NCBI RefSeq assembly: GCF_006385135.1
Contig: NZ_CP041025.1
Span: forward strand, 1,953,501 to 2,017,500
Length of the DNA stretch: 64,000 nucleotides
Origin: Paremcibacter congregatus
Lineage (GTDB): Bacteria; Pseudomonadota; Alphaproteobacteria; Sphingomonadales; Emcibacteraceae
Direction of reading: 5' to 3'
The position numbers and the translations under genes were made by a program. The notes beneath the pieces are model-generated. The model was not told the DNA's origin and made no database searches. It was given only the letters and a program-made list of their open reading frames with translations. This document shows positions 1 through 64,000 of the stretch, one piece after another (the first letter of the stretch is position 1; each line of letters begins with the position of its first letter).

Positions 1-891
1 GAAAGGCAGGTAATACCATTCCGGTACGATATGAGCCGGCGTTACCATTGGATTGGCTTCGATGTAGTTGTCCGGATGCCCCATGATATTCGGCATAAAG
101 AAGATGAATACGGCAAAGATCACGATAAAGAAGGACAGCCCAAAGGCATCTTTCGCTGTGTAATAGGGGTGGAACGGGATTTTGTCACCCGGACCTTTCG
201 CATCAATACCCAGAGGGTTGTTGGACCCTGGCAGATGCAATGCCCAAATATGCAAAATCACAACACCGACAATCACAAACGGCAGCAGATAATGCAGGCT
301 GAAGAAGCGTTGCAGTGTCGGATTATCAACAGAGAAACCGCCCCACAGCAGATGCAAAATGCTTTCGCCCATACCGTCAACGAAGTCAAAGGCGCCAAAC
401 AGGTTGGTGATCACCGTTGCGCCCCAGAAGCTCATCTGGCCCCATGGCAGAACGTATCCCATAAAGCCGGTAGCCATCATCAGCAGATAAATGACCAGCC
501 CCAGGAACCACAACACTTCGCGGGGAGACTGGTAAGAGCCAAAATACATACCGCGCAGGATATGAATATAAACCACGACAAAGAACATCGAGGCGCCATT
601 GGCATGAATATAGCGAATCAACCAGCCATAATTCACGTCGCGCATGATATGTTCGACCGCAGCGAAGGCGAAATCCACATGCGGCGTGTAATGCATAACC
701 AAGATAATACCGGTGATGATCTGCACAACCAGCATAAAGCCGGCCAGTGATCCAAAGTTCCACCAGTAGTTCAGGTTCCGGGGGGCGTTATAGCCGGCAC
801 CCAGGGTCCCATGAATAAGGCCCAGAATCGGCAGTCGATCCTCAAACCATTTTACAGCCTTGTTTTCAGGCGTATACGTACTAGATCCCAT
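1..891 (-). CDS. petB: Cytochrome b of the bc1 complex (5' part; C-terminus beyond window)
   Basis: Membrane core of ubiquinol:cytochrome c oxidoreductase, carrying hemes bL and bH and both quinone sites. The 297 visible residues hold the N-terminal four-helix b core. His96/His110 and His200/His214 have the 13-residue spacing of the bis-His heme ligands, and PEWY (290-293) is the Qo-site motif; the rest of the C-terminal domain is missing. The ATG at 891 has an AGGGAG ribosome site and lies 10 bases after the Rieske stop, so petA-petB is an operon with petC presumably next outside the window. The frame is open to base 1, so this is a window cut and not a truncation. Confidence 0.97.
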
Positions 892-901
892 TTTTAGCTC
901 C

Positions 902-1432
902 CTATCCGATCTTGACCGTTGTATCGTTCAAAAACGCATATGTTGGTACTTCCATATTCCGGGGCGCCGGGCCCTTACGGATACGACCGGAAATGTCATA
1001 ATGCGATCCGTGACAAGGACAGAACCAGCCACCGAATTCTCCACGCTGATCAAGAGGCACACAGCCCAGATGTGTACAAACACCAACCATGATCAGCCAT
1101 TCAGGCTTCTCGGTCCGTTGTTCGTCAGTCTGGGGGTCTCTCAGATCGGCTGTGTCGTCTGCAACCGCTTTTGCAATTTCTGCATCCGTTCTATGGCGAA
1201 TGAAGACAGGCTTACCGCGCCACAGGATTTTTACGGTTTGTCCTCGTGGAATGGAGGACAGATCCACCTCAACAGAGGCAAGCGCCAAAACGTCAGCGGA
1301 TGGATTCATTTGATCGACAAGGGGCCAGGCCGCGGATGCTACACCCACGGTGCCTACCGCACCTGCCGCAACATAAAGGAAATTACGCCGGGTAACGTCC
1401 TCGTCATGTTCAGAATGGTCAGTGGTGGTCAT
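902..1432 (-). CDS. petA: Ubiquinol-cytochrome c reductase iron-sulfur (Rieske) subunit
   Basis: Carries the high-potential 2Fe-2S cluster that takes electrons from ubiquinol to cytochrome c1. 176 residues: a twin-arginine motif (RRNF, 15-18) followed by a hydrophobic anchor (about 19-36), then the soluble Rieske domain. CTHLGC (119-124) and CPCHGS (138-143) supply the Cys/His cluster ligands and the disulfide cysteines. AGAGG lies seven bases before the ATG. It is the first gene of the petABC operon. Its twin-arginine signal makes it a likely client of the TatABC system encoded at 13614-14997. Length and motifs are normal for the family. Confidence 0.97.
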
Positions 1433-1763
1433 TAAAGAACCTCTTAAATGCTTTTATGCAGACTACTTAATTCAATTGGTCAAGAGGATAGAATAAACCG
1501 CCGCTTTCTTAAAACATGTTTAAGCAAACAACACACGCAAACCCCACCCTTCCATATACACCGTCCCTGATTTACTCAGTTTAAAGATAATTTGCAATCA
1601 CTTATTGGCTCTTTCTTCCGGAAAGGCAGGTTGAAAGTGTTATTTACATTGATTTCACACTCAAATAAACTACCTTAAAATTCATACAATATGTTTATGC
1701 TTAACGACATCAGCTACAAAGCTCTTAAATTTATACATCTCTAAACTCGATATCATTAATCTT
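1433..1763. promoter_or_regulatory. AT-rich intergenic region upstream of petA
   Basis: This 331-base gap separates petA (minus strand) from a plus-strand acetyltransferase gene, so it should hold both promoters. Near petA the minus strand shows a possible -35 TTGACC about 30 bases before the ribosome site, with no clear -10. A palindrome (CTTAAA, 5-base centre, TTTAAG) lies at 1508-1524 and could be an operator. The gap becomes strongly AT-rich toward 1740. I see no RNA gene. Confidence 0.45.
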
Positions 1764-2330
1764 ATGCATACCTTCATAAAAAAAACCGCCAAACTTATTT
1801 TTAGAGATTATCAAATCTATAAAATATATTTCATTGATATACAAAATTATGAGCTCAGTAATTTAGATATAAATTTACAAGAGTTATCAGGAGTTTTTAG
1901 ACCTATTCAGCTATCTGATGACCATTCTGCGGGCTTTTCAGGGCCGGAAGCTTATGGGTATGAATATTTAAGCAGTTTATCTCATACAGAAGCATTGGCA
2001 CAATGTTGGTATTGGTATGGGGAACGTTATAAAGTTCGTAATTTCTGGCCTTTAAATGAAAAAGAGGCCAAATTGGTTGACATCGAGACCACGCAAAAAG
2101 CAAGAGGCATGGGGATTGCTCCGGCCTTAATCGCCTATTCCTGTGCTCAAATGAAAGAAAATGGATTTAAAAAGCTATATGCTCGTATCTGGCATTCAAA
2201 CAAACCCAGTATAAAAGCTTTTAGTAAAGCAGGCTGGCAACCTTTAAAAACTATTATTGAATTTTATTTTCTAGGCAGAAAGCTACGCCTTGAATTTATC
2301 TCCAGAAAAAGAAAAACGTTTTTTTTCTAA
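1764..2330 (+). CDS. GNAT-family N-acetyltransferase in AT-rich insert
   Basis: Probable acyl-CoA-dependent N-acetyltransferase; substrate unknown. 188 residues. The C-terminal half has the GNAT pattern: a strand LVDIETT, then the pyrophosphate-binding loop ARGMGIAP (113-120) and helix, then the ARIWHSNKPSIKAFSKAGW segment typical of motif B. The first 80 residues match nothing I know. Codon use is very AT-rich, unlike petA or hemF on either side. It faces the same way as the next gene, 89 bases on, and may be co-transcribed with it. It lies in an insert between petA and trmL and looks horizontally acquired. Confidence 0.75.
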   Translation: MHTFIKKTAKLIFRDYQIYKIYFIDIQNYELSNLDINLQELSGVFRPIQLSDDHSAGFSGPEAYGYEYLSSLSHTEALAQCWYWYGERYKVRNFWPLNEKEAKLVDIETTQKARGMGIAPALIAYSCAQMKENGFKKLYARIWHSNKPSIKAFSKAGWQPLKTIIEFYFLGRKLRLEFISRKRKTFFF

Positions 2331-2419
2331 TACCTTTAATCCTTTAGTAGCTTTTTTCGTGAATAAACTTCCGATCACTATGAAGCTCACATACAATAAT
2401 AAGGTCGTACATAATACTG

Positions 2420-3388
2420 ATGTCTAATGCATGGAAAACCAAAGATATTTCATTACCATACTGGATTGGGGAAATCTGCTTATTCCGCAAGCTATTTACG
2501 GTCTCAACCTTAAATATTGATTTTATAAATCATAAATCACAAAGTCTCAATACAATCATACCTGAACTTATTAAAGAACATGAGAATACTGGACCAGAAA
2601 CTGATGCCAAAGAATTTGAATTTGGTTTTCTGTTATATTCCATCCCTCTTAAAGAAGGACATAAAGATTTTTGGATAGAAGACAATCAAATAAAATACAT
2701 TGTCAAAACGTATAATCGCTATTATGTCAACATTAAAGGATCATTTGATGAATATATAAAAGGTTTTTCCTCGAAAACCAGATCTACGTTAAAAAGAAAG
2801 ATAAATAAATTTGAAAAAATTTCTGGAGGTACCATAGACTGGAGAACTTATTCCACTCCGACAGAAATGGCTGAATTTCACAAAGTAGCCCGTAAAATTT
2901 CCAAAGAAACATATCAGGAAAAGCACCTCAATGTTGGATTACCTGATGATGAAGATTTTAAAGCTGACATGATTGAGCGAGCAAAATCTAATACGGTCAA
3001 TGGTTATTTACTCTATTTAGACGGAAAAGCTATCAGTTACCTTTATTCACCGATAGACCAAGGCAGATTCATATATGCATACCTTGGATACCTTCCCGAA
3101 ACCTCAAAACTCTCACCAGGAACCGTTTTATTCTTGAAAGCCTTAGAACAAATATTTGACTCGGGAAGCGGGAAAATTTTTGATTTTACAGAAGGTGAAT
3201 CAGAGCAAAAAAAAATGTTTTCAACAAACCATGTCTATTGTGGAAACCTTATATGTTTAGAAAATACTCCCACAAACTATTTTTGGCTCATGCTCAATAA
3301 AGTAACCAATAGAATTTCGAAATATTTAGGGGATTTCTTTGATAAACTAGGTTTGAAGAAAACGATCAGAAAACTTCTTCGCCATTAA
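2420..3388 (+). CDS. FemAB/Acetyltransf_6-like acyltransferase in AT-rich insert
   Basis: 322 residues resembling the double-GNAT (FemAB/BioF2-like, Acetyltransf_6) proteins often found in cell-surface polysaccharide loci. The segment FSSKTRSTLKRKINKFEK (about 116-133) is the recurring 'strand-kinking arginine/lysine' region of that family. It is followed by a conserved-looking core with GYLLYLDGKAIS and a C-terminal KIFDFTEGES motif. No signal peptide. It is AT-rich like the preceding gene and probably in the same transcript. It converges on the deacetylase-like gene with 18 bases between stops. A role in modifying a glycan or lipid is inferred from family and neighbours only. Confidence 0.7.
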   Translation: MSNAWKTKDISLPYWIGEICLFRKLFTVSTLNIDFINHKSQSLNTIIPELIKEHENTGPETDAKEFEFGFLLYSIPLKEGHKDFWIEDNQIKYIVKTYNRYYVNIKGSFDEYIKGFSSKTRSTLKRKINKFEKISGGTIDWRTYSTPTEMAEFHKVARKISKETYQEKHLNVGLPDDEDFKADMIERAKSNTVNGYLLYLDGKAISYLYSPIDQGRFIYAYLGYLPETSKLSPGTVLFLKALEQIFDSGSGKIFDFTEGESEQKKMFSTNHVYCGNLICLENTPTNYFWLMLNKVTNRISKYLGDFFDKLGLKKTIRKLLRH

Positions 3389-3406
3389 ATTTTAATATAG
3401 CGGTTT

Positions 3407-4411
3407 TTAATACAGTGATATGCTGTCACTCAATTTATTGTGCATTTTACGCACCACAGCATAATGTGTCGGCACTTTCATAATAGGTCCGCAATCGCCT
3501 TCTTTACAGGTCCAATTACTCACAGAGTCTCCAAATGTAGCTGTAACAAAATCCTGATCATGCTCAGCAACAAACTGACATAATTTCTGCAGTCGCGTCT
3601 GATTTACCCGGTTACGACACAAACCATTAAACTGAAAATCATCTCTTTTAACAAATTCAAAGGGGTGGGTAAGAATCACGATATTTTCAACCCCCATCTT
3701 TCGCGCCTGCCAAAGAATATACTTCATTTCCGGCCAGGAACAGCTGGTAATCTGCAAAGATTTTTGATGAGTTTTGCCAAGAATATTCATATCCTGATAG
3801 GTGAATACAGGCAGCTCCATCACACCTTCAATCCGTTTCCGCCCACCCAAGATTTGCAACTCAGGCTCTTTTGGTTGAAATACACCGAGAGCAATATTGG
3901 AAGCCAACGGGATTCCAAGGTCCCTCATCACTTGATATAGGTTTCTGTCCGCCACCAGACTGCCAGTACGAATGGCATCGGGGCGTTTTCCGACCCACCG
4001 TTCAAAAACTTCTATACAGAGCGTAAAAATACGCGTCAATTCCTCAGCGGAGCGTCCCGCACAACTGTCATTTGTCGAAAACCCCCTGTATTCGGAATCT
4101 TTGTTGAAATTTAACCAGCAGGGGTGCACATGAAGTTGCACATCCTGTCCCGCCATAAGAATCCGTTTAACAAACCCCTGCATTGGCTCATCACCAAAGT
4201 AAAAATAGTTGGCGCACTCGACGAAGAAACTGGCAGAAATATTATATTTTTCAAATGTTTCTAGCAGAAACCCCAGCCCCTGTTCTTTACCATTAACCAC
4301 ACAAGCGACTGCGGGTGCCGCGACAGGTGTGTATTTTTCTGGATTTTCAAAAGCCCCAGCAATGCTGAATTCTGTATCAATCGTGATTGTTATTTCGGTA
4401 GGTTTTTGCAT
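3407..4411 (-). CDS. Polysaccharide-deacetylase-like (NodB-fold) protein
   Basis: 334 residues, cytoplasmic by sequence (no signal peptide). TIDTEF (10-15) places an acidic pair where NodB-fold deacetylases have their catalytic/metal aspartates. HVHPCW (94-99) resembles the metal-binding histidines, and ILTHPFEF near the C-terminus fits a later motif. Substrate unknown. I chose the ATG at 4411, which has GCTGGGG just upstream; an in-frame start at 4501 would overlap the divergent trmL start and adds 30 unrelated residues. Base composition is intermediate between the AT-rich genes and the core. Together with the two acyltransferase-like genes it suggests a small surface-glycan module. Confidence 0.7.
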   Translation of the reverse strand: MQKPTEITITIDTEFSIAGAFENPEKYTPVAAPAVACVVNGKEQGLGFLLETFEKYNISASFFVECANYFYFGDEPMQGFVKRILMAGQDVQLHVHPCWLNFNKDSEYRGFSTNDSCAGRSAEELTRIFTLCIEVFERWVGKRPDAIRTGSLVADRNLYQVMRDLGIPLASNIALGVFQPKEPELQILGGRKRIEGVMELPVFTYQDMNILGKTHQKSLQITSCSWPEMKYILWQARKMGVENIVILTHPFEFVKRDDFQFNGLCRNRVNQTRLQKLCQFVAEHDQDFVTATFGDSVSNWTCKEGDCGPIMKVPTHYAVVRKMHNKLSDSISLY

Positions 4412-4499
4412 ATCCCCAGCTCTTTTATTGATTGACGAGTAAATTACTTCTATATCTACTTCGGATTTATTATAAACGACTTTCGAAGTTATTAATACC

Positions 4500-4964
4500 A
4501 TGCAAATTGCACTTTATCAGCCGGATATCCCGCCCAACACAGGTACCATCATTAGAATGGCCGCCTGTCTGGATGTCAGGGTGAATATTATTGAGCCCTG
4601 CGGTTTCCCCTTTGGCGAAAAATCCTTTCGTCGGGCCGGCATGGACTATATTGATCAATCCATGATCACACGCCATGCGTCATGGGATCATTTTCTGGAT
4701 GCCGTGTCCCCGGCCCGGATTATTCTTCTGACCACCAAGGCTGATCATGTGTACACCGATGTCGCTTATCAGCCAGAAGACATCATCCTGCTTGGCCGCG
4801 AAAGCGCCGGGGTGCCTGATGACGTGCATCAGCGGGCCGATAAACGGGTTATCATTCCAATGACACCGGAAACAAGATCATTGAATGTGGCAATCTCGGC
4901 CTCTATGGTGCTTGGCGAAGCCCTGCGCCAAACGAATCTCTTTCCGGCCTATACCGGAAAATAA
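4500..4964 (+). CDS. trmL: tRNA (cytidine/uridine-34 2'-O)-methyltransferase TrmL
   Basis: SPOUT methyltransferase that 2'-O-methylates the wobble nucleotide of certain leucine tRNAs using S-adenosylmethionine. 154 residues, the usual minimal TrmL length. It shows the three SpoU motifs: NTGTIIR near the N-terminus, LLGRESAGVP (about 97-106) and RSLNVAISASMVLGEALRQ at the C-terminus, which form the trefoil knot. It is followed 35 bases later by hemF. trmL and hemF commonly sit beside petABC in alphaproteobacteria, which supports the view that the genes between 1764 and 4411 are an insertion. Confidence 0.93.
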   Translation: MQIALYQPDIPPNTGTIIRMAACLDVRVNIIEPCGFPFGEKSFRRAGMDYIDQSMITRHASWDHFLDAVSPARIILLTTKADHVYTDVAYQPEDIILLGRESAGVPDDVHQRADKRVIIPMTPETRSLNVAISASMVLGEALRQTNLFPAYTGK

Positions 4965-4999
4965 GACTTAAAAATGAAGACTTCAGGAAATACCGTTAG

Positions 5000-5875
5000 A
5001 TGACAGCCCTATTGGATACCGACCGCACAAAGCAACAGCAAACCCAGGCCCAGGAATGGTTCAAGGAACTCCGCGATCAGATTTGTGCCGCCTTTGAAAA
5101 AATCGAAGACGAACTCACCGGCACCTACAGTGATCGTGCTCCGGGACGGTTCGAACGCACCGCATGGAATCGCAATGACGATCCGGCCTGCGGCGGCGGC
5201 GTCATGTCCGTAATGAAAGGCCGCGTCTTCGAGAAGGTCGGCGTGAATATTTCCACAGTTTACGGGGAATTCGCCCCGGAATTCGCCAAGTCAATGCCAG
5301 GCGCCGAAGAAGACCCTCGTTTTTGGGCCAGTGGTATTTCTCTTGTCGCTCATATGCATAATCCCCTGGTGCCTGCTGTTCACATGAATACCCGACACAT
5401 CATCACCCGACAATCCTGGTTTGGCGGCGGTGGCGATCTCAATCCGGCCCTGCCAAACGAAAAAGACACGGCAGATTTCCATGCTCAGTTCAAGCAGGCC
5501 TGTGATCGCCATAACCCCGACTATTACGCCAAATATAAAGCCTGGTGTGATGAATATTTTTATAACAAACACCGGCAAAAGGCTCGCGGTGTCGGCGGCA
5601 TATTCTACGACAAACTCAACAGTGGCGTCTGGGCCGACGATTTTGCCTTTACCCAGGACGTCGGCAAAGCATTCCGCGATATATACCCCAAGATTGTCCG
5701 CCGCCACATGAATGAAGAGTGGACCGATGAACAACGGGAAGAATTGCTCTATTACAGAGGGTTATATGCTGAATTTAATCTGGTTTATGACCGGGGAACA
5801 ACCTTTGGCCTGAAAACAGGCGGCAATGTAGACGCCATATTGATGTCCCTGCCCCCCGAAGCGAAATGGCGTTAA
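5000..5875 (+). CDS. hemF: Oxygen-dependent coproporphyrinogen III oxidase
   Basis: Converts coproporphyrinogen III to protoporphyrinogen IX by two oxygen-dependent oxidative decarboxylations, a late step of heme synthesis in the cytosol. 291 residues with the family hallmarks: [11 protein letters not shown] (124-134), [10 protein letters not shown] (140-149) and RGVGGIFYD (196-204). AGGAAA precedes the ATG. The next gene begins three bases after the stop, so the two are probably co-transcribed. Heme genes hemA and hemB lie farther right in the window. Confidence 0.96.
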
Positions 5876-5878
5876 CCA

Positions 5879-6736
5879 ATGAACTGGGATCTGCCAGAAC
5901 ATCCCGTCAATATGAAAGGGCCAACCCTGGGCGGTAAATATGTCTGGTCTGACATATATCTGCTTGGAGACTGGCATATTCAGAAAAACGTCCTCACCGG
6001 GCATCATCGCCTGCTTGATGGTCGTGATATCCGCCAGGCCTGGGGAAGTTATGACCATTGCCTGGCCGAACTTGCCAAGTTTAAGGATAAATTGGGTCTG
6101 ACCTTTCCCAAACCACATATATTTTTATTGTTGCATGGTCTGGCGCGTCATAAGAAAACCATGACCAAGACGGCGGCTTATCTCCGCGAAAGAGGTCATG
6201 CCGCCTACTGTCTCAACTATCCCAGTACTTTCCAGTCCCTGGATGCCCATGCAGATGACCTTGAGAACCTGCTCAATAACCTCGCCGGAGTAACGTCGGT
6301 AAGTTTTATCGGTCACAGCCTTGGCGGATTGCTGGCCCGGGAACTGCTCAGGCGTAAAGACGGCTGGCGTTCCAAAGTTGACGCCCGGCATCTGATGATG
6401 CTCGGCACACCGAACAATGGGGCCCGGATTGCCGATATGCTTGGCGGGATCAGGCTGTTTCACACCATCGCGGGACCTTCCGGCCAGGATGTCATGCCGG
6501 TGAAGGCGCTCAAATTACCACCCCCCGATATACCGACACTGGTCATTGCCGGAGGCCGGAATACTCCAACAGGGTATAATCCGATATTGGGGGAAGATAA
6601 TGATGGAATTGTCACGGTACGGGAAACCAGACTTGAGGGCATGACGGATTTCCGTTTGGTAAATGTGATACACACCACGATCATGGACCATCCGGAAACC
6701 TTGCACGCGATAGAGGAATTTATTGCGGCCTACTGA
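5879..6736 (+). CDS. Alpha/beta-hydrolase, lipase/PGAP1-like
   Basis: 285-residue serine hydrolase without a signal peptide. HGLARH (86-91) gives the oxyanion loop and GHSLGG (145-150) the nucleophile elbow with Ser147. LGEDNDGIV and the later VIHTTIMDH carry plausible catalytic Asp and His. The first 75 residues are an extra N-terminal part rich in Trp and His (YVWSDIYLLGDWHIQ) that I do not recognise. The ATG lies three bases after hemF, suggesting one transcript. Its stop overlaps the convergent cca gene by seven bases. Substrate unknown; a lipid ester is the usual target of the family. Confidence 0.8.
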   Translation: MNWDLPEHPVNMKGPTLGGKYVWSDIYLLGDWHIQKNVLTGHHRLLDGRDIRQAWGSYDHCLAELAKFKDKLGLTFPKPHIFLLLHGLARHKKTMTKTAAYLRERGHAAYCLNYPSTFQSLDAHADDLENLLNNLAGVTSVSFIGHSLGGLLARELLRRKDGWRSKVDARHLMMLGTPNNGARIADMLGGIRLFHTIAGPSGQDVMPVKALKLPPPDIPTLVIAGGRNTPTGYNPILGEDNDGIVTVRETRLEGMTDFRLVNVIHTTIMDHPETLHAIEEFIAAY

Positions 6737-7938
6737 AGCAAATCCTGTTTCTTCAAAGTAAAGTCACTGGCGATCCAGTCAGCTTCACGCTGCTTCAACA
6801 AGTCGCCCAAAGCAGGCCCCGCCGCATATCCGGCCTGAATCAAATCCCGGCCCTGCACTGGAAAACTTGGCACCGGCCACGTATCGATGAGGTGCAACAA
6901 TTCTGAAAGCTGGGTGGTCGGCGAGGCTTCAGAATTTCCATCCAGGAGCGCAAAGGCAACAACATCCCGCCCATGCAAATATATGGCCCGACGCAAAGTT
7001 TTGTCCGCAACCCCTGGTGAAATATTCAGATCATGCTGATCATAGGCCACCAGATATTTTGTCTGGCGATTGGACAGCTTTAAATGCCTGCTGACCTGGG
7101 CCCCTGCGCCTTCGCCTCGCCGCAGAAGGCTGCAAAGACGGGCCAGACGGTCACAGCGGCCCAAATTCTGTTCCTGCTGGACATAACGCCTGAAACGCGG
7201 CCAGTCCGGCGTAACACCAAGAATATGGGGCAGAAAATCATGTTTCGCCATCACCGTCATCACCGACAACAGATTTTGGGCCGCTAGAATCTTCAGCAGT
7301 TCCTGCGCCAACCGCTCCCCGGACAGATTATCTATTAAATTCTTATAGCGAATACAGGCGTCAAACCCTTGAGGGTCCATCAGCCCGTCGCCAATCTGGG
7401 CGGCAAACCGAAAGAAACGCAAAATACGCAAGGCGTCCTCGCAAATACGCTCATCAGCAGCACCAATGAACCGCACCCGGCGCGTTTCAAGATCCGCCAA
7501 GCCGCCGCAGGGGTCATACAGACTGCCATCCGCGTCAAGATAAAGCGCATTAAAGGTAAAATCCCGCCGGGCGGCATCGCCGATCCAGTCATCGGTAAAG
7601 GTTACTGTCGCGTGCCGACCATCGGTTTCCACATCATGACGCAACGTGGTGATCTCATAACCGACCTTGTCTAAAACAGCCGTGATAGTTCCATGCTTCA
7701 GGCCGGTCGGAACCACTTTGATCTTCGCCCGTTTCAACCGCAGCATAGTCTCTTCCGGCGGCAGGCTGCAGGCCAGATCAATATCAATAATTTTCCGCTG
7801 TAAAAGCAAATCCCTTACACAGCCGCCGACCATGCGCGCATTCAAACCATCCACATTCAATACGGACAAAAGTTTCTGCACCCCCGGGGCACATATCGGA
7901 GAACCCGCGGGCAAGTCCAGTTGGTGCACGGCTTTCAT
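6730..7938 (-). CDS. cca: CCA tRNA nucleotidyltransferase / poly(A) polymerase family
   Basis: Adds or repairs the 3'-CCA end of tRNAs; cytosolic class II nucleotidyltransferase, 402 residues. The head domain shows GGCVRD (38-43) and the two metal-binding aspartates in DID (52-54), followed by the RRDFTFNALY motif and GGLADLETRRVRFIG. The ERICEDALRILRFFRFAAQ helix is the tRNA/nucleotide-binding segment. Start at 7938: this ATG overlaps the nudL stop in ATGA, the usual coupled arrangement here; a longer reading is possible but intrudes into nudL. The fourth gene in a minus-strand run GNAT-DUF1285-nudL-cca. Confidence 0.93.
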   Translation of the reverse strand: MKAVHQLDLPAGSPICAPGVQKLLSVLNVDGLNARMVGGCVRDLLLQRKIIDIDLACSLPPEETMLRLKRAKIKVVPTGLKHGTITAVLDKVGYEITTLRHDVETDGRHATVTFTDDWIGDAARRDFTFNALYLDADGSLYDPCGGLADLETRRVRFIGAADERICEDALRILRFFRFAAQIGDGLMDPQGFDACIRYKNLIDNLSGERLAQELLKILAAQNLLSVMTVMAKHDFLPHILGVTPDWPRFRRYVQQEQNLGRCDRLARLCSLLRRGEGAGAQVSRHLKLSNRQTKYLVAYDQHDLNISPGVADKTLRRAIYLHGRDVVAFALLDGNSEASPTTQLSELLHLIDTWPVPSFPVQGRDLIQAGYAAGPALGDLLKQREADWIASDFTLKKQDLLQ

Positions 7939-8591
7939 TTCACCCCCCTGTTTACCAGATGTGCGAAACGCACCAACATCGCCGCTGTCGCCCCCCACAC
8001 ATTATGTTGCTCATTAATCAGCGCGTAATAATACCTCTTGCGTTCCTTCCAGATACCGTCCCGAAGATCATGGTTCGCCTCATCAAGAATATAGTCAAGC
8101 GGCAGTTCAAAAGCTTCATCTACTTCTTCTTCGGCAACGATCAGTTTGAATTCCGGTGCAATAATACCCACAACAGGCGTAATCAGGAAACCGGTCATGG
8201 TTTCATAATCTTCCATGGCGCCGAGAACCTCGATATGAGCGCGGTCAATCCCCACTTCTTCCTGGGTTTCACGCAGGGCCGTATCCATGGCATGGGCATC
8301 TTCCTGATCACATCGTCCGCCGGGAAAGCTCACTTGGCCTGAATGGGTTTTGAGATGAGCCGCCCGTTTGGTCAGCAAAACAGTCAGCCCCTCTTCCCGA
8401 TCCACCAACGGGATTAACACAGCCGCCGGCCGCAGGGGCTGCTCAGAACTTTTATAATCTGCCGCCGGACGATAAATATTCCAGTCGCCATCCCGGGGAC
8501 GGTCACCGTCTCTCTTGTCTGCAACGGTTTGACGCGCCCGTTCGAGACCCGGATCATATTGCCGGAAAATATCTCGGATCCGTTGTTTCAT
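7935..8591 (-). CDS. nudL: NUDIX hydrolase, NudL-like CoA pyrophosphatase
   Basis: 218-residue Nudix protein likely to hydrolyse coenzyme A or similar diphosphates. LLTKRAAHLKTHSGQVSFPGG (72-92) is the CoA-pyrophosphatase signature just before the Nudix box. The box ends in RETQEEVG (107-114), which provides the metal-binding glutamates. VTPVVGIIAP-type sequence follows, as in E. coli NudL. ATG at 8591 overlaps the DUF1285 stop by four bases (ATGA), and its own stop overlaps cca the same way, so the three are translationally coupled. Confidence 0.88.
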   Translation of the reverse strand: MKQRIRDIFRQYDPGLERARQTVADKRDGDRPRDGDWNIYRPAADYKSSEQPLRPAAVLIPLVDREEGLTVLLTKRAAHLKTHSGQVSFPGGRCDQEDAHAMDTALRETQEEVGIDRAHIEVLGAMEDYETMTGFLITPVVGIIAPEFKLIVAEEEVDEAFELPLDYILDEANHDLRDGIWKERKRYYYALINEQHNVWGATAAMLVRFAHLVNRGVK

Positions 8592-9175
8592 GCTTCGGCT
8601 TTTCCCAGGGGGAAGAACTGTCCCTGGCTCCATACGCCATAGTCACCGTTCTTCTCTTCCATCATTTCCGCCAGTTGGTAGTATACCGGGCGCGCAATCA
8701 ACGCCTGCAACCGGTCCCGCACCAGAATGTAAGGTGATGGTTCTCCGTCCGTCGCGTGGGTAACGGTTAATGGATGGTCGGCATCAAGGATCACCACATC
8801 ATCCACATTGGTGCGAAAATGAAGAATTTGGTCTTTTCCCGGATTTTCTACCCGGAGCTCGACCGCAACAAAAGGGGCATCGTCAACGCGGATGCCAACT
8901 TTTTCCACCGGCGTCACCAAATAGTATTTACCATCCTCATCATGGCGCAAAATGGTCGAAAACAACCGCACCATGGCGGGACGGGCTATCGGGGTACCCA
9001 TATAGTCCCAACTGCCGTCGCGCTTGATATGCATGTCAATATCACCGCAAAAATCGGGATTCCACAGATGTACCGGCGGCAGGCCTTTTTTACCTGTGGC
9101 TTTCTGCGCCTCCTGGGCGAACAGATCGGGCCGGAAACCGGCGGCGGATTTTGTTTTATCTGATGTGTCTGTCAT
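8588..9175 (-). CDS. DUF1285 family protein
   Basis: 195-residue cytosolic protein of a family widespread in alphaproteobacteria and of unknown function. It starts with a short disordered stretch, then the core PPVHLWNPDFCGDIDMHI, followed by GSWDYMGTPIARPAMVRLFS and YYLVTPVEKVGIRVDDAPF, the conserved blocks by which I recognise it. The C-terminal part predicts alternating strands (beta-barrel-like). AAGGAT lies immediately before the ATG. Coupled to nudL by a four-base overlap, which suggests a shared transcript, not necessarily a shared pathway. Confidence 0.85.
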   Translation of the reverse strand: MTDTSDKTKSAAGFRPDLFAQEAQKATGKKGLPPVHLWNPDFCGDIDMHIKRDGSWDYMGTPIARPAMVRLFSTILRHDEDGKYYLVTPVEKVGIRVDDAPFVAVELRVENPGKDQILHFRTNVDDVVILDADHPLTVTHATDGEPSPYILVRDRLQALIARPVYYQLAEMMEEKNGDYGVWSQGQFFPLGKAEA

Positions 9176-9222
9176 ATCCTTACTATAGGAACTTCAGACG
9201 ACATTTTGAAGACATAGTGGAT

Positions 9223-9735
9223 TTATTTTACAATATCCGTGCTTTTACAGATCATGCCCTGCACCCCGTCCATGCCGCCCGGAACCAAAGCATGCGCCAA
9301 CAGGCGGTTTTTGTCCACCGGCCCCGGCATTTCAAGTCCTTCGGCCAGGGATCGGCTGAATCCGACTTTTTTATAATAATCTTCATCCCCCACCAGGATA
9401 ACCCGCTGATGTCCCATTTCCCGGGCTTTATCCAATCCCTTCACCATCAGGGCCCGACCCGCACCCTTTCCGCGGCAGCTGTCACAAACTGCAATAGGCC
9501 CCAAGAGTAAGGCTTCCTGCCGGTCCGGCCCTTCCCCTACCACGATCGGCCAGAATTGCAATGTGGCCAGCAATCCCTCTTCACCGCGCACGACAAAGGC
9601 CAGATCCCATATCTGTTCCACTCCGTCACGCAGACGATAAGCTGTTTTTTCAAAACGATCCAAGCCAAAAGCTTCATCAAGAAGTTTTTCAACTAACGGA
9701 ATATCATTCGTTTTTGCTGGCTCTATACAAAACAT
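9223..9735 (-). CDS. GNAT N-acetyltransferase (YhbS-like)
   Basis: 170-residue acetyl-CoA-dependent N-acetyltransferase. LLLGPIAVCDSCRGKGAGRALMVKGLDKA (77-105 region) gives strand 4 and the RGKGAGRAL pyrophosphate loop; the ILVGDEDYYKKVGFSRS segment is typical of the YhbS/COG3153 group. Substrate unknown. It lies 47 bases upstream of DUF1285 on the same strand, so may head that run. No odd composition. Confidence 0.85.
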   Translation of the reverse strand: MFCIEPAKTNDIPLVEKLLDEAFGLDRFEKTAYRLRDGVEQIWDLAFVVRGEEGLLATLQFWPIVVGEGPDRQEALLLGPIAVCDSCRGKGAGRALMVKGLDKAREMGHQRVILVGDEDYYKKVGFSRSLAEGLEMPGPVDKNRLLAHALVPGGMDGVQGMICKSTDIVK

Positions 9736-9886
9736 TATTTTGTTTACTCAAATATTATTTAACTAATATTCGCTTATCATAGTTATGAAGACAGAGCAAG
9801 TTTTTCTAATCAGCCGGGATATCTTTTTAAAAAACAGCCTCTGTCAGAAAATCGCAAGCCAATCTAAGTAGGTCTATTGCAACCGA

Positions 9887-10879
9887 CTAGCTCACCAGAT
9901 ATTTCACCGGGTTAACCGCCTGGGCGCCTTTCCGCATTTCGAAATGCAATTGCGGCCGACTTACTCCACCGGTGCGCCCCACCCGGGCAATCGCCTGACC
10001 GCGCTTGACCTTCTGACCGACGGTGACCAGAATATTGGAACAATGCGCATAGGCCGTCACCCAGCCGTTGCTGTGACGGATCAGAATCAAATTGCCATAG
10101 CCTTTGATCTTGCGTCCCGCATGCACCACGACGCCACTTTCCGCCGACTGGATATAGCTGCCGCTATTGGCCGCAATGTTGATGCCATCATTATGATATC
10201 CTTTGGCCTTTGCCCCGAAAGAGGAAAGTAACCGTCCCTTTACAGGCCAGAGAAACCCCTTGCCACTGCGGGGGGGTGGAGGCGTCGAAGCATGTTTCTT
10301 CTGTGCTGAGGATTTTGGCCCCTGCTGTGTTCCGGTCCCCGGCACCTTCAAAGTCTGGCCGATGGCCAGCGTATAAGGCCGCTGCAACTGGTTTAACCGC
10401 GCCAATTGCGTCATATCCACCTGATATCGTCGTGACAGACTGTAAATGGTATCCCCTTTGATCACCTTGTGGCGTCCTTTGGCCGGGCTTTTCAGTTTTT
10501 GGCCGGGATAAAGCAGATAAGGTGGTTTCAGGGCATTGCCCTTAATGATCGCCCGGACCGTCACATTATGACGCCGGGCCAGCGCATAAATAGTATCCCC
10601 TTTGCGCACCGTAATAGCCCCACTCTGAACGGAAACAGGTGATTTTTCCGGCGGCGCAGCCCTAACCACCTTCCGCCGCGGTTTATCTCTCGGCACCGGC
10701 ACAGGATAAGGCGAATTGGCGGCAGTTGACCCAACCGGCGCACCATAATGATAACGGGAACTGAAACTGTGACCTTCCTGACAGGCAGAAAGCAGGCTGG
10801 AAATCATCAATAAGGTCAATATCTTGCAAAAGATACTAACCATAGCAGAGGATGATTGTTGTTTTTTGGACCCTGTCAT
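9887..10879 (-). CDS. NlpD/DipM-like lipoprotein: two LysM domains and a degenerate LytM (M23) domain
   Basis: Envelope protein expected to bind peptidoglycan and regulate its cleavage at division. With the ATG at 10879 it has 330 residues: a lipobox LLSAC (Cys33), a Pro/Arg-rich linker, LysM repeats at about 89-130 and 137-179, a Lys/Pro linker, and a LytM domain at about 209-325. The usual metal ligands are not intact: the H-x-x-x-D site reads YHNDGINIA, with Asn for the Asp, and the HLHFE motif reads QLHFE. NlpD/EnvC-type amidase activators show the same loss. The start is uncertain: GTG at 10906 or ATG at 10843 (shorter signal) are alternatives, and none has a strong ribosome site. Last gene of the long tat/serS run, after pcm. 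Confidence 0.85.
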   Translation of the reverse strand: MTGSKKQQSSSAMVSIFCKILTLLMISSLLSACQEGHSFSSRYHYGAPVGSTAANSPYPVPVPRDKPRRKVVRAAPPEKSPVSVQSGAITVRKGDTIYALARRHNVTVRAIIKGNALKPPYLLYPGQKLKSPAKGRHKVIKGDTIYSLSRRYQVDMTQLARLNQLQRPYTLAIGQTLKVPGTGTQQGPKSSAQKKHASTPPPPRSGKGFLWPVKGRLLSSFGAKAKGYHNDGINIAANSGSYIQSAESGVVVHAGRKIKGYGNLILIRHSNGWVTAYAHCSNILVTVGQKVKRGQAIARVGRTGGVSRPQLHFEMRKGAQAVNPVKYLVS

Positions 10880-10920
10880 GGCGACAGTGTAAAAAGACCG
10901 ATCCACAAGATCAACAGCTT

Positions 10921-11568
10921 TTAAGAATCATGCACAATACCGGCCAGAAGCGGAACAAATTTCACCGGCATCAGGTTTTCCTGAACGAAGTCATCGCCCT
11001 GTCGCGTAATCCTGATGATATGCTGGGTTTTACCTTGAGCACCAACGGGGATAACCATGATTCCTCCCTCTCGCAGCTGGGCCAGCAACTTGTCCGGAAT
11101 TTCTTCCGAAGCCGCTGTAACCATAATCCTGTCGAACGGCGCCTGTTCCGGCCAGCCTTTCATACCGTTGCCAAATAAAGTGGTGATGTTGAAGATATGC
11201 AGCTTTTTAAACATCTCCTCGGCGCCCTTGAACAGAGGCAGATGCCGTTCAATGGTAAAAAGGCGCCGGCACAGTTTTGCCAGAACCACAGCCTGATAGC
11301 CCGATCCGGTTCCCACTTCCAACACCTTATGGGATTTATCCACATTTAGCACCTGGGTCATAAAGGCAACCACGAAAGGCTGACTGATGGTCTGGCCACT
11401 GTCGATCGGCAATGCCGCATTTTCATAGGCCTGTCCACGCAGAACCTTAGGGATAAAATCTTCCCGGGGGATTTCATTCAAAGCATCAAGCACAGCTTCA
11501 TCTGTGATGCCATCAGCCCGTAATTCGTCAAAAAGCGCAGCCTTCTTATCCGTAAAACGACTCATCAT
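10921..11568 (-). CDS. pcm: Protein-L-isoaspartate O-methyltransferase
   Basis: Methylates isoaspartyl residues in damaged proteins using S-adenosylmethionine, starting their repair. About 215 residues. VLEVGTGSGYQAVVLA is the SAM-binding glycine loop, preceded by PIDSGQTISQPFVVAFM, which carries the family's substrate-site signature; RIMVTAASEEIP is motif II. The surE stop and the first ATG share one base (TGATG at 11570-11566); a second in-frame ATG follows directly. surE-pcm pairing is widespread in proteobacteria and both act in stress or stationary-phase repair. Confidence 0.95.
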   Translation of the reverse strand: MMSRFTDKKAALFDELRADGITDEAVLDALNEIPREDFIPKVLRGQAYENAALPIDSGQTISQPFVVAFMTQVLNVDKSHKVLEVGTGSGYQAVVLAKLCRRLFTIERHLPLFKGAEEMFKKLHIFNITTLFGNGMKGWPEQAPFDRIMVTAASEEIPDKLLAQLREGGIMVIPVGAQGKTQHIIRITRQGDDFVQENLMPVKFVPLLAGIVHDS

Positions 11569-12350
11569 CACGCATCTTTATCTATTTTTTTTGCAAGGCT
11601 TAGAAGAGTTTTTTCATGTGTCATATCAAGATGCAACGGTGTCACGGAAATATAACCGTCCTGGATTGCCGCCAGATCCGTGCCGACGACCGGATTGCCA
11701 TACTGGCGCCGGAACCCGATCCAGAAATAACACCCGCCCCGTGGATCCTCTCGTTCGTCGATAAAAAGTTCTTCATCGTCCCGAAACCCCTGGCGGGTTG
11801 TCCGGATACCTTTGAGAGACTCCGAATCCTGAGGAAAATTGACGTTATACAGAATACCCGGTTCAATCGCATGGGAGATCAGTGTACGCAGCACATTTTC
11901 CCCCTGTTCCTTCGCCACCTGAAATGCATCCCCATTGTTCGTTCTGTCTATTTCCTGACTGAAGGCGATAGATGGAACCCCGCAAATAGTACCTTCCATG
12001 GCCGCCGATATGGTGCCGGAATAGGTCATGTCTTCCGCCAGGTTAACCCCCCGATTGATGCCCGACAACAGGATCGTCGGGCGGTTTGGCATAATGCTGT
12101 GCACGGCCATCATAACACAATCGGTCGGCGTTCCTTTTACCGCGTAGAATTTATCCGCCACCTTGCGGTACCGTACCGGCTCACTCAAGGACAAGGAATG
12201 GCCCTTGCCACTTTGTTCTTCCTCCGGCGCAACCACCCAGACGTCATCACTGACGGACTTGGCGATTTCAATCAGCGCCTTCAGTCCGGGCGCGTTATAG
12301 CCGTCATCATTGGTGACCAGAATACGGGCCGCTAAAGGATTATTCTTCAT
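11568..12350 (-). CDS. surE: 5'/3'-nucleotidase SurE
   Basis: Metal-dependent phosphatase acting on nucleoside 5'- and 3'-monophosphates, linked to stationary-phase survival. 260 residues. [13 protein letters not shown] (11-23) holds the tandem Asp metal ligands; [20 protein letters not shown] carries the Asn and Ser/Thr active-site residues; GTPTDC is the third motif. Its ATG overlaps the serS stop (ATGA) and its stop overlaps pcm, so the three are tightly coupled. Confidence 0.95.
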
Positions 12351-13621
12351 GGGCGGGAAATAACCTCTTTACCGTTCATATAAGGCCGCAGAACCTCTGG
12401 GATCACGATTGATCCATCGGCTTGCTGATAATTTTCAAGGACAGCCACCAAAGTGCGGCCAACCGCCAGACCCGACCCGTTCAGAGTATGAACAAAGCGG
12501 GTTCTCTTCTCGCCTGCCGGACGACAACGGGTGTTCATGCGCCGGGCCTGAAAGTCTCCGGTATTCGAGCAACTGGAAATTTCACGATAGGCGTCCTGCC
12601 CCGGCAACCAGACCTCCAGGTCATAGGTTTTCCGGGCGGCAAAGCCCATATCACCAGTGCATAAGGTCAAGACACGATAAGCGAGCCCCAAACGCTGCAG
12701 AATCTGTTCCGCCGCCCCCGTCATCCGTTCCAGTTCATCCCAGCTCTGTTCCGGCGTGGTAATGCTCACCATCTCCACCTTATTGAACTGATGCAGACGG
12801 ATCATGCCGCGGGTATCCCGCCCGGCTGACCCGGCTTCTGAACGAAAACACTGACTAAGCGCCGTGAAGCGCAGCGGCAGTTTTTCTTCCTCGAGAATAT
12901 CTTCGCGCACGATATTGGTGAGCGGCACTTCCCCAGTCGGGATCATATAATGACCCGTAGTGGCTTCGAACAGATCTTCCTTGAATTTCGGCAACTGACT
13001 GGTGCCATAGAGCGCCTGTTCCCGCACCAGCAGGGGTACGCTGGCCTCTTCATAACCAAAGTCGGTCGTATGGACATCCAGCATAAAGGCTGACAGCGCG
13101 CGCTCCAGTTTGGCCAGATCACCACGCAGAATAACAAACCGCGCCCCAGACATGCGGGCCGCGCCTTCGAAATCCATCTGCCCAAGGTCTTCCCCCAGGT
13201 CAAAATGCTGTTTCGGCGCGAAATCAAAAGCGGGGATATCACCCCATTTGCGGACTTCCAGGTTATCGTCTTCACTCTCCCCGTCCGGCACATCTTCAGC
13301 CGGGATATTATCCAGCCGTCCAAGCTTCTGGGTCAATTCTTCTTCTATGGAGCGCACGTCTTCTTCAAGCGTCGCCATACGCGCCTTCAGATCAGCCACT
13401 TCCCGGATCAGATCATCTGCATCTTCGCCTTTGGCTTTTGCCTGACCGATCGATTTGGATGCGACGTTTCGCCGTGACTGGCATTCCTGCAATTCGGTCT
13501 TCTTTTCGCGCAGGCTACTGTCCAAGGCGATCAGGGCTTCTGATTGCGCTGCAATTCCACGGCGTTTCCAGCCCAGATCAAAGGTTTCCGGGTTTTCCCG
13601 AATGGCTTTGATGTCAAACAT
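12347..13621 (-). CDS. serS: Serine-tRNA ligase
   Basis: Charges tRNA-Ser with serine; class II synthetase, 424 residues. Begins [12 protein letters not shown], then the long antiparallel coiled-coil arm (about 30-105) that reads the tRNA variable arm. The catalytic core has TGEVPLTNI, motif 2 [21 protein letters not shown] and the C-terminal motif 3 around [21 protein letters not shown] chose the ATG at 13621; the codon before it is GTG. Its start lies within the last bases of tatC (8-base overlap), giving the tatC-serS-surE order common in alphaproteobacteria. Confidence 0.97.
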
Positions 13622-14441
13622 CACTTCTGTCCTTAATGGTTAGTCGTATAAATAAAATTGAAATTTCGTACAGGATCAACACCGCGCCACCAAGGCCAAT
13701 CTGACTGATGGGATCCGGTGGTGTCATAACCGCAGCAAAAGCAAAAGCCGCAACCACCATATATTTCCGTTTGGCCGCCAACCCTTCAGCAGTGACAATC
13801 CCCACCCGCGCCAATAAAATCAAAAGGATCGGCAGCTGGAAGCTGATGCCAAAAGCCAAAATCAGCAACATGACCAAGGACCAGTATTCCTTGACCGTGG
13901 GCAGAAGTTCAATTGACAGAACTCCGGCCAGATGTTCCTTGCTCATCGCCGCCGCATCGGTGCCGTTGATAACGTCCTGGGTGCCGATCTGGAAAGACAT
14001 GAAGAAATTCCAGGCATTTGGAATAACCCAGTAATACGCCAGCGCGGCCCCGGCGATAAAGAGTACCGGCGTCCCGATCAGAAAGGGCAGAAAAGCCCGC
14101 TTCTCATTATTGTATAGCCCCGGAGCGACAAACTTCCAGATCTGGATCGAGATCAACGGAAAGGAAATACAAAAGGCCGCAAAGAAGGATACTTTCAGAT
14201 AAACAAAAAATGCCTCATGCATGCCCGTATAGATCATCTTGGCATCTTGGCCATAGCGCAGGGACACATCAACAAAAGGCTGGGCCAGAAAACGGTAGAT
14301 TTCTTCCTGAAAATAAAAACAGAAAATAAAGGCCACGAACAGATAGCCCGCGCTCCAGATCAGCCGGGTGCGCAGTTCAATCAAATGCTCCAAAAGCGGT
14401 GCGGCGCTCTGGTTTATATCTTCGGGGTTTTCCGTCGTCAT
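13614..14441 (-). CDS. tatC: Sec-independent protein translocase subunit TatC
   Basis: Six-helix membrane protein that, with TatB, recognises twin-arginine signal peptides. 275 residues. [14 protein letters not shown] at the N-terminus is the conserved signal-binding start, and [22 protein letters not shown] is the first periplasmic/cytosolic loop motif. A 30-residue periplasmic insertion (around [16 protein letters not shown]) lies between helices 3 and 4, within the family's range. Four-base overlap (ATGA) with tatB. Visible twin-arginine clients in this window include the Rieske protein and the TRAP binding protein. Confidence 0.97.
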
Positions 14442-14743
14442 GAGCGGTCCGTTTCCGGATCAGAGGCTTTGGGGGCCGGTTTGCTTTCCGGTTTAATGTC
14501 CGGGCTCGTATCATCGTCTTTCAGCGGGATATTTCCTGCTTCATTAAACTTACGGGTGACTTCTTCCAGTTCGACCTCGTCCGCCATCTGCTTGACACTG
14601 GTTTGAAATTCCTGACCCATGGCACGCATCTTGGCAACAAACTGTCCAATGGAACGCAGAAGTTTCGGTAGATCTTTTGGACCGACCACTATTACGGCCA
14701 GAACGACAATCACGAACATTTCAATCATGCCAACGTCAAACAT
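14438..14743 (-). CDS. tatB: Sec-independent protein translocase subunit TatB
   Basis: 101 residues: a single N-terminal helix (MFDVGMIEMFVIVVLAVIVVGP), the hinge glycine-proline, an amphipathic helix (KDLPKLLRSIGQFVAKMRAM) and a charged tail. The Glu at residue 8 in the membrane helix is the hallmark that separates TatB from TatA. It works with TatC as the twin-arginine receptor. Encoded 23 bases after tatA and overlapping tatC by four bases. Confidence 0.94.
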   Translation of the reverse strand: MFDVGMIEMFVIVVLAVIVVGPKDLPKLLRSIGQFVAKMRAMGQEFQTSVKQMADEVELEEVTRKFNEAGNIPLKDDDTSPDIKPESKPAPKASDPETDRS

Positions 14744-14766
14744 GGGGCTTTACTTACCGTTCAAAT

Positions 14767-14997
14767 TTAATGAGTGGTTTTCTCAGAGTTCTTATCCTCA
14801 ACCACGGTCTCGGATTTCTGTTCAATCACTTTGGGATCTTCTGCCGGCTTCTCGTCGGTCACGTCTTCAGACATGCCTTTTTTGAAGCTTTTAATACCTT
14901 TTGCGACATCGCCCATCAAATCGGAAATTTTACCGCGCCCAAACAACAAGACGAAGAGCAATACAACGATCGCGATCTGCCAAAAACTGATACCCAT
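14767..14997 (-). CDS. tatA: Sec-independent protein translocase subunit TatA
   Basis: 76 residues: one short membrane helix ([21 protein letters not shown]), the FGRGKI hinge, an amphipathic helix ([18 protein letters not shown]) and an acidic/lysine tail. It oligomerises to form the twin-arginine translocation pore. A strong ribosome site (AAGGAG) precedes the ATG. First gene of tatABC, 118 bases downstream of scpB, a gap that may hold a promoter. Confidence 0.95.
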
Positions 14998-15115
14998 TTA
15001 CATTCTCCTTTGTAGAGCGTTATTCACCTAAAACCGAATGCAGTCTACGCATTGGAGGTGGGATTGACTTGACGAAAATCAACGAAAACCATTCTTAAAT
15101 CAACATAAAAAAAAT

Positions 15116-15751
15116 TTAATCTGAAAGGGGCTGGTTTTCCGTCTGGTCACCATCCTCGTAACCGGGCAATTCATGTTGTTCTTCGCTGGGTTTTTCATCA
15201 TCCATAAGGTTGAGACGCGATGTATTAACATTCTCCAAAAAACCGGCGGCCTTAAGTTCGGCAAGTCCCGGCAGGTCTTTAATCGTATTCAGGCCAAAAT
15301 GGACCAGAAAATGATCCGTCGTCCCGTAACTCATCGGCCGTCCCGGTGTCCGGCGACGTCCCATAGGGCGCACCCACTGCGCCGCCATTAAAACATCCAG
15401 AATGCCCTTGCTTAACGAAACGCCCCGAACTTCTTCGATTTCTGCCCGGGTGACCGGCTGGTGATAGGAAATAATCGCCAAGGTTTCAACCGCCGCACGG
15501 GACAGACGTTTTTCCTCTTCGACCTCTTTCCGCAACAGGAAGGCGAGATCCGGGGCGGTCTGGAACATCCATTTACCCGCGACCTCTACCAGATTAACGC
15601 CGCGTTTTTCATATTGCGCCTGTAAATCGGTGAGCAGATCATCAATCCGCGCCCCTTCCGGCAAACAATCCGCCAGAGCGATGGAAGACAACGGTTTGTC
15701 GGAAGCAAAGATCAACGCCTCAACAATACGGATCTGTTCAACTGTTTCCAT
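15116..15751 (-). CDS. scpB: Segregation and condensation protein B
   Basis: Kleisin-associated winged-helix subunit of the SMC-ScpAB condensin. 211 residues: VEALIFASDKPLS at the N-terminus, RLSRAAVETLAIISYHQPVTRAEIEEVRGVS in the centre and GRRRTPGRPMSYGTTDHFLVHFGL before an acidic tail. GGAGGAGG precedes the ATG. Follows scpA by 26 bases on the same strand. Confidence 0.95.
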   Translation of the reverse strand: METVEQIRIVEALIFASDKPLSSIALADCLPEGARIDDLLTDLQAQYEKRGVNLVEVAGKWMFQTAPDLAFLLRKEVEEEKRLSRAAVETLAIISYHQPVTRAEIEEVRGVSLSKGILDVLMAAQWVRPMGRRRTPGRPMSYGTTDHFLVHFGLNTIKDLPGLAELKAAGFLENVNTSRLNLMDDEKPSEEQHELPGYEDGDQTENQPLSD

Positions 15752-15777
15752 GACTTTTTCCTCCTCCCAAAGAGATA

Positions 15778-16584
15778 TTATACATCATCCTGGCGGTCCC
15801 TTTTCCGGATAAACAGTGGTCCAAAGGTTTGTTTCTGCACAATTTCAGCCTTGCCCTGGCGCGCCATTTCAAGAGACGCGGTAAAAAGGCTGGCCTTGGC
15901 GGACCGTACCATATCCTCACTGCCGTCAATATCAGGCAAAAATTGTGACAAATCCGTCCAGTCCAATGCCAGACCAACCAGTTTTTTTAACCGCATCAAG
16001 GCCTGATCAAGAGTGTAGACGTCTCGTTTATGCATCCTGATATCGGCAACGGCATGGCGGGTTTTATGGTCAGCATAAGCCCGCAGGAGATCATAGAGAC
16101 TAAGCTCAAATGTGGAGCTTTTGGTCACCAGCACCTTTTCCGGCATGCCGCGGGCAAAAACATCACGTTTCAACTGATTACGCGCCATCAGTTTGGCCGC
16201 AGACTGACGAATGGCATTCAACCGTTGCAGCTGGTAGGTCAGCCGGGCCGCCATTTCCTCCGCCGAGAGCTCATCTTCGTTTTTCTCTTCCGGCAGCAAC
16301 AGGCGGGATTTCAAATAAGCAAGCCAGGCGGCCATCACCAGATAATCAGCCGCCTTTTCCAGTTTTTGAACCTTGGCTTCTGCGATAAATTTGAGAAACT
16401 GTTCCACCAGTTCAAGAATTGAAATCTGCTTCAGGTCAACTTTTTGGGTACGGGCAAGGGCAAGCAATACGTCCAAAGGTCCTTCAAAGCCATGAATATC
16501 GAGAACCAGACGTTCTTCATCTTCCGGCGCTGCGGGCGCCGGAATTTTATCATGGAATGTCGTCTGCGGATCATACTCGTCCAA
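15778..16584 (-). CDS. scpA: Segregation and condensation protein A
   Basis: Kleisin that bridges the SMC heads in the bacterial condensin that organises origin segregation. 268 residues. The N-terminal DIHGFEGPLDVLLALARTQKVDL is the ScpA signature and the YLVMAAWLAYLKSRLLLP helix binds the SMC neck; a coil and a C-terminal winged helix follow. The start is TTG at 16584, with AAAGGG seven bases before it and no nearer ATG in frame. It lies 46 bases downstream of the M50 protease gene on the same strand. Confidence 0.94.
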   Translation of the reverse strand: MDEYDPQTTFHDKIPAPAAPEDEERLVLDIHGFEGPLDVLLALARTQKVDLKQISILELVEQFLKFIAEAKVQKLEKAADYLVMAAWLAYLKSRLLLPEEKNEDELSAEEMAARLTYQLQRLNAIRQSAAKLMARNQLKRDVFARGMPEKVLVTKSSTFELSLYDLLRAYADHKTRHAVADIRMHKRDVYTLDQALMRLKKLVGLALDWTDLSQFLPDIDGSEDMVRSAKASLFTASLEMARQGKAEIVQKQTFGPLFIRKRDRQDDV

Positions 16585-16630
16585 ATTTACTGCCCTTTAC
16601 ATTACCCTTTCATATCCGATCTTTCATACC

Positions 16631-17308
16631 TTAAGACGGCGCGATCGCGATCGCAAGAGACTGGACAAAATCAATGACCGGTCCTAAAACAGCCCAGAGA
16701 ATATTCAAGTCCATACCGAACTGCCGTCCGAAAACCGGTAATAGAAACAGACCAATAATAATCAGCATACCATAAGGTTCCAGCCGTGACAAAGGCCGCG
16801 CCAGCACATCCGGCAACAAACCGACAGCCACCCTGCCCCCGTCAAGCGGCGGAATGGGAAGCATGTTAAAAGCAGCAAGGATCGCATTGATCATAATGGC
16901 GAACTGAATGTTCTGCAGCAACCAGTCCCCGGCAACAGGTGGCAGATAGCCCACCACATACAAAAGCAAGGACGCAATCACCACCAACAGGATATTCGCA
17001 AGCGGGCCTGCCAGCGCAACATAGACCATATCCCGCCGTGGATTTCTCAGGTTGTTGTAATTCACCGGCACTGGCTTGGCGTAGCCAAATAAAAATGGCG
17101 TTCCACTCAACAGCAGTATCAATGGCAATATAATCGTGCCAAAAGGGTCGATATGTACAATGGGATTGAAACTCACCCGACCCAACTGCTTGGCGGTATT
17201 ATCCCCGAGTTTATGCGCCACCCAGGCATGACCTGCCTCATGCAAGGTAATCGCCAGCAATAAGGGGATTACAATAACAGGCAAAACCTGCAAAAAACTC
17301 ATATCCAT
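16631..17308 (-). CDS. Site-2 protease family (M50B) membrane metalloprotease
   Basis: Intramembrane zinc metalloprotease of the compact M50B group. 225 residues with about five membrane segments. HEAGH (23-27) provides two zinc histidines and the catalytic Glu, and NMLPIPPLDGG (about 145-155) the third ligand, an Asp. No PDZ domain, unlike RseP. Substrate unknown. It sits between nagZ and scpA in the run. The stop is 46 bases before scpA. Confidence 0.9.
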   Translation of the reverse strand: MDMSFLQVLPVIVIPLLLAITLHEAGHAWVAHKLGDNTAKQLGRVSFNPIVHIDPFGTIILPLILLLSGTPFLFGYAKPVPVNYNNLRNPRRDMVYVALAGPLANILLVVIASLLLYVVGYLPPVAGDWLLQNIQFAIMINAILAAFNMLPIPPLDGGRVAVGLLPDVLARPLSRLEPYGMLIIIGLFLLPVFGRQFGMDLNILWAVLGPVIDFVQSLAIAIAPS

Positions 17309-17337
17309 AAATTACCCAGACCATTGTTAAGCCGTAA

Positions 17338-17362
17338 GCCGTCTCATATATAAATCGACGGC
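17338..17362. repeat. Inverted repeat between nagZ and the M50 gene
   Basis: GCCGTC (17338-17343) and GACGGC (17357-17362) form a six-pair stem with a 13-base AT-rich loop in the 82-base gap. There is no T-run on the minus strand, so a Rho-independent terminator is unlikely; it could be a pause or processing hairpin or an operator. Confidence 0.35.
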
Positions 17363-17390
17363 CTCTCATTCTAATATAAGAACAAATCTT

Positions 17391-18404
17391 TTATAATACA
17401 GGGGCCAGTTTATCATTAAGCCACCTGGTGATTTCTTTTCGATCAATGGGCAAGACTTCACTGCGGTGCTGGAACAACTGATCAATCCAGCTTTTGTTCA
17501 CAACGTTAAAATCATAGAGAGATTCCAGCACGTCACGTCGTTCCTGCAGCGGCGCATTGCAATGCAAAACCACATCGCAGCCCGCGCGAAGAGCCTGCTT
17601 CGCGAGATCACCCGGATCGCCTTTTAATGCCTTCATGGTGATATCATCAGAGATCAGAACCCCGGTAAAGCCGATTTCCTCCCGGATTACCCGGCGGATC
17701 ACCTGTTCCGACAATGTCGCCGGCAGCTGGGCGTCAATCGCATCATAGGTAATATGAGCCGTCATGGCCAATGGCATATCTTTCAGAGCCTTGAAAGGTG
17801 CAAAGTCCGTGGCCCTCATGACCTCAAGAGAGGTGTCGACCGTCGGCAAATCCAGATGACTATCCACCGTTGCGCGCCCATGTCCCGGGATGTGTTTGAT
17901 CACCGGAATAACGCCCCCTGCCATAAGCCCTTCGCACGCCGCCGCCGCCAGCAGACTGACAATGTCAGGCTCCGCCCCAAATGACCGGTCGCCAATGATG
18001 GCATCCGCACCAGGCAAGCGCAGATCAAGCGGTGGATAGCAATCTACTGTAATGCCCATTTCCCGGAGATCTTCAGCCATCAAACGGGCGTTGACTTTTA
18101 TGGCTTCCAGGCCCGTTTCAGCATCCAGATCATATAACGCGCGCAACGTTCCCGCGCTTGGTGGCCTGCGCCAGTGACTGTCTGGCAGTCGGCAGACCCG
18201 GCCACCTTCCTGATCAATCAGAATAGGGACATCTTCGCGGCCAACGGCATTTTTCATCGCGTCGGTGAGTTTCCGAAGCTGATCCGGATTTTCACAGTTT
18301 CGGGCAAAAAGAATAAACCCGAAAGGATCGAGATCGCGAAACACAGCCGCCTCGTCAGAGGTCATCGCCGTGCCCGTACAATCCAGAATGACCGGGCGCG
18401 CCAT
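17391..18404 (-). CDS. nagZ: Beta-N-acetylhexosaminidase NagZ
   Basis: Cytosolic glycoside hydrolase family 3 enzyme that removes N-acetylglucosamine from anhydromuropeptides during peptidoglycan recycling. 337 residues. KHIPGHGRATVDSHLDLP contains the mobile His of the GH3 catalytic dyad, and VLISDDITMKAL carries the nucleophile Asp. ILIDQEGGRVCRL is another family block. Its ATG shares one base with the SPOR gene stop (TAATG), so the pair is coupled. Confidence 0.95.
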   Translation of the reverse strand: MARPVILDCTGTAMTSDEAAVFRDLDPFGFILFARNCENPDQLRKLTDAMKNAVGREDVPILIDQEGGRVCRLPDSHWRRPPSAGTLRALYDLDAETGLEAIKVNARLMAEDLREMGITVDCYPPLDLRLPGADAIIGDRSFGAEPDIVSLLAAAACEGLMAGGVIPVIKHIPGHGRATVDSHLDLPTVDTSLEVMRATDFAPFKALKDMPLAMTAHITYDAIDAQLPATLSEQVIRRVIREEIGFTGVLISDDITMKALKGDPGDLAKQALRAGCDVVLHCNAPLQERRDVLESLYDFNVVNKSWIDQLFQHRSEVLPIDRKEITRWLNDKLAPVL

Positions 18405-19183
18405 TAATTGCTCACCACGATGCAGGCTTGTTTGCGGGATTTCAGTACCGTACAGACTTTCTCTGCCGCCGCTCTATCCACCAGCATGCCACCACGCAAG
18501 CGGTATAAGACGCCTTTTTTCCCGAGGTCAACCATCACAATATCAGAAGCGAGTCCGGCAAGAACTGAGGCGTTTTCCTTTTGCAGACGCGTCCACAGGC
18601 CTTCTGCAGTGCTTTTCTTGCTGAAAGCGCCCAACTGTACCAGGAAATTCCCCGCCGCCCCCCTGGAGCTTGGCGCGATGGCGGCGGCTTTCTGGGTCGT
18701 TTTGACATCAGGAACATCCGGTTCCTGTATCTTTTGCTTCTGGGCAGCTTCCTGACCTGGTTCAGACGTTTGCGGTTCAGCGACCGGCGACGTTTTGGGG
18801 ATATCCATCTCGTCGGTCTTTGTCGTATCTTCCTTCTTCATCGGACGGTTCACAGGCACTTCCGCACTGGGCGCCAGCTCTTCCGCATAACTAGGCTCTT
18901 CGGAATCCACCCGAACAAATACACGCTTATCCTGATCCGGCACATTCAGGCCACCAGGATTGTCAGGCTTTTCCTTAACAACGGAATTATCGGCCCGGAC
19001 GATGGGAACGGGTCCTGTATGGGCCCCATCCACATAACTGTACCAGACGATACCGCCAAAAATAGCCAGAACAACCACGGTCAATGCAGCTACCAGCATA
19101 CGTCGCCCGGTCATATCGCCATCGGCGGTATATTCTTCCGGCAAAGGTTCAAGCCATGATGACTTTCCACTCTCATCCGACAT
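18404..19183 (-). CDS. SPOR-domain membrane protein
   Basis: 259 residues: a cytosolic N-terminus (1-25), one membrane helix (MLVAALTVVVLAIFGGIVWYSY, about 29-50), a long Pro/Glu/Lys linker, and a C-terminal SPOR domain (about 175-257) beginning FLVQLGAFSKKSTAEGLW. SPOR domains bind denuded glycan at the division site. It lies between argS and nagZ, a common place for this gene in alphaproteobacteria, and probably acts in septal wall maturation. Confidence 0.92.
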   Translation of the reverse strand: MSDESGKSSWLEPLPEEYTADGDMTGRRMLVAALTVVVLAIFGGIVWYSYVDGAHTGPVPIVRADNSVVKEKPDNPGGLNVPDQDKRVFVRVDSEEPSYAEELAPSAEVPVNRPMKKEDTTKTDEMDIPKTSPVAEPQTSEPGQEAAQKQKIQEPDVPDVKTTQKAAAIAPSSRGAAGNFLVQLGAFSKKSTAEGLWTRLQKENASVLAGLASDIVMVDLGKKGVLYRLRGGMLVDRAAAEKVCTVLKSRKQACIVVSN

Positions 19184-19214
19184 ATTTCATTCCTCCAATA
19201 ACAGTTCAGGACTC

Positions 19215-20966
19215 TTACATTTCCTCAACAGGTTCGACACCCAGAATATCCAGCCCGGTTGCAATCAGGCTTGCCACAGCAGAAATCAACGCCAGGCGGG
19301 ATACCGTTTTTTGAGTATCATCTTCTATAATGAAGCGAAGATCAACATTATCATTGCCTTTGTTCCACAGCGCGTGGAATTCAGATGCCAGTTCATACAA
19401 ATAATACGCAATCCGATGTGGTTCCCGCGCCAGCGCGGCGCTTTCGACCAGACGCGGCCAGTTGAGCATATTCTTGATCAAGGTCTGTTCGCTCGGGTCG
19501 GTGAACACAGACATATCTGCTCTCGCCAGGGCTTCACGGGAAATATCAAGATCAGGGAAAGCCGTCTGGGCCTTGCGCAGGACAGAATGAACCCGCGCAT
19601 GGGCATATTGCACGTAAAACACGGGATTATCTTTTGACTGCTCGGTCACTTTGGTAAAATCAAATTCCAGCGAAGCGTCGTTCTTACGGGTCAACATGAT
19701 GAAACGCACCACATCCTTGCCCACTTCTTCGACAATATCCCGCATGGTAATGAAATTACCGGAACGCTTCGACATTTTCACCGGTTCGCCGCCGCGCAGC
19801 AGCTTAACCATCTGGCACAACCGCACATCAAAATCGATTTTATCGCCGCCTAAAGCCTTGATCACAGATTCAACCCGTTTGACATACCCGCCGTGATCAG
19901 CGCCCCAGACATCAATCAATGTGGTGAACCCACGTTGTATCTTGTCATAATGGTAGGCCACATCGGCGGCAAAATAAGTCCAGCTGCCATCTGATTTCAT
20001 CACGGCCCGGTCAACATCATCACCAAATTCAGTGGCCTTAAACAGGGTTTGAGGGCGCTCTTCCCAGTCATCCGGCTTGGTGCCTTTCGGCGCCTCCAGA
20101 ACACCGGTATAAATCAAGCCTTTTTCTTCCAGCTGGTCCAAGGCCGGCTGAATACGGTTTTCATTATGCAGAGTCAATTCAGAGAAAAAGACATCATGAC
20201 GAATGCCGAGCGTATCCAGATCCGCCCGGATCAGGTCCATCATGGCATTGGTTGCAAACGTCCGGATATCTCCAAGCCATTCACTTTCCGGGGCATCCCG
20301 CCATTTATCGCCAAACTCTTTCGCCAGCGCCTGCCCCACCGGGATCAGATACGCGCCCGGGTATAACCCCTCGGGGATTTCCTCGATCTCAATACCCAGG
20401 GCTTCCTGATAGCGCACATAGGCGGAACGGGCGAGAACATCAATCTGTCCCCCTGCATCATTTATGTAATATTCCCGGCTGACATCATAGCCGGTGAAAT
20501 CAAGCAAAGATGCCAGCGCGTCACCAAAAATCGCTCCACGGCAATGACCAACATGCAAGGGCCCGGTCGGATTGACCGAAACATATTCCACATTCACTCT
20601 TTCCCGCTTCCCAAGCGCGGAACGACCATAGCTGCCGGCCGCCTTCAGAATGGTTGATACTTGTTGCTGTATCACATGAGGCTTCAGGGTGATATTGATA
20701 AATCCCGGGCCGGCGACGTCAACTTTTTCCACATCCTCAAGCGCATTCAGGCCTTCCGCGACCAGTTCGGCGATATCGCGGGGCTTCATGCGGGCCTGTT
20801 TGGTCAGAACCATCGCCACATTGGTCGAGATATCACCGTGAGAGGCATCCCTCGGTGGTTCAATGGTGACATTTTTCAGGTTAAGATCCCGGGGCAGCTT
20901 ATCCGCCGCGCCCAAATCAGATATAATGGTGCCCAGGGCGCCGAGGTAGCTTTCAAAAATATTCAT
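19215..20966 (-). CDS. argS: Arginine-tRNA ligase
   Basis: Class I synthetase charging tRNA-Arg. 583 residues: Add1 domain at the N-terminus, then the HIGH-type motif [14 protein letters not shown], the KMSKR loop seen as VKMSKRSGN, and a DALR anticodon-binding domain with [15 protein letters not shown] and [14 protein letters not shown]. The ATG overlaps the dgt stop by four bases (ATGA). Confidence 0.97.
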
Positions 20967-22165
20967 AATTCAAACAACGATGTATCAAATAATCTTTTAT
21001 GTTCCAAGATGGCATAACTGTCGGTCATACCGGCGATAAAATCAGCAACATGCCGGGCACGTTCCTGATCACTTTCCCATATTTCCGGTTTCTGCCATTC
21101 GGTCGGCAAGCATTCGGGTTCGCTATGGAACAGCTCAAATAAATCAGTCATGATCCGCTTTGCCTTGCTGGACATGCGGTTCACTTTATAGTGACGATAC
21201 ATATTCTGCATCAGGAAAGATTTCAATCTTTTATCGAACTCTTTCATCTCGTCAGAAAATGAAATCACACTCCGGGATGCATTGCGGATATCATCGACGG
21301 TTTCCGGCTGCAAGGCGCACAGCCTTTTCCGGCTTTCATCAAGAATATCATTGACCATGCGATTGATCAGACGGCGCACCACTTCATGGGTTTCCCGCCC
21401 CTCGTCCATCTTGCCATAAGCGCCCCTGACCTCGTCCACGATTTCACCGATAAGTGGCAGTTCCGCCAACTTATCCATCTGAAGCAATCCGGCCCGCAGG
21501 CCATCGGCAATATCATGATTGTTATAGGCCACATCGTCCGCCACAGCGGCGATCTGGGCTTCGGCACTGGCAAATGTATGTAATTCCAGATCATGTTGAT
21601 CATTATAGGTGCGGAGATTAATGCTCAGATCGTCGAACTCTCCCTTGCTGCAGAGCGGGCCATTGTGTTTGGCGAGCCCTTCCAGAGTTTCCCAGGTCAA
21701 ATTCAGGCCTTCGAAGTCGGCATAGCGCTGTTCCAGCTTAGTCACTACCCGCAACGACTGGGCATTATGATCAAACCCCTTGAAATGGGTCATCGCCGCA
21801 TCCAGCGCCTCTTCCCCCGCATGACCAAAAGGCGTATGCCCGAAATCATGAACCAGCGCCAGCGACTCCGCGATTTCATTATCAAGACCGAGCACCATGG
21901 ACAAGCTGCGGGCGATTTGCGCCACTTCGATGGAATGGGTTAGCCGGGTGCGATAATAATCGCCTTCGTGATGGACAAAGACCTGGGTTTTATGAATCAG
22001 CCGACGAAACGCCCCGGAGTGGATGATCCGATCCCGGTCCCGCTGAAAAGGTGATCGGGTTTTGGTGTCTGTCTCCGGGTACAAACGTCCCCGGCTTTTG
22101 GCCGCCAGACAGGCGTATGGGGCATAATGCGATGTCGGTTCGAAAAGCGTAAAAGCTGAAGTCAT
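20963..22165 (-). CDS. dgt: Deoxyguanosinetriphosphate triphosphohydrolase-like protein
   Basis: HD-domain nucleotide phosphohydrolase of the dGTPase-like group. 400 residues, shorter than E. coli Dgt, as in most alphaproteobacteria. [38 protein letters not shown] and [16 protein letters not shown] carry the HD-superfamily metal ligands. The N-terminal [24 protein letters not shown] is also typical. It is divergent from erpA and heads the minus-strand run that continues to 9887. Confidence 0.93.
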
Positions 22166-22294
22166 AAACTGCGCATGTCCTTGTGTTTTTCTTTGAGGAA
22201 ACTTACCCTATTTTTTTGAGGAATTGAAAATATTTATTCAGTCCCTATATATAACATGGTAAAATACAGAAAAACATCAGGGTATAAGAGACTT
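22166..22294. promoter_or_regulatory. Divergent promoter region between dgt and erpA
   Basis: 129 bases separating two outward-facing genes, so it should hold both promoters. It is AT-rich in the middle (TATTTTTTTGAGG and a TATATATAAC stretch near erpA, a plausible -10). I could not assign a convincing -35/-10 pair or an iron-responsive operator. Confidence 0.4.
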
Positions 22295-22636
22295 ATGACT
22301 ATGAGCACAACACCGGTAACATTATCTGGCAGCGCGGCGAAACGTATCGCCGCCTTATGCGCCAAGGAAGGCAACCCGGATTTAAAATTCAGGGTTTCCG
22401 TTGACGGCGGCGGCTGTTCGGGATTCCAGTATGATTTTAATCTCGTCACGGAAAAGAAAGACGATGATCTTGTGGTTGAACGTGACGGCGTCACCATGCT
22501 GGTTGACGGTTTGTCCCTGCTCTATCTCAGCGGATCTGAAGTCGACTTCGTCGAAGAACTTGCAGGATCTATGTTTGTGGTGAAAAACCCCAATGCGACC
22601 GCCTCCTGCGGCTGTGGCTCCTCCTTCGCCGTCTAA
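22295..22636 (+). CDS. erpA: A-type iron-sulfur carrier, ErpA-like
   Basis: Delivers Fe-S clusters to apoproteins. 113 residues with the three A-type cysteines: one in DGGGCSGFQYDF and two in the C-terminal SCGCGSSF. The overall order matches ErpA more than IscA. Start at the ATG 22295 with AAGAGA close upstream; a second ATG six bases later is possible. Divergent from dgt. Fe-S clients in the window include the Rieske protein and the U32 enzyme. Confidence 0.92.
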   Translation: MTMSTTPVTLSGSAAKRIAALCAKEGNPDLKFRVSVDGGGCSGFQYDFNLVTEKKDDDLVVERDGVTMLVDGLSLLYLSGSEVDFVEELAGSMFVVKNPNATASCGCGSSFAV

Positions 22637-22713
22637 AGACCAAATTGCGCCCCTATCCTGTGTGTGGTATAGTGGCCTTGTGATCGAAGACCTAACCAAA
22701 CAGGAAAAGCAGG

Positions 22714-22998
22714 ATGCATACCGTAAAAAAATGGGACAATGTTGAAAGTGTCGTGGACAGTTCGTTCACGGAAGCCATGGAATATATGGCCCAGCCTATT
22801 TTGGATATCCTGAAATCTTACAAAACGGAACCTGTCGAGATCGAAACCATCGCAGACGCTACGGACTATACCAAAGACGACATTATCGGCATTACAAAAT
22901 ATTTATGCGAACAACATAAACTTGAAATCATTCAACCGGCTGGCGCAGATCACGGCATTCAGGTGAAACTAACCCCGAAAGGGTTGAAGTCACTGTAA
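22714..22998 (+). CDS. Unrecognised 94-residue protein, possible winged helix
   Basis: I do not recognise the family. 94 residues, no signal or membrane segment. The predicted order is helix (about 15-33), helix (42-50, VEIETIADAT), helix (54-67, KDDIIGITKYLCEQ), then two strands (LEIIQPA and IQVKLTPKGLKSL); this resembles a small winged helix of the MarR/ArsR kind. AGGAAAAGCAGG lies before the ATG. The next gene starts 25 bases after the stop on the same strand, so the two probably form an operon. Confidence 0.7.
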   Translation: MHTVKKWDNVESVVDSSFTEAMEYMAQPILDILKSYKTEPVEIETIADATDYTKDDIIGITKYLCEQHKLEIIQPAGADHGIQVKLTPKGLKSL

Positions 22999-23023
22999 AA
23001 TAAACGACAAAAGGGGAGTTTAT

Positions 23024-23668
23024 TTGCTGAGCTATTTTATAGCATTCTCTGTCGGTGCCCTGGCGGGCATATTCGAGATTGGCTCCCGTTATAAGGATGA
23101 GCAGATCAAAATTGCTTTTTCTTATTTTTATGCCTACCTCTATTGGATAATCAATGGTCTGCTTGGCGCCTTTGCCTTGTTTCTGATGCAATCGTTTCCC
23201 GAAAAAATTCCCCAGACAGATTACCCTGTTATGAACGCCATTATCGCAGGTCTTGGCGCCCTTGCCATCCTGCGTCTGAACTTTCTCAACGTTAAAAATG
23301 CAAAAGGTGAAGAAACCGGCCTTGGTCTGGGAACCCTGATTACGGCGGCGTTAAGCTTTATCAACAGCAAAATTGACAAAGATAGGGCCGCAGATCGCCG
23401 GAAACTCTGCGATGAACTGCTAAAGGGCATTCAGGATTACAGCGCCCTGATCCAACAGATGATCGCGTCACTCGACTCCTTTCAGGATTTATCCGATGAA
23501 GACCGCCAAACCGTGCAGGACAAGTTCACCGAAGTCCGCAACAACTCCAGCCTGACACCCCGCATCAGGGCGACGTCAATTTTTTACACAATCCTGAATT
23601 TAACTGGTGAGAAACATATCAAAGGTGTTATAAATGCCTATAAATCTCATGAGAATGGCGGCGATTAA
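23024..23668 (+). CDS. Unrecognised membrane protein with C-terminal helical domain
   Basis: 214 residues, family not recognised. Three hydrophobic segments (about 2-20, 32-54, 67-83) are followed by a roughly 110-residue soluble, helix-rich tail that begins after a Gly-rich turn (ETGLGLGTLIT). The start is TTG at 23024, supported by a GGGGAG ribosome site seven bases before it. It follows the small winged-helix-like gene and precedes xthA by 46 bases. Could be a membrane sensor or an anchored adaptor; function is not claimed. Confidence 0.7.
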   Translation: MLSYFIAFSVGALAGIFEIGSRYKDEQIKIAFSYFYAYLYWIINGLLGAFALFLMQSFPEKIPQTDYPVMNAIIAGLGALAILRLNFLNVKNAKGEETGLGLGTLITAALSFINSKIDKDRAADRRKLCDELLKGIQDYSALIQQMIASLDSFQDLSDEDRQTVQDKFTEVRNNSSLTPRIRATSIFYTILNLTGEKHIKGVINAYKSHENGGD

Positions 23669-23714
23669 ACGCCCCGACATCTCCGTAATCAGTTAGCAAC
23701 AAGAAGTTCACTTT

Positions 23715-24488
23715 ATGAAAATCGCCTCCTGGAACGTTAATTCAATCAAGGCGCGGCTGCCGCGTGTCACCGAATGGTTACAGGAATTCTCCCCTGACGT
23801 AGTGATGTTGCAGGAACTGAAATGCATCGACGAGAATTTCCCTTTTATGGAGATTGAAGACCTCGGTTATAATCTGTCTGTGCATGGACAAAAATCCTAT
23901 AATGGTGTGGCCATTCTGTCTAAACATCCCATCGAAGATGTTATGATCGGTCTGCCCGGCGATGAAAATGACGAACAGGCCCGTTACATCGAAGCCACCA
24001 TCAAGACCGTACGTATCGGGGGGCTATATCTGCCCAACGGCAACCCCCTGCCTGGCCCGAAATTCGACTATAAACTGGCCTGGATGGACCGTCTGATCGT
24101 GCGTGCGAAAGAACTTCTGGCGCAGGAAGAAATGTTTATTCTCGGGGGGGATTACAACTGTTGTCCCAAAGATGAGGATTGCTACGACCCGATCCGCCTC
24201 GCCGGGGATGCTCTCATGCAACCGGAAACCCGGGACCGTTATTTCACCCTGTTAAACCTTGGTCTGACCGATGCCTTAAGACAATTCTATCCGTCGGGAC
24301 ATAATTATACCTATTGGGATTATCAGGGGGGTGCCTGGCAGAAAGACAACGGTTTGCGTATTGACCACCTGTTGCTCTCGCCACAGGCCGCGGACAGGCT
24401 GGTCAAATGTGGTATCGACCGGGTCCCGCGCGGCAAGGAACGCGCCTCTGATCATACGCCGATATGGTGTGAACTGGATATTGATTGA
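23715..24488 (+). CDS. xthA: Exodeoxyribonuclease III
   Basis: Apurinic/apyrimidinic endonuclease and 3'-exonuclease of base-excision repair. 257 residues of the EEP fold: SWNVNSIKARLPRV, MLQELKCIDENFP (catalytic Glu), GLYLPNGNP, GGDYNCCPKDED and the C-terminal LRIDHLLLSPQ and RASDHTPIW carrying the Asp-His pair. Converges on the MerR gene. Confidence 0.95.
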   Translation: MKIASWNVNSIKARLPRVTEWLQEFSPDVVMLQELKCIDENFPFMEIEDLGYNLSVHGQKSYNGVAILSKHPIEDVMIGLPGDENDEQARYIEATIKTVRIGGLYLPNGNPLPGPKFDYKLAWMDRLIVRAKELLAQEEMFILGGDYNCCPKDEDCYDPIRLAGDALMQPETRDRYFTLLNLGLTDALRQFYPSGHNYTYWDYQGGAWQKDNGLRIDHLLLSPQAADRLVKCGIDRVPRGKERASDHTPIWCELDID

Positions 24489-24549
24489 AAACAAGCCGAT
24501 GGACCGCCGTTGTGGCGCCTCTACTTCCGGCTCAGATGGGAGCTCTAGC

Positions 24550-25011
24550 TCAGATTGGTTTCAGGTGTTGACGCACTTTAATCAGGCGCGCCCGCAAGGA
24601 TTTCAATGTCGCCAGCGTATCTTCATCTTCACGAAACTTCTGTTCCCCTTTTTGAGCCATCGTCAGTATTTGGGAGTTATAGTCGATTTCCGGCTCTATT
24701 TTTGTCTGGGTATTTTCGTTTTCCGCCTTGGCGTGAAAGGCCTGAATGACATTCTTCACACCCTGTTCGCGCAAATATTTTTGGGCACCCTTGATCGTAT
24801 AGCCGTCTTCGTGAAGGAGGTCGCGGATTACTTCTATGATTTCGACATCTTCCGGCCGGTAGTACCGACGCCCGCCGCCACGTTTCATCGGTGAAATCTG
24901 ACTGAACTTGGTTTCCCAGAAGCGCAAAACATGCTGGGGCACACCCATAGCCTCCGAAACCTCGCTGATGGTTCGGAAAGCGCTTTCTGATTTTTCCGCT
25001 TTTGCTGACAT
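24550..25011 (-). CDS. MerR-family transcriptional regulator (ihfA-linked)
   Basis: 153 residues: N-terminal MerR winged helix ([27 protein letters not shown], about 11-37, then [19 protein letters not shown]), and a C-terminal region with coiled-coil character. No metal-binding cysteines. Effector unknown. I chose the ATG at 25011 for its AGAAGAG ribosome site; a GTG at 25065 would add 18 residues. A MerR gene directly downstream of ihfA is a recurrent alphaproteobacterial arrangement. The tRNA-Pro that sometimes follows it is absent here. Confidence 0.9.
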
Positions 25012-25145
25012 TATCTCTTCTATCTGAATCTTTTCGATCCGGAGCTTCCCCCAGATTTCTGACACTATTTAAAGAGAATCCAAAGGCCGCCCGTTCACGG
25101 ACCATTGCCGTTTATTACACGACGACGGCGTGCTGCGCATATACG

Positions 25146-25448
25146 CTATGCTTTATTCAGCCCGCTTACGCGATCTTTTAGAACCTGTGAAGGTCTGAAA
25201 ACCAGGACACGACGCGGCTCGATCGGCACTTCCTCGCCCGTTTTCGGATTTCTGCCAATGCGGCCGTCTTTGGACCGAACGATAAAGCTCCCAAATGAGG
25301 AGATTTTTACATTATCGCCTTCGACAAGATTATTAGAAATCTCGTCCAACACAGACTCAACCAATTCTGCAGATTCGTTCCGAGACAATCCAACTTCCTG
25401 ATAAACAGCTTCGCTTAAATCGGCTCTTGTTATCGTTTTACTGCTCAT
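25146..25448 (-). CDS. ihfA: Integration host factor alpha subunit
   Basis: DNA-bending nucleoid protein that pairs with IhfB. 100 residues, full length. [29 protein letters not shown] forms the beta-arm with the intercalating Pro (RNPKTG), and [16 protein letters not shown] ends the fold. AAAGGA precedes the ATG. It lies 142 bases downstream of fabH; the gap contains a short AT-rich palindrome and may hold its own promoter. Confidence 0.96.
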
Positions 25449-25534
25449 TATTTTTATCCTTTGATGTCAGCACAGTCTACTTCACGGCGTTTTACCCGTC
25501 AATATCAAAGGGATGTCATACATTCCTCAGAGAC

Positions 25535-25549
25535 AAGGTAATATACCTT
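25535..25549. repeat. Palindrome upstream of ihfA
   Basis: AAGGTA (25535-25540) and TACCTT (25544-25549) flank a three-base centre in the fabH-ihfA gap, about 90 bases before the ihfA start. The size suits a dimeric regulator site, but I cannot name the protein. Confidence 0.3.
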
Positions 25550-25590
25550 TTAAGTATATTTAAACGATTTTTAGTAAAAAAACCTTTAAT

Positions 25591-26568
25591 TTACCACCGG
25601 ATAAGGCAAGCGCCCCATGTAAAACCACCTCCCATGGCTTCCAGAACCACAATATCTCCTTTGGCGATTCGATTCGCTTTGACCACTTCATCCAACGCCA
25701 AAGGAATTGAGGCGGCCGATGTGTTGGCATGTTTCTGAACCGTGACAGCAACTTTTTCAGGGGAAATTTTCAGTTTTCGAATTGTTGCATCCAGAATACG
25801 CTTGTTGGCCTGATGCGGGATTACCATATTGACATCATCGGCAGTGAAGTTATTAAAGCTCAAGGCTTCTTTTACCACATTGGCGAGGTTGACAACCGCA
25901 TGACGGAAAACTTCCTTGCCTTTCATGCGAAGATAGCCGGCCGATTTTGTCGACGAAACACCACCATCAACATAAAGCATATCATTATAGCGTCCGTCGG
26001 AATGCAGATGCGAAGACAATACACCGCGATCCTGATTGGTGCCCTCGCCGACTTCTGCAGAAAGAACAATGGCCCCGGCGCCGTCGCCGAACAAAACACA
26101 TGTGGTGCGGTCTTCCCAGTCAAGAATGCGGGAAAAGGTTTCCGCCCCGATAACCAGCGCATTTTTCGCCTGACCTGCCCGGATAAAATTATCTGCCGTG
26201 GCCAGCGCATAGATAAATCCGGAACATACGGCCTGCACATCAAACGCCGCTCCTGTTTCCATCCCCAGAGCCGCCTGTACACGGGTTGCCGTGGACGGAA
26301 AGGTTTGATCCGGGGTTGATGTGGCCAGAACGATAAGATCAATGTCTTTAGCGCTTATTTTGGCATCTTCGAGGGCGCGCTGCGCCGCCTTGATCGCCAG
26401 ATCAGACGTCAACTCATCATCAGCCGCAATATGACGCTGGCGTATTCCGGTTCGCTCGATAATCCATTCGTCGGTCGTATCGACGATGTCTTCCATTTGC
26501 TTGTTGGTGATAACCTTCTCAGGTAGGTACGAACCACAACCGGAAACCACAGAACGAAACATGGTCAT
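25591..26568 (-). CDS. fabH: Beta-ketoacyl-ACP synthase III
   Basis: Starts fatty acid synthesis by condensing acetyl-CoA with malonyl-ACP. 325 residues. The triad is visible as Cys in [14 protein letters not shown], His in [10 protein letters not shown] and Asn in [19 protein letters not shown] is the C-terminal glycine motif. ATG at 26568 overlaps the plsX stop (ATGA), the usual plsX-fabH coupling. A second in-frame ATG lies six bases later. Confidence 0.97.
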
Positions 26569-27665
26569 ATAACTTTATCCTTAATCTCTTCCCCGGCCAC
26601 GCTGAGTACGGCGGCATCTGCCTTCTCTTCATCACTCTCATCTTCCGGGTGACTTTCAAAAAGCTTGAGATCTTCGGAGATTTTACCCAAAAGGTCATGC
26701 GCGGCCATATCAGCCGCTACTCCGATTGCACTGGCAAATCCGGGCGCCGACGCGCTGCCGTGACTTTTAATCACCAACCCATTCAATCCCATGAATACGG
26801 CGCCATTATGGTTATTGGGATCCAAATGGTTCTTCAGGCCCATCAAGGCCGGCTTTGCGAACAGGTAGCCGATTTTGGAAAAAATGGAATCTTCCAATGC
26901 ATCCTTCAGCATCCCGGCGATCATCCGGGCGGTTCCTTCTGCCGTTTTCAAGGCGACGTTACCGGTAAAACCGTCCGTCACCACCACATCGACGTAACCA
27001 TTGGCCAAGCCATGACCTTCTGTGAAACCGGTATAATTCATGGGCAGATTAGCGTCGCGTAACATCCTGTCAGCGTTCTTGATAACCTCATTTCCCTTGA
27101 GTTCCTCTACCCCCACATTAAGTAACGCCACAGAAGGTTTCGACAATCCAAGAACCGTGCGGGCAAAAGCCGCGCCCATAATCGCGAATTGCACCAGGTT
27201 TTCCTCGCTGCACTCGACATTGGCCCCCAAGTCCAGCATGATGCTTTCCCCCCGTGATGTCGGCAGCAAGGACGTCATCGCCGGACGGTCAATACCCGGC
27301 ATGGTCTTCAACATGAATTTCCCCATTGCCATCAGGGCCCCGGTATTACCCGCAGATACGGCGGCGATCGCCTCCCCGTCTTTCACCGACTGGATCGCCA
27401 GCCCCATGCTGGAGGTCCGCCCCCGACGCAAGGCCTGACCCGGTTTGGCTTCTGCGGAAACCGTCTTGTCCGTATGGCGGATTTCGCAGTTTTCTTTTAA
27501 TAAGGGGTATTTCGTCACCAAAGGCGCAATTTTTGTTTCATCACCGAAAATGATGAATTTGACATCCAGCAACCGTTCGCGGGCGATGCTCGCCCCTTCA
27601 ATAACGATCTGGGGAGCGTAATCCCCGCCCATGGCATCCAAAGAAATTATAATTTCACGCGTCAA
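26565..27665 (-). CDS. plsX: Phosphate acyltransferase PlsX
   Basis: Makes acyl-phosphate from acyl-ACP for phospholipid synthesis; peripheral membrane enzyme. 366 residues. [18 protein letters not shown] at the N-terminus, [31 protein letters not shown] and [17 protein letters not shown] are the family blocks. The start is TTG with GAAGAA upstream. The C-terminal tail (about 330-366) is an extra acidic extension, [13 protein letters not shown]. Third gene of the run Cbp3-yceD-plsX-fabH-ihfA. Confidence 0.96.
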
Positions 27666-27808
27666 AACAATTCTTCAATCTGATATTACCGCACCAGGTG
27701 CGTAATCTATTTATATTTATAAGGATTCAGCTTGTTGTATGCCGTGTCAGTGGCAGGCTGAAACACAGCTATATCATATTTCCGACAATACTGATTAATA
27801 TTTTATCT

Positions 27809-28393
27809 TCAAGTCTTATGTTTCAAACTTTTAAGCACATCAAAAGGATTTTTCTTCTCTTCCATTGCGGTCAACTGATCCTCTTTGATAATTTTGTACC
27901 CCAACTCCTCTCCGGTGGCGTCCGGCTTACGAGGGTATGGGTTAATTTCCAGAGACAAATGTTGGGTAATCAGCTCTCCCAAATCGACTTCCTGCGAGCT
28001 CAGCAGCTCAAAATCCTCTTCCTCCGCATCGAACTCCACCTCGATCGCCTCCTGGTCTACACGACGAGGGGCCTGACGAAAAGTGACCTGCAGGTTACCA
28101 GCGACGTCTTCTGTTACCGGGTCCAGAGAAATGCTACAGGCCTGCGTTATCGTTGCGGTAAACGAAGCCTTTAATTTATACTCTCCCTTACGGCCGGGGA
28201 TCAGGTCACATTCTGCTTGCAATGCCATAACCGACTCCACACCATATCGGGTCGCCAACGCGGCATGCTCCGCCTCACTGGCGTCATACTTGTAATGACG
28301 CCCCTTCGAGGGAACCGTGGTCACATCGACAATCCGGGAAAACTCCACAGCGATCTCGGGAAGATCATCAAGCGTATTCTTGTCATTTGACAT
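27809..28393 (-). CDS. DUF177/YceD family protein
   Basis: 194-residue cytosolic protein of the YceD family, which is linked to 23S rRNA and L32 metabolism in other bacteria and sits near rpmF-plsX. The hallmark LxA..L..xC.R.L region reads SFTATITQACSISLDPV (about 76-92), and ELLSSQEVDLGELITQHLSLEINPYPRKP is the C-terminal block. No rpmF is seen between it and plsX, where it often lies. It follows the chaperone gene by one base. Confidence 0.88.
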   Translation of the reverse strand: MSNDKNTLDDLPEIAVEFSRIVDVTTVPSKGRHYKYDASEAEHAALATRYGVESVMALQAECDLIPGRKGEYKLKASFTATITQACSISLDPVTEDVAGNLQVTFRQAPRRVDQEAIEVEFDAEEEDFELLSSQEVDLGELITQHLSLEINPYPRKPDATGEELGYKIIKEDQLTAMEEKKNPFDVLKSLKHKT

Positions 28394-28394
28394 A

Positions 28395-28949
28395 TCAGGC
28401 CCCTTCCGGCTTTACGGGAACGAAATCAAGCTTCCCAGACAGCAACGCCGTCAAATCCTGCTGTTCAAAACTTGCCATCTGGCGCAAAATATAAGAAACA
28501 ACCGCTGTCAGGACATCATCGCCCGGGTTTTCTTCCCTGTATATATTCGTCAGCACAGCCTTTTTCAAGGCGTCGCTTTTGTCTTCCGCCTGCAGAGCTG
28601 TTTTATACGCCAGTTTGCGGCCATAGAATGCTTCCGCCATGACCTTGACCTTTTTGCCAACGCTCATATCACCGACGCCGATCTCGCGCAGGGACATATC
28701 CATATTGTCAAACAGAACTTCCTGAATATAGCGAATAAGCAACCCGGCTTCCCTTTTCTTGGGAAATTGTTCTAACCGGTCAATGACCAGCGCCACATGC
28801 AGGATAATCAGATCAAAACGCCCGTCGAGCGTATCGGCAACCTTGTAATCCGCATAAAATGCCGGTTGCCGCGCCTGAGTCACAATGTGGGTGAAGACCT
28901 CATGGGAGAGGTTTCGTATTTTTCTGTTTCGCTTAAATAAGTTCAGCAT
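28395..28949 (-). CDS. Ubiquinol-cytochrome c chaperone (Cbp3-like)
   Basis: 184 residues of the CBP3/ubiquinol-cytochrome c chaperone family, which assists cytochrome b synthesis and bc1 assembly in mitochondria and alphaproteobacteria. Recognised by FYADYKVADTLDGRFDLIILHVALVIDRL (about 32-60) and SLREIGVGDMSVGKKVKVMAEAFYGR, the family core. Its presumed client, cytochrome b, is encoded at 1-891. First gene of the minus-strand lipid/ihfA run; divergent from bamE. Confidence 0.92.
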   Translation of the reverse strand: MLNLFKRNRKIRNLSHEVFTHIVTQARQPAFYADYKVADTLDGRFDLIILHVALVIDRLEQFPKKREAGLLIRYIQEVLFDNMDMSLREIGVGDMSVGKKVKVMAEAFYGRKLAYKTALQAEDKSDALKKAVLTNIYREENPGDDVLTAVVSYILRQMASFEQQDLTALLSGKLDFVPVKPEGA

Positions 28950-29137
28950 TTATGTTCCAAACCACCATATAATGGCCATATTTTCATCTAAAAACCATAT
29001 TCATATCTTAAACATTGACTAGCGCGCAGACTGGTGCCATTTTGTGCTATATTTTCCGTGTGGTATCATGCATATGCGGAAACTGCAATCAAAAGCGACC
29101 TTAACGATAAAGTATAGACGGGCAAGAAATTTTGACT
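28950..29137. promoter_or_regulatory. Divergent promoter region between the Cbp3 gene and bamE
   Basis: 188 bases between outward-facing genes. Plus strand: TTGACT at about 29013 and a TATATT at about 29045 are candidate bamE promoter elements, though their spacing is not ideal. Minus-side AT tracts could serve the chaperone gene. No RNA gene is evident. Confidence 0.35.
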
Positions 29138-29602
29138 ATGAGAAACGTGACAAAATATATCATCCTCCTGACCATGACTGTTACCGTGCTTGGCGGCTGT
29201 ACGTCGCGGAAATTTACACGGGGATACATGGCCGATGAAAAAGTCGTCAGCACCATCCGTCCACAGGTCGATAATCAGGAATCCGTTCAGGAAATGTTGG
29301 GCAGCCCATCGTCCAAGGCTCTGTTCGATAATGAGAACTGGTATTATTTCTCCAAAAAATCAAAACAGTTTGCCTTTCTAAAAGAAGATATCACGGCTAT
29401 TGATATTATCGCCGTGCGCTTTGACAGCGATGGTTATGTTACCGCCGTCAACCGCTATAATATTGACAACCATAATGATATCGATCCTGTTGGCGACAAA
29501 ACCCCGACTCACGGACGCGAACTCAGCTTCATTCAGGAACTGTTTGGCAATATCGGTCGCGTGGGCGCCGGCGGACCATCCAACGTTCAACCTGGCAACT
29601 GA
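29138..29602 (+). CDS. bamE: Outer membrane protein assembly factor BamE
   Basis: Lipoprotein of the BAM complex. 154 residues: signal peptide ending in the lipobox LGGC (about Cys19), then the SmpA/OmlA fold with RPQVDNQESVQEMLGSPSSKALFDNENWYYFSKK. The C-terminal FIQELFGNIGRV is common in alphaproteobacterial BamE. Start at ATG 29138; the TTG two codons before it is less likely. It converges on fliL. Confidence 0.93.
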   Translation: MRNVTKYIILLTMTVTVLGGCTSRKFTRGYMADEKVVSTIRPQVDNQESVQEMLGSPSSKALFDNENWYYFSKKSKQFAFLKEDITAIDIIAVRFDSDGYVTAVNRYNIDNHNDIDPVGDKTPTHGRELSFIQELFGNIGRVGAGGPSNVQPGN

Positions 29603-29615
29603 TGTCTTTTCCTGG

Positions 29616-30110
29616 CTAAAAGTAGCGGGCCTGAACAATCATAACCCGCTTGACCATGTCGTTTTTAAGCACATCGTTACTGAGCTTTTTCACGGTTTCT
29701 TTCAGCCCTGCATAATCAATATTGCGCGGGTTGCCTTCTTTCCCGATCGGCGTAACACTATAATGGCGCAGTAAGGAATCCCGAATTTCCGGCAGGTCTC
29801 GGATCAGCGCCATTTTACTGTCATTATCCTCTACCTCCAGAGAAAAATCGATCTGGGCATTCCCCAGGATACGGTTCTTATGAATCACGGGTAATGTCAC
29901 TCTTTCTACCTTGACAAAATGCGGGTCTTTTTTCGGCTCTTCCTTAACCGGCGGAACAGGTTCCGGCGGATGTTCCCCGCCCCCCATCATGATAAGCGCA
30001 CCAGCGGCACCGCCGCCACCAATAATTAACCCCGCCAACAGACCAATGATCAGAAGTTTCTTGCCGCCCCCGCTTTTTGGAACATCTTCGCCTTTATCTT
30101 CGTCCACCAT
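29616..30110 (-). CDS. fliL: Flagellar basal body-associated protein FliL
   Basis: Inner-membrane protein with a periplasmic stomatin-like domain that associates with stators. About 164 residues: short cytosolic segment, one membrane helix (LLIIGLLAGLIIGGGGAAGALI), Pro-rich periplasmic linker, then the FliL domain ending in MIVQARYF. The ATG at 30110 is favoured by AAAGAGTGAG just upstream; an earlier ATG at 30131 has no ribosome site. It follows thiL and is not near other flagellar genes except motA and motB, which lie 11-14 kb away. Confidence 0.88.
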   Translation of the reverse strand: MVDEDKGEDVPKSGGGKKLLIIGLLAGLIIGGGGAAGALIMMGGGEHPPEPVPPVKEEPKKDPHFVKVERVTLPVIHKNRILGNAQIDFSLEVEDNDSKMALIRDLPEIRDSLLRHYSVTPIGKEGNPRNIDYAGLKETVKKLSNDVLKNDMVKRVMIVQARYF

Positions 30111-30134
30111 AATCTCACTCTTTAACTTCATTTG

Positions 30135-31106
30135 TTAAAAGTGGCGAAATCCCTGATCGTCGGATAACAGGTTATCACCCGTCTCATTCCATATTGCAAT
30201 TTCCGGTGCCGCCGTCATCTGACCAATGCGTGTCAGGGGGAGCGACATATCCCGGGCCAAAGATTGTATCTGGTCTCTGTCTTGCACCGGGGCGGTAAAA
30301 AGCAGTTCATAATCATCGCCGCCATTCCATATCAGCTTTTTATAACGCGGGAAGCTTTCTAAAATCTTACCAGCCTCAGAGGAAACCGGTAATAATTCAG
30401 CTTTCATTGACGCCCCCAGACCGGACAGCTGGCAAATATGACGAATATCACCCGCAAGGCCATCAGAAATATCCATGGTTGCCGAGACCAGACCAAATAA
30501 TTTCTGACCCAGTTCCAGCCGCGGCTGCGGCAGATGATACCGATTAATCAAGTAATCATTATCCGGTGTAATTTCATGGCGCAGAAACTTCAGCCCCAAA
30601 GCGCTATCGCCAAGGGTGCCCGAAACATATATGTCGTCTCCGGCCTTAGCCCCGTTTCGACGCAGAGCCCGACCCGGCGTCACGGCCCCCACGGCGGTGA
30701 TGGACAAAGTCAGGGGCCCCGTCGTTGATACGGTGTCTCCCCCAAGCAACCGGCAGCCAAAGAGCGCCTGATCTTCCGCCAGACCACGAACGAACTGTTT
30801 CACCCACGCTTCCCGGGCCGTCATCTGTTGAGGTAGTGCCAGCGCCAGAAGATAACCAATAGGAGACGCGCCCATTGCCGCCAGATCCGAAAGATTGACC
30901 CGCAGAGCTTTTTGAGCGATCAGATGCGCAGGATCATGGGAGAGAAAATGCACGTCCGCCACTAGGGCATCCTTGGTGAAAACCAAGGCCTGTCCCTCGG
31001 GCGGCGTCAATACAGCAGCATCATCGGTCAGCCCGAAAGCCGGGCTGTGCTTTTCCGCCAAAGGCGCAAAATAATGAGCTATGAGGTCAAATTCGCTCTC
31101 GTGAAT
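30135..31106 (-). CDS. thiL: Thiamine-monophosphate kinase, apparent ATT start
   Basis: Phosphorylates thiamine monophosphate to thiamine diphosphate. About 323 residues with the PurM/ThiL fold: EFDLIAHYFAPLA, GLTDDAAVL, FTKDALVADVHFL, LSDLAAMGASP and MDISDGLAGDI. The start is unusual. A consensus AAGGAGG lies at 31119-31113, six bases before an in-frame ATT at 31106, which gives the usual short ThiL N-terminus. The only nearby conventional start, TTG at 31124, lies upstream of that ribosome site, four bases after the nusB stop, and has none of its own. I therefore favour ATT. Confidence 0.9.
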   Translation of the reverse strand: MHESEFDLIAHYFAPLAEKHSPAFGLTDDAAVLTPPEGQALVFTKDALVADVHFLSHDPAHLIAQKALRVNLSDLAAMGASPIGYLLALALPQQMTAREAWVKQFVRGLAEDQALFGCRLLGGDTVSTTGPLTLSITAVGAVTPGRALRRNGAKAGDDIYVSGTLGDSALGLKFLRHEITPDNDYLINRYHLPQPRLELGQKLFGLVSATMDISDGLAGDIRHICQLSGLGASMKAELLPVSSEAGKILESFPRYKKLIWNGGDDYELLFTAPVQDRDQIQSLARDMSLPLTRIGQMTAAPEIAIWNETGDNLLSDDQGFRHF

Positions 31107-31127
31107 TGTCTTCCTCCTTATCAAGGG

Positions 31128-31610
31128 TTAGCGGCGGATAATTTTCGCCAGCTTGTCGAGTACGCCGTTCACAAATCCCGGCTTGCTGTCATCGAAAAAG
31201 GCTTTCGCCACATCAACATATTCATTAATGATCACTGATGTTGGGACATCAGGTCGGGCCATCAATTCATAAACACCGGCCCGCAGAATGCCGCGCGCCA
31301 CGGGTTCAACCCGTTCCAGAGTCCAGTTTTCGGACAGGGAACTGACGATATGAGCATCAATCTCTTCCAGACGGGCTTCAACACCTTTAACCAGATCAGC
31401 AAAAAAAGCTGTGTCGGCAGAAGCATATTCGTCGCCTTCTATGACCATACCCAGGCGGTGATCCATAAACTCCTCAATCACACTGCGGGCGAAAACGTCA
31501 TTCATTTCCATCTGGTACAATGCCTGTACCGCGCCAAGACGCGACGCACTGCGGGTGCCTGCTGTTTTTTTAGAGGCGGATTTTTGTGAAGACGGGGCCT
31601 TGTCGGTCAT
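31128..31610 (-). CDS. nusB: Transcription antitermination factor NusB
   Basis: RNA-binding protein of the rRNA antitermination complex. 160 residues of all-helical fold: GAVQALYQMEMND, FFADLVKGVEARLEEID, LERVEPVARGILRAGVYELM and VIINEYVDVAKAFFDDSKPGFVNGVLD. The ATG at 31610 shares one base with the ribH stop (TAATG). ribH-nusB-thiL is a conserved order. Confidence 0.95.
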   Translation of the reverse strand: MTDKAPSSQKSASKKTAGTRSASRLGAVQALYQMEMNDVFARSVIEEFMDHRLGMVIEGDEYASADTAFFADLVKGVEARLEEIDAHIVSSLSENWTLERVEPVARGILRAGVYELMARPDVPTSVIINEYVDVAKAFFDDSKPGFVNGVLDKLAKIIRR

Positions 31611-32053
31611 TATGTGGTCAGTCCAAATTTCTGTTTTAATTCGATCATCCGAAGTGCGACTTCTGCAACAAAGCCCCCTTTGTTTCCTTTGTCTACCGAT
31701 GCCCGCGCCCATGCCTGATCACGATTCTCCACGGTCAATACACCGTAACCTATGGCGAGTCTATCTTTGATTGCCAATTCCTGCAAACCGCGGGCACTTT
31801 CACCACACACATAATCATAATGTGACGTTTCACCACGGATCACACATCCCAGTCCAATATAGCCGTCAAACACCTGATCGGAATCTTCTGCAAAGCGTAT
31901 TGCGGCGGGAATCTCAAATGCGCCCGGGACATCCAGACGTTCATATGTCGCGCCCGCCTCTTCCAGAACCGCAACAGCTCCCTTAATCAATTCTTCGGTG
32001 ATATCCTTGTAGTAAGGCGATTCCACAATCAAAATATGCAGAGGTTTAGGCAT
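31610..32053 (-). CDS. ribH: 6,7-dimethyl-8-ribityllumazine synthase
   Basis: Penultimate riboflavin enzyme, condensing the ribityl-pyrimidine with 3,4-dihydroxy-2-butanone 4-phosphate. 147 residues: VPGAFEIPAAIRFAE, GYIGLGCVIRGETSHYDYV and AIGYGVLTVEN are the active-site blocks. AGGATA precedes the ATG. It follows ribBA by 25 bases. Confidence 0.96.
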   Translation of the reverse strand: MPKPLHILIVESPYYKDITEELIKGAVAVLEEAGATYERLDVPGAFEIPAAIRFAEDSDQVFDGYIGLGCVIRGETSHYDYVCGESARGLQELAIKDRLAIGYGVLTVENRDQAWARASVDKGNKGGFVAEVALRMIELKQKFGLTT

Positions 32054-32078
32054 GAATTTATCCTAACTGTTAGCGTTA

Positions 32079-33212
32079 TTATTTTTTAATCAGGCCGATT
32101 TCAATACTGTCATCAAACTTGCGGTGTTCGACAATATTCAGGCCGTAACCTTCTATTCCCACCACATGTTGCTCTGTATTGGACAGCAGGATCAAATCCG
32201 TAACCCCGAGATCAACCAAAATCTGGGCCCCGATTCCATAGTTGCGCAGGAACGTTTCCTGCGACACATTCTTCTTCCCGGTGCGACGGGCAATACTGTC
32301 GGAGACAATGGTTTTCGAGGTTTCACGCAAATACACCAGAACCGCGCATTCTTCATCCCGGAATTCTTCCATCGCCCGATGCAACTGATTGCGCCGCGGC
32401 CCCGTAACACAGAGCAGATCATCAAACAGGTTAAACGGGTGCATCCGCACAGGCACCGGTTGGCCCTGCTTTGGTGTGCCTTTCACCAGGGCAAAATGCT
32501 GGGTATGGTCGTCTTTGACTTCATAAACCTTAAGTTTGAATTCCCCGCCAAACTCAGATTCAATCTCCATCTCATCAATGCAGCCCACCAGATTATCAAC
32601 CCGCCGGCGATAGGCAATCAGGTCGGCGATGGTCGCGACTTTCAGGCCATGTTCCTTGGCGAATTCCACCAGATCCGGCAGGCGCGCCATCGTGCCATCG
32701 TCATTCATGATTTCACAGATCACCCCGGCCGGAATAAGCCCCGCCAGTTGTGCAATGTCCACGGCGGCTTCCGTATGTCCGGCCCGCACCAGAACCCCGC
32801 CCGGACGCGCGACCAAGGGAAACACATGCCCGGGTGTAACGATATCTTTCTTGCTTTTGGTTGGATCCACGGCAACCGACACCGTATGAGACCGGTCTGC
32901 CGCTGAAATGCCGGTGGTTACCCCTTCCCGCGCCTCAATAGAAGTCGTGAAGGCTGTTTCATGACGGGTACGGTTATTCTGTGACATCATGCCGATGTCC
33001 AGCTCCTCGATACGTTCCTGCGTCATGGCCAGACAAATCAAACCACGCCCATATTTGGCCATGAAATTGATCGCATCCGGTGTCGCCATCTGCGCCGGAA
33101 TAATCAGATCCCCCTCATTTTCCCGATCCTCGTCATCGACCAAGATGAACATCCGGCCATTCTTGGCGTCTTCCAGAATATCTTCAATGGGGGACAGGAA
33201 GCTTTGGGGCAT
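32079..33212 (-). CDS. ribB: DHBP synthase with degenerate GTP cyclohydrolase II domain (RibBX-type)
   Basis: Residues 1-205 are an intact 3,4-dihydroxy-2-butanone 4-phosphate synthase: DDEDRENEGDLIIPA, GVTTGISAADRSHTV, TPGHVFPLVARPGGVLVRAGHTEAAVD. The C-terminal part (about 215-377) aligns in order with GTP cyclohydrolase II but lacks its catalytic features: the zinc-binding SECLTGD...RCDCG region reads PFNLFDDLLCVTGPRRN, and the QEGRGIG loop reads RETSKTIV. The family knowledge is that such RibBX proteins keep only the DHBP activity, so a separate ribA is required. In an operon with ribE, ribH and nusB. Confidence 0.93.
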   Translation of the reverse strand: MPQSFLSPIEDILEDAKNGRMFILVDDEDRENEGDLIIPAQMATPDAINFMAKYGRGLICLAMTQERIEELDIGMMSQNNRTRHETAFTTSIEAREGVTTGISAADRSHTVSVAVDPTKSKKDIVTPGHVFPLVARPGGVLVRAGHTEAAVDIAQLAGLIPAGVICEIMNDDGTMARLPDLVEFAKEHGLKVATIADLIAYRRRVDNLVGCIDEMEIESEFGGEFKLKVYEVKDDHTQHFALVKGTPKQGQPVPVRMHPFNLFDDLLCVTGPRRNQLHRAMEEFRDEECAVLVYLRETSKTIVSDSIARRTGKKNVSQETFLRNYGIGAQILVDLGVTDLILLSNTEQHVVGIEGYGLNIVEHRKFDDSIEIGLIKK

Positions 33213-33233
33213 AGCTGGTCTCTTTCGATTAGA

Positions 33234-33842
33234 TTACGCGTTACTAAATTTATTCATCCGGGCCACATAACGGGCCAGAACATCAATTTCCAGGTTCACT
33301 TTATCACCGATTTTCACAACGGAAAATGTTGTTTTTTCCTGGGTATGCGGAATGACATTAATCCCGAATTGTGTGGCGCCATCCTTGTCATCAATCACTT
33401 CATTGACGGTAAGGGAAATTCCGTTAATGGTGACAGACCCCTTTTCCGCGATATAACGGGCAATGGAGGCCGGGACGGAAAACCGCATGCGCAGGCTGTC
33501 GCCTTCTGGTGTGATATCAGTGATCTCGCCGAGACCATCCACATGCCCCGTCACGATATGCCCACCAAGTTCTTCCCCGATTTTCAGGGCCCGCTCAAGG
33601 TTGACTTTCGTGCCGGCTGTCCAGTCCTGAAGATTGGTGCAGGAGAGTGTCTCGGCAGAGGCGTCAACGGCAAACCAGTCTTCGCCCTTATCCACCACCG
33701 TGAGGCAAACCCCGGAACAGGCAATGGACGCCCCAATATCAATGGTCGCGGTATCAAAGGCGGTTTTCAGTATAATACGGCAATCGCCTTGTTGCTCTAT
33801 GCTGTCGACAGCGCCGACATCCGTGATAATTCCGGTAAACAT
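33234..33842 (-). CDS. ribE: Riboflavin synthase alpha subunit
   Basis: Dismutates two lumazine molecules into riboflavin. 202 residues as two tandem lumazine-binding barrels: MFTGIITDVGAV, GASIACSGVCLTVV, GGHIVTGHVDGLGEI in the first and second repeats, and GSVTINGISLTVNEV in the second. The C-terminal NLEIDVLARYVARM is typical. The ATG lies one base after the ribD stop. Confidence 0.96.
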   Translation of the reverse strand: MFTGIITDVGAVDSIEQQGDCRIILKTAFDTATIDIGASIACSGVCLTVVDKGEDWFAVDASAETLSCTNLQDWTAGTKVNLERALKIGEELGGHIVTGHVDGLGEITDITPEGDSLRMRFSVPASIARYIAEKGSVTINGISLTVNEVIDDKDGATQFGINVIPHTQEKTTFSVVKIGDKVNLEIDVLARYVARMNKFSNA

Positions 33843-33843
33843 T

Positions 33844-34950
33844 TCAATGCCCTATCTCAAATTCCTGCCAAGTATCTTTTCCTACCCGGCCCTCTCGAAC
33901 CAGAGTAAACTCCGGCATTTCCGTTAACATTTTCAGTCCGATGGACGGCAGCGCAGGCAGCCCGTCGCCGCCTATTATGCCACAAGATCTGAACCAATAC
34001 AGTCGGTCTACCAGACTTGCCCGGATCAGGGAAGCATTTAGTTGCGCGCCCCCCTCCACCAAAAGCCGGGTTATGCCGACCGTGGATAATTTCTGCATCA
34101 TTTGCATCACATCAACGCGGCCACCCTGATCCGCCTTGCAACCAATAACCCGGACACCGCGTTTCTCAAGTATTGCTGACTTGGCATCCGCCGGTCGGGT
34201 TGTTATCACCCATGTGGGGATGACCGCCGCCGTTTCAACCAGATGACATTCTGGTGGCAGACGGAGTCCGCTATCAACGATGATTCTTACGGGTGATCTT
34301 TGCCCTAATCCCGGCAGACGACAGTCCAGTCCGGGGTCATCCGAGAGAACCGTACCAATGCCCACCATAATGGCATCATTCTGTCCCCGCAGAAGATGCC
34401 CCCGCGCACGCGCCTCCGGTCCGGTGATCCACTTACTTTCCCCTTCTTTTGTCGCAATCCGTCCATCCAGGGATGTCGCGACCTTTAAGGTGACCAGTGG
34501 CTTTTGTTTCATGATGCGGTTGAAGAAGCCCTGGTTAAGACGATTGGCCTCGACCTGGCAGATGCCAAAATCAACCTGAAGGCCGGCTTCTTCAAGAATT
34601 TTAATACCCTGGCCTGCCACCCGTGTGTCGGGGTCCCCCGTCGCGATCACCACCCGGGAGAGGCGCGCCGCGACCAGTCTGTCGGCGCAGGGCGGCGTTT
34701 GCCCATGATGAGCACAGGGTTCTAGACTGACATAGGCCGTTGCCCCAATGGCAGCGTCCCCTGCCTGATTCAGAGCCTGTGTTTCCCCATGCGGACGGCC
34801 ACCTTCCCCCGTATGGCCACGCCCCACCACATGACCCTCAGGACTGACAATCACGCATCCTACAGAAGGATTTGGCCAACAGCGCCCCAAACCGCGCCGG
34901 GCAAGTCCCAGCGCCATCTGCATAAAGTGTCTGTCGGCTTTTTCTGTCAC
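33844..34950 (-). CDS. ribD: Bifunctional riboflavin deaminase/reductase RibD
   Basis: 368 residues: N-terminal zinc deaminase (about 1-145) with NPSVGCVIV, HGETQAL and LEPCAHHGQTPPCADRL, and C-terminal pyrimidine reductase (about 146-368) with KVATSLDGRIATKEGESKWITG and LLVEGGAQLNASLI. The usual HAE motif reads HGE, a tolerated Ala-to-Gly change that leaves the His ligand and catalytic Glu in place. Between nrdR and ribE in the riboflavin run. Confidence 0.95.
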   Translation of the reverse strand: MTEKADRHFMQMALGLARRGLGRCWPNPSVGCVIVSPEGHVVGRGHTGEGGRPHGETQALNQAGDAAIGATAYVSLEPCAHHGQTPPCADRLVAARLSRVVIATGDPDTRVAGQGIKILEEAGLQVDFGICQVEANRLNQGFFNRIMKQKPLVTLKVATSLDGRIATKEGESKWITGPEARARGHLLRGQNDAIMVGIGTVLSDDPGLDCRLPGLGQRSPVRIIVDSGLRLPPECHLVETAAVIPTWVITTRPADAKSAILEKRGVRVIGCKADQGGRVDVMQMMQKLSTVGITRLLVEGGAQLNASLIRASLVDRLYWFRSCGIIGGDGLPALPSIGLKMLTEMPEFTLVREGRVGKDTWQEFEIGH

Positions 34951-34963
34951 ATTTTATTCCGGA

Positions 34964-35425
34964 CTAATCATCATCAATATCAGACAGCTTTCCGACAAAA
35001 GCTTCAAAATCCTTGGCTTCCCGGAAATCCTTATAAACGGAGGCATAGCGCACATAGGCGACCGGATCCATATTCTCCAGCCCTTCCATAATCAACTTGC
35101 CGATCAGTTCGCTCTGGATTTCGGAATCGCCCATACTTTCCAGTTGCCGAACAATGCCGTTGATCAGCAGTTCGATGCGCCCCTCTTCCACATTACGCTT
35201 GCGCAGGGCAAGATTAATCGAACGTTCCAGCTTTTCCCGCTCGAAAGGCACCTTCTTGCCGCTTTTCTTGGCAACCGTCAGTTCACGTAACTGCACCCGT
35301 TCGAAGGTGGTAAAGCGGGCCCCGCAGCCGTTGCAGGAGCGTCTGCGCCGAATGGCAGCATTGTCTTCCGTTGGACGACTGTCTTTAACTTGCGTATCAT
35401 CATTTCCACAAAATGGGCACCGCAT
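34964..35425 (-). CDS. nrdR: Transcriptional repressor NrdR
   Basis: Zinc-ribbon/ATP-cone repressor of ribonucleotide reductase genes. 153 residues: [11 protein letters not shown] and [16 protein letters not shown] form the four-Cys zinc ribbon, and [22 protein letters not shown] lies in the ATP-cone. GGAGGG precedes the ATG. It follows glyA, the usual alphaproteobacterial order. I see no clear NrdR box in this window. Confidence 0.96.
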
Positions 35426-35451
35426 TACTCTATCCCTCCAAAAGGTTAAGC

Positions 35452-36726
35452 TTAATAGATGGGAAAGTCTTTACACAAGGCAATGACTTTTTCCCGCACG
35501 GAAGCTTCCGCCGCGCTGTTGTCTTCCGGGTTGGCTTTCAGGCCATTGAGGATTTCGATAATGAAGTCCCCGACCAGTTCAAATTCCTTGACCCCGAAGC
35601 CGCGGGTTGTGCCCGCCGGGGTTCCGAGGCGGATACCGGATGTCACCATCGGTTTTTCCGGATCAAACGGAATGCCGTTCTTGTTACAGGTAATGTTGGC
35701 GCGACCAAGACTGTTGTCTGCATCACGGCCTGTCAGACCAAGAGGACGAAGGTCCACCAACATCAAGTGAGTGTCTGTGCCGCCAGAGACAATATCACAG
35801 CCGCCTTCAACAAGGCGAGCCGCCAACGCACGGGCGTTTTCCACTACACGAGCGGCATAGTCGTTAAATTCAGGCTGCAACGCTTCTCCAAAAGCAACCG
35901 CTTTTGCTGCAATTACATGCATCAGCGGTCCACCCTGAAGACCAGGAAAAACAGCAGAATTGAATTTCTTGCCCAGCTCCAGATCATTGGTCAGGATCAT
36001 CCCGCCCCGTGGGCCCCGCAAGGTTTTATGAGTTGTTGTGGTTACAACATGAGCATGTTCCAGCGGGTTGGGATGAGCACCGCCAGCGACGAGGCCCGCG
36101 AAATGCGCCATATCAACCCAGAAGTATGCCCCAACTGAATCGGCGATTTCCCGGAAACGTTTAAAATCAATGAAGCGAGGGTAAGCGGAACCGCCGGCAA
36201 TGATGACTTTGGGCTGATGCTCTTTGGCCAGACGCTCAACTTCGTCAAAGTCGACCATGGCGTCTTCCCGGCTCACGCCATATTGGATGGCGTTGAACCA
36301 TTTGCCGCTCTGGGCGGGTGGAGCCCCATGTGTCAAGTGACCGCCGGCCGCCAGAGACATGCCCAAAATGGTATCCCCCGGCTGCAACAGCGCCAGATTA
36401 ACGGCGCCATTGGCCTGCGCGCCGGAATGAGGCTGCACATTGACATAGGCTGCGTTAAACAGTTTTTTAGCGCGCTCTATCGCCAGGTTTTCAGCGATAT
36501 CGACATACTCACAGCCGCCATAATAGCGACGTCCAGGATAGCCTTCCGCATATTTGTTGGTCAGGACAGACCCCTGCGCTTCCATCACGGCGCGACTGAC
36601 AATATTTTCAGAAGCGATGAGTTCGATATGTTCCTGCTGACGCCCCATTTCCAATGTGATGCTGTTCATCAGATCCGCATCGGTTTCCGCAAGAGGCGCA
36701 TTAAAAAATTTGTTCATATCAGTCAT
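35452..36726 (-). CDS. glyA: Serine hydroxymethyltransferase
   Basis: PLP enzyme interconverting serine and glycine while loading tetrahydrofolate with one-carbon units. 424 residues. [12 protein letters not shown] at the N-terminus, [27 protein letters not shown], and the PLP lysine in [14 protein letters not shown] are all present. AAGGA precedes the ATG. Heads the glyA-nrdR-rib run, 39 bases after rpiB. Confidence 0.97.
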
Positions 36727-36765
36727 AAAAGGGTAATCCTTAATTCAACAATAAATGGCTAAAAA

Positions 36766-37200
36766 TCAAGACATCTTGTCTACGCGACGTTGATGCCTTC
36801 CTCCTTCAAATTCAGTGGTGAGAAATGCTTTAAGACAATCAAGGGCCACATCAGGTCCCGTGGTGCGCCCCCCCAGTACAACAACATTGGCATTGTTATG
36901 CTGGCGACAGAGTTCGGCGGTCAGGCGGTCATGGACAAGGGCGGCGCGGATATGTGCGTGACGGTTGGCGGCAATGCTGATGCCAATTCCTGATCCACAA
37001 ACCAGAACGCCGCGTTTGGCCTTTCCATGACCAATTGCATCAGCCATCGCATGGGCAAAATCCGGATAATCCACCGACTCACGACTATGACATCCCAGGT
37101 CAAGCACCTCAAACCCCTGCTCTTCGAGATATTCTTTCAGGCTGACCTTCAGGTCATATCCTCCATGGTCGCCTGCTAACGCTATGACTTCTCTAGACAT
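36766..37200 (-). CDS. rpiB: Ribose-5-phosphate isomerase B
   Basis: Isomerises ribose 5-phosphate and ribulose 5-phosphate. 144 residues: ALAGDHGGYDLK at the N-terminus, YPDFAHAMADAI, and the active-site VCGSGIGISIAANRH with its catalytic Cys. Start at ATG 37200; three codons upstream a GTG is a weaker alternative. Ru5P from this pathway is also the substrate of the DHBP synthase encoded in the same run. Confidence 0.94.
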   Translation of the reverse strand: MSREVIALAGDHGGYDLKVSLKEYLEEQGFEVLDLGCHSRESVDYPDFAHAMADAIGHGKAKRGVLVCGSGIGISIAANRHAHIRAALVHDRLTAELCRQHNNANVVVLGGRTTGPDVALDCLKAFLTTEFEGGRHQRRVDKMS

Positions 37201-37235
37201 AATCAACACCCTATCCTCATGGCCCGGATCGAAAC

Positions 37236-37259
37236 CGGCAGGTTAAAATCTTTCTGCCG
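37236..37259. repeat. Hairpin-forming inverted repeat upstream of rpiB
   Basis: CGGCAG (37236-37241) and CTGCCG (37254-37259) make a six-pair stem with a 12-base loop, 36 bases before the rpiB start and 98 bases after the small hemA-linked gene. Without a clear T-run on the minus strand it is a doubtful terminator; it may be an operator. Confidence 0.3.
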
Positions 37260-37356
37260 TTTAATATCATAGGCGACAGGTTTTTCCTACCATATGTATT
37301 GGGAAAAAGTGCTTTTTTGTACTTATCTTGTGGATAGGGGACGAAAAACCGAAAAT

Positions 37357-37545
37357 TCAACTCTGATCTTTGGCCAGCAAATACTTCAGCTTGCGCACAG
37401 CCACCTGGGTCAGATGAGAGCGCGCGGCGTTGGATGGCCCGACAATCGTGGCTTCCCGTCCGGTCGCTGGATCAACGGCCGTAACCTTCGTGGACGCCCC
37501 CACCTGGATAAATTCGATGATATAACCTTCTGAAGTGCCGCTCAT
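37357..37545 (-). CDS. Small conserved alphaproteobacterial protein (DUF6898-like)
   Basis: 62 residues, beginning YIIEFIQVGASTKVTAVDPATGREATIVGPSNA, a pattern I recall from a short alphaproteobacterial family (DUF6898). Predicted beta strands then a C-terminal helix (LTQVAVRKLKYLLAK). Function unknown; the family is sometimes mislabelled. It lies 27 bases downstream of hemA on the same strand. Confidence 0.75.
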   Translation of the reverse strand: MSGTSEGYIIEFIQVGASTKVTAVDPATGREATIVGPSNAARSHLTQVAVRKLKYLLAKDQS

Positions 37546-37572
37546 TTTCGCGTGTCTCTTTCACTCACCCTT

Positions 37573-38793
37573 TCAGGCGGCGTTGGCAAACTTCTTCACG
37601 TCGAGTTGCGCCCAGACCGCTGACAGAGATGTGATCAGGTGATCAACCATCTCATCAGTGTGCAAAGGACTTGGGGTAAAGCGTAAACGCTCCAATCCCC
37701 GGGGAACAGTCGGGAAATTGATCGGCTGAACATAGATGTTGAACTCATCCAGCAAGATATCCGAAGCCTGCTTACAAATCACAGGATCGCCAACCAATAC
37801 AGGTACGATATGACTGACCGATGGCATAACCGGTAAGTCCGCCGCCCGCATTTTTTCTTTCAATACGGCCGCACGTTCCTGGTGTATCTGACGTTCAATC
37901 TGGCTTTCTTTTAAATGCCGCACACTGGCCAGCGCACCCGCTGTTACAACGGGTGACAGGGATGTTGTAAAAATAAACCCGGACGCAAAAGTACGTACCG
38001 CATCAACGATGTCCGCTGTAGAAGTAATATACCCTCCCATCAGACCGAAAGCCTTACCCAGCGTTCCTTCAATAACAGTTAACCGATCCATCAGGTTTTC
38101 CCGATCTGCAAGACCGCCGCCACGAAGGCCATACATGCCAACCGCATGTACTTCATCCAGATAGGTCAGGGCATTATACTTGTCCGCCAGATCACAGAAT
38201 TCCCTGATGGGCGCGAAATCGCCGTCCATTGAATAAACGGATTCAAAGGCAATCAGTTTCGGAACATTGGGATCGCAGGCCTTCAGCAGGCTTTCGAGAT
38301 GTTCAACATCGTTATGGCGGAAAATATGTTTCTCACAACCGCTGTGGCGAATGCCTTCAATCATAGAGGCATGATTAAGCGCATCGGAGAAAATCACACA
38401 TCCCGGCATCAATTTCGCCATGGTGCTGATGGTGGCTTCGTTGGAGATGTAACCAGACGTGAACAGCAGCCCCGCTTCCTTACCATGCAGGTCGGCGAGC
38501 TCCTGTTCCAACAGGACATGATAATGATTGTTTCCGCTGATGTTACGGGTACCGCCGGCACCGGCGCCGGTATTGCGCAGAGCATCTTCCATCGCGCTGA
38601 TGACTTTGGGATGTTGCCCCATGCCAAGATAATCATTACTACACCAGACGGTAATGTCTTTTACGCCGTCCTCGGTATACCACGTTGCATTAGGAAAACT
38701 GCCTCGCTGGCGTTCAATATCAGTAAAGACACGATAACGCCCCTCATTCTTCACCGACTTGATAGCGTCAGAAAAAATCCGATCATAATCCAT
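37573..38793 (-). CDS. hemA: 5-aminolevulinate synthase (C4 pathway)
   Basis: Condenses glycine and succinyl-CoA to 5-aminolevulinate, the first step of heme synthesis in alphaproteobacteria. 406 residues, PLP fold type [43 protein letters not shown] and the PLP lysine in [14 protein letters not shown] long 234-base upstream region contains a good promoter and an FNR-like site, suggesting oxygen control. The MarR gene (LdtR-like) lies upstream on the same strand; hemB is divergent from that gene. Confidence 0.96.
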
Positions 38794-38940
38794 ATGCGTG
38801 GCCTAACTTAAAAATATAATCACCGGGACGTCGCAAGGTTCCGCCCAAAAACAAAAACTTAGCAAGTTTACTTTTTAACGGCTCCGCTTTATCACAATCC
38901 TGTCATAAAACACAGTGTTAAATGCATAAACTACGTTATT

Positions 38941-38969
38941 ATAGTATCCGGCGTCTTATATCGTGTCAA
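38941..38969 (-). promoter_or_regulatory. Predicted sigma-70-type promoter of hemA
   Basis: On the minus strand, TTGACA (38969-38964), a 17-base spacer and TACTAT (38946-38941) make a near-consensus promoter about 150 bases before the hemA start, predicting a 5' leader of about 140 bases. Confidence 0.55.
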
Positions 38970-39007
38970 ACGCCAGATGGACTATAATTGTGATTATTTA
39001 TACTTAT

Positions 39008-39021
39008 TTGACGCAAATCAA
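39008..39021. promoter_or_regulatory. FNR/FixK-like site upstream of hemA
   Basis: TTGACGCAAATCAA matches the FNR/FixK consensus TTGAT-N4-ATCAA except for one base. It lies 40-55 bases upstream of the predicted -35, near position -80 of the predicted start site, a position class I activators use. hemA control by FNR-type regulators is known in other alphaproteobacteria; regulation here is inferred. Confidence 0.45.
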
Positions 39022-39027
39022 TCTGGA

Positions 39028-39546
39028 TTAATATGCTTGGAAACGCAGCTGATCTGTCCAGAAGCTTTCCAGTTTGCGTAAGGAATTACGCATTTCAGAA
39101 ACGTCCGCGTCAGCAAATACATTTTTTTCCTGAACGGTTTTGAGATTCTCATCAAACAAATCACCAACGAGATCGCAAACTTTTTTGCCTTCATCACTCA
39201 ACCAAATGCGTAATGCGCGTCTATCATGCTCTGCCCGTTCCTGCTTGATGTAACCGGCCTCAACAAGTTTCTTCAGGTTATAGGAAACATTGGACCCAAG
39301 ATAATACCCCCGATTACGCAAATCACCGGCCGTCATTTCATGATCGCCGATATTATACAGTAACAAGGCTTGTACACTGTTCACATCATTCATGCCAACA
39401 CCGTCCAGACGATTTTTTACAATGTCCAGCATCCTGCGATGAAGTCTTTCGATCAACCGAAGGCACTCTAGAAAGTCCAGCTTTGTTCTGGCTTCCGGTG
39501 TCTCATGTCCCCCGATTAAACTGCTGCTGTGGCCTGCCACTGTCAT
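39028..39546 (-). CDS. MarR-family regulator (LdtR-like)
   Basis: 172 residues: a winged helix within an all-helical dimer. DVNSVQALLLYNIGDHEMTAGDLRNRGYYLGSNVSYNLKKLVEAGYIKQERAEHDRRALRIWLSDEG (about 55-120) matches the alphaproteobacterial LdtR group encoded next to hemB; that group is known to act on cell-wall and stress genes in Liberibacter and Sinorhizobium. Its own targets here are unknown. hemB is divergent, with 221 bases between. Confidence 0.88.
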   Translation of the reverse strand: MTVAGHSSSLIGGHETPEARTKLDFLECLRLIERLHRRMLDIVKNRLDGVGMNDVNSVQALLLYNIGDHEMTAGDLRNRGYYLGSNVSYNLKKLVEAGYIKQERAEHDRRALRIWLSDEGKKVCDLVGDLFDENLKTVQEKNVFADADVSEMRNSLRKLESFWTDQLRFQAY

Positions 39547-41650
<2,104 letters not shown>

Positions 41651-41803
41651 ATTAATCAGAGCCTCATTTCCACGCAAAATACACTTTGCGGAGTCTATAA
41701 TTTTGTCATTATTTGAAACAGTTATAGGAAATGGGGGTTAAAGAAGTGTTGCAACAAGAAGAAAAAATATAAAATTTTAGTATTTAAACTTCTGCCCGGT
41801 AAA

Positions 41804-42742
41804 TTACATATATGTCCCGATCAAACTGATTGGCGTTCCACCGAAGCCAAGCTTGAAACGGGCGATATCTGCGCCATCCTCAGTATTGATGCCGCCCAAA
41901 TCTATCATGACAACACCTTCCGACTTTAATTTCAGAATTGTTTTCCAGAGCAGGAAATGAAGCGCATTGCGGTTACGTCCTTCCGGTCCGTTCCAGCCAA
42001 TATGATACGTGGCACACCGCCCATGCCGTAGAAACAAGGCTCCTGCAAGCGGTTCCCGCATCCCTTCATCCAAGGCAAAGGCTGTAAAGACCCCGGCCCC
42101 AGCAGCGCTGTTCCGCCCGTAACTCTTAACCAGTTTTGTCGGCAGACCCTGATATTTTTTATCTTTTTGCTGTTTCTTTTCATGTTTCAGCAACCAGTCG
42201 ATATGGTAATGGTGATGATCGCCATATTGTATGTCCATATGGCTTTTTTCCGCCTTGCGGATGCTTGTCCGGGTTTTGCCATACAGTTTCTGCCACAGAT
42301 CCTCTTCAGTCCGGTTGATATCCAACAAAACCGTCGAATATCCTGTAATAACACGACGAAACCCCATGTCTTTATAACTTTGATGACTTTCTGTTTCATC
42401 CGGGCTGAAAGCAAAGAGGTTGAATGATTTTAGAGGAAAATGTAGCCGTATTTTTTCCAGAACCTCCTTTTTGATATCAGCGGAAACAGGTCTCAACCAC
42501 AAAGGAGCTCTTAAAAGCAATGCGACCTTCAGAAAACCGAAGAAACGGCGAGTCACGACCTGCCCCATGCCGATGGGGTCAAGTCCGTCATATACCACAA
42601 AGCGGTTCACATTGACTTTATTCCGGTTAAAAATGGTGCCATAGGCCCACGCCTGTTGAAAGGAACAGTGTTCAGCCTGGCTTAAATGCCGATCCCATTC
42701 CTTTTGGGTCATGTGGTTCCAGTCGATGATTAACTCTGTCAT
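41804..42742 (-). CDS. FemAB-like double-GNAT protein
   Basis: 312 residues of the FemAB/peptidoglycan-bridge transferase superfamily: SFQQAWAYGTIFNRNK (27-42), LWQKLYGKTRTSIRKAEK (about 147-164), and FALDEGMREPLAGALFLRHGRCATYHIGWNG with a C-terminal DLGGINTEDGADIARFKLGFGG. The segment around KTRTSIRKA is the family's arginine-rich block. Such proteins use aminoacyl-tRNA in Gram-positives; in proteobacteria the substrate is often unknown. It is unlike the other FemAB-like protein at 2420 in composition. Same strand as motA with 153 bases between. Confidence 0.8.
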   Translation of the reverse strand: MTELIIDWNHMTQKEWDRHLSQAEHCSFQQAWAYGTIFNRNKVNVNRFVVYDGLDPIGMGQVVTRRFFGFLKVALLLRAPLWLRPVSADIKKEVLEKIRLHFPLKSFNLFAFSPDETESHQSYKDMGFRRVITGYSTVLLDINRTEEDLWQKLYGKTRTSIRKAEKSHMDIQYGDHHHYHIDWLLKHEKKQQKDKKYQGLPTKLVKSYGRNSAAGAGVFTAFALDEGMREPLAGALFLRHGRCATYHIGWNGPEGRNRNALHFLLWKTILKLKSEGVVMIDLGGINTEDGADIARFKLGFGGTPISLIGTYM

Positions 42743-42841
42743 AATATAATTATAGTATTAAAGGTCCCAATCAGATAATTTATGTTAGCATGCGAATTAC
42801 GCTAAAGTTCGAATAACACAGTCAATCTAAACGGTTTTAAA

Positions 42842-43045
42842 ATGTTTGGTAGGAAAAAATTTAGACAAAATATCATGGGGCATGAAATTAGCGCCCCAAG
42901 ACCCACCAAATGGGCCTATTATTATATTCTCAAATATATTGGCCTGCCTCTGTGCATGATACTGACCGGTATGGATATCATTCTGTTTTTCGTCTTTAAA
43001 TACGGTTTCGACAGCTGTTACGGCGTCTTTTGCCTGATCAATTAG
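42842..43045 (+). CDS. Small single-helix membrane protein, unknown
   Basis: 67 residues: basic N-terminus (MFGRKKFRQ), the segment SAPRPTKWAYYYILKYIG, and one hydrophobic helix LCMILTGMDIILFFVFKYG. Not recognised. It lies 102 bases before ilvA on the same strand. The coding call rests on the clean membrane topology and absence of another gene in this gap; I hold it loosely. Confidence 0.5.
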   Translation: MFGRKKFRQNIMGHEISAPRPTKWAYYYILKYIGLPLCMILTGMDIILFFVFKYGFDSCYGVFCLIN

Positions 43046-43147
43046 TTTTTCCTGCTGTTTTATGTAAGATTATTTTGGACTTTCCCCCATTTTCGCCATA
43101 TATCTTGCTCTACAACGCCATTTATTATAATTATATTCGGATCCAAG

Positions 43148-44380
43148 ATGACACAGTCCCCAGTTTCGGTAACTTTCCAGGATGTTCAAAAAGCAGCACT
43201 GGCGATTGATGGCGCCATTGCCAAGACGCCATTGAACAAATCAATTACCTTGTCAAAGCTCACCGGAGCCGAAATTTACATTAAATTCGAAAACCTGCAA
43301 TTCACCGCCTCGTTCAAAGAACGCGGGGCCCTGAATAAACTTATGAATCTTACTGAAGTGCAGAAAAAGAATGGCGTTATCGCGGCTTCTGCGGGCAATC
43401 ATGCCCAGGGCGTCGCCTATCATGGTAGCCGCCTGGGCATTCCGACCACCATTGTCATGCCCGTCAACACACCTTTTGTTAAAGTGCGACAGACAGAAGA
43501 ACATGGCGCCACGGTAGTCATGCACGGTGAGCGTTTCGATGATACCGCCGAATACGCCTTGCAACTTGCCGAAGAACGCAACCTGACTCTGGTCCATCCT
43601 TTTAATGATGAAGATGTCATCGCCGGTCAGGGTACTCTGGGCATCGAAATGCTCGAAGCCTGTCCTGATCTCGACGTTATACTGGTTCCTGTCGGCGGCG
43701 GCGGCTTGATTTCAGGCATCGCAATAGCTGCTAAGCATATCAACCCTGACATAGAGGTCATTGGCGTACAGGCGGAGCGCTTCCCTTCCCTGCACAGAGC
43801 CATCAATAATAACGAATATATCGCCCAGGGCTCTACCCTGGCCGAGGGCATTGCCGTCAAAACCATTGGCGAGAAAACCGGCGCCATCTGTAAAGAACTT
43901 GTCGACGATATTCTTCTGGTGACAGAAGATGAGTTGGAAAAGGCGCTTTGCATGCTGTTAACCATTGAAAAAACCGTGCCGGAAGGGGCTGGCGCAGCTC
44001 CCCTGGCCGCTGTTAATACCTACCCGGAACGTTTCAAAGGTAAAAAAGTCGGCATGGTTCTGAGTGGTGGCAACATTGATCCACGCCTGCTCGCCTCCCT
44101 GTTGATGCGTGGCCTGGTGCGAGAAGGCCGCATTACCCGCCTGCGTATTGTTCTGATGGATGTACCGGGGGCTCTGGCGCAAATATCACGGATAATCGGC
44201 GACCTGGGCGGTAACATCATTGATGTCTCTCATCACCGCCTGTTCACGGAACTACCGGCGAAAGAAACCTATTCCAATGTTACTCTGGAAACCCGGGACA
44301 GCGAGAATCTGCAGGATATTTTAAATGGATTACGGGCTGCCGGCTTTACGGTACATGTAAACCGTGCATCCGACCTGTAA
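43148..44380 (+). CDS. ilvA: Threonine ammonia-lyase
   Basis: PLP enzyme (fold type II) converting threonine to 2-oxobutanoate, the entry to isoleucine synthesis. 410 residues. The PLP lysine sits in FENLQFTASFKERGALNK, AASAGNHAQGVAY binds the substrate carboxylate, and VPVGGGGLISG the phosphate. One C-terminal ACT-like domain (about 330-410) with GALAQISRIIGDLGGNIIDVSHHR, fewer than the two of E. coli IlvA, so it belongs to the shorter form. Confidence 0.92.
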   Translation: MTQSPVSVTFQDVQKAALAIDGAIAKTPLNKSITLSKLTGAEIYIKFENLQFTASFKERGALNKLMNLTEVQKKNGVIAASAGNHAQGVAYHGSRLGIPTTIVMPVNTPFVKVRQTEEHGATVVMHGERFDDTAEYALQLAEERNLTLVHPFNDEDVIAGQGTLGIEMLEACPDLDVILVPVGGGGLISGIAIAAKHINPDIEVIGVQAERFPSLHRAINNNEYIAQGSTLAEGIAVKTIGEKTGAICKELVDDILLVTEDELEKALCMLLTIEKTVPEGAGAAPLAAVNTYPERFKGKKVGMVLSGGNIDPRLLASLLMRGLVREGRITRLRIVLMDVPGALAQISRIIGDLGGNIIDVSHHRLFTELPAKETYSNVTLETRDSENLQDILNGLRAAGFTVHVNRASDL

Positions 44381-44439
44381 CCGGGGAAAATTATCTTATA
44401 AGCGGCTGTTTCAACACTGGAACTAACATTATTTTAACC

Positions 44440-44493
44440 TTACCGCCCCATGATGTGCCTGTAACTGATTTTATAAGTACAGAATGGCGGTAA
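44440..44493 (+). promoter_or_regulatory. Inverted repeat overlapping the motB ribosome site
   Basis: TTACCGCC (44440-44447) is exactly complementary to GGCGGTAA (44486-44493), which lies four bases before the motB ATG and contains its only plausible ribosome site. In the transcript, pairing would hide it. The 38-base loop makes the structure modest in stability. Confidence 0.4.
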
Positions 44494-44497
44494 AATA

Positions 44498-45379
44498 ATG
44501 GCGGATGAAGCACGCCCAATCATTATTAAACGGGTAAAAAAAGTATCAGGCGGGTCCCATGGGGGGGCCTGGAAGGTGGCTTATGCGGACTTTGTTACCG
44601 CCATGATGGCGTTCTTTCTGATGTTATGGTTGTTGAATGCGACATCAAAAGACCAAAAAAAGGGGCTGGCGGATTATTTTACGCCGACAACAGCTTCGAC
44701 CGAATCTTCCTCTGGCTCCGGCGATATTCTTGGCGGCGTTTCACTAAATACTGACGGGGCGCAGGATAGTGCGGTAACCGTTTCAATTCCCAATACCGCG
44801 GCCGAGGCAACTCCACCAAAAGACGCCGAAGAAGAGGCAAAATCGAAAGAAGAAGAATTTGAAGAAATGGTCGCCAAAAAGGAACAGACCTATTTCGAAG
44901 AAATGACCGATGACCTCAAAACCGCCATACAACAAAATCCGGAACTGGCGCAGCTTAAAAATCAGGTATTAATTGACATTACCGAAGATGGCATGCGCAT
45001 CCAGTTGGTCGACAAAGACAACCGTCCCATGTTCCGCCCCGCAAAGGCCGATCTTTATAATTATGCTGAAAAAATGTTGAAGCAGATCGCCAAGGTGGTC
45101 ATCAAAATGCCCAATCGTATTTCCATATCAGGTCATACCGATGCCACGCCGTTTTCAGGCCGGAGCAATTACTCAAACTGGGAACTGAGCGCAGACAGAG
45201 CCAACGCCAGCCGTCGGGTTCTGAGCGAATCCGGCGTCCACAGTGGCCGCCTGGCCGAAGTTATGGGCAAAGCATCCACAGAACCGCTTTTGCCAGATCA
45301 GCCGAAGCGCTCAGAAAATCGCAGAATTACCATTCTTCTGCTGCGGGAATCTCCGACTTTACCGGCTGGTTTTATGTAA
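44498..45379 (+). CDS. motB: Flagellar motor stator protein MotB
   Basis: Stator subunit that carries the proton-binding Asp and anchors to peptidoglycan. 293 residues: WKVAYADFVTAMMAFFLMLWLLN (about 24-46) is the single membrane helix with Asp30, then the plug and a Ser/Glu-rich linker, and a C-terminal OmpA-like domain (about 155-290) with ISGHTDATPFSGRSNYSNWELSADRANASRRVL. Upstream gene ilvA has no functional link. motA is on the opposite strand at 40775-41650. Confidence 0.95.
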   Translation: MADEARPIIIKRVKKVSGGSHGGAWKVAYADFVTAMMAFFLMLWLLNATSKDQKKGLADYFTPTTASTESSSGSGDILGGVSLNTDGAQDSAVTVSIPNTAAEATPPKDAEEEAKSKEEEFEEMVAKKEQTYFEEMTDDLKTAIQQNPELAQLKNQVLIDITEDGMRIQLVDKDNRPMFRPAKADLYNYAEKMLKQIAKVVIKMPNRISISGHTDATPFSGRSNYSNWELSADRANASRRVLSESGVHSGRLAEVMGKASTEPLLPDQPKRSENRRITILLLRESPTLPAGFM

Positions 45380-45533
45380 AATACTCCCGGAACCGCCCCT
45401 GCTTCACGGCTTGCTGGCGATTTAAGGCTTTTTTGAGCGACATCCCCATTGTACCTTGCTATGATGTGATAAAAGTTTAATATACAGCGCTATATTGTAT
45501 ATTAAACAAGGATTTAGCACAGGAATTACGTGT

Positions 45534-47381
45534 ATGGAATTAGTGCAGTCATCCGTCCAGATGTGGGCGACTTTTGCGGTTATTCTCGTTGCGATTGTAT
45601 TCTACGCTTGGGACAGGATCTCCATGGAGGTCACTTCCCTCGGCACCATATCACTCTTGCTGTTGATCTTTCACTTTATACCGGTATATGACGCTCAAGG
45701 CACCAACATTCTGGACCTGACCGTCCTGTTAGCCGGATTCGCCGATCCCGCCCTGATCACCATTCTGGCTTTACTGGTGATTGGTCAGGGCATGGTGCAA
45801 ACCGGCGCACTTGAGACACCGGCACAAATCATTGTCAAACACGGCATTGCCTATCCGCGCCGGGTGATCCTTGCCTGTCTGATTACCGTTATGGTGATCA
45901 GTGCCCTGTTGAACAATACCCCTGTTGTGGTGATTTTCATTCCCATCATGATTACGTTGATGGATAAAATGGATAAATCCGCAGGGCTCGTGCTGATGCC
46001 TCTGAGTTTTGTTGCTATTCTTGGCGGCATGACCACCCTGATTGGGTCGAGCACCAACCTTCTGGTGGCCGGAAGCTACAAGAGCCAGACCGGCATTGAT
46101 ATCGGATTCTTCGACTTTACCATTCCAGGTTTGTTTCTCGCTGGGCTGGGCCTTATCTATGTGATGTTTATTGCCCCGCTTATATTACCGAAAAAACTAT
46201 CCTCGACCGAGGAAACTCAAGTCATCACCGGCAAGCAATTTATCGTTCAGCTTGACCTGGTGGAAGGTAATTCCCTGATTGGTAAGAAATCAGTAGCCGG
46301 CATGTTTCCCGATCTTACCCGAATGACGGTGCGTCTGGTGCAACGGGGCCGGAAATCCTTTCTGCCCCCGTTTGACGACATCACCTTTCAGGAAGGCGAT
46401 TCCATTATCCTTGCCACGACCCGGGCAATTTTAACCGAAAAACTGTCCAAAAACCCGGACCTGCTGAAAGGCATACTGACCGATCCCGAATCCAGTGATG
46501 AGAATACCGTAACTGAAGTTTCCCGTGGGCAGAAAATCGCCGAGGTAATCATTGCCCCCGCCTCACGTCTGGATGGTCGCACCCTGGAACAGGTTGGCTA
46601 CCATCTGCAAGGCGGCTGCAAGGTGCTTGGCATACAACGGCGGTCCCGCATGATTCGATCTTCCATGAATGACATTCGTCTGGAGGCCGGGGATATTCTT
46701 CTCGTGGTGGGAACATCCGCCCAAATCAACGCCCTGCGCATGAACAAAGATGTCATGCTGATGGAGTGGTCGACCCGCGAAGTCCCCATCCTGTCTGACA
46801 GTTGGAAAGCGCTAGGCATTTTCAGTGGCGTCGTCGCCTTTGCCTCGACAGGTATTGTTCCCATCCCCATCACCGCCACCTGTGGCGCTTTTCTGATGAT
46901 TGCCCTGGGATGTCTCAATATTCGACAAGCCAGTCGGGCCGTAGACCGGCGTATTTTCCTGCTGATCGGGGCGGCGCTTGCCATGGGCGCATCCCTGCAA
47001 GCCACAGGCGGCGCCAATTATCTTGCCGACAGAATGGTGCATCTTCTGGATGGTGCCAGCGTCGCCGTAACCTTGTCCGCCTTTTTCCTTCTGGTCGCGC
47101 TGCTGACCAATATGCTCAGCAATAATGCCACTGCGGTGCTTTTCACACCCATCGCCATCAATATGGCCACCAAACTGGGGGTCGATCCGATGATATTCGT
47201 GACAGCTGTTATTTTCGCCGCCAACTGCTCATTCGCGACCCCTATGGGCTATCAGACCAATCTTCTCGTGATGGGGCCCGGTAACTACAAATTTAATGAT
47301 TTCCTGAAAGTCGGGGTGCCCCTGATCCTTATTCTGTGGATCGGCTACAGCTTTTTCGCACCGTGGTATTATGGATTCTAA
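45534..47381 (+). CDS. SLC13-type transporter with two TrkA-C (RCK_C) domains
   Basis: Sodium-coupled anion transporter of the DASS superfamily. About 615 residues: an N-terminal half with five to six helices and VVIFIPIMI / GGMTTLIGSSTNLLVAG, a soluble middle with two tandem TrkA-C regulatory domains (about 200-380), and a C-terminal half with NNATAVLFTPIAIN and NCSFATPMGYQTNLLVMGPG. The NT/SN pairs at the two inverted repeats are the substrate motifs. Substrate could be sulfate or a dicarboxylate; not decided by sequence. Start at ATG 45534, with AGGA ten bases ahead. Confidence 0.88.
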   Translation: MELVQSSVQMWATFAVILVAIVFYAWDRISMEVTSLGTISLLLLIFHFIPVYDAQGTNILDLTVLLAGFADPALITILALLVIGQGMVQTGALETPAQIIVKHGIAYPRRVILACLITVMVISALLNNTPVVVIFIPIMITLMDKMDKSAGLVLMPLSFVAILGGMTTLIGSSTNLLVAGSYKSQTGIDIGFFDFTIPGLFLAGLGLIYVMFIAPLILPKKLSSTEETQVITGKQFIVQLDLVEGNSLIGKKSVAGMFPDLTRMTVRLVQRGRKSFLPPFDDITFQEGDSIILATTRAILTEKLSKNPDLLKGILTDPESSDENTVTEVSRGQKIAEVIIAPASRLDGRTLEQVGYHLQGGCKVLGIQRRSRMIRSSMNDIRLEAGDILLVVGTSAQINALRMNKDVMLMEWSTREVPILSDSWKALGIFSGVVAFASTGIVPIPITATCGAFLMIALGCLNIRQASRAVDRRIFLLIGAALAMGASLQATGGANYLADRMVHLLDGASVAVTLSAFFLLVALLTNMLSNNATAVLFTPIAINMATKLGVDPMIFVTAVIFAANCSFATPMGYQTNLLVMGPGNYKFNDFLKVGVPLILILWIGYSFFAPWYYGF

Positions 47382-47516
47382 CCCTCAAAACAGAGGGATA
47401 AAGAACAGTGGAGATCCGGCCAAAGCAGGCGTATAATTATCCAGGACTTTAAGTTTTATTTACTTTTCCCACATAAACTGAAAGAAATAACCTCTTATTG
47501 ATCAAGGCAAACTACG

Positions 47517-48257
47517 GTGACTAACCAATCTTCCCAATTCCCGCGCTTTTATGTGACAGCGCCGCATCCCTGCCCTTATCTGGAAGACAGACTGGAAAGG
47601 AAGATTTTCACCGAAATCAACGAACAAAACCCCGAAGGTTTGCACGAATCCCTCGCCAAGGTAGGGTTTCGCCGCAGCCAGGATATCGCCTACAGACCCA
47701 ATTGCGAAAATTGTGCGGAATGCAAATCCGTGCGCATCCCCGTCAATGCCTTTACCCCGAGCCGGACTCAACGACGCCTGATCAATCTCAATGCAGATCT
47801 TGTGTCTGACATTCTGCCCAACAAGGCTACCCAGGAACATTATGATCTGCTCAGCCGCTATCTCGCGGTGCGCCACGCCGAAGGCGGCATGGTAAACATG
47901 AGCTATGACGAGTATGAGGCCATGGTTGAATGCAGCCCCATATCCACCAACTTGATCGAATATCGCCTGCCCGCAACTTCCGACGCCCCCGGCAAGCTTA
48001 TAGCCGTGTGCCTGACCGATTCCATGAGTGACAGCATATCGATGGTGTACAGCTTTTTTGACGTCAGTCCTGATAACAAAAAACGCAGCATCGGCACCTA
48101 TCTGGTGCTTGATCATGTGGCCAGGGCACAGGTAACGCAACTGTCCCATGTTTATCTGGGCTATTGGGTCAAGGAGAGTCCTAAGATGGCCTATAAGATG
48201 AAATTCAAACCCCTTGAAGTTCTCAGCACCGAAGGCTGGCACCGCGCCACAGCGTGA
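47517..48257 (+). CDS. bpt: Aspartate/glutamate leucyltransferase (Bpt)
   Basis: Adds leucine from leucyl-tRNA to proteins with N-terminal Asp or Glu, marking them for ClpS-ClpAP degradation. 246 residues. The Cys-rich ATE_N block is RPNCENCAECKSVRIP (about 61-76), and the C-terminal ATE_C block is IGTYLVLDHVARAQVTQLSHVYLGYWVKESPKMAYKMKFKP. The start is GTG with AAGG nine bases before it. hemB, bpt and parC are neighbours in many alphaproteobacteria, and here are separated by inserted genes. Confidence 0.93.
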   Translation: MTNQSSQFPRFYVTAPHPCPYLEDRLERKIFTEINEQNPEGLHESLAKVGFRRSQDIAYRPNCENCAECKSVRIPVNAFTPSRTQRRLINLNADLVSDILPNKATQEHYDLLSRYLAVRHAEGGMVNMSYDEYEAMVECSPISTNLIEYRLPATSDAPGKLIAVCLTDSMSDSISMVYSFFDVSPDNKKRSIGTYLVLDHVARAQVTQLSHVYLGYWVKESPKMAYKMKFKPLEVLSTEGWHRATA

Positions 48258-48371
48258 TCCACTGAATGATCCTGAAAATTACGTCCCCTGACCGCTTGTC
48301 AAGGGCGGCTCAGCTATCTATACTCCCTGAAAACAAACAAATAATCACGTCAAAATATGAGGGACTGCTTT

Positions 48372-49478
48372 ATGAAGCGTCGTACTTTTCTCACCACTTC
48401 CGCCGCTGCACTAGGTGGCGCTGCCGCGAGTGCTGAACTCTCTGCACCACTATATGCCAAGGGCAAGCGACGTCTTAAAATGGTCACAACCTGGCCCAAA
48501 CGTTTTCCGGGGCTCGGCACCCGCGCCGAACAACTGGCTGAAGACATTGAAACAGCCACCGATGGCCGCATCAAGATCAAGGTCTATGCCGCCAACGAAC
48601 TGGTTCCCGCGCTCGGCGTATTCGATGCCGTCAGTGCCGGAAAGGCCGATATCTATCATGGCGCCGATTATTACTGGCAAGGAAAGCATCAGGCCTTCGC
48701 CTTTTTCGCGGCGGTGCCTTTCGGCCTGAATGCCATGGAAATGTCCCAATGGATTAATTTTGGCGGCGGTCAGGAATTATGGGATGAGCTCGCCGGAGGA
48801 TTCAATCTCAAATCCCTGATCTGCTGCACCACTGGTGTCCAGATGGGTGGATGGTATAAAAAAGAAATCAACAGCCTCGCCGACTTCAAAGGCCTGCGCA
48901 TCCGCATCCCAGGACTGGGGGGTGAAGTACTCAAACGTCTGGGCGCAACCCCCGTCACCAAGGCCGGTGGCGAGATATTCCTTGCGCTAAGTCAGGGAAA
49001 CATTGATGCGTCAGAATGGGTAGGGCCCTGGAATGACATGGCGTTCGGTTTCCAGAACATCACTAAGCATTATTACACGTCGGCTTTTCATGAACCGGGC
49101 CCCGCAATTGCGGCCGGCTTTAACCTGGAGGTCTGGAACAGTTTCAGTAAAGCCGATCAGGCATTGATCAGCGCAATTGCCGGGGACAATTACCAAAAAT
49201 CCCTTGCCGAATATAACGCCCGCAACGCCCAGTCCATGCAGGTTCTGGTGGAAAAACACGGGGTCGAGCTTAAAACATTTTCTGAAGAAATCATGTTAGC
49301 TTTGATCAAAACTTCTGATGAGGTCATGCAGGAACTCGCCCAGACAGATGATATGACCCGCCATATTTACAACAGTTATATGGATACCCGCCGCGCCGCG
49401 ATGGCCTGGAGCAAGGTTGCTGACGAACCTTATCTCATATCACGCCGCCTGTATGAAAACTTTGGTAAGAGACTGTGA
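48372..49478 (+). CDS. TRAP transporter substrate-binding protein (TakP-like)
   Basis: Periplasmic receptor. 368 residues with a twin-arginine signal (MKRRTFLTTSAAALGG). KVYAANELVPALGVFDAVSAGKADIYHGADYYWQGK (about 70-105) and GVQMGGWYKKEINSLADFKGLRIRIPGLGGEVLKRLGATPV match TakP, which binds 2-oxo acids such as pyruvate in Rhodobacter. Substrate is inferred. Start at ATG 48372, supported by GAGGG; an ATG at 48357 is a weaker alternative. Operon with the DctQ and DctM genes. Confidence 0.92.
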   Translation: MKRRTFLTTSAAALGGAAASAELSAPLYAKGKRRLKMVTTWPKRFPGLGTRAEQLAEDIETATDGRIKIKVYAANELVPALGVFDAVSAGKADIYHGADYYWQGKHQAFAFFAAVPFGLNAMEMSQWINFGGGQELWDELAGGFNLKSLICCTTGVQMGGWYKKEINSLADFKGLRIRIPGLGGEVLKRLGATPVTKAGGEIFLALSQGNIDASEWVGPWNDMAFGFQNITKHYYTSAFHEPGPAIAAGFNLEVWNSFSKADQALISAIAGDNYQKSLAEYNARNAQSMQVLVEKHGVELKTFSEEIMLALIKTSDEVMQELAQTDDMTRHIYNSYMDTRRAAMAWSKVADEPYLISRRLYENFGKRL

Positions 49479-49484
49479 TATCTT

Positions 49485-50030
49485 GTGATCATCTCCTTTC
49501 TTCAAAAACTTGCCAGAGCCCTCGACAGTTTTAGTGAGGCAACCGGCCGGATTATCAGTTGGCTCACCTTGTGTCTTGTTGTCATGCAATTTGCAATCGT
49601 TATCGGCCATTACATCTTTCATGTCGGGGAAATTTTCCTGCAGGAAAGCCTGCTATATATGCACAGCATGATTTTTCTTGGCGCCGCCGCCTATACACTG
49701 CGCCATAACGGTCATGTGAGGGTCGATGTTTTCTACTGCCACTTTGGTGAAAAGACCAAAGCCTGGGTCAATCTACTCGGCACGCTTTTCTTTCTGTTGC
49801 CGGTGGCCGGCTTTATCGGCTGGATGGCCTGGCCGTATGTCATGGATTCATGGCAAAGCCTGGAAGGGTCCATCGAAAGCAGCGGCATTCAGGCTGTCTA
49901 TCTGCTGAAAAGCATGATCCTGTTCTTTGCCGTCACAGTTCTGCTTCAGGGGTTCTCGCTGTTACTGCATTCGGTGCTGACCTTATGCGACGCCGAACAT
50001 CTCAGTGAAGAAAAGCCGGAGACTCTATGA
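49485..50030 (+). CDS. TRAP transporter small membrane subunit (DctQ-like)
   Basis: 181 residues with four membrane helices; TRAP DctQ subunits are small and variable. The block FLQESLLYMHSMIFLGAAAYTLRHNGHVRVDVFY (about 46-80) is the family's best conserved part. GTG start at 49485, six bases after the binding-protein stop. Its stop overlaps the DctM ATG by four bases, so the three genes are coupled. Confidence 0.9.
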   Translation: MIISFLQKLARALDSFSEATGRIISWLTLCLVVMQFAIVIGHYIFHVGEIFLQESLLYMHSMIFLGAAAYTLRHNGHVRVDVFYCHFGEKTKAWVNLLGTLFFLLPVAGFIGWMAWPYVMDSWQSLEGSIESSGIQAVYLLKSMILFFAVTVLLQGFSLLLHSVLTLCDAEHLSEEKPETL

Positions 50031-51598
50031 TGGATCTTAATATTGTCCTGTGCCTGTTGATGTTTGTTTCTGTTGTTGTCTTTCTGATGAGCGGCTTTCC
50101 CGTCGCTTTTACCCTGGGCGGCGTGGCGTTAGTTTATGTCTCTGTCGGGGTTTACTTCGACGAGATCGACGCCGATTTTATTGGCCTGATCCCGGAACGT
50201 ATTTTCGGCACAATGACCAACGATGTGCTGCTTGCCGTTCCTCTGTTCGTCTTTATGGGGGTAATGCTGGAACGCTCAAGAATAGCCGAAGACCTTCTTG
50301 ACAGTATGGGTAAACTGATGGGCCGCATGCCGGGCGGCCTCGGCATATCGGTTACGATTGTCGGCGCATTGCTCGCCGCCTCAACTGGCATCGTCGGCGC
50401 AACCGTCGTCACCATGGGGCTGCTCAGCCTGCCCACAATGCTCAAGCGCGGCTACAATCCCGCTCTGGCGTGCGGCGCCATTGCGGCCTCCGGCACTCTG
50501 GGACAGATCATTCCGCCATCGATCGTCTTGGTATTACTCGGTGATCAGCTATCTTCCGCCTGGCAGACGGCGCAACTTGAAATGGGTAATTATGCCCCTG
50601 ATCCCCTGTCGGTCGGCGACCTGTTCGCAGGCGCACTGCTGCCGGGCCTTGGTCTGGTTCTGCTCTATATACTGTATCAGGTCGGTGTCGCTTTCTTCAA
50701 ACCTCACTACGCCCCTCCCTTGCCTCATCAGGCGGCAGAAGACAGGGTATCAACCGTAAAACTTCTCGCGGCGTTTCTGCCGCCCATTCTCCTGATCATC
50801 GCCGTTCTCGGTTCCATCATCAGCGGCATTGCCACCCCGACCGAGGCCGCCGCTGTCGGCGCCGTCGGGGCAATACTGATGGCCGGTTACAAACTTGATC
50901 CGGAAAATGCAACAGCGATCATCTGCAGCAGCTTGGCTCTGGCCGGACTGATCATCATCACCAATCTGTTTGATCTGCGGATGGGACGGGCGGACATAAA
51001 TCCTCTGGATTATATCGGCATGGGGGCGGCGGTATTACTGACGGGGGCTGTTGTCTGGGGCGTATTTACCGGAATCCGGCGGGCCTATGGCCATGAAGTT
51101 TTACCTCTGGTGATGCAATCCACCACCCGGATTTCAGCCATGATCTTTATGATCCTGATTGGCGCCGCTATGTTTTCTCTGGTGTTTAAAGGATTCGAAG
51201 GGGATGAATATATCCATGAGTTCCTTACCAATCTGCCCGGCGGCAAGCTCAGCGCCCTTATACTGGTCATGCTTGTTATGTTTGTGCTTGGTTTCTTCCT
51301 CGACTTTATCGAGATCACCTTCGTGGTGGTGCCGATCGTCGCCCCTGTTTTACTGTTGATGGATATTCATCCAATCTGGCTGGGCATTATGATGGCGATG
51401 AATCTGCAGACCAGCTTTCTTACCCCGCCGTTCGGCTTTGCTCTCTTTTACCTGCGGGGCGTGGCCCCCGAAGAAGTCAGTACGATGCAGATTTACAAAG
51501 GCGCGCTGCCTTATGTGATGATCCAAGTGATCATGCTGGTCATTCTGTGGCATATTCCGGAAATGACCACCTGGCTGCCACAGGTAATTTTTGGATAA
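50027..51598 (+). CDS. TRAP transporter large membrane subunit (DctM-like)
   Basis: Forms the transport channel. 523 residues, longer than the ~430 of classic DctM. VTIVGALLAASTGIVGATVVTMGLLSLPTMLKRGYNPALACGAIAASGTLGQIIPPSI (about 105-165) is the family signature; LVIMSFLTPPFGFALFYLRGVAP-type sequence ends the protein. The extra length lies in a middle insertion (about 260-340) with two additional helices, as in the mannitol/chloroaromatic and 2-oxo-acid subgroups. Confidence 0.93.
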   Translation: MMDLNIVLCLLMFVSVVVFLMSGFPVAFTLGGVALVYVSVGVYFDEIDADFIGLIPERIFGTMTNDVLLAVPLFVFMGVMLERSRIAEDLLDSMGKLMGRMPGGLGISVTIVGALLAASTGIVGATVVTMGLLSLPTMLKRGYNPALACGAIAASGTLGQIIPPSIVLVLLGDQLSSAWQTAQLEMGNYAPDPLSVGDLFAGALLPGLGLVLLYILYQVGVAFFKPHYAPPLPHQAAEDRVSTVKLLAAFLPPILLIIAVLGSIISGIATPTEAAAVGAVGAILMAGYKLDPENATAIICSSLALAGLIIITNLFDLRMGRADINPLDYIGMGAAVLLTGAVVWGVFTGIRRAYGHEVLPLVMQSTTRISAMIFMILIGAAMFSLVFKGFEGDEYIHEFLTNLPGGKLSALILVMLVMFVLGFFLDFIEITFVVVPIVAPVLLLMDIHPIWLGIMMAMNLQTSFLTPPFGFALFYLRGVAPEEVSTMQIYKGALPYVMIQVIMLVILWHIPEMTTWLPQVIFG

Positions 51599-51610
51599 AG
51601 GCCTCTAACC

Positions 51611-51835
51611 TCAATCGTCTTCCAATACGCCATATTGAAAGACCTCATTCAGCGGCACGTCAAATGCCGCGGCGATTTTGAAGGCGAGCTCCAGGGACGG
51701 TGAATATTTATGCGCTTCCAACGCCAGAATGGTCTGACGCGTGACGCCCACCCGTTTGGCGAGCTCCGCCTGACTGATGCCGCCAGCTTCAAAGCGCAAG
51801 ATTTTGATATTATTGAAAATTTTAGGCTCCGCCAT
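51611..51835 (-). CDS. Xre/Cro-type helix-turn-helix regulator
   Basis: 74 residues, essentially one HTH_3 domain: [39 protein letters not shown] (20-58). No effector domain. It starts three bases after the stop of the membrane protein gene and is probably co-transcribed. Small Xre proteins paired with DUF2178-like membrane proteins occur in many bacteria and usually autoregulate. A cluster of palindromes upstream of the pair fits that. Confidence 0.85.
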
Positions 51836-51838
51836 AGA

Positions 51839-52306
51839 TCAATATCCCCGGCGATAATAAAATAGTCGCGTCACATCCTTGGCAATCGCCGCCCCCACCA
51901 GGGTCAGCATCAGGTAGGTCGCCATCCGCAGTCGGGTCAGGGATTCATACTGGAAACTGAAGATGCTGGTGGTGATGTCATTCAGGATCATATGGCCGAT
52001 CAGAAAAACAATCCCGCCACAAACCACCAGATAGCCGACCTGATATCCCATCGCAGCAAAATGCCGGTCTCTCTCGTCCTGTTTTTCTTCTTTTCCGATG
52101 TCCAGCAGCCAGTGAATGGCGATACTGCCCAAAATCGACATCACTATAATTGCCCCCACGATCAGCCCCAATGCTTCGGTATTTTCCGCAAGGCTGCCTT
52201 CTAGTCTGAGCAATTTCGGGAAAAAATTAATGGCTATCGCCCCATCGAGAATGAGGTTCGCCCAGATATGTTTTTCACGGCTGGATACGTCCGTTAAAAA
52301 TGACAT
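51839..52306 (-). CDS. Membrane protein paired with Xre regulator (DUF2178-like)
   Basis: 155 residues with four predicted membrane helices: about 16-34, 44-66 (LGLIVGAIIVMSILGSIAIHWL), 88-110 (YQVGYLVVCGGIVFLIGHMIL) and 128-145. A conserved-looking cytosolic EEKQDERDRHFAAMGYQ follows helix 2; this resembles the 'DERD' block of DUF2178-type proteins. Start at ATG 52306 with a strong AAGGAG. Function unknown. Upstream of it lies a palindrome-rich region shared with no other gene. Confidence 0.78.
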   Translation of the reverse strand: MSFLTDVSSREKHIWANLILDGAIAINFFPKLLRLEGSLAENTEALGLIVGAIIVMSILGSIAIHWLLDIGKEEKQDERDRHFAAMGYQVGYLVVCGGIVFLIGHMILNDITTSIFSFQYESLTRLRMATYLMLTLVGAAIAKDVTRLFYYRRGY

Positions 52307-52336
52307 GACCTGCTCCTTTTGTTTGTTCAAAAGGAA

Positions 52337-52356
52337 ATGTAATATATATTTTACAT
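52337..52356. promoter_or_regulatory. AT-rich inverted repeat 1 upstream of Xre pair
   Basis: ATGTAA (52337-52342) and TTACAT (52351-52356) flank an AT-only centre, 31 bases before the membrane-protein start codon. Probably operator or promoter sequence for the pair. Confidence 0.45.
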
Positions 52357-52358
52357 AA

Positions 52359-52397
52359 TGTATAGTATTTTATACATTTAGTATGAAATACTATACA
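52359..52397. promoter_or_regulatory. Large inverted repeat 2 with nested half-sites, upstream of Xre pair
   Basis: TGTATAGTATTT (52359-52370) and AAATACTATACA (52386-52397) are perfect 12-base arms. Inside the loop, ATAC (52372-52375) and GTAT (52381-52384) make a second short palindrome, so TATAC/GTATA half-sites recur. It lies just after the LPMO-like gene stop. Operator for the Xre protein is the simplest reading. Confidence 0.5.
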
Positions 52398-52405
52398 CTC
52401 TATAT

Positions 52406-52972
52406 TTAGCGTACCAGTTTCAGCTTGGCACCCTGATGGTAATAAATCCGTTTCAGGCTAATGCTGCCATCGGGCTGATTATCAAATTTGTCGGTCATCA
52501 CCTGACGCACCACCAGAATAATATCCCCCGTAACATCCGGCAGTTTAACCTTGGTTTTCAGGACATTATCTTTAACCCGCCGGGGTTTGCAATTGCCTTC
52601 CGGACACGGGGATGCAATTTTCATCAGTATGTTTTTATGAGGGATCGGCGTGTTATAATCGGGAATGCTTCGGATCGGCATCACATCCTGCCCATAAAGG
52701 TCGGTGGTATAGGACACCACGATATAGCCCGGATGGGTGACATAACCGTCGATCACCAACTCAAGCTCTGACCCCGCCTTGACGGTCAGGGCGTCGGCTT
52801 CTTCCACATCCACCCCCGGCGCGCCAAAGGGCGCCACTTTCAACGTGGTGTCGTCCATCCCATGTCCGCCCATCAGCGGCTTTGGAGACACCAGATCAAT
52901 ATGAGCCTGGGCCGTCGCCGTAAATGTAAAAATCAATGCCACTGTCCATAATATTTTATTCAACATTTTCAT
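52406..52972 (-). CDS. Secreted LPMO-like protein with mature N-terminal histidine
   Basis: 188 residues. Signal peptide 1-23 ends AQA, so signal peptidase would leave His24 as residue 1 of the mature protein (HIDLVSPKPL). His80 in YVTHPGYIVVSY is a candidate second ligand of a copper histidine brace, and Cys123/Cys128 could form a disulfide. These traits resemble the SCE4755-like/LPMO-like group and other small copper proteins. Copper binding and oxygenase action are inferred, not shown. The ATG overlaps the upstream GNAT gene stop (ATGA); the GNAT gene itself is 19 bases after parC, so the three may share a transcript. Confidence 0.72.
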   Translation of the reverse strand: MKMLNKILWTVALIFTFTATAQAHIDLVSPKPLMGGHGMDDTTLKVAPFGAPGVDVEEADALTVKAGSELELVIDGYVTHPGYIVVSYTTDLYGQDVMPIRSIPDYNTPIPHKNILMKIASPCPEGNCKPRRVKDNVLKTKVKLPDVTGDIILVVRQVMTDKFDNQPDGSISLKRIYYHQGAKLKLVR

Positions 52973-53535
52973 TCGTTCTGTCTCCATTGTAAAATCTCTT
53001 CATCCAGAATAGCCCAGCGTTCGTGATCGCGCCATTTACCGCCGATCTGGAGGTATTTCGGGCTGAAGCCCTCCTTGCGAAATCCTAGTTTTTCCACCAG
53101 TTTGATTGATGGAATGTTGTCTGGCTGGATATTGGCTTCAAACCGGTGCAGCCCGAGCTGTTCAACGGCATAGTCCAGCACAAGCTGCATACCTTCCCGC
53201 ATGTAACCCTGCCCGGCATAGGCTTCGTCTGCATAATAGCCAAGACTTGCCGAGCGGATCACCCCGAGCATGATATTATTGAGGTTCACCACCCCGATCA
53301 GGTGGCCTGTGTTGCGGTCAAAGATGAGACACCCCTGGGTCACGCCGCGTTTGATACGGGCAAGGTAATGATCGAAATACTGCGGATCGGCGGAATGATA
53401 TACCCAAGGCTGATGATAATCCACGTTGCGCTTTAAGAAGTCGAGAAAAACAGCCTGCATCGCCCGCGAAGGCGCCATCACTTTAACCCGTTCCCCCAAC
53501 CGCAATGATTTAGGCGGGGCGATGATGTTTATCAT
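52969..53535 (-). CDS. RimJ/RimL-type GNAT acetyltransferase
   Basis: 188 residues. GVVNLNNIMLGVIRSASLGYYADEAYAGQGYMREGMQLVLDYAVEQLGLHRFEANIQPDNIPSIKLVEKLGFRKEG (about 81-156) is the complete GNAT core as in RimJ, which acetylates the N-terminus of ribosomal protein S5, or in antibiotic/peptide acetyltransferases. Substrate not decided. Four-base coupling to the LPMO-like gene. Confidence 0.87.
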   Translation of the reverse strand: MINIIAPPKSLRLGERVKVMAPSRAMQAVFLDFLKRNVDYHQPWVYHSADPQYFDHYLARIKRGVTQGCLIFDRNTGHLIGVVNLNNIMLGVIRSASLGYYADEAYAGQGYMREGMQLVLDYAVEQLGLHRFEANIQPDNIPSIKLVEKLGFRKEGFSPKYLQIGGKWRDHERWAILDEEILQWRQNE

Positions 53536-53554
53536 GGTTCACCCCGCTTACATC

Positions 53555-55792
53555 TCAGGAAAATCGGTTTGTCGTTGGGAAACCATGCGGCGGCATACGA
53601 CCCACAGACCCGCGACGTCCAAGCCAGGCGGTCAGGTCGGTTTCCGTCCGCGTTTTTCCACCCTTCATAGGCCAGGACAATCCCTCTTCCGCCTTGAAGG
53701 AAATAATGTCCCCCAGCTGCGCTTCATTATACTTCTGCAGAATTGGCCCGCGGCCCCGGTTCATTTGCGGCATCTGATCAATCGGGAAGATCAGCATCTT
53801 ACGGCTAGTGCCGATGATGGCCACATGATCGTCTTCATCCTCAATGATACGACAGACGGCAACTTTATTTTTACCATCCTCCACATTCATCACCTGTTTG
53901 CCATTCTTGGTGCTGGCGATGACGTTGTCGGCGTCGAGCATAAAGCCGCGCCCGCGTTCGGATACCACCATGATCTTCTTGCCCGGCTGATGGACAAACA
54001 GACCAATGATTTCTTCTTCATTAGGCAAATCAATCATCAGACGCACCGGTTCACCATGGCCGCGTCCGCCCGGCAATTTGTCACAGCCAAGGGTATAAAA
54101 ACGGCCATTGCTGGCGACGAGAATCATTTTGTCGGTGGTATAGGCGGTAAAGCCAAATTTCGGTTTATCCCCATCTTTATATTTGATCTTGTCGTCGATC
54201 GCCACATGCCCCTTCATCCCCCGGACCCAGCCTTTATGAGAACAGATCACCGTAATGGGTTCTTTCTCGATCATGGCCTCTACCGGGATCATATCAACCA
54301 CCGGTGCATCGGCGAAGAGCGTTCGGCGCGCTCCAAGTTCTGTCTTGGCGCCAAATTTTTTGCGAATGTCTTTGATCTCGTCCGAAATATGGGTCCAGCG
54401 CAGGTCCTCGCTGGCGAGCAGCTCCAGAAGTCCCGCCTTTTCAGCCTCAAGAGCCTCATACTCAGTCTTGATTTCCATCTCTTCCAGTTTACGTAAAGAC
54501 CGCAAGCGCATGTTGAGAATGGACTCCGCCTGAACTTCGGTCAGCGAGAAAGTATCCATCAGGCATTTCTTGACCGCATCCTCTTCGCGGATGATGCGAA
54601 TAACCTCGTCCAGATTAAGATAGGCGATCAGATAGCCGCCCAATACTTCCAAACGATGTTCAATCTTGCCCAGACGATATTTAGAGCGCCGCACCAACAC
54701 GTCCTGCCGATGATCTAGGAATGCCTGCAAAACCTCGCGCAGGCTCATCACCCTGGGGAGTTTGCCGCCTTCCAGCACATTCATGTTCAGTGATGCGCGG
54801 GTTTCCAGGTCAGTAAGCCGGAACAGACTTTCCATCAGGACTTCCGGTTCCACGGTACGCGATTTCGGCTCAACGACAATGCGGATATCTTCACTGGATT
54901 CATCCAGGATATCGGCAAGAAGCGGCAGTTTTTTCTGATACATCAGATCGGCAATGCGTTCGATCAGTTTCGATTTCTGCACCTGATAGGGGATTTCAGT
55001 AATCACGATCTGATACATGCCGCGACCGGTGTCTTCCACTTCCCATTTGGCGCGCAGACGGAAACTGCCACGACCCGTTTCATAAGAACGGATAATGCTT
55101 TCCCGCGGTTCGACAATGGTGCCGCCGGTGGGAAAATCTGGTCCGTTAATAAAGGTGACAATCTTTTCAATCGTCGCATTGGGGAACTTAATCAGATGCA
55201 ATAGCGCATTACAGATTTCCCCGACGTTATGGGGGGGAATGCTGGTCGCCATGCCAACCGCAATCCCGGTGGCGCCATTGGCCAACAAATTGGGGAAATT
55301 GGCCGGCATCACGATCGGTTCTTCTTCTTCCCCGTCATAAGTTTCTCGGAAGTCGACCGCGTCCTGATCCAGCCCTTCCATCAGCGCCGTGGCGATGGCT
55401 GTCATCCGCGCTTCGGTATAGCGCATGGCCGCCGCATTATCGCCGTCGATGTTGCCGAAGTTGCCCTGACCATCCACAAGGGGATAACGCACGGCAAATT
55501 CCTGAGCCAGACGCACCATCGCGTCATAGACCGACTGGTCGCCGTGGGGGTGATATTTACCGATCACATCGCCAACCACGCGGGCGCATTTTTTAAAGCC
55601 CGTCTCGGGGTTAAGCTTCAGATGGCGCATGGCAAACAGCAATCGCCGATGCACCGGTTTCAAGCCGTCGCGCACATCCGGCAGCGACCGGGACATGATG
55701 GTGGATAAAGCATAGGAAAGGTAACGGTCCCCAAGAGTATCACTCAGGGCCACGTCTAGGACGTTATCGTCATTTACTGAAATATCACTCAT
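53555..55792 (-). CDS. parC: DNA topoisomerase IV subunit A
   Basis: Cleavage subunit of the type II topoisomerase that decatenates daughter chromosomes. 745 residues. [26 protein letters not shown], the catalytic Tyr125 in [10 protein letters not shown], and the C-terminal beta-propeller with its [20 protein letters not shown] end. The quinolone region reads [14 protein letters not shown], with Gln86 where E. coli GyrA/ParC have Ser. Start at ATG 55792; in-frame upstream codons give an unrelated extension. Confidence 0.97.
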
Positions 55793-55916
55793 GAAAAGAC
55801 TATAGCAAAAAAAATCTCGGACACCACAAGATATGCTGCTAAAGTATATTTTTTTTATCTCCCCCAATCGCGCAGGAAGTCCCCGTACGCTGCAGCGGGG
55901 TATACAAGGAACAGAC
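55793..55916. promoter_or_regulatory. Divergent region between parC and the VOC gene
   Basis: 124 bases between outward-facing genes. AT-rich near parC (a run of A's and TATATTTTTTTTA), then GC-rich toward the VOC start with its AAGGA ribosome site. Both promoters should be here; I cannot place them with confidence. Confidence 0.3.
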
Positions 55917-56363
55917 ATGCCGACACACCCTTCCCATGCGCTGCCGATCCTGTTTTACCAGGACGTGAGAAACGCCCTTACGTGGCTGGAAGAAACCTAT
56001 GGTTTTAACCCTATTGTCGTCTTTGAAGATGATGCCGGGGCTATCGTTCACGCAGAAATGATGCTGGGTAGCGCTCATATCATGCTGGGCCCGGCCGGAA
56101 TGGTCGAATGGGCGGTCAGTCCGCAAAAACAACATGGCTGGAACACCCAGCAGACATATATTTACGTTGATGATGTCGACGCCCATCATGTCGGCGTCGA
56201 AATGATGCGCGGGGTCACCGCCACGGTGCCTGAAAAACAGTTTTACGGGGATAAAACATACCGGACCACTGATATCGAAGGCCATCGCTGGATCTTTGCC
56301 GAACGCATAAAAACCGCCAGCAAGGAAGAGATGGCGAAAGCCACGGGCTTAACCGTCAGATAA
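55917..56363 (+). CDS. VOC-superfamily (glyoxalase/bleomycin resistance-like) protein
   Basis: 148 residues: a single glyoxalase-type fold. [46 protein letters not shown] (14-59) and [16 protein letters not shown] ... [16 protein letters not shown] are the paired beta-alpha-beta units. It resembles the PhnB/YycE-like 'uncharacterised glyoxalase' group. Metal ligands not assigned. Start at ATG 55917 with AAGGA six bases before. It overlaps the convergent U32 gene by 15 bases. Confidence 0.85.
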
Positions 56364-58028
56364 AGCCCCCGTTGCACCTTCAGTCAGGCCGCGGGCATTT
56401 CTGGCCAGCATTTCACCCTGCTTCTTTTCCGCCATCAGGCTTCTCGCTTTTGCGTAGGCCGGGTCTTGCCAGAAAATAAGGCACCCGTTACAGCCCCGGC
56501 CACAACATCCTTCGACGCCAAGGCGTGGTGTTTTGAACTTGCGGCTACTGTTGGCCTCCGCCTGACTTTCCACAAGCGCATCCCGGCGCTGCAGATACCG
56601 GTCCTCCGTACCTTGTCCCTGCTCGCGCTTCTGGGCTTCCCGGTCGAGTTTTAACCGGTCCCATTGTTCCTGGGTCAGGGGGCGTTCTTTACGGATCATG
56701 GTTAGTTCGGGATAATCCGCTCGTAATCGCGCCTGATCTTCCTGATCAAACCACGCAAAAGGCAGCCGTATAATCGGTTTCTGTCCGGCATTTACCGCGT
56801 CCCGCGCCTGCCCCGTTTCGGCATCAATAAATTCATAGATGCGCAGGAAAATTGTCTGTCGACTACGGGGCGGCACCAGTTCAAGCACATCACCAGCCAC
56901 AATCCGGTTCTTCACTTCCATCAAAAAGCCGTCTTGTTCCACCTTGTGAATCAGACCGGCAAATTCCCATTCCGCCAGTGTCGCCGTATCCTCGTAATTA
57001 TGGGCATGATTGGTCAGGCGGCCTTCATGAAACGCCAGGGTATATCCCCGACTCTGTACCGTTTCCAACTCTTTCAAATAAGGTTCCGGCGACCAGCCGT
57101 CCGGGTTGGCATACCAGTCATCAATCGCCATGCGGTATGCCCGCGCCACCAGCGCCACATAATACTGGCTCTTGTTACGGCCTTCCACTTTCAGGCTGTC
57201 GATCCCGATCTTCAGATATTCATCCAGTTTCGGCATCAGGCACAGATCTTTGGAATTAAGGATATAGGAGCCGCGTTCATCTTCTTCGATCGGCATCAAC
57301 TCCCCTTCCCGCGCGCCTTCTTCCAGCAGAAACTCATACATGTCGCGGGTATGCTCATTCAGTTCAATTTCTTTAATGGTGCCGTCCTTCAGCCGCATGT
57401 GCACCTTGTAATGCCAGCGGCAGCTGTTGGCGCAGTTGCCCTGGTTTGCGCCGCGTTCCGACATAAAATTACTCAACAGGCATCGCCCGCTATAGGTCAT
57501 GCACATGGCCCCATGCACAAAAGCCTCCAGTTTGATATCTGGGCATTTCTCACGAATTTCCACCAGTTCAGCATAAGAAACTTCGCGCGCCAAAACCGCC
57601 AATGACGCCCCCTGTTCGGCCCAGAATTTAACGCTCAGCCAACTACAGATATTGGCCTGGGTCGAGACATGCAGCTCCAGATCCGGCGCCATCTCTTTTA
57701 CATATTGAAACACACCGGGATCGGCTATAATCACGCCATCAGGATTCACCTTGCGCACCGTCTCGACATATTGCTCTAGCTTCGGGATATCCTTGTTGTG
57801 AGAAAACAGATTAAGGGTCAGATAAACCCGCTTGCCATGAGAATGGGCGAATTTTACGCCCTCTACCACGTCTTCCAGCGAGAAGGCTGACTTTGTGCGC
57901 AACGACATATCCGGCGTACCGAGATAAATGGCATCGGCCCCGTAAAGCACGGCCATTTTCAATTTCTGTAAATCGCCCGCCGGCATCAGAAGCTCTGATC
58001 GTTCGGGGCGCGGGGATATTTTCACCAT
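56349..58028 (-). CDS. trhP: U32 peptidase-family protein, TrhP (YegQ)-like
   Basis: 559 residues. U32 proteins of this subfamily hydroxylate U34 in tRNAs with the help of prephenate and a 4Fe-4S cluster. ELLMPAGDLQKLKMAVLYGADAIYLG starts the fold, and FVHGAMCMTYSGRCLLSNFMSERGANQGNCANSCRW (about 186-222) carries the signature cysteines. Compared with E. coli YegQ (453 residues) it has a C-terminal extension with a second cysteine cluster GCCGRGCNGC (about 507-516). Start at ATG 58028 after AAGGA. Confidence 0.85.
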   Translation of the reverse strand: MVKISPRPERSELLMPAGDLQKLKMAVLYGADAIYLGTPDMSLRTKSAFSLEDVVEGVKFAHSHGKRVYLTLNLFSHNKDIPKLEQYVETVRKVNPDGVIIADPGVFQYVKEMAPDLELHVSTQANICSWLSVKFWAEQGASLAVLAREVSYAELVEIREKCPDIKLEAFVHGAMCMTYSGRCLLSNFMSERGANQGNCANSCRWHYKVHMRLKDGTIKEIELNEHTRDMYEFLLEEGAREGELMPIEEDERGSYILNSKDLCLMPKLDEYLKIGIDSLKVEGRNKSQYYVALVARAYRMAIDDWYANPDGWSPEPYLKELETVQSRGYTLAFHEGRLTNHAHNYEDTATLAEWEFAGLIHKVEQDGFLMEVKNRIVAGDVLELVPPRSRQTIFLRIYEFIDAETGQARDAVNAGQKPIIRLPFAWFDQEDQARLRADYPELTMIRKERPLTQEQWDRLKLDREAQKREQGQGTEDRYLQRRDALVESQAEANSSRKFKTPRLGVEGCCGRGCNGCLIFWQDPAYAKARSLMAEKKQGEMLARNARGLTEGATGALSDG

Positions 58029-58101
58029 GGGACAGTCCTTAAAACATAATATATATGCAGGGGAGCTATCCTGTCCGGCGGCAAAAATCAACCAGGATTG
58101 G

Positions 58102-58830
58102 TTAATATGTTAAATAGTCCAGCAGCATTCGACGGGCCTGGGGAATCTTTTTATTGTTAGGCTGCAACACGTACTGTTCAAGAAAAAACTCGCTGAGATG
58201 CAGACCATCGCGGATGTCACTTTCATTGATCTCGCCGCCGCCGCAGAGAAATTTAGGCAGGTTCAGCATTTTGTCATGATAGGGCGCGCCCGCCTCCCGG
58301 CTCACCGCACGCCCCGATTTCGGCGAAATATAAACCAGATCCTCTGTAACGCCCGTCGCGGCGCAGCAGCTGAAATCAAGGCCAAATCCTAATTCCGCAA
58401 GTAGACCAATTTCCCACTGCACCAACAGGGCGCCCCAATTTTCCGGCCTGTCATCGACTCGCTCCAGCGTATCGAGCAAAATCTGTAACGCTTTATAAAG
58501 CGCCGGGTGGGCCTCCCGCTCCATCAAGGTGACGGACAGAATGGCGCAGGCACTGTTAAGCACACCGAGCTTGGACGGGTAATTGAGAAAAGACGCCGAA
58601 CGGGCATTGCGCAGCTCAACGGCATAAGTACCGAGTTGATTTTCCAGCCGGCCGCGCCAGGAAACCATGACTTCATTGCCGGGTTGTAATGTGCCGCGTT
58701 GTCGACGTCCCATACCGCCTTTGACCAGGCCCGCATGCCGTCCATGCTCCGCAGTCATCAGATCAATCACCGCGTCATACTCTCCGTATTTACGCAGACT
58801 TATGATGATACCCTGGTCATGAAATTCCAT
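58102..58830 (-). CDS. recO: DNA repair protein RecO
   Basis: Mediator that helps RecA load on SSB-coated DNA in the RecFOR pathway. 242 residues: N-terminal OB fold with GIIISLRKYGEYDAVIDLMTAEHGRHAGLVKGG, then the helical RecO_C domain with LVQWEIGLLAELGFGLDFSCCAATG; a zinc-finger-like second Cys pair is absent. GGGAGG precedes the ATG. Confidence 0.94.
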   Translation of the reverse strand: MEFHDQGIIISLRKYGEYDAVIDLMTAEHGRHAGLVKGGMGRRQRGTLQPGNEVMVSWRGRLENQLGTYAVELRNARSASFLNYPSKLGVLNSACAILSVTLMEREAHPALYKALQILLDTLERVDDRPENWGALLVQWEIGLLAELGFGLDFSCCAATGVTEDLVYISPKSGRAVSREAGAPYHDKMLNLPKFLCGGGEINESDIRDGLHLSEFFLEQYVLQPNNKKIPQARRMLLDYLTY

Positions 58831-58845
58831 AATTGTCCTCCCACA

Positions 58846-59694
58846 TCACGGGGCATCCTTTTCCGCCTTAAGAGGGCTTACGTCAATTTCCGCCAGATAA
58901 ACCCGTACCTTGCCCCAGCCAATGGCAAATTCCGCATAAACAGGAATTTTGGGCTGTAGCCCTTCAATCTCGGCAAACCAAATTTCCACAGGTTTTGGCG
59001 CCTTCTCTTTCTTTTTCTTTTTGCGCTTTTTCTTTTTCTTCTTATCCGTGGCGATAAAATTCCCGTCCACGACTTTATCAGTGAATTCACAGGAGATCAC
59101 CGGCCCCGTGTAAGTCGCCCGACCGCTGTCCAGCGTCTTTCTCTCCGGGCACTTATGGGCCATATTGAGCAAAAAAAACCCACCAAATACAGTCGCTTCT
59201 CTCAGATCCTGGCTGACCGTCAGGGCATGTGGATTGAGCATTAAATCAAGATAATAGCTCATCATATCCGGGCCCTTGCGCTGCGCTTCGGCGATCGGAA
59301 TGTATTTTGCCTCTTTCTTGAATTTGAAGTCGATATCATGCGCGACAATCTGGCTACTCTCCGGATCAAACCGGGTCTTCGTGGTAAAGTGGCTCTTGCC
59401 CCAACTACCGTCATTATCAAATTCAAGCGGCTTCAGGGCACCATCGGACAGGATATTTCCCCGGACAGAAGATTTACTCTTCATATTACTGAAAATCGAG
59501 GCAAGCCCCGTCACGTCATAAGCCACATCCACCTGATAGGATTCGTTACTCAGACGGGCGCTGGAATATACCTTGGAGATAACAAAGCCGCCCCAGTAGG
59601 CTTTATAGGTCAGCTTTATGCTTTGGGATGATTGAGCATTGACCGGGGAGCTCAATAACGCCATCAGGGACAGGAAAATAAAAAGTCGAAGCAT
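58846..59694 (-). CDS. DUF3108 periplasmic protein with polylysine insertion
   Basis: 282 residues: signal peptide (MLRLFIFLSLMALLSSPVNA) then a DUF3108-type beta-rich domain with AYWGGFVISKVYSSARLSNESYQVDVAYDVTGL. DUF3108 function is unknown. Near residues 217-233 a tract of about 16 almost uninterrupted Lys/Arg residues (TDKKKKKKRKKKKKEKAPK) is inserted before the strand VEIWFAEIEG, encoded by 59001-59046. Start at ATG 59694; an in-frame TTG lies six codons upstream. It follows recO by 15 bases in the reverse order and ends at 58846. Confidence 0.83.
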   Translation of the reverse strand: MLRLFIFLSLMALLSSPVNAQSSQSIKLTYKAYWGGFVISKVYSSARLSNESYQVDVAYDVTGLASIFSNMKSKSSVRGNILSDGALKPLEFDNDGSWGKSHFTTKTRFDPESSQIVAHDIDFKFKKEAKYIPIAEAQRKGPDMMSYYLDLMLNPHALTVSQDLREATVFGGFFLLNMAHKCPERKTLDSGRATYTGPVISCEFTDKVVDGNFIATDKKKKKKRKKKKKEKAPKPVEIWFAEIEGLQPKIPVYAEFAIGWGKVRVYLAEIDVSPLKAEKDAP

Positions 59695-59773
59695 CTCTGT
59701 CTGGTCTTTCAAGATTTATTACCCCCTCACCCCTGCTCTTAATCTAAGCGATTAACGACCCCATAGCCAACAA

Positions 59774-59799
59774 AAAAGGCCGGGCAAGCCCGGCCTTTT
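59774..59799 (-). terminator. Rho-independent terminator after valS
   Basis: GGCCGGGC, a two-base loop and GCCCGGCC (59778-59795) flanked by A4 and T4, about 20 bases beyond the valS stop. It could work in both directions, ending the valS transcript on the minus strand. Confidence 0.85.
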
Positions 59800-59818
59800 C
59801 ATCTTCGTGCAAAACCTT

Positions 59819-62503
59819 TTAGTCCATAGCCGCAAGACGCGCGAGGCCTTCCTTGATTTTTTCGGCTTTTTGCTCTGCCTCAACCAAATTCTTTCGGTTT
59901 TCAGCGACCACATTATCCGGCGCCTTGGCCATAAAGGCATCGTTATTCAGCCGTCCGGAAATGCCGCCAATCTCTTTAGCGAGTTTATCCAGGTTTTTCT
60001 GAAGCCGCGCCTGTTCCGCCGCAATATCAATCACCCCGGCCAGTGGCATAAAGTAAGTTGCTTCACCGACCACGACCTGAACCGCGCCTTTCGGCGCATC
60101 TCCTGTATGCAGATCAATCGTCTCCAGCCGCGCCAGGCGTTTGATCACATCGTCCTGAGCCACGAGAGAAGCAGCGGTCTGTTCAGACGCCCCCTGCACC
60201 AGCATTGTAAGTTTAGCCCCCGCCGGAACATTCATTTCCGCCCGTGCCGTGCGAATGTCCGAAATCAATTGAATGACCCAATCCATTTCCGCCCCTGCAC
60301 CAGCATCAATCAGGGTTTCATTATAGCCAGGCCAGTCTGAAACGATCAGACTTGAAGTTCGGTTTTCCTGCAACGCGCCCCAGATTTCTTCCGTGATAAA
60401 CGGCATGAAGGGATGCAGGGTTTTCAAAATCTGATCCATCACCCAGGCGGCGCAATTGCGGGTTTCCACTTTCGCCGCCTCATCTTCGCCAAAGAATTGC
60501 GGTTTGATCAGTTCGAGATACCAGTCGCAGAATTTACCCCAGGTGAAATGGTAAATCGCGCCTGCTGCGTCATTATAGCGGAAGGCTTCCAGAGATTTCG
60601 TCACCTCGGCCGTCGCCTTGATCACCTCACCGACGATCCATTTGTTGACCGCGAGGGTTGCCGTCGCGGGATCATAATTCGGGGTAACATTGTCGAAACA
60701 GCCGTTCATGTCGCAGAAACGGGCCGCATTCCACAGTTTGGTTCCGAAGTTGCGATAGCCTTCGACCCGCTTTTCAGACATTTTAATGTCCCGGCCCTGG
60801 GCTTCCATCGCGGCCAGGGTAAAGCGCAAGGCATCAGCTCCAAACTTGTCGGCAAGCTCAAGAGGGTCAATGACATTGCCTTTTGATTTAGACATTTTAG
60901 CGCCCTGCTCATCGCGCACCAGCGCATGGACATAAACCGTGTCAAACGGCACTTCTTCCATGAAATGCAGGCCGTCCATCATCATGCGCGCCACCCAGAA
61001 GAAGATGATATCAAAACCGGTGACCAAAACATCTGTCTTGTAATATTTATTCAGCTCCGGTGTATCATCCGGCCAGCCCAGGGTGCCAAACGGCCATAGC
61101 GCCGAGGAGAACCAGGTGTCAAGCACGTCTTCATCACGGATGATGGTTTTTGTCTCTCCATAATGGGCATCAGCCAACGTCTGAGCGTCTTCTTCTGTAT
61201 TGGCGACAAAGATTTCACCATCCGGGCCATACCAGGCCGGGATCTGATGGCCCCACCACAGCTGACGCGAGACGCACCAGGGTTCAATATTGCGCATCCA
61301 TTCGAAATAAGTCTTCTCCCAGTTTTTCGGGACAAATTTCGTGCGCCCATCTTCCACGGCGGCCAGGGCGTTCTTGGCCATGACCTCTACATCAACATAC
61401 CATTGATCGGTAAGATAGGGCTCGATCACAACACCTGAACGGTCACCATAAGGCACCATATGCACTGTGTCCTCGACCTTATCCAGCAGACCCAGCGCGT
61501 CCATATCCGCGACAATGGCTTTACGGGCCGCAAAACGTTCCATGCCGCGATACTTCTCAGGCACACTATCGTTAAGATGGGCGTCATCGGTCAGAATATT
61601 GATCATTTCCAGATCATGGCGTTTGCCGACCATGTTATCGTCAAAATCATGCGCCGGGGTGATTTTTACCGCACCAGACCCCTTTTCCGGATCGGCATGC
61701 AAGTCCGCAACCACAATCAATTTGCGCCCGACAAGCGGCAGGGTCAGGGTCTTGCCGATCAGATCCTGATAACGTTCGTCATCAGGGTGAACCGCAACCG
61801 CGACATCGCCGAGCATGGTTTCCGGCCGGGTGGTGGCAACCGTCAGAAAGCGCCCCTCTTCCCCGTCTACCGGATATTTGAAATGCCAGTAATGGCCGTT
61901 GACCTCTTTCTGCTCGACTTCGAGATCGGAAATGGCGGTCAGCAATTTCGGATCCCAGTTGACCAGGCGCTTCGCTTTATAAATCAGGCCAACCTTATGC
62001 AGTTCAACGAATTTTTTTGTAACGGCCGCGACAAAGCCATCATCCATGGTAAAGCGGCTGCGGCTCCAGTCGCAGCTTTGACCCAGCCGGCGCATCTGGT
62101 TGAAGATCATCCCGCCGGATTCCTCTTTCCACTCCCAGACTTTTTCAATGAATTTTTCCCGCCCCAGATCATGACGGGAAATGCCATTGGCGTCCAGCTG
62201 ACGTTCCACCACCATCTGAGTGGCGATACCGGCATGGTCCATACCCGGCTGCCACAGCGCATCCCGGCCCCGCATACGTTCGAAACGGATCAAAATATCC
62301 TGCAAGGTATGATTAAGCGCATGACCGATATGAAGGCTGCCCGTCACATTCGGGGGCGGCAACACAATGGTATAAGGATCTGCATCAACCCGGCCCGCCT
62401 TGAAAGCGCCCTGCTCCTCCCATGCCTCATAAATCCGCTTTTCAGCCGACTGATAGTCAAAGGATTTATCCAGTTTTGCTTCAATTTCTTGGTCTTCAGA
62501 CAT
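59819..62503 (-). CDS. valS: Valine-tRNA ligase
   Basis: Class I synthetase with an editing domain that removes threonine. 894 residues: [21 protein letters not shown] (HIGH), CP1 editing domain, [12 protein letters not shown] (KMSKS), and a C-terminal coiled-coil (about 825-890). GGAAAG precedes the ATG at 62503. Preceded by a terminator (62556-62584), so it has its own promoter. Confidence 0.97.
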
Positions 62504-62555
62504 TCGGTATTCTTTCCGCTGCACTAAGTGTATATGTGATGCGACATGGCGCTTT

Positions 62556-62584
62556 AAAAAAAAGAAGAGCCCAACAGGCCCTTC
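62556..62584 (-). terminator. Rho-independent terminator after popZ
   Basis: On the minus strand, GAAGGGCC, a five-base loop and GGCTCTTC form an eight-pair stem with one G-U, followed by T8 (62563-62556). It separates popZ from valS. Confidence 0.75.
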
Positions 62585-62655
62585 CCAAATTACATGATGT
62601 TAAAATAAGCGGGAGAGGTAAAAAAATCCAGTTTCTTTAGCCGCCTGCGCTATTT

Positions 62656-63249
62656 TTATGGTTTTTTGGTTCGGGACAGACGGGCGATTTCCTTCGCCAC
62701 CATCCGTTCCACCAGCGGCGGCAAATTCTCATCCAGCCAGCCGCGCAACATAGGTTTCAGCATTTCCCGCACCAGATCTTCCAAAGTATTACCGGATCCC
62801 TGATAACCGGATGTCAGCAGATCCGACAGAATTCCGAATTGATCCATCGCCAGACCAGAAGAATTGGCAGACATCAGTACCTCGTCACCGACAGCAGGAT
62901 CGACATCATCAATATCACCTTCAAAGCCCATTTCCATTACCGGTTCAGGTTCTGGTTCAGGTTCTTCTTCCGGTTCCGGTTCTGGCTCATCAGGCAGAGA
63001 ATCGAAGACATCTTCTTCTTCGGCCATTTCGGTCAGTTCAAGAACATCGTCCTCTTCGGGCTCTTCTTCAAGCTCTAGATCAACTTCGGGTTCTGGTTCA
63101 GGTTCAGGTTCAGGCTCTGGTTCGGGCACAACTTCAGGGGCAGGAGTTTCTTGTTCCCCAGCGTCCTCGTCATCCTCGGAAATAATTTTCCGAATAGATG
63201 CGAGAATTTCTTCCATCGTTGGCTCTTCTTGGCCTTCCGTTTCGCTCAT
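62656..63249 (-). CDS. popZ: PopZ-like pole-organising protein (DUF2497)
   Basis: Self-assembling polar scaffold that anchors ParB-bound origins in alphaproteobacteria. 197 residues in the PopZ order: N-terminal client-binding helix EEPTMEEILASIRKIISED (8-26), an acidic, disordered linker (27-140) with (EP)n repeats, and C-terminal oligomerisation helices in NTLEDLVREMLKPMLRGWLDENLPPLVERMVAKEIARL. The linker is longer and more repetitive than in Caulobacter (P/E of about 45%). valS-popZ-tolC is a frequent gene order. Confidence 0.92.
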   Translation of the reverse strand: MSETEGQEEPTMEEILASIRKIISEDDEDAGEQETPAPEVVPEPEPEPEPEPEPEVDLELEEEPEEDDVLELTEMAEEEDVFDSLPDEPEPEPEEEPEPEPEPVMEMGFEGDIDDVDPAVGDEVLMSANSSGLAMDQFGILSDLLTSGYQGSGNTLEDLVREMLKPMLRGWLDENLPPLVERMVAKEIARLSRTKKP

Positions 63250-63378
63250 TATCCAATTACCTCGCCCTAAAAAGCGCTATCCCTTATGAATCTACTCTAT
63301 CTAAATACTACACTATCCTATGTAACATTAAAGGTTTAGTGTTTTTTGGGTGTTTATCAATATTATTCTCCTGTTTAC

Positions 63379-63421
63379 AAAAAAAAACGACCTATGGGAA
63401 TAAAAAAACCCCATAAGTCGT
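63379..63421 (-). terminator. Rho-independent terminator after the TolC-family gene
   Basis: Minus-strand ACGACTTATGGG and CCCATAGGTCGT (63421-63387) form a 12-base stem with one mismatch and an AT loop, followed by T9 (63387-63379). It lies 33 bases after the stop. Confidence 0.85.
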
Positions 63422-63453
63422 TGTGAAATGGATTAAAAAATTTGTTCAGCGGA

Positions 63454-64000
63454 TCAATCTTTATCGATTCCCCACCCAAAAAACTTATTTTCAACCTTAT
63501 CTGTATGATCTTCAGGATTATAAGTGGCAATATTCAGGTCCAGATTATCCGCCGTCAGCTTACCCATGCTGGACAGCAAAACATAAGCCGCGATGAACTG
63601 ATCGCGTCTCGCCCGCACCAGGCTCACTTGAGAATCGAGCAGCTCCTGTTCCGCATCAAGGACATTCAATGTGGTCCGTGATCCGACTTCCGCTTCCTGA
63701 CGCACACCTTCAAGGGCAATATCATTGGCGGTTACCTGGTCTTCGGACGCCGAGATCCGCGCTGTGGCCTCGCGATAACCTTCCCATGAATTCCGGATCA
63801 ACTCGGCCACAATGCGCTCCGCAGACAGAGCCTGAAGACGGCGTTGGTTTTCAATCTGGCGGGATTGGCGAATTTGGGAAGACACCGCCCCGCTTTGATA
63901 CAGCGGCATGGTCATCTGGGCGAGAACTTCTTTTGTAGTGGAAGTATCGGTGGTGCTGAAATTTTCCCAGCTTTTACTGTAACGGGCCACAATATCAACC
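63454..64000 (-). CDS. tolC: TolC-family outer membrane channel (C-terminal part; N-terminus beyond window)
   Basis: 182 visible residues, the second half of a TolC/OEP efflux channel: coiled-coil helices QIRQSRQIENQRRLQALSAERIVAELIRNSWEGYREATARISASEDQVTANDIALEGVRQEAEVGSRTTLNVLDAEQELLDSQVSLVRARRDQFIAAYVLLSSMGKL, matching the second OEP repeat. NVLDAEQEL is the usual motif. The reading frame is open to base 64000, so this is cut by the window. Confidence 0.94.
   Translation of the reverse strand, partial: VDIVARYSKSWENFSTTDTSTTKEVLAQMTMPLYQSGAVSSQIRQSRQIENQRRLQALSAERIVAELIRNSWEGYREATARISASEDQVTANDIALEGVRQEAEVGSRTTLNVLDAEQELLDSQVSLVRARRDQFIAAYVLLSSMGKLTADNLDLNIATYNPEDHTDKVENKFFGWGIDKD

Follow-up and report, generated by a model that had tools for sequence, protein, structure and literature searches.

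An ATT codon as the probable start of thiL in an alphaproteobacterium, and the recurrence of weak thiL starts in its family

Few non-canonical start codons of bacteria have been characterised by experiment, according to the part of a published account drawn on here (PMC5472188). In that part, infC starts at ATT in E. coli and at ATC in Streptomyces, and sigR of Streptomyces starts at GTC behind an extended AGGAGG ribosome site, is repressed by IF3 and has been misannotated to an upstream canonical codon. According to the portion used of PMC11497404, CUG gives less stable initiation complexes than AUG, GUG or UUG. A published reconstruction, likewise used in part (PMC5622118), counts one change from AUG to AUU and two from AUG to CUG in 61,358, so an ATT start is rare a priori. 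Among the literature matches listed, judged by title, none reports an unusual or non-canonical start of thiL, which is weak evidence of absence, the listing covering part of the matches and most subscription papers lying outside the scope of such a search. A Campylobacter paper that matched thiL concerns a small ORF within that gene.

Caulobacter is an alphaproteobacterium and belongs to the same class as the bacterium considered here. Ribosome profiling in Caulobacter assigned 0.7% of starts to CTG and 0.25% to other near-cognate codons (PMC4117421, in the part drawn on), so that such starts are real in a bacterium of this class. The likeness to the present case lies in the rarity of the starts, there measured by ribosome profiling. 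The Caulobacter tally differs in that it describes one genome, and in the part drawn on it includes neither conservation across species nor thiL.

In the window, the whole 64-kb stretch of DNA that was analysed, thiL (thiamine-phosphate kinase) occupies positions 30135..31106 of the minus strand when read from the proposed start codon ATT (31104..31106) to its stop, which gives 323 residues. The gene is identified by NCBIfam TIGR01379 with 314.8 bits, above the curated cut-off of 184.15. The gene upstream, on the same strand, is nusB (31128..31610; NCBIfam TIGR01951, 140.5 bits against a cut-off of 88.35), whose start at 31610 is the analyst's choice, the mechanical ORF extending to an ATG at 31712. 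The nusB stop is in frame with ATT and precedes it by 21 nt. Read along the minus strand, the junction consists of the nusB stop TAA (31130-31128), CCC, TTG (31124-31122), ATA AGG AGG AAG ACA and ATT (31106-31104), and the codons that follow, CAC GAG AGC GAA TTT GAC CTC ATA, are the beginning of the conserved ThiL core. The TTG (31122..31124), here rejected as an alternative start, had been placed four bases after the nusB stop; it does lie just behind that stop, but three bases intervene and the codon begins at the fourth.

The original prediction read the AAGGAGG at 31113..31119 of the minus strand as the ribosome site of thiL. The motif is present at this place inside the thiL frame, and ATT 31106 follows it in frame and at a fitting distance, with six bases (31112-31107) between them. 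The 15 bases after AAGGAGG, read directly from the sequence, contain no ATG, GTG or TTG in any of the frames, and the site is properly spaced from ATT 31106 and from no canonical codon. The sequence before ATT has an energy of -11.1 kcal/mol for pairing with the 16S rRNA tail and that before TTG 31124 one of +1.9 kcal/mol, which agrees with the earlier claim that the TTG lacks a ribosome site. An 18-base sequence of the 16S rRNA tail able to pair with AAGGAGG is found at one place in this genome. Predicted pairing within 201 nt partly covers the thiL ribosome site, with an unpaired probability of 0.39 for AAGGAGG and 0.44 for ATT. The motif by itself was dropped as an argument, since it is found six times in the 64-kb window against 6.85 expected, a frequency no higher than chance; the case consequently rests on the position of the motif and on the relatives. 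For one given codon, an AAGGAGG on the correct strand would end by chance inside a set 5-base span ahead of it with a probability of about 3 in 10,000. Counted from ATT, the ThiL N-terminus has the normal short length that had been claimed for it, because the TIGR01379 alignment begins at residue 5, corresponding to model position 2.

The family-wide search yielded 32 of the 60 genomes asked for, the window's included, with one thiL each in 28. The N-terminus was readable in 27 of these, window included, leaving 26 relatives for comparison. Left out of the family counts were G012 (only the end of thiL shown), four genomes of 53-69% completeness with no thiL match (G001, G009, G015 and G030), and 20 loci (L005-L024), namely L022, from the same genome as L026, and 19 records that are more distant. 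The start codon was read four codons before the EFD core, with L043 moved one codon by hand. At this aligned position, where the window has the non-canonical ATT in place of ATG, GTG or TTG, the 26 relatives have CTG 13 times, ATG nine times, and GTG and TTG twice each. In 25 of them one of these four codons stands at exactly the aligned codon, and in L043 the ATG is one codon nearer the core. Comparison of the relatives thus establishes, at the level of aligned sequence, the position of the predicted thiL start. Among the 26 family relatives, a search for a conserved ATG ahead of the ribosome site found none.

A codon other than ATG is the start in 17 of the 26 relatives. The 11 relatives in the window's genus have ATG (7), CTG (2), GTG (1) and TTG (1), and the 12 genomes of a sister genus, g5, have CTG in 11 and TTG in one. 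Non-canonical starts among the relatives are therefore CTG, in 11/12 g5 and 2/11 same-genus genomes. ATT is confined to a single genome, whose nearest relatives have ATG, GTG, TTG or CTG. On the thiL tree of the family there are at least eight changes of start codon, and at least five switches between the canonical and the non-canonical state; the tree is unrooted, with 10 of its 24 inner branches well supported, and so gives the changes no direction. By this comparison the recurrence of a weak thiL start in the family is established. In L034 and L035 the start region has two candidate in-frame ATG codons with one codon between them (ATG CAA ATG).

A ribosome site of -5 kcal/mol or better precedes the thiL start in 21 of the 27 family genes. 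The six weaker sites (above -5 kcal/mol) belong to L043 and to five CTG genes (L040, L042, L045, L050 and L051), so compensation by the ribosome site is not general in the family. Stronger sites before CTG than before ATG, GTG or TTG were tested for in the family and not found (p 0.64). The distance from the nusB stop to the thiL start ranges from -4 to 91 nt across the 27 family genomes and from -4 to 29 nt in 24 of them, and the two genes share a frame in 16 and differ in 11. The stretch before the aligned start is thus variable in length and frame among relatives and is not conserved, which argues that the extension made by a TTG start is not a conserved coding stretch, and that a NusB-ThiL fusion is not family-wide. 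In L050 the thiL CTG and the nusB stop TGA share bases in the sequence CTGA, a CTG version of the ATGA stop-start overlap.

Judged from its sequence context, CTG in thiL of this family is a start and not a misjudged codon. In ten of the 13 CTG genes the reading frame from the preceding stop as far as the conserved glutamate contains no ATG, GTG or TTG, and in seven of these ten (L040, L041, L042, L044, L045, L047 and L050) that stop is a single codon before CTG. A possible alternative TTG start lies near CTG in the other three, two codons after it in L046, and two and five codons before it in L049 and L051, respectively; L049 also has an ATG and a GTG 18 and 17 codons before CTG. Within g5, eight of the 11 CTG-start genes have no canonical alternative. 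The 12 g5 genes are 32% identical at the third bases of four-fold degenerate codons (5,571 comparisons) and their proteins are 57% identical. In the bodies of these genes 11.7% of leucine codons are CTG, yet CTG is the start in 11 of the 12.

The neighbourhood of thiL served as a control, using 20 stretches of 15-20 kb from 20 family genomes together with the window. ORFs were taken if conserved (homologues in at least five other sources) and non-overlapping, and were scored as having no canonical start when the interval between the preceding stop and the sixth codon after the homology start held no canonical codon. Ten of 379 conserved ORFs were so scored. Nine are thiL and one is the L136 ORF, which is taken for glyA's antisense shadow, truncated where the contig stops, because of where it lies and because it resembles a plus-strand ORF. 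A canonical start is thus missing in 9/21 thiL versus 1/358 other conserved ORFs (Fisher p 7e-12, a rough value as related genomes are not independent). The name filter found 20 thiL; 21 were used on the assumption that the missed one is L135, with its long open stretch upstream. TTG 31124 counts as a canonical codon and so keeps the window's thiL out of these nine. Within the neighbourhood, this comparison of ORFs establishes specificity for thiL. A looser form of the control, which flagged 120 of 513 conserved ORFs, many of them antisense ORFs or genes such as fabH, was rejected; alignments of genes such as fabH run a few residues past the ATG, and the slack of six codons was adopted for that reason.

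Outside the family, 83 thiL loci were compared (from 43 of the 163 other-family and 40 of the 110 other-order genomes that had a match), a sample that was not random but mostly made up of better-scoring matches. One could not be judged because its alignment started too far in. In all 82 others a canonical codon stands no more than 20 codons ahead of the core, so that thiL lacking a canonical start numbers 0/82 judged loci outside the family versus 10/27 within it (p 2e-7, again rough because related genomes are not independent). Alignment was used for this reading in place of a motif that missed 26 of the 83 loci and whose sole non-canonical row (L094) was a wrong match. The nearest canonical codon is ATG in 53, GTG in 19 and TTG in 10 of the 82. 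GTG or TTG is thus nearest upstream of the core in 29/82, and weak starts may be common for thiL beyond the family.

The infC gene of the same family reads ATA just before (A/V/T)(K/R)(R/K)P in 29 of 30 loci. A motif leaving the start codon unspecified picked up 22 of these (all ATA) and one that names ATA seven more, both replacing an earlier motif that matched 1/30 loci. L082 was matched by neither, and the ATA of L054 in the ATA-naming set is a wrong upstream one, the right one coming from the other motif. A ribosome site lies 4-7 bases upstream of ATA in the 27 rightly placed rows of the ATA-naming set. In L069, L071 and L075 the in-frame ATG five codons downstream is absent, which leaves ATA as the candidate infC start. 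In the window's own genome (L067, just upstream of G000:C1:376,828, minus strand) infC has AGGAGG and ATA. Because infC reads ATA with a ribosome site, cells of this family probably initiate at AT-non-G codons.

The thiL start resembles infC in having a non-canonical codon behind a ribosome site; in the window's genome the AGGAGG and ATA of infC are much like the AAGGAGG and ATT of thiL. It differs in that the infC start serves autoregulation by IF3, whereas thiL is a vitamin B1 enzyme gene with no such loop of its own. With sigR, as described in the part of PMC5472188 drawn on, thiL shares a non-canonical start outside infC, an extended AGGAGG site, and a canonical codon a short way upstream by which annotation is led astray. 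The non-canonical sigR start is well conserved in its genus, whereas the thiL codon varies within the family between CTG, ATT and canonical codons. The IF3 dependence of sigR and its need for a weak start were shown by experiment (PMC5472188, same part); for thiL both would follow by inference. On this comparison of sequences, thiL would so belong with lineage-kept weak starts such as those of infC and Streptomyces sigR.

The reading favoured here, with good though not complete confidence, is that ThiL translation starts at ATT 31106 and that the start is kept weak, thiL of the family recurrently having an inefficient start. Translation might instead begin at TTG 31124, which is what mechanical ORF calling picks, adding six residues (MIRRKT) before the isoleucine and making AAGGAGG merely coding. 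No other ATG, GTG or TTG occurs from the nusB stop to the conserved core, and this TTG stands just after the stop, where re-initiation is possible. Its want of a ribosome site (+1.9 kcal/mol) and the absence of any counterpart to the extra residues in relatives, whose sequence here differs in length and frame, make such a start very improbable; it would also leave the placing of AAGGAGG before the aligned start to the chance of about 3 in 10,000 given above. A NusB-ThiL fusion made in addition by read-through of the nusB stop has a next to negligible probability. The in-frame gap of 21 nt would allow it, and 16/27 family members are in frame against nine expected by chance, with shared descent contributing, but the genes are out of frame in the other 11, and thiL would not need a ribosome site of its own if it were made as a fusion. 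It is also improbable that the true base is G and that ATT reflects a sequencing or assembly error. ATG is one base from ATT and is used by 7/11 same-genus relatives, but the genome is a single contig of 4.19 Mb, substitution errors are rare in such single-contig assemblies, and starts other than ATG in 17/26 family relatives make a weak start no surprise.

A different question is whether an ATT start has any regulatory meaning. ThiL may be needed in such tiny amounts that weak starts drift in and are tolerated, a reading that is possible though on balance doubtful. It fits with the changes of start codon on the family tree, eight at the least, and with the 29/82 thiL outside the family whose nearest canonical codon is GTG or TTG. 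Drift would not be expected to leave CTG in 11/12 g5 genomes whose synonymous sites are saturated, since single changes lead to better starts (ATG, GTG, TTG); it explains g5 poorly, though this argument bears less on the single ATT. The CTG that many relatives have at the spot where the window has ATT suggests that a weak start is being kept for thiL. Against an obligatory weak start stand the restriction of ATT to one genome and the ATG found in 9/26 relatives.

If thiL does start at ATT, initiator tRNA would pair with two of the three bases only, and the near-perfect AAGGAGG six bases upstream may hold the 30S subunit over the poor start and so make up for the weak pairing. The weak start would give a low initiation rate, keeping the kinase low relative to its neighbours, and such a low yield may itself be a selected property. 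Ribosomes just finishing nusB perhaps supply some of the initiation on thiL, which would couple the gene to nusB translation. A weak start would on this account recur as CTG in most of the sister genus and in two genomes of the window's genus, and as ATT here. IF3 discriminates against codons of this kind, and sensitivity of thiL to IF3 is a fair expectation, not a result, because IF3 represses sigR with its GTC start. That thiL stands beside infC as an IF3-governed gene, its CTG or ATT kept by selection, is a speculative proposal and rather unlikely. Were it true, thiamine pyrophosphate synthesis would, in its last step, be tied along with infC to how faithfully the ribosome initiates. For annotation, a gene finder that accepts ATG, GTG and TTG alone would put the thiL start in the wrong place, or miss it, in the ten genomes that have no such codon. 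A metabolic gene that keeps a non-canonical start across a genus would be a clean comparative system in which to ask why selection holds a start weak, and the same system would serve to ask whether IF3 reaches beyond its own gene.
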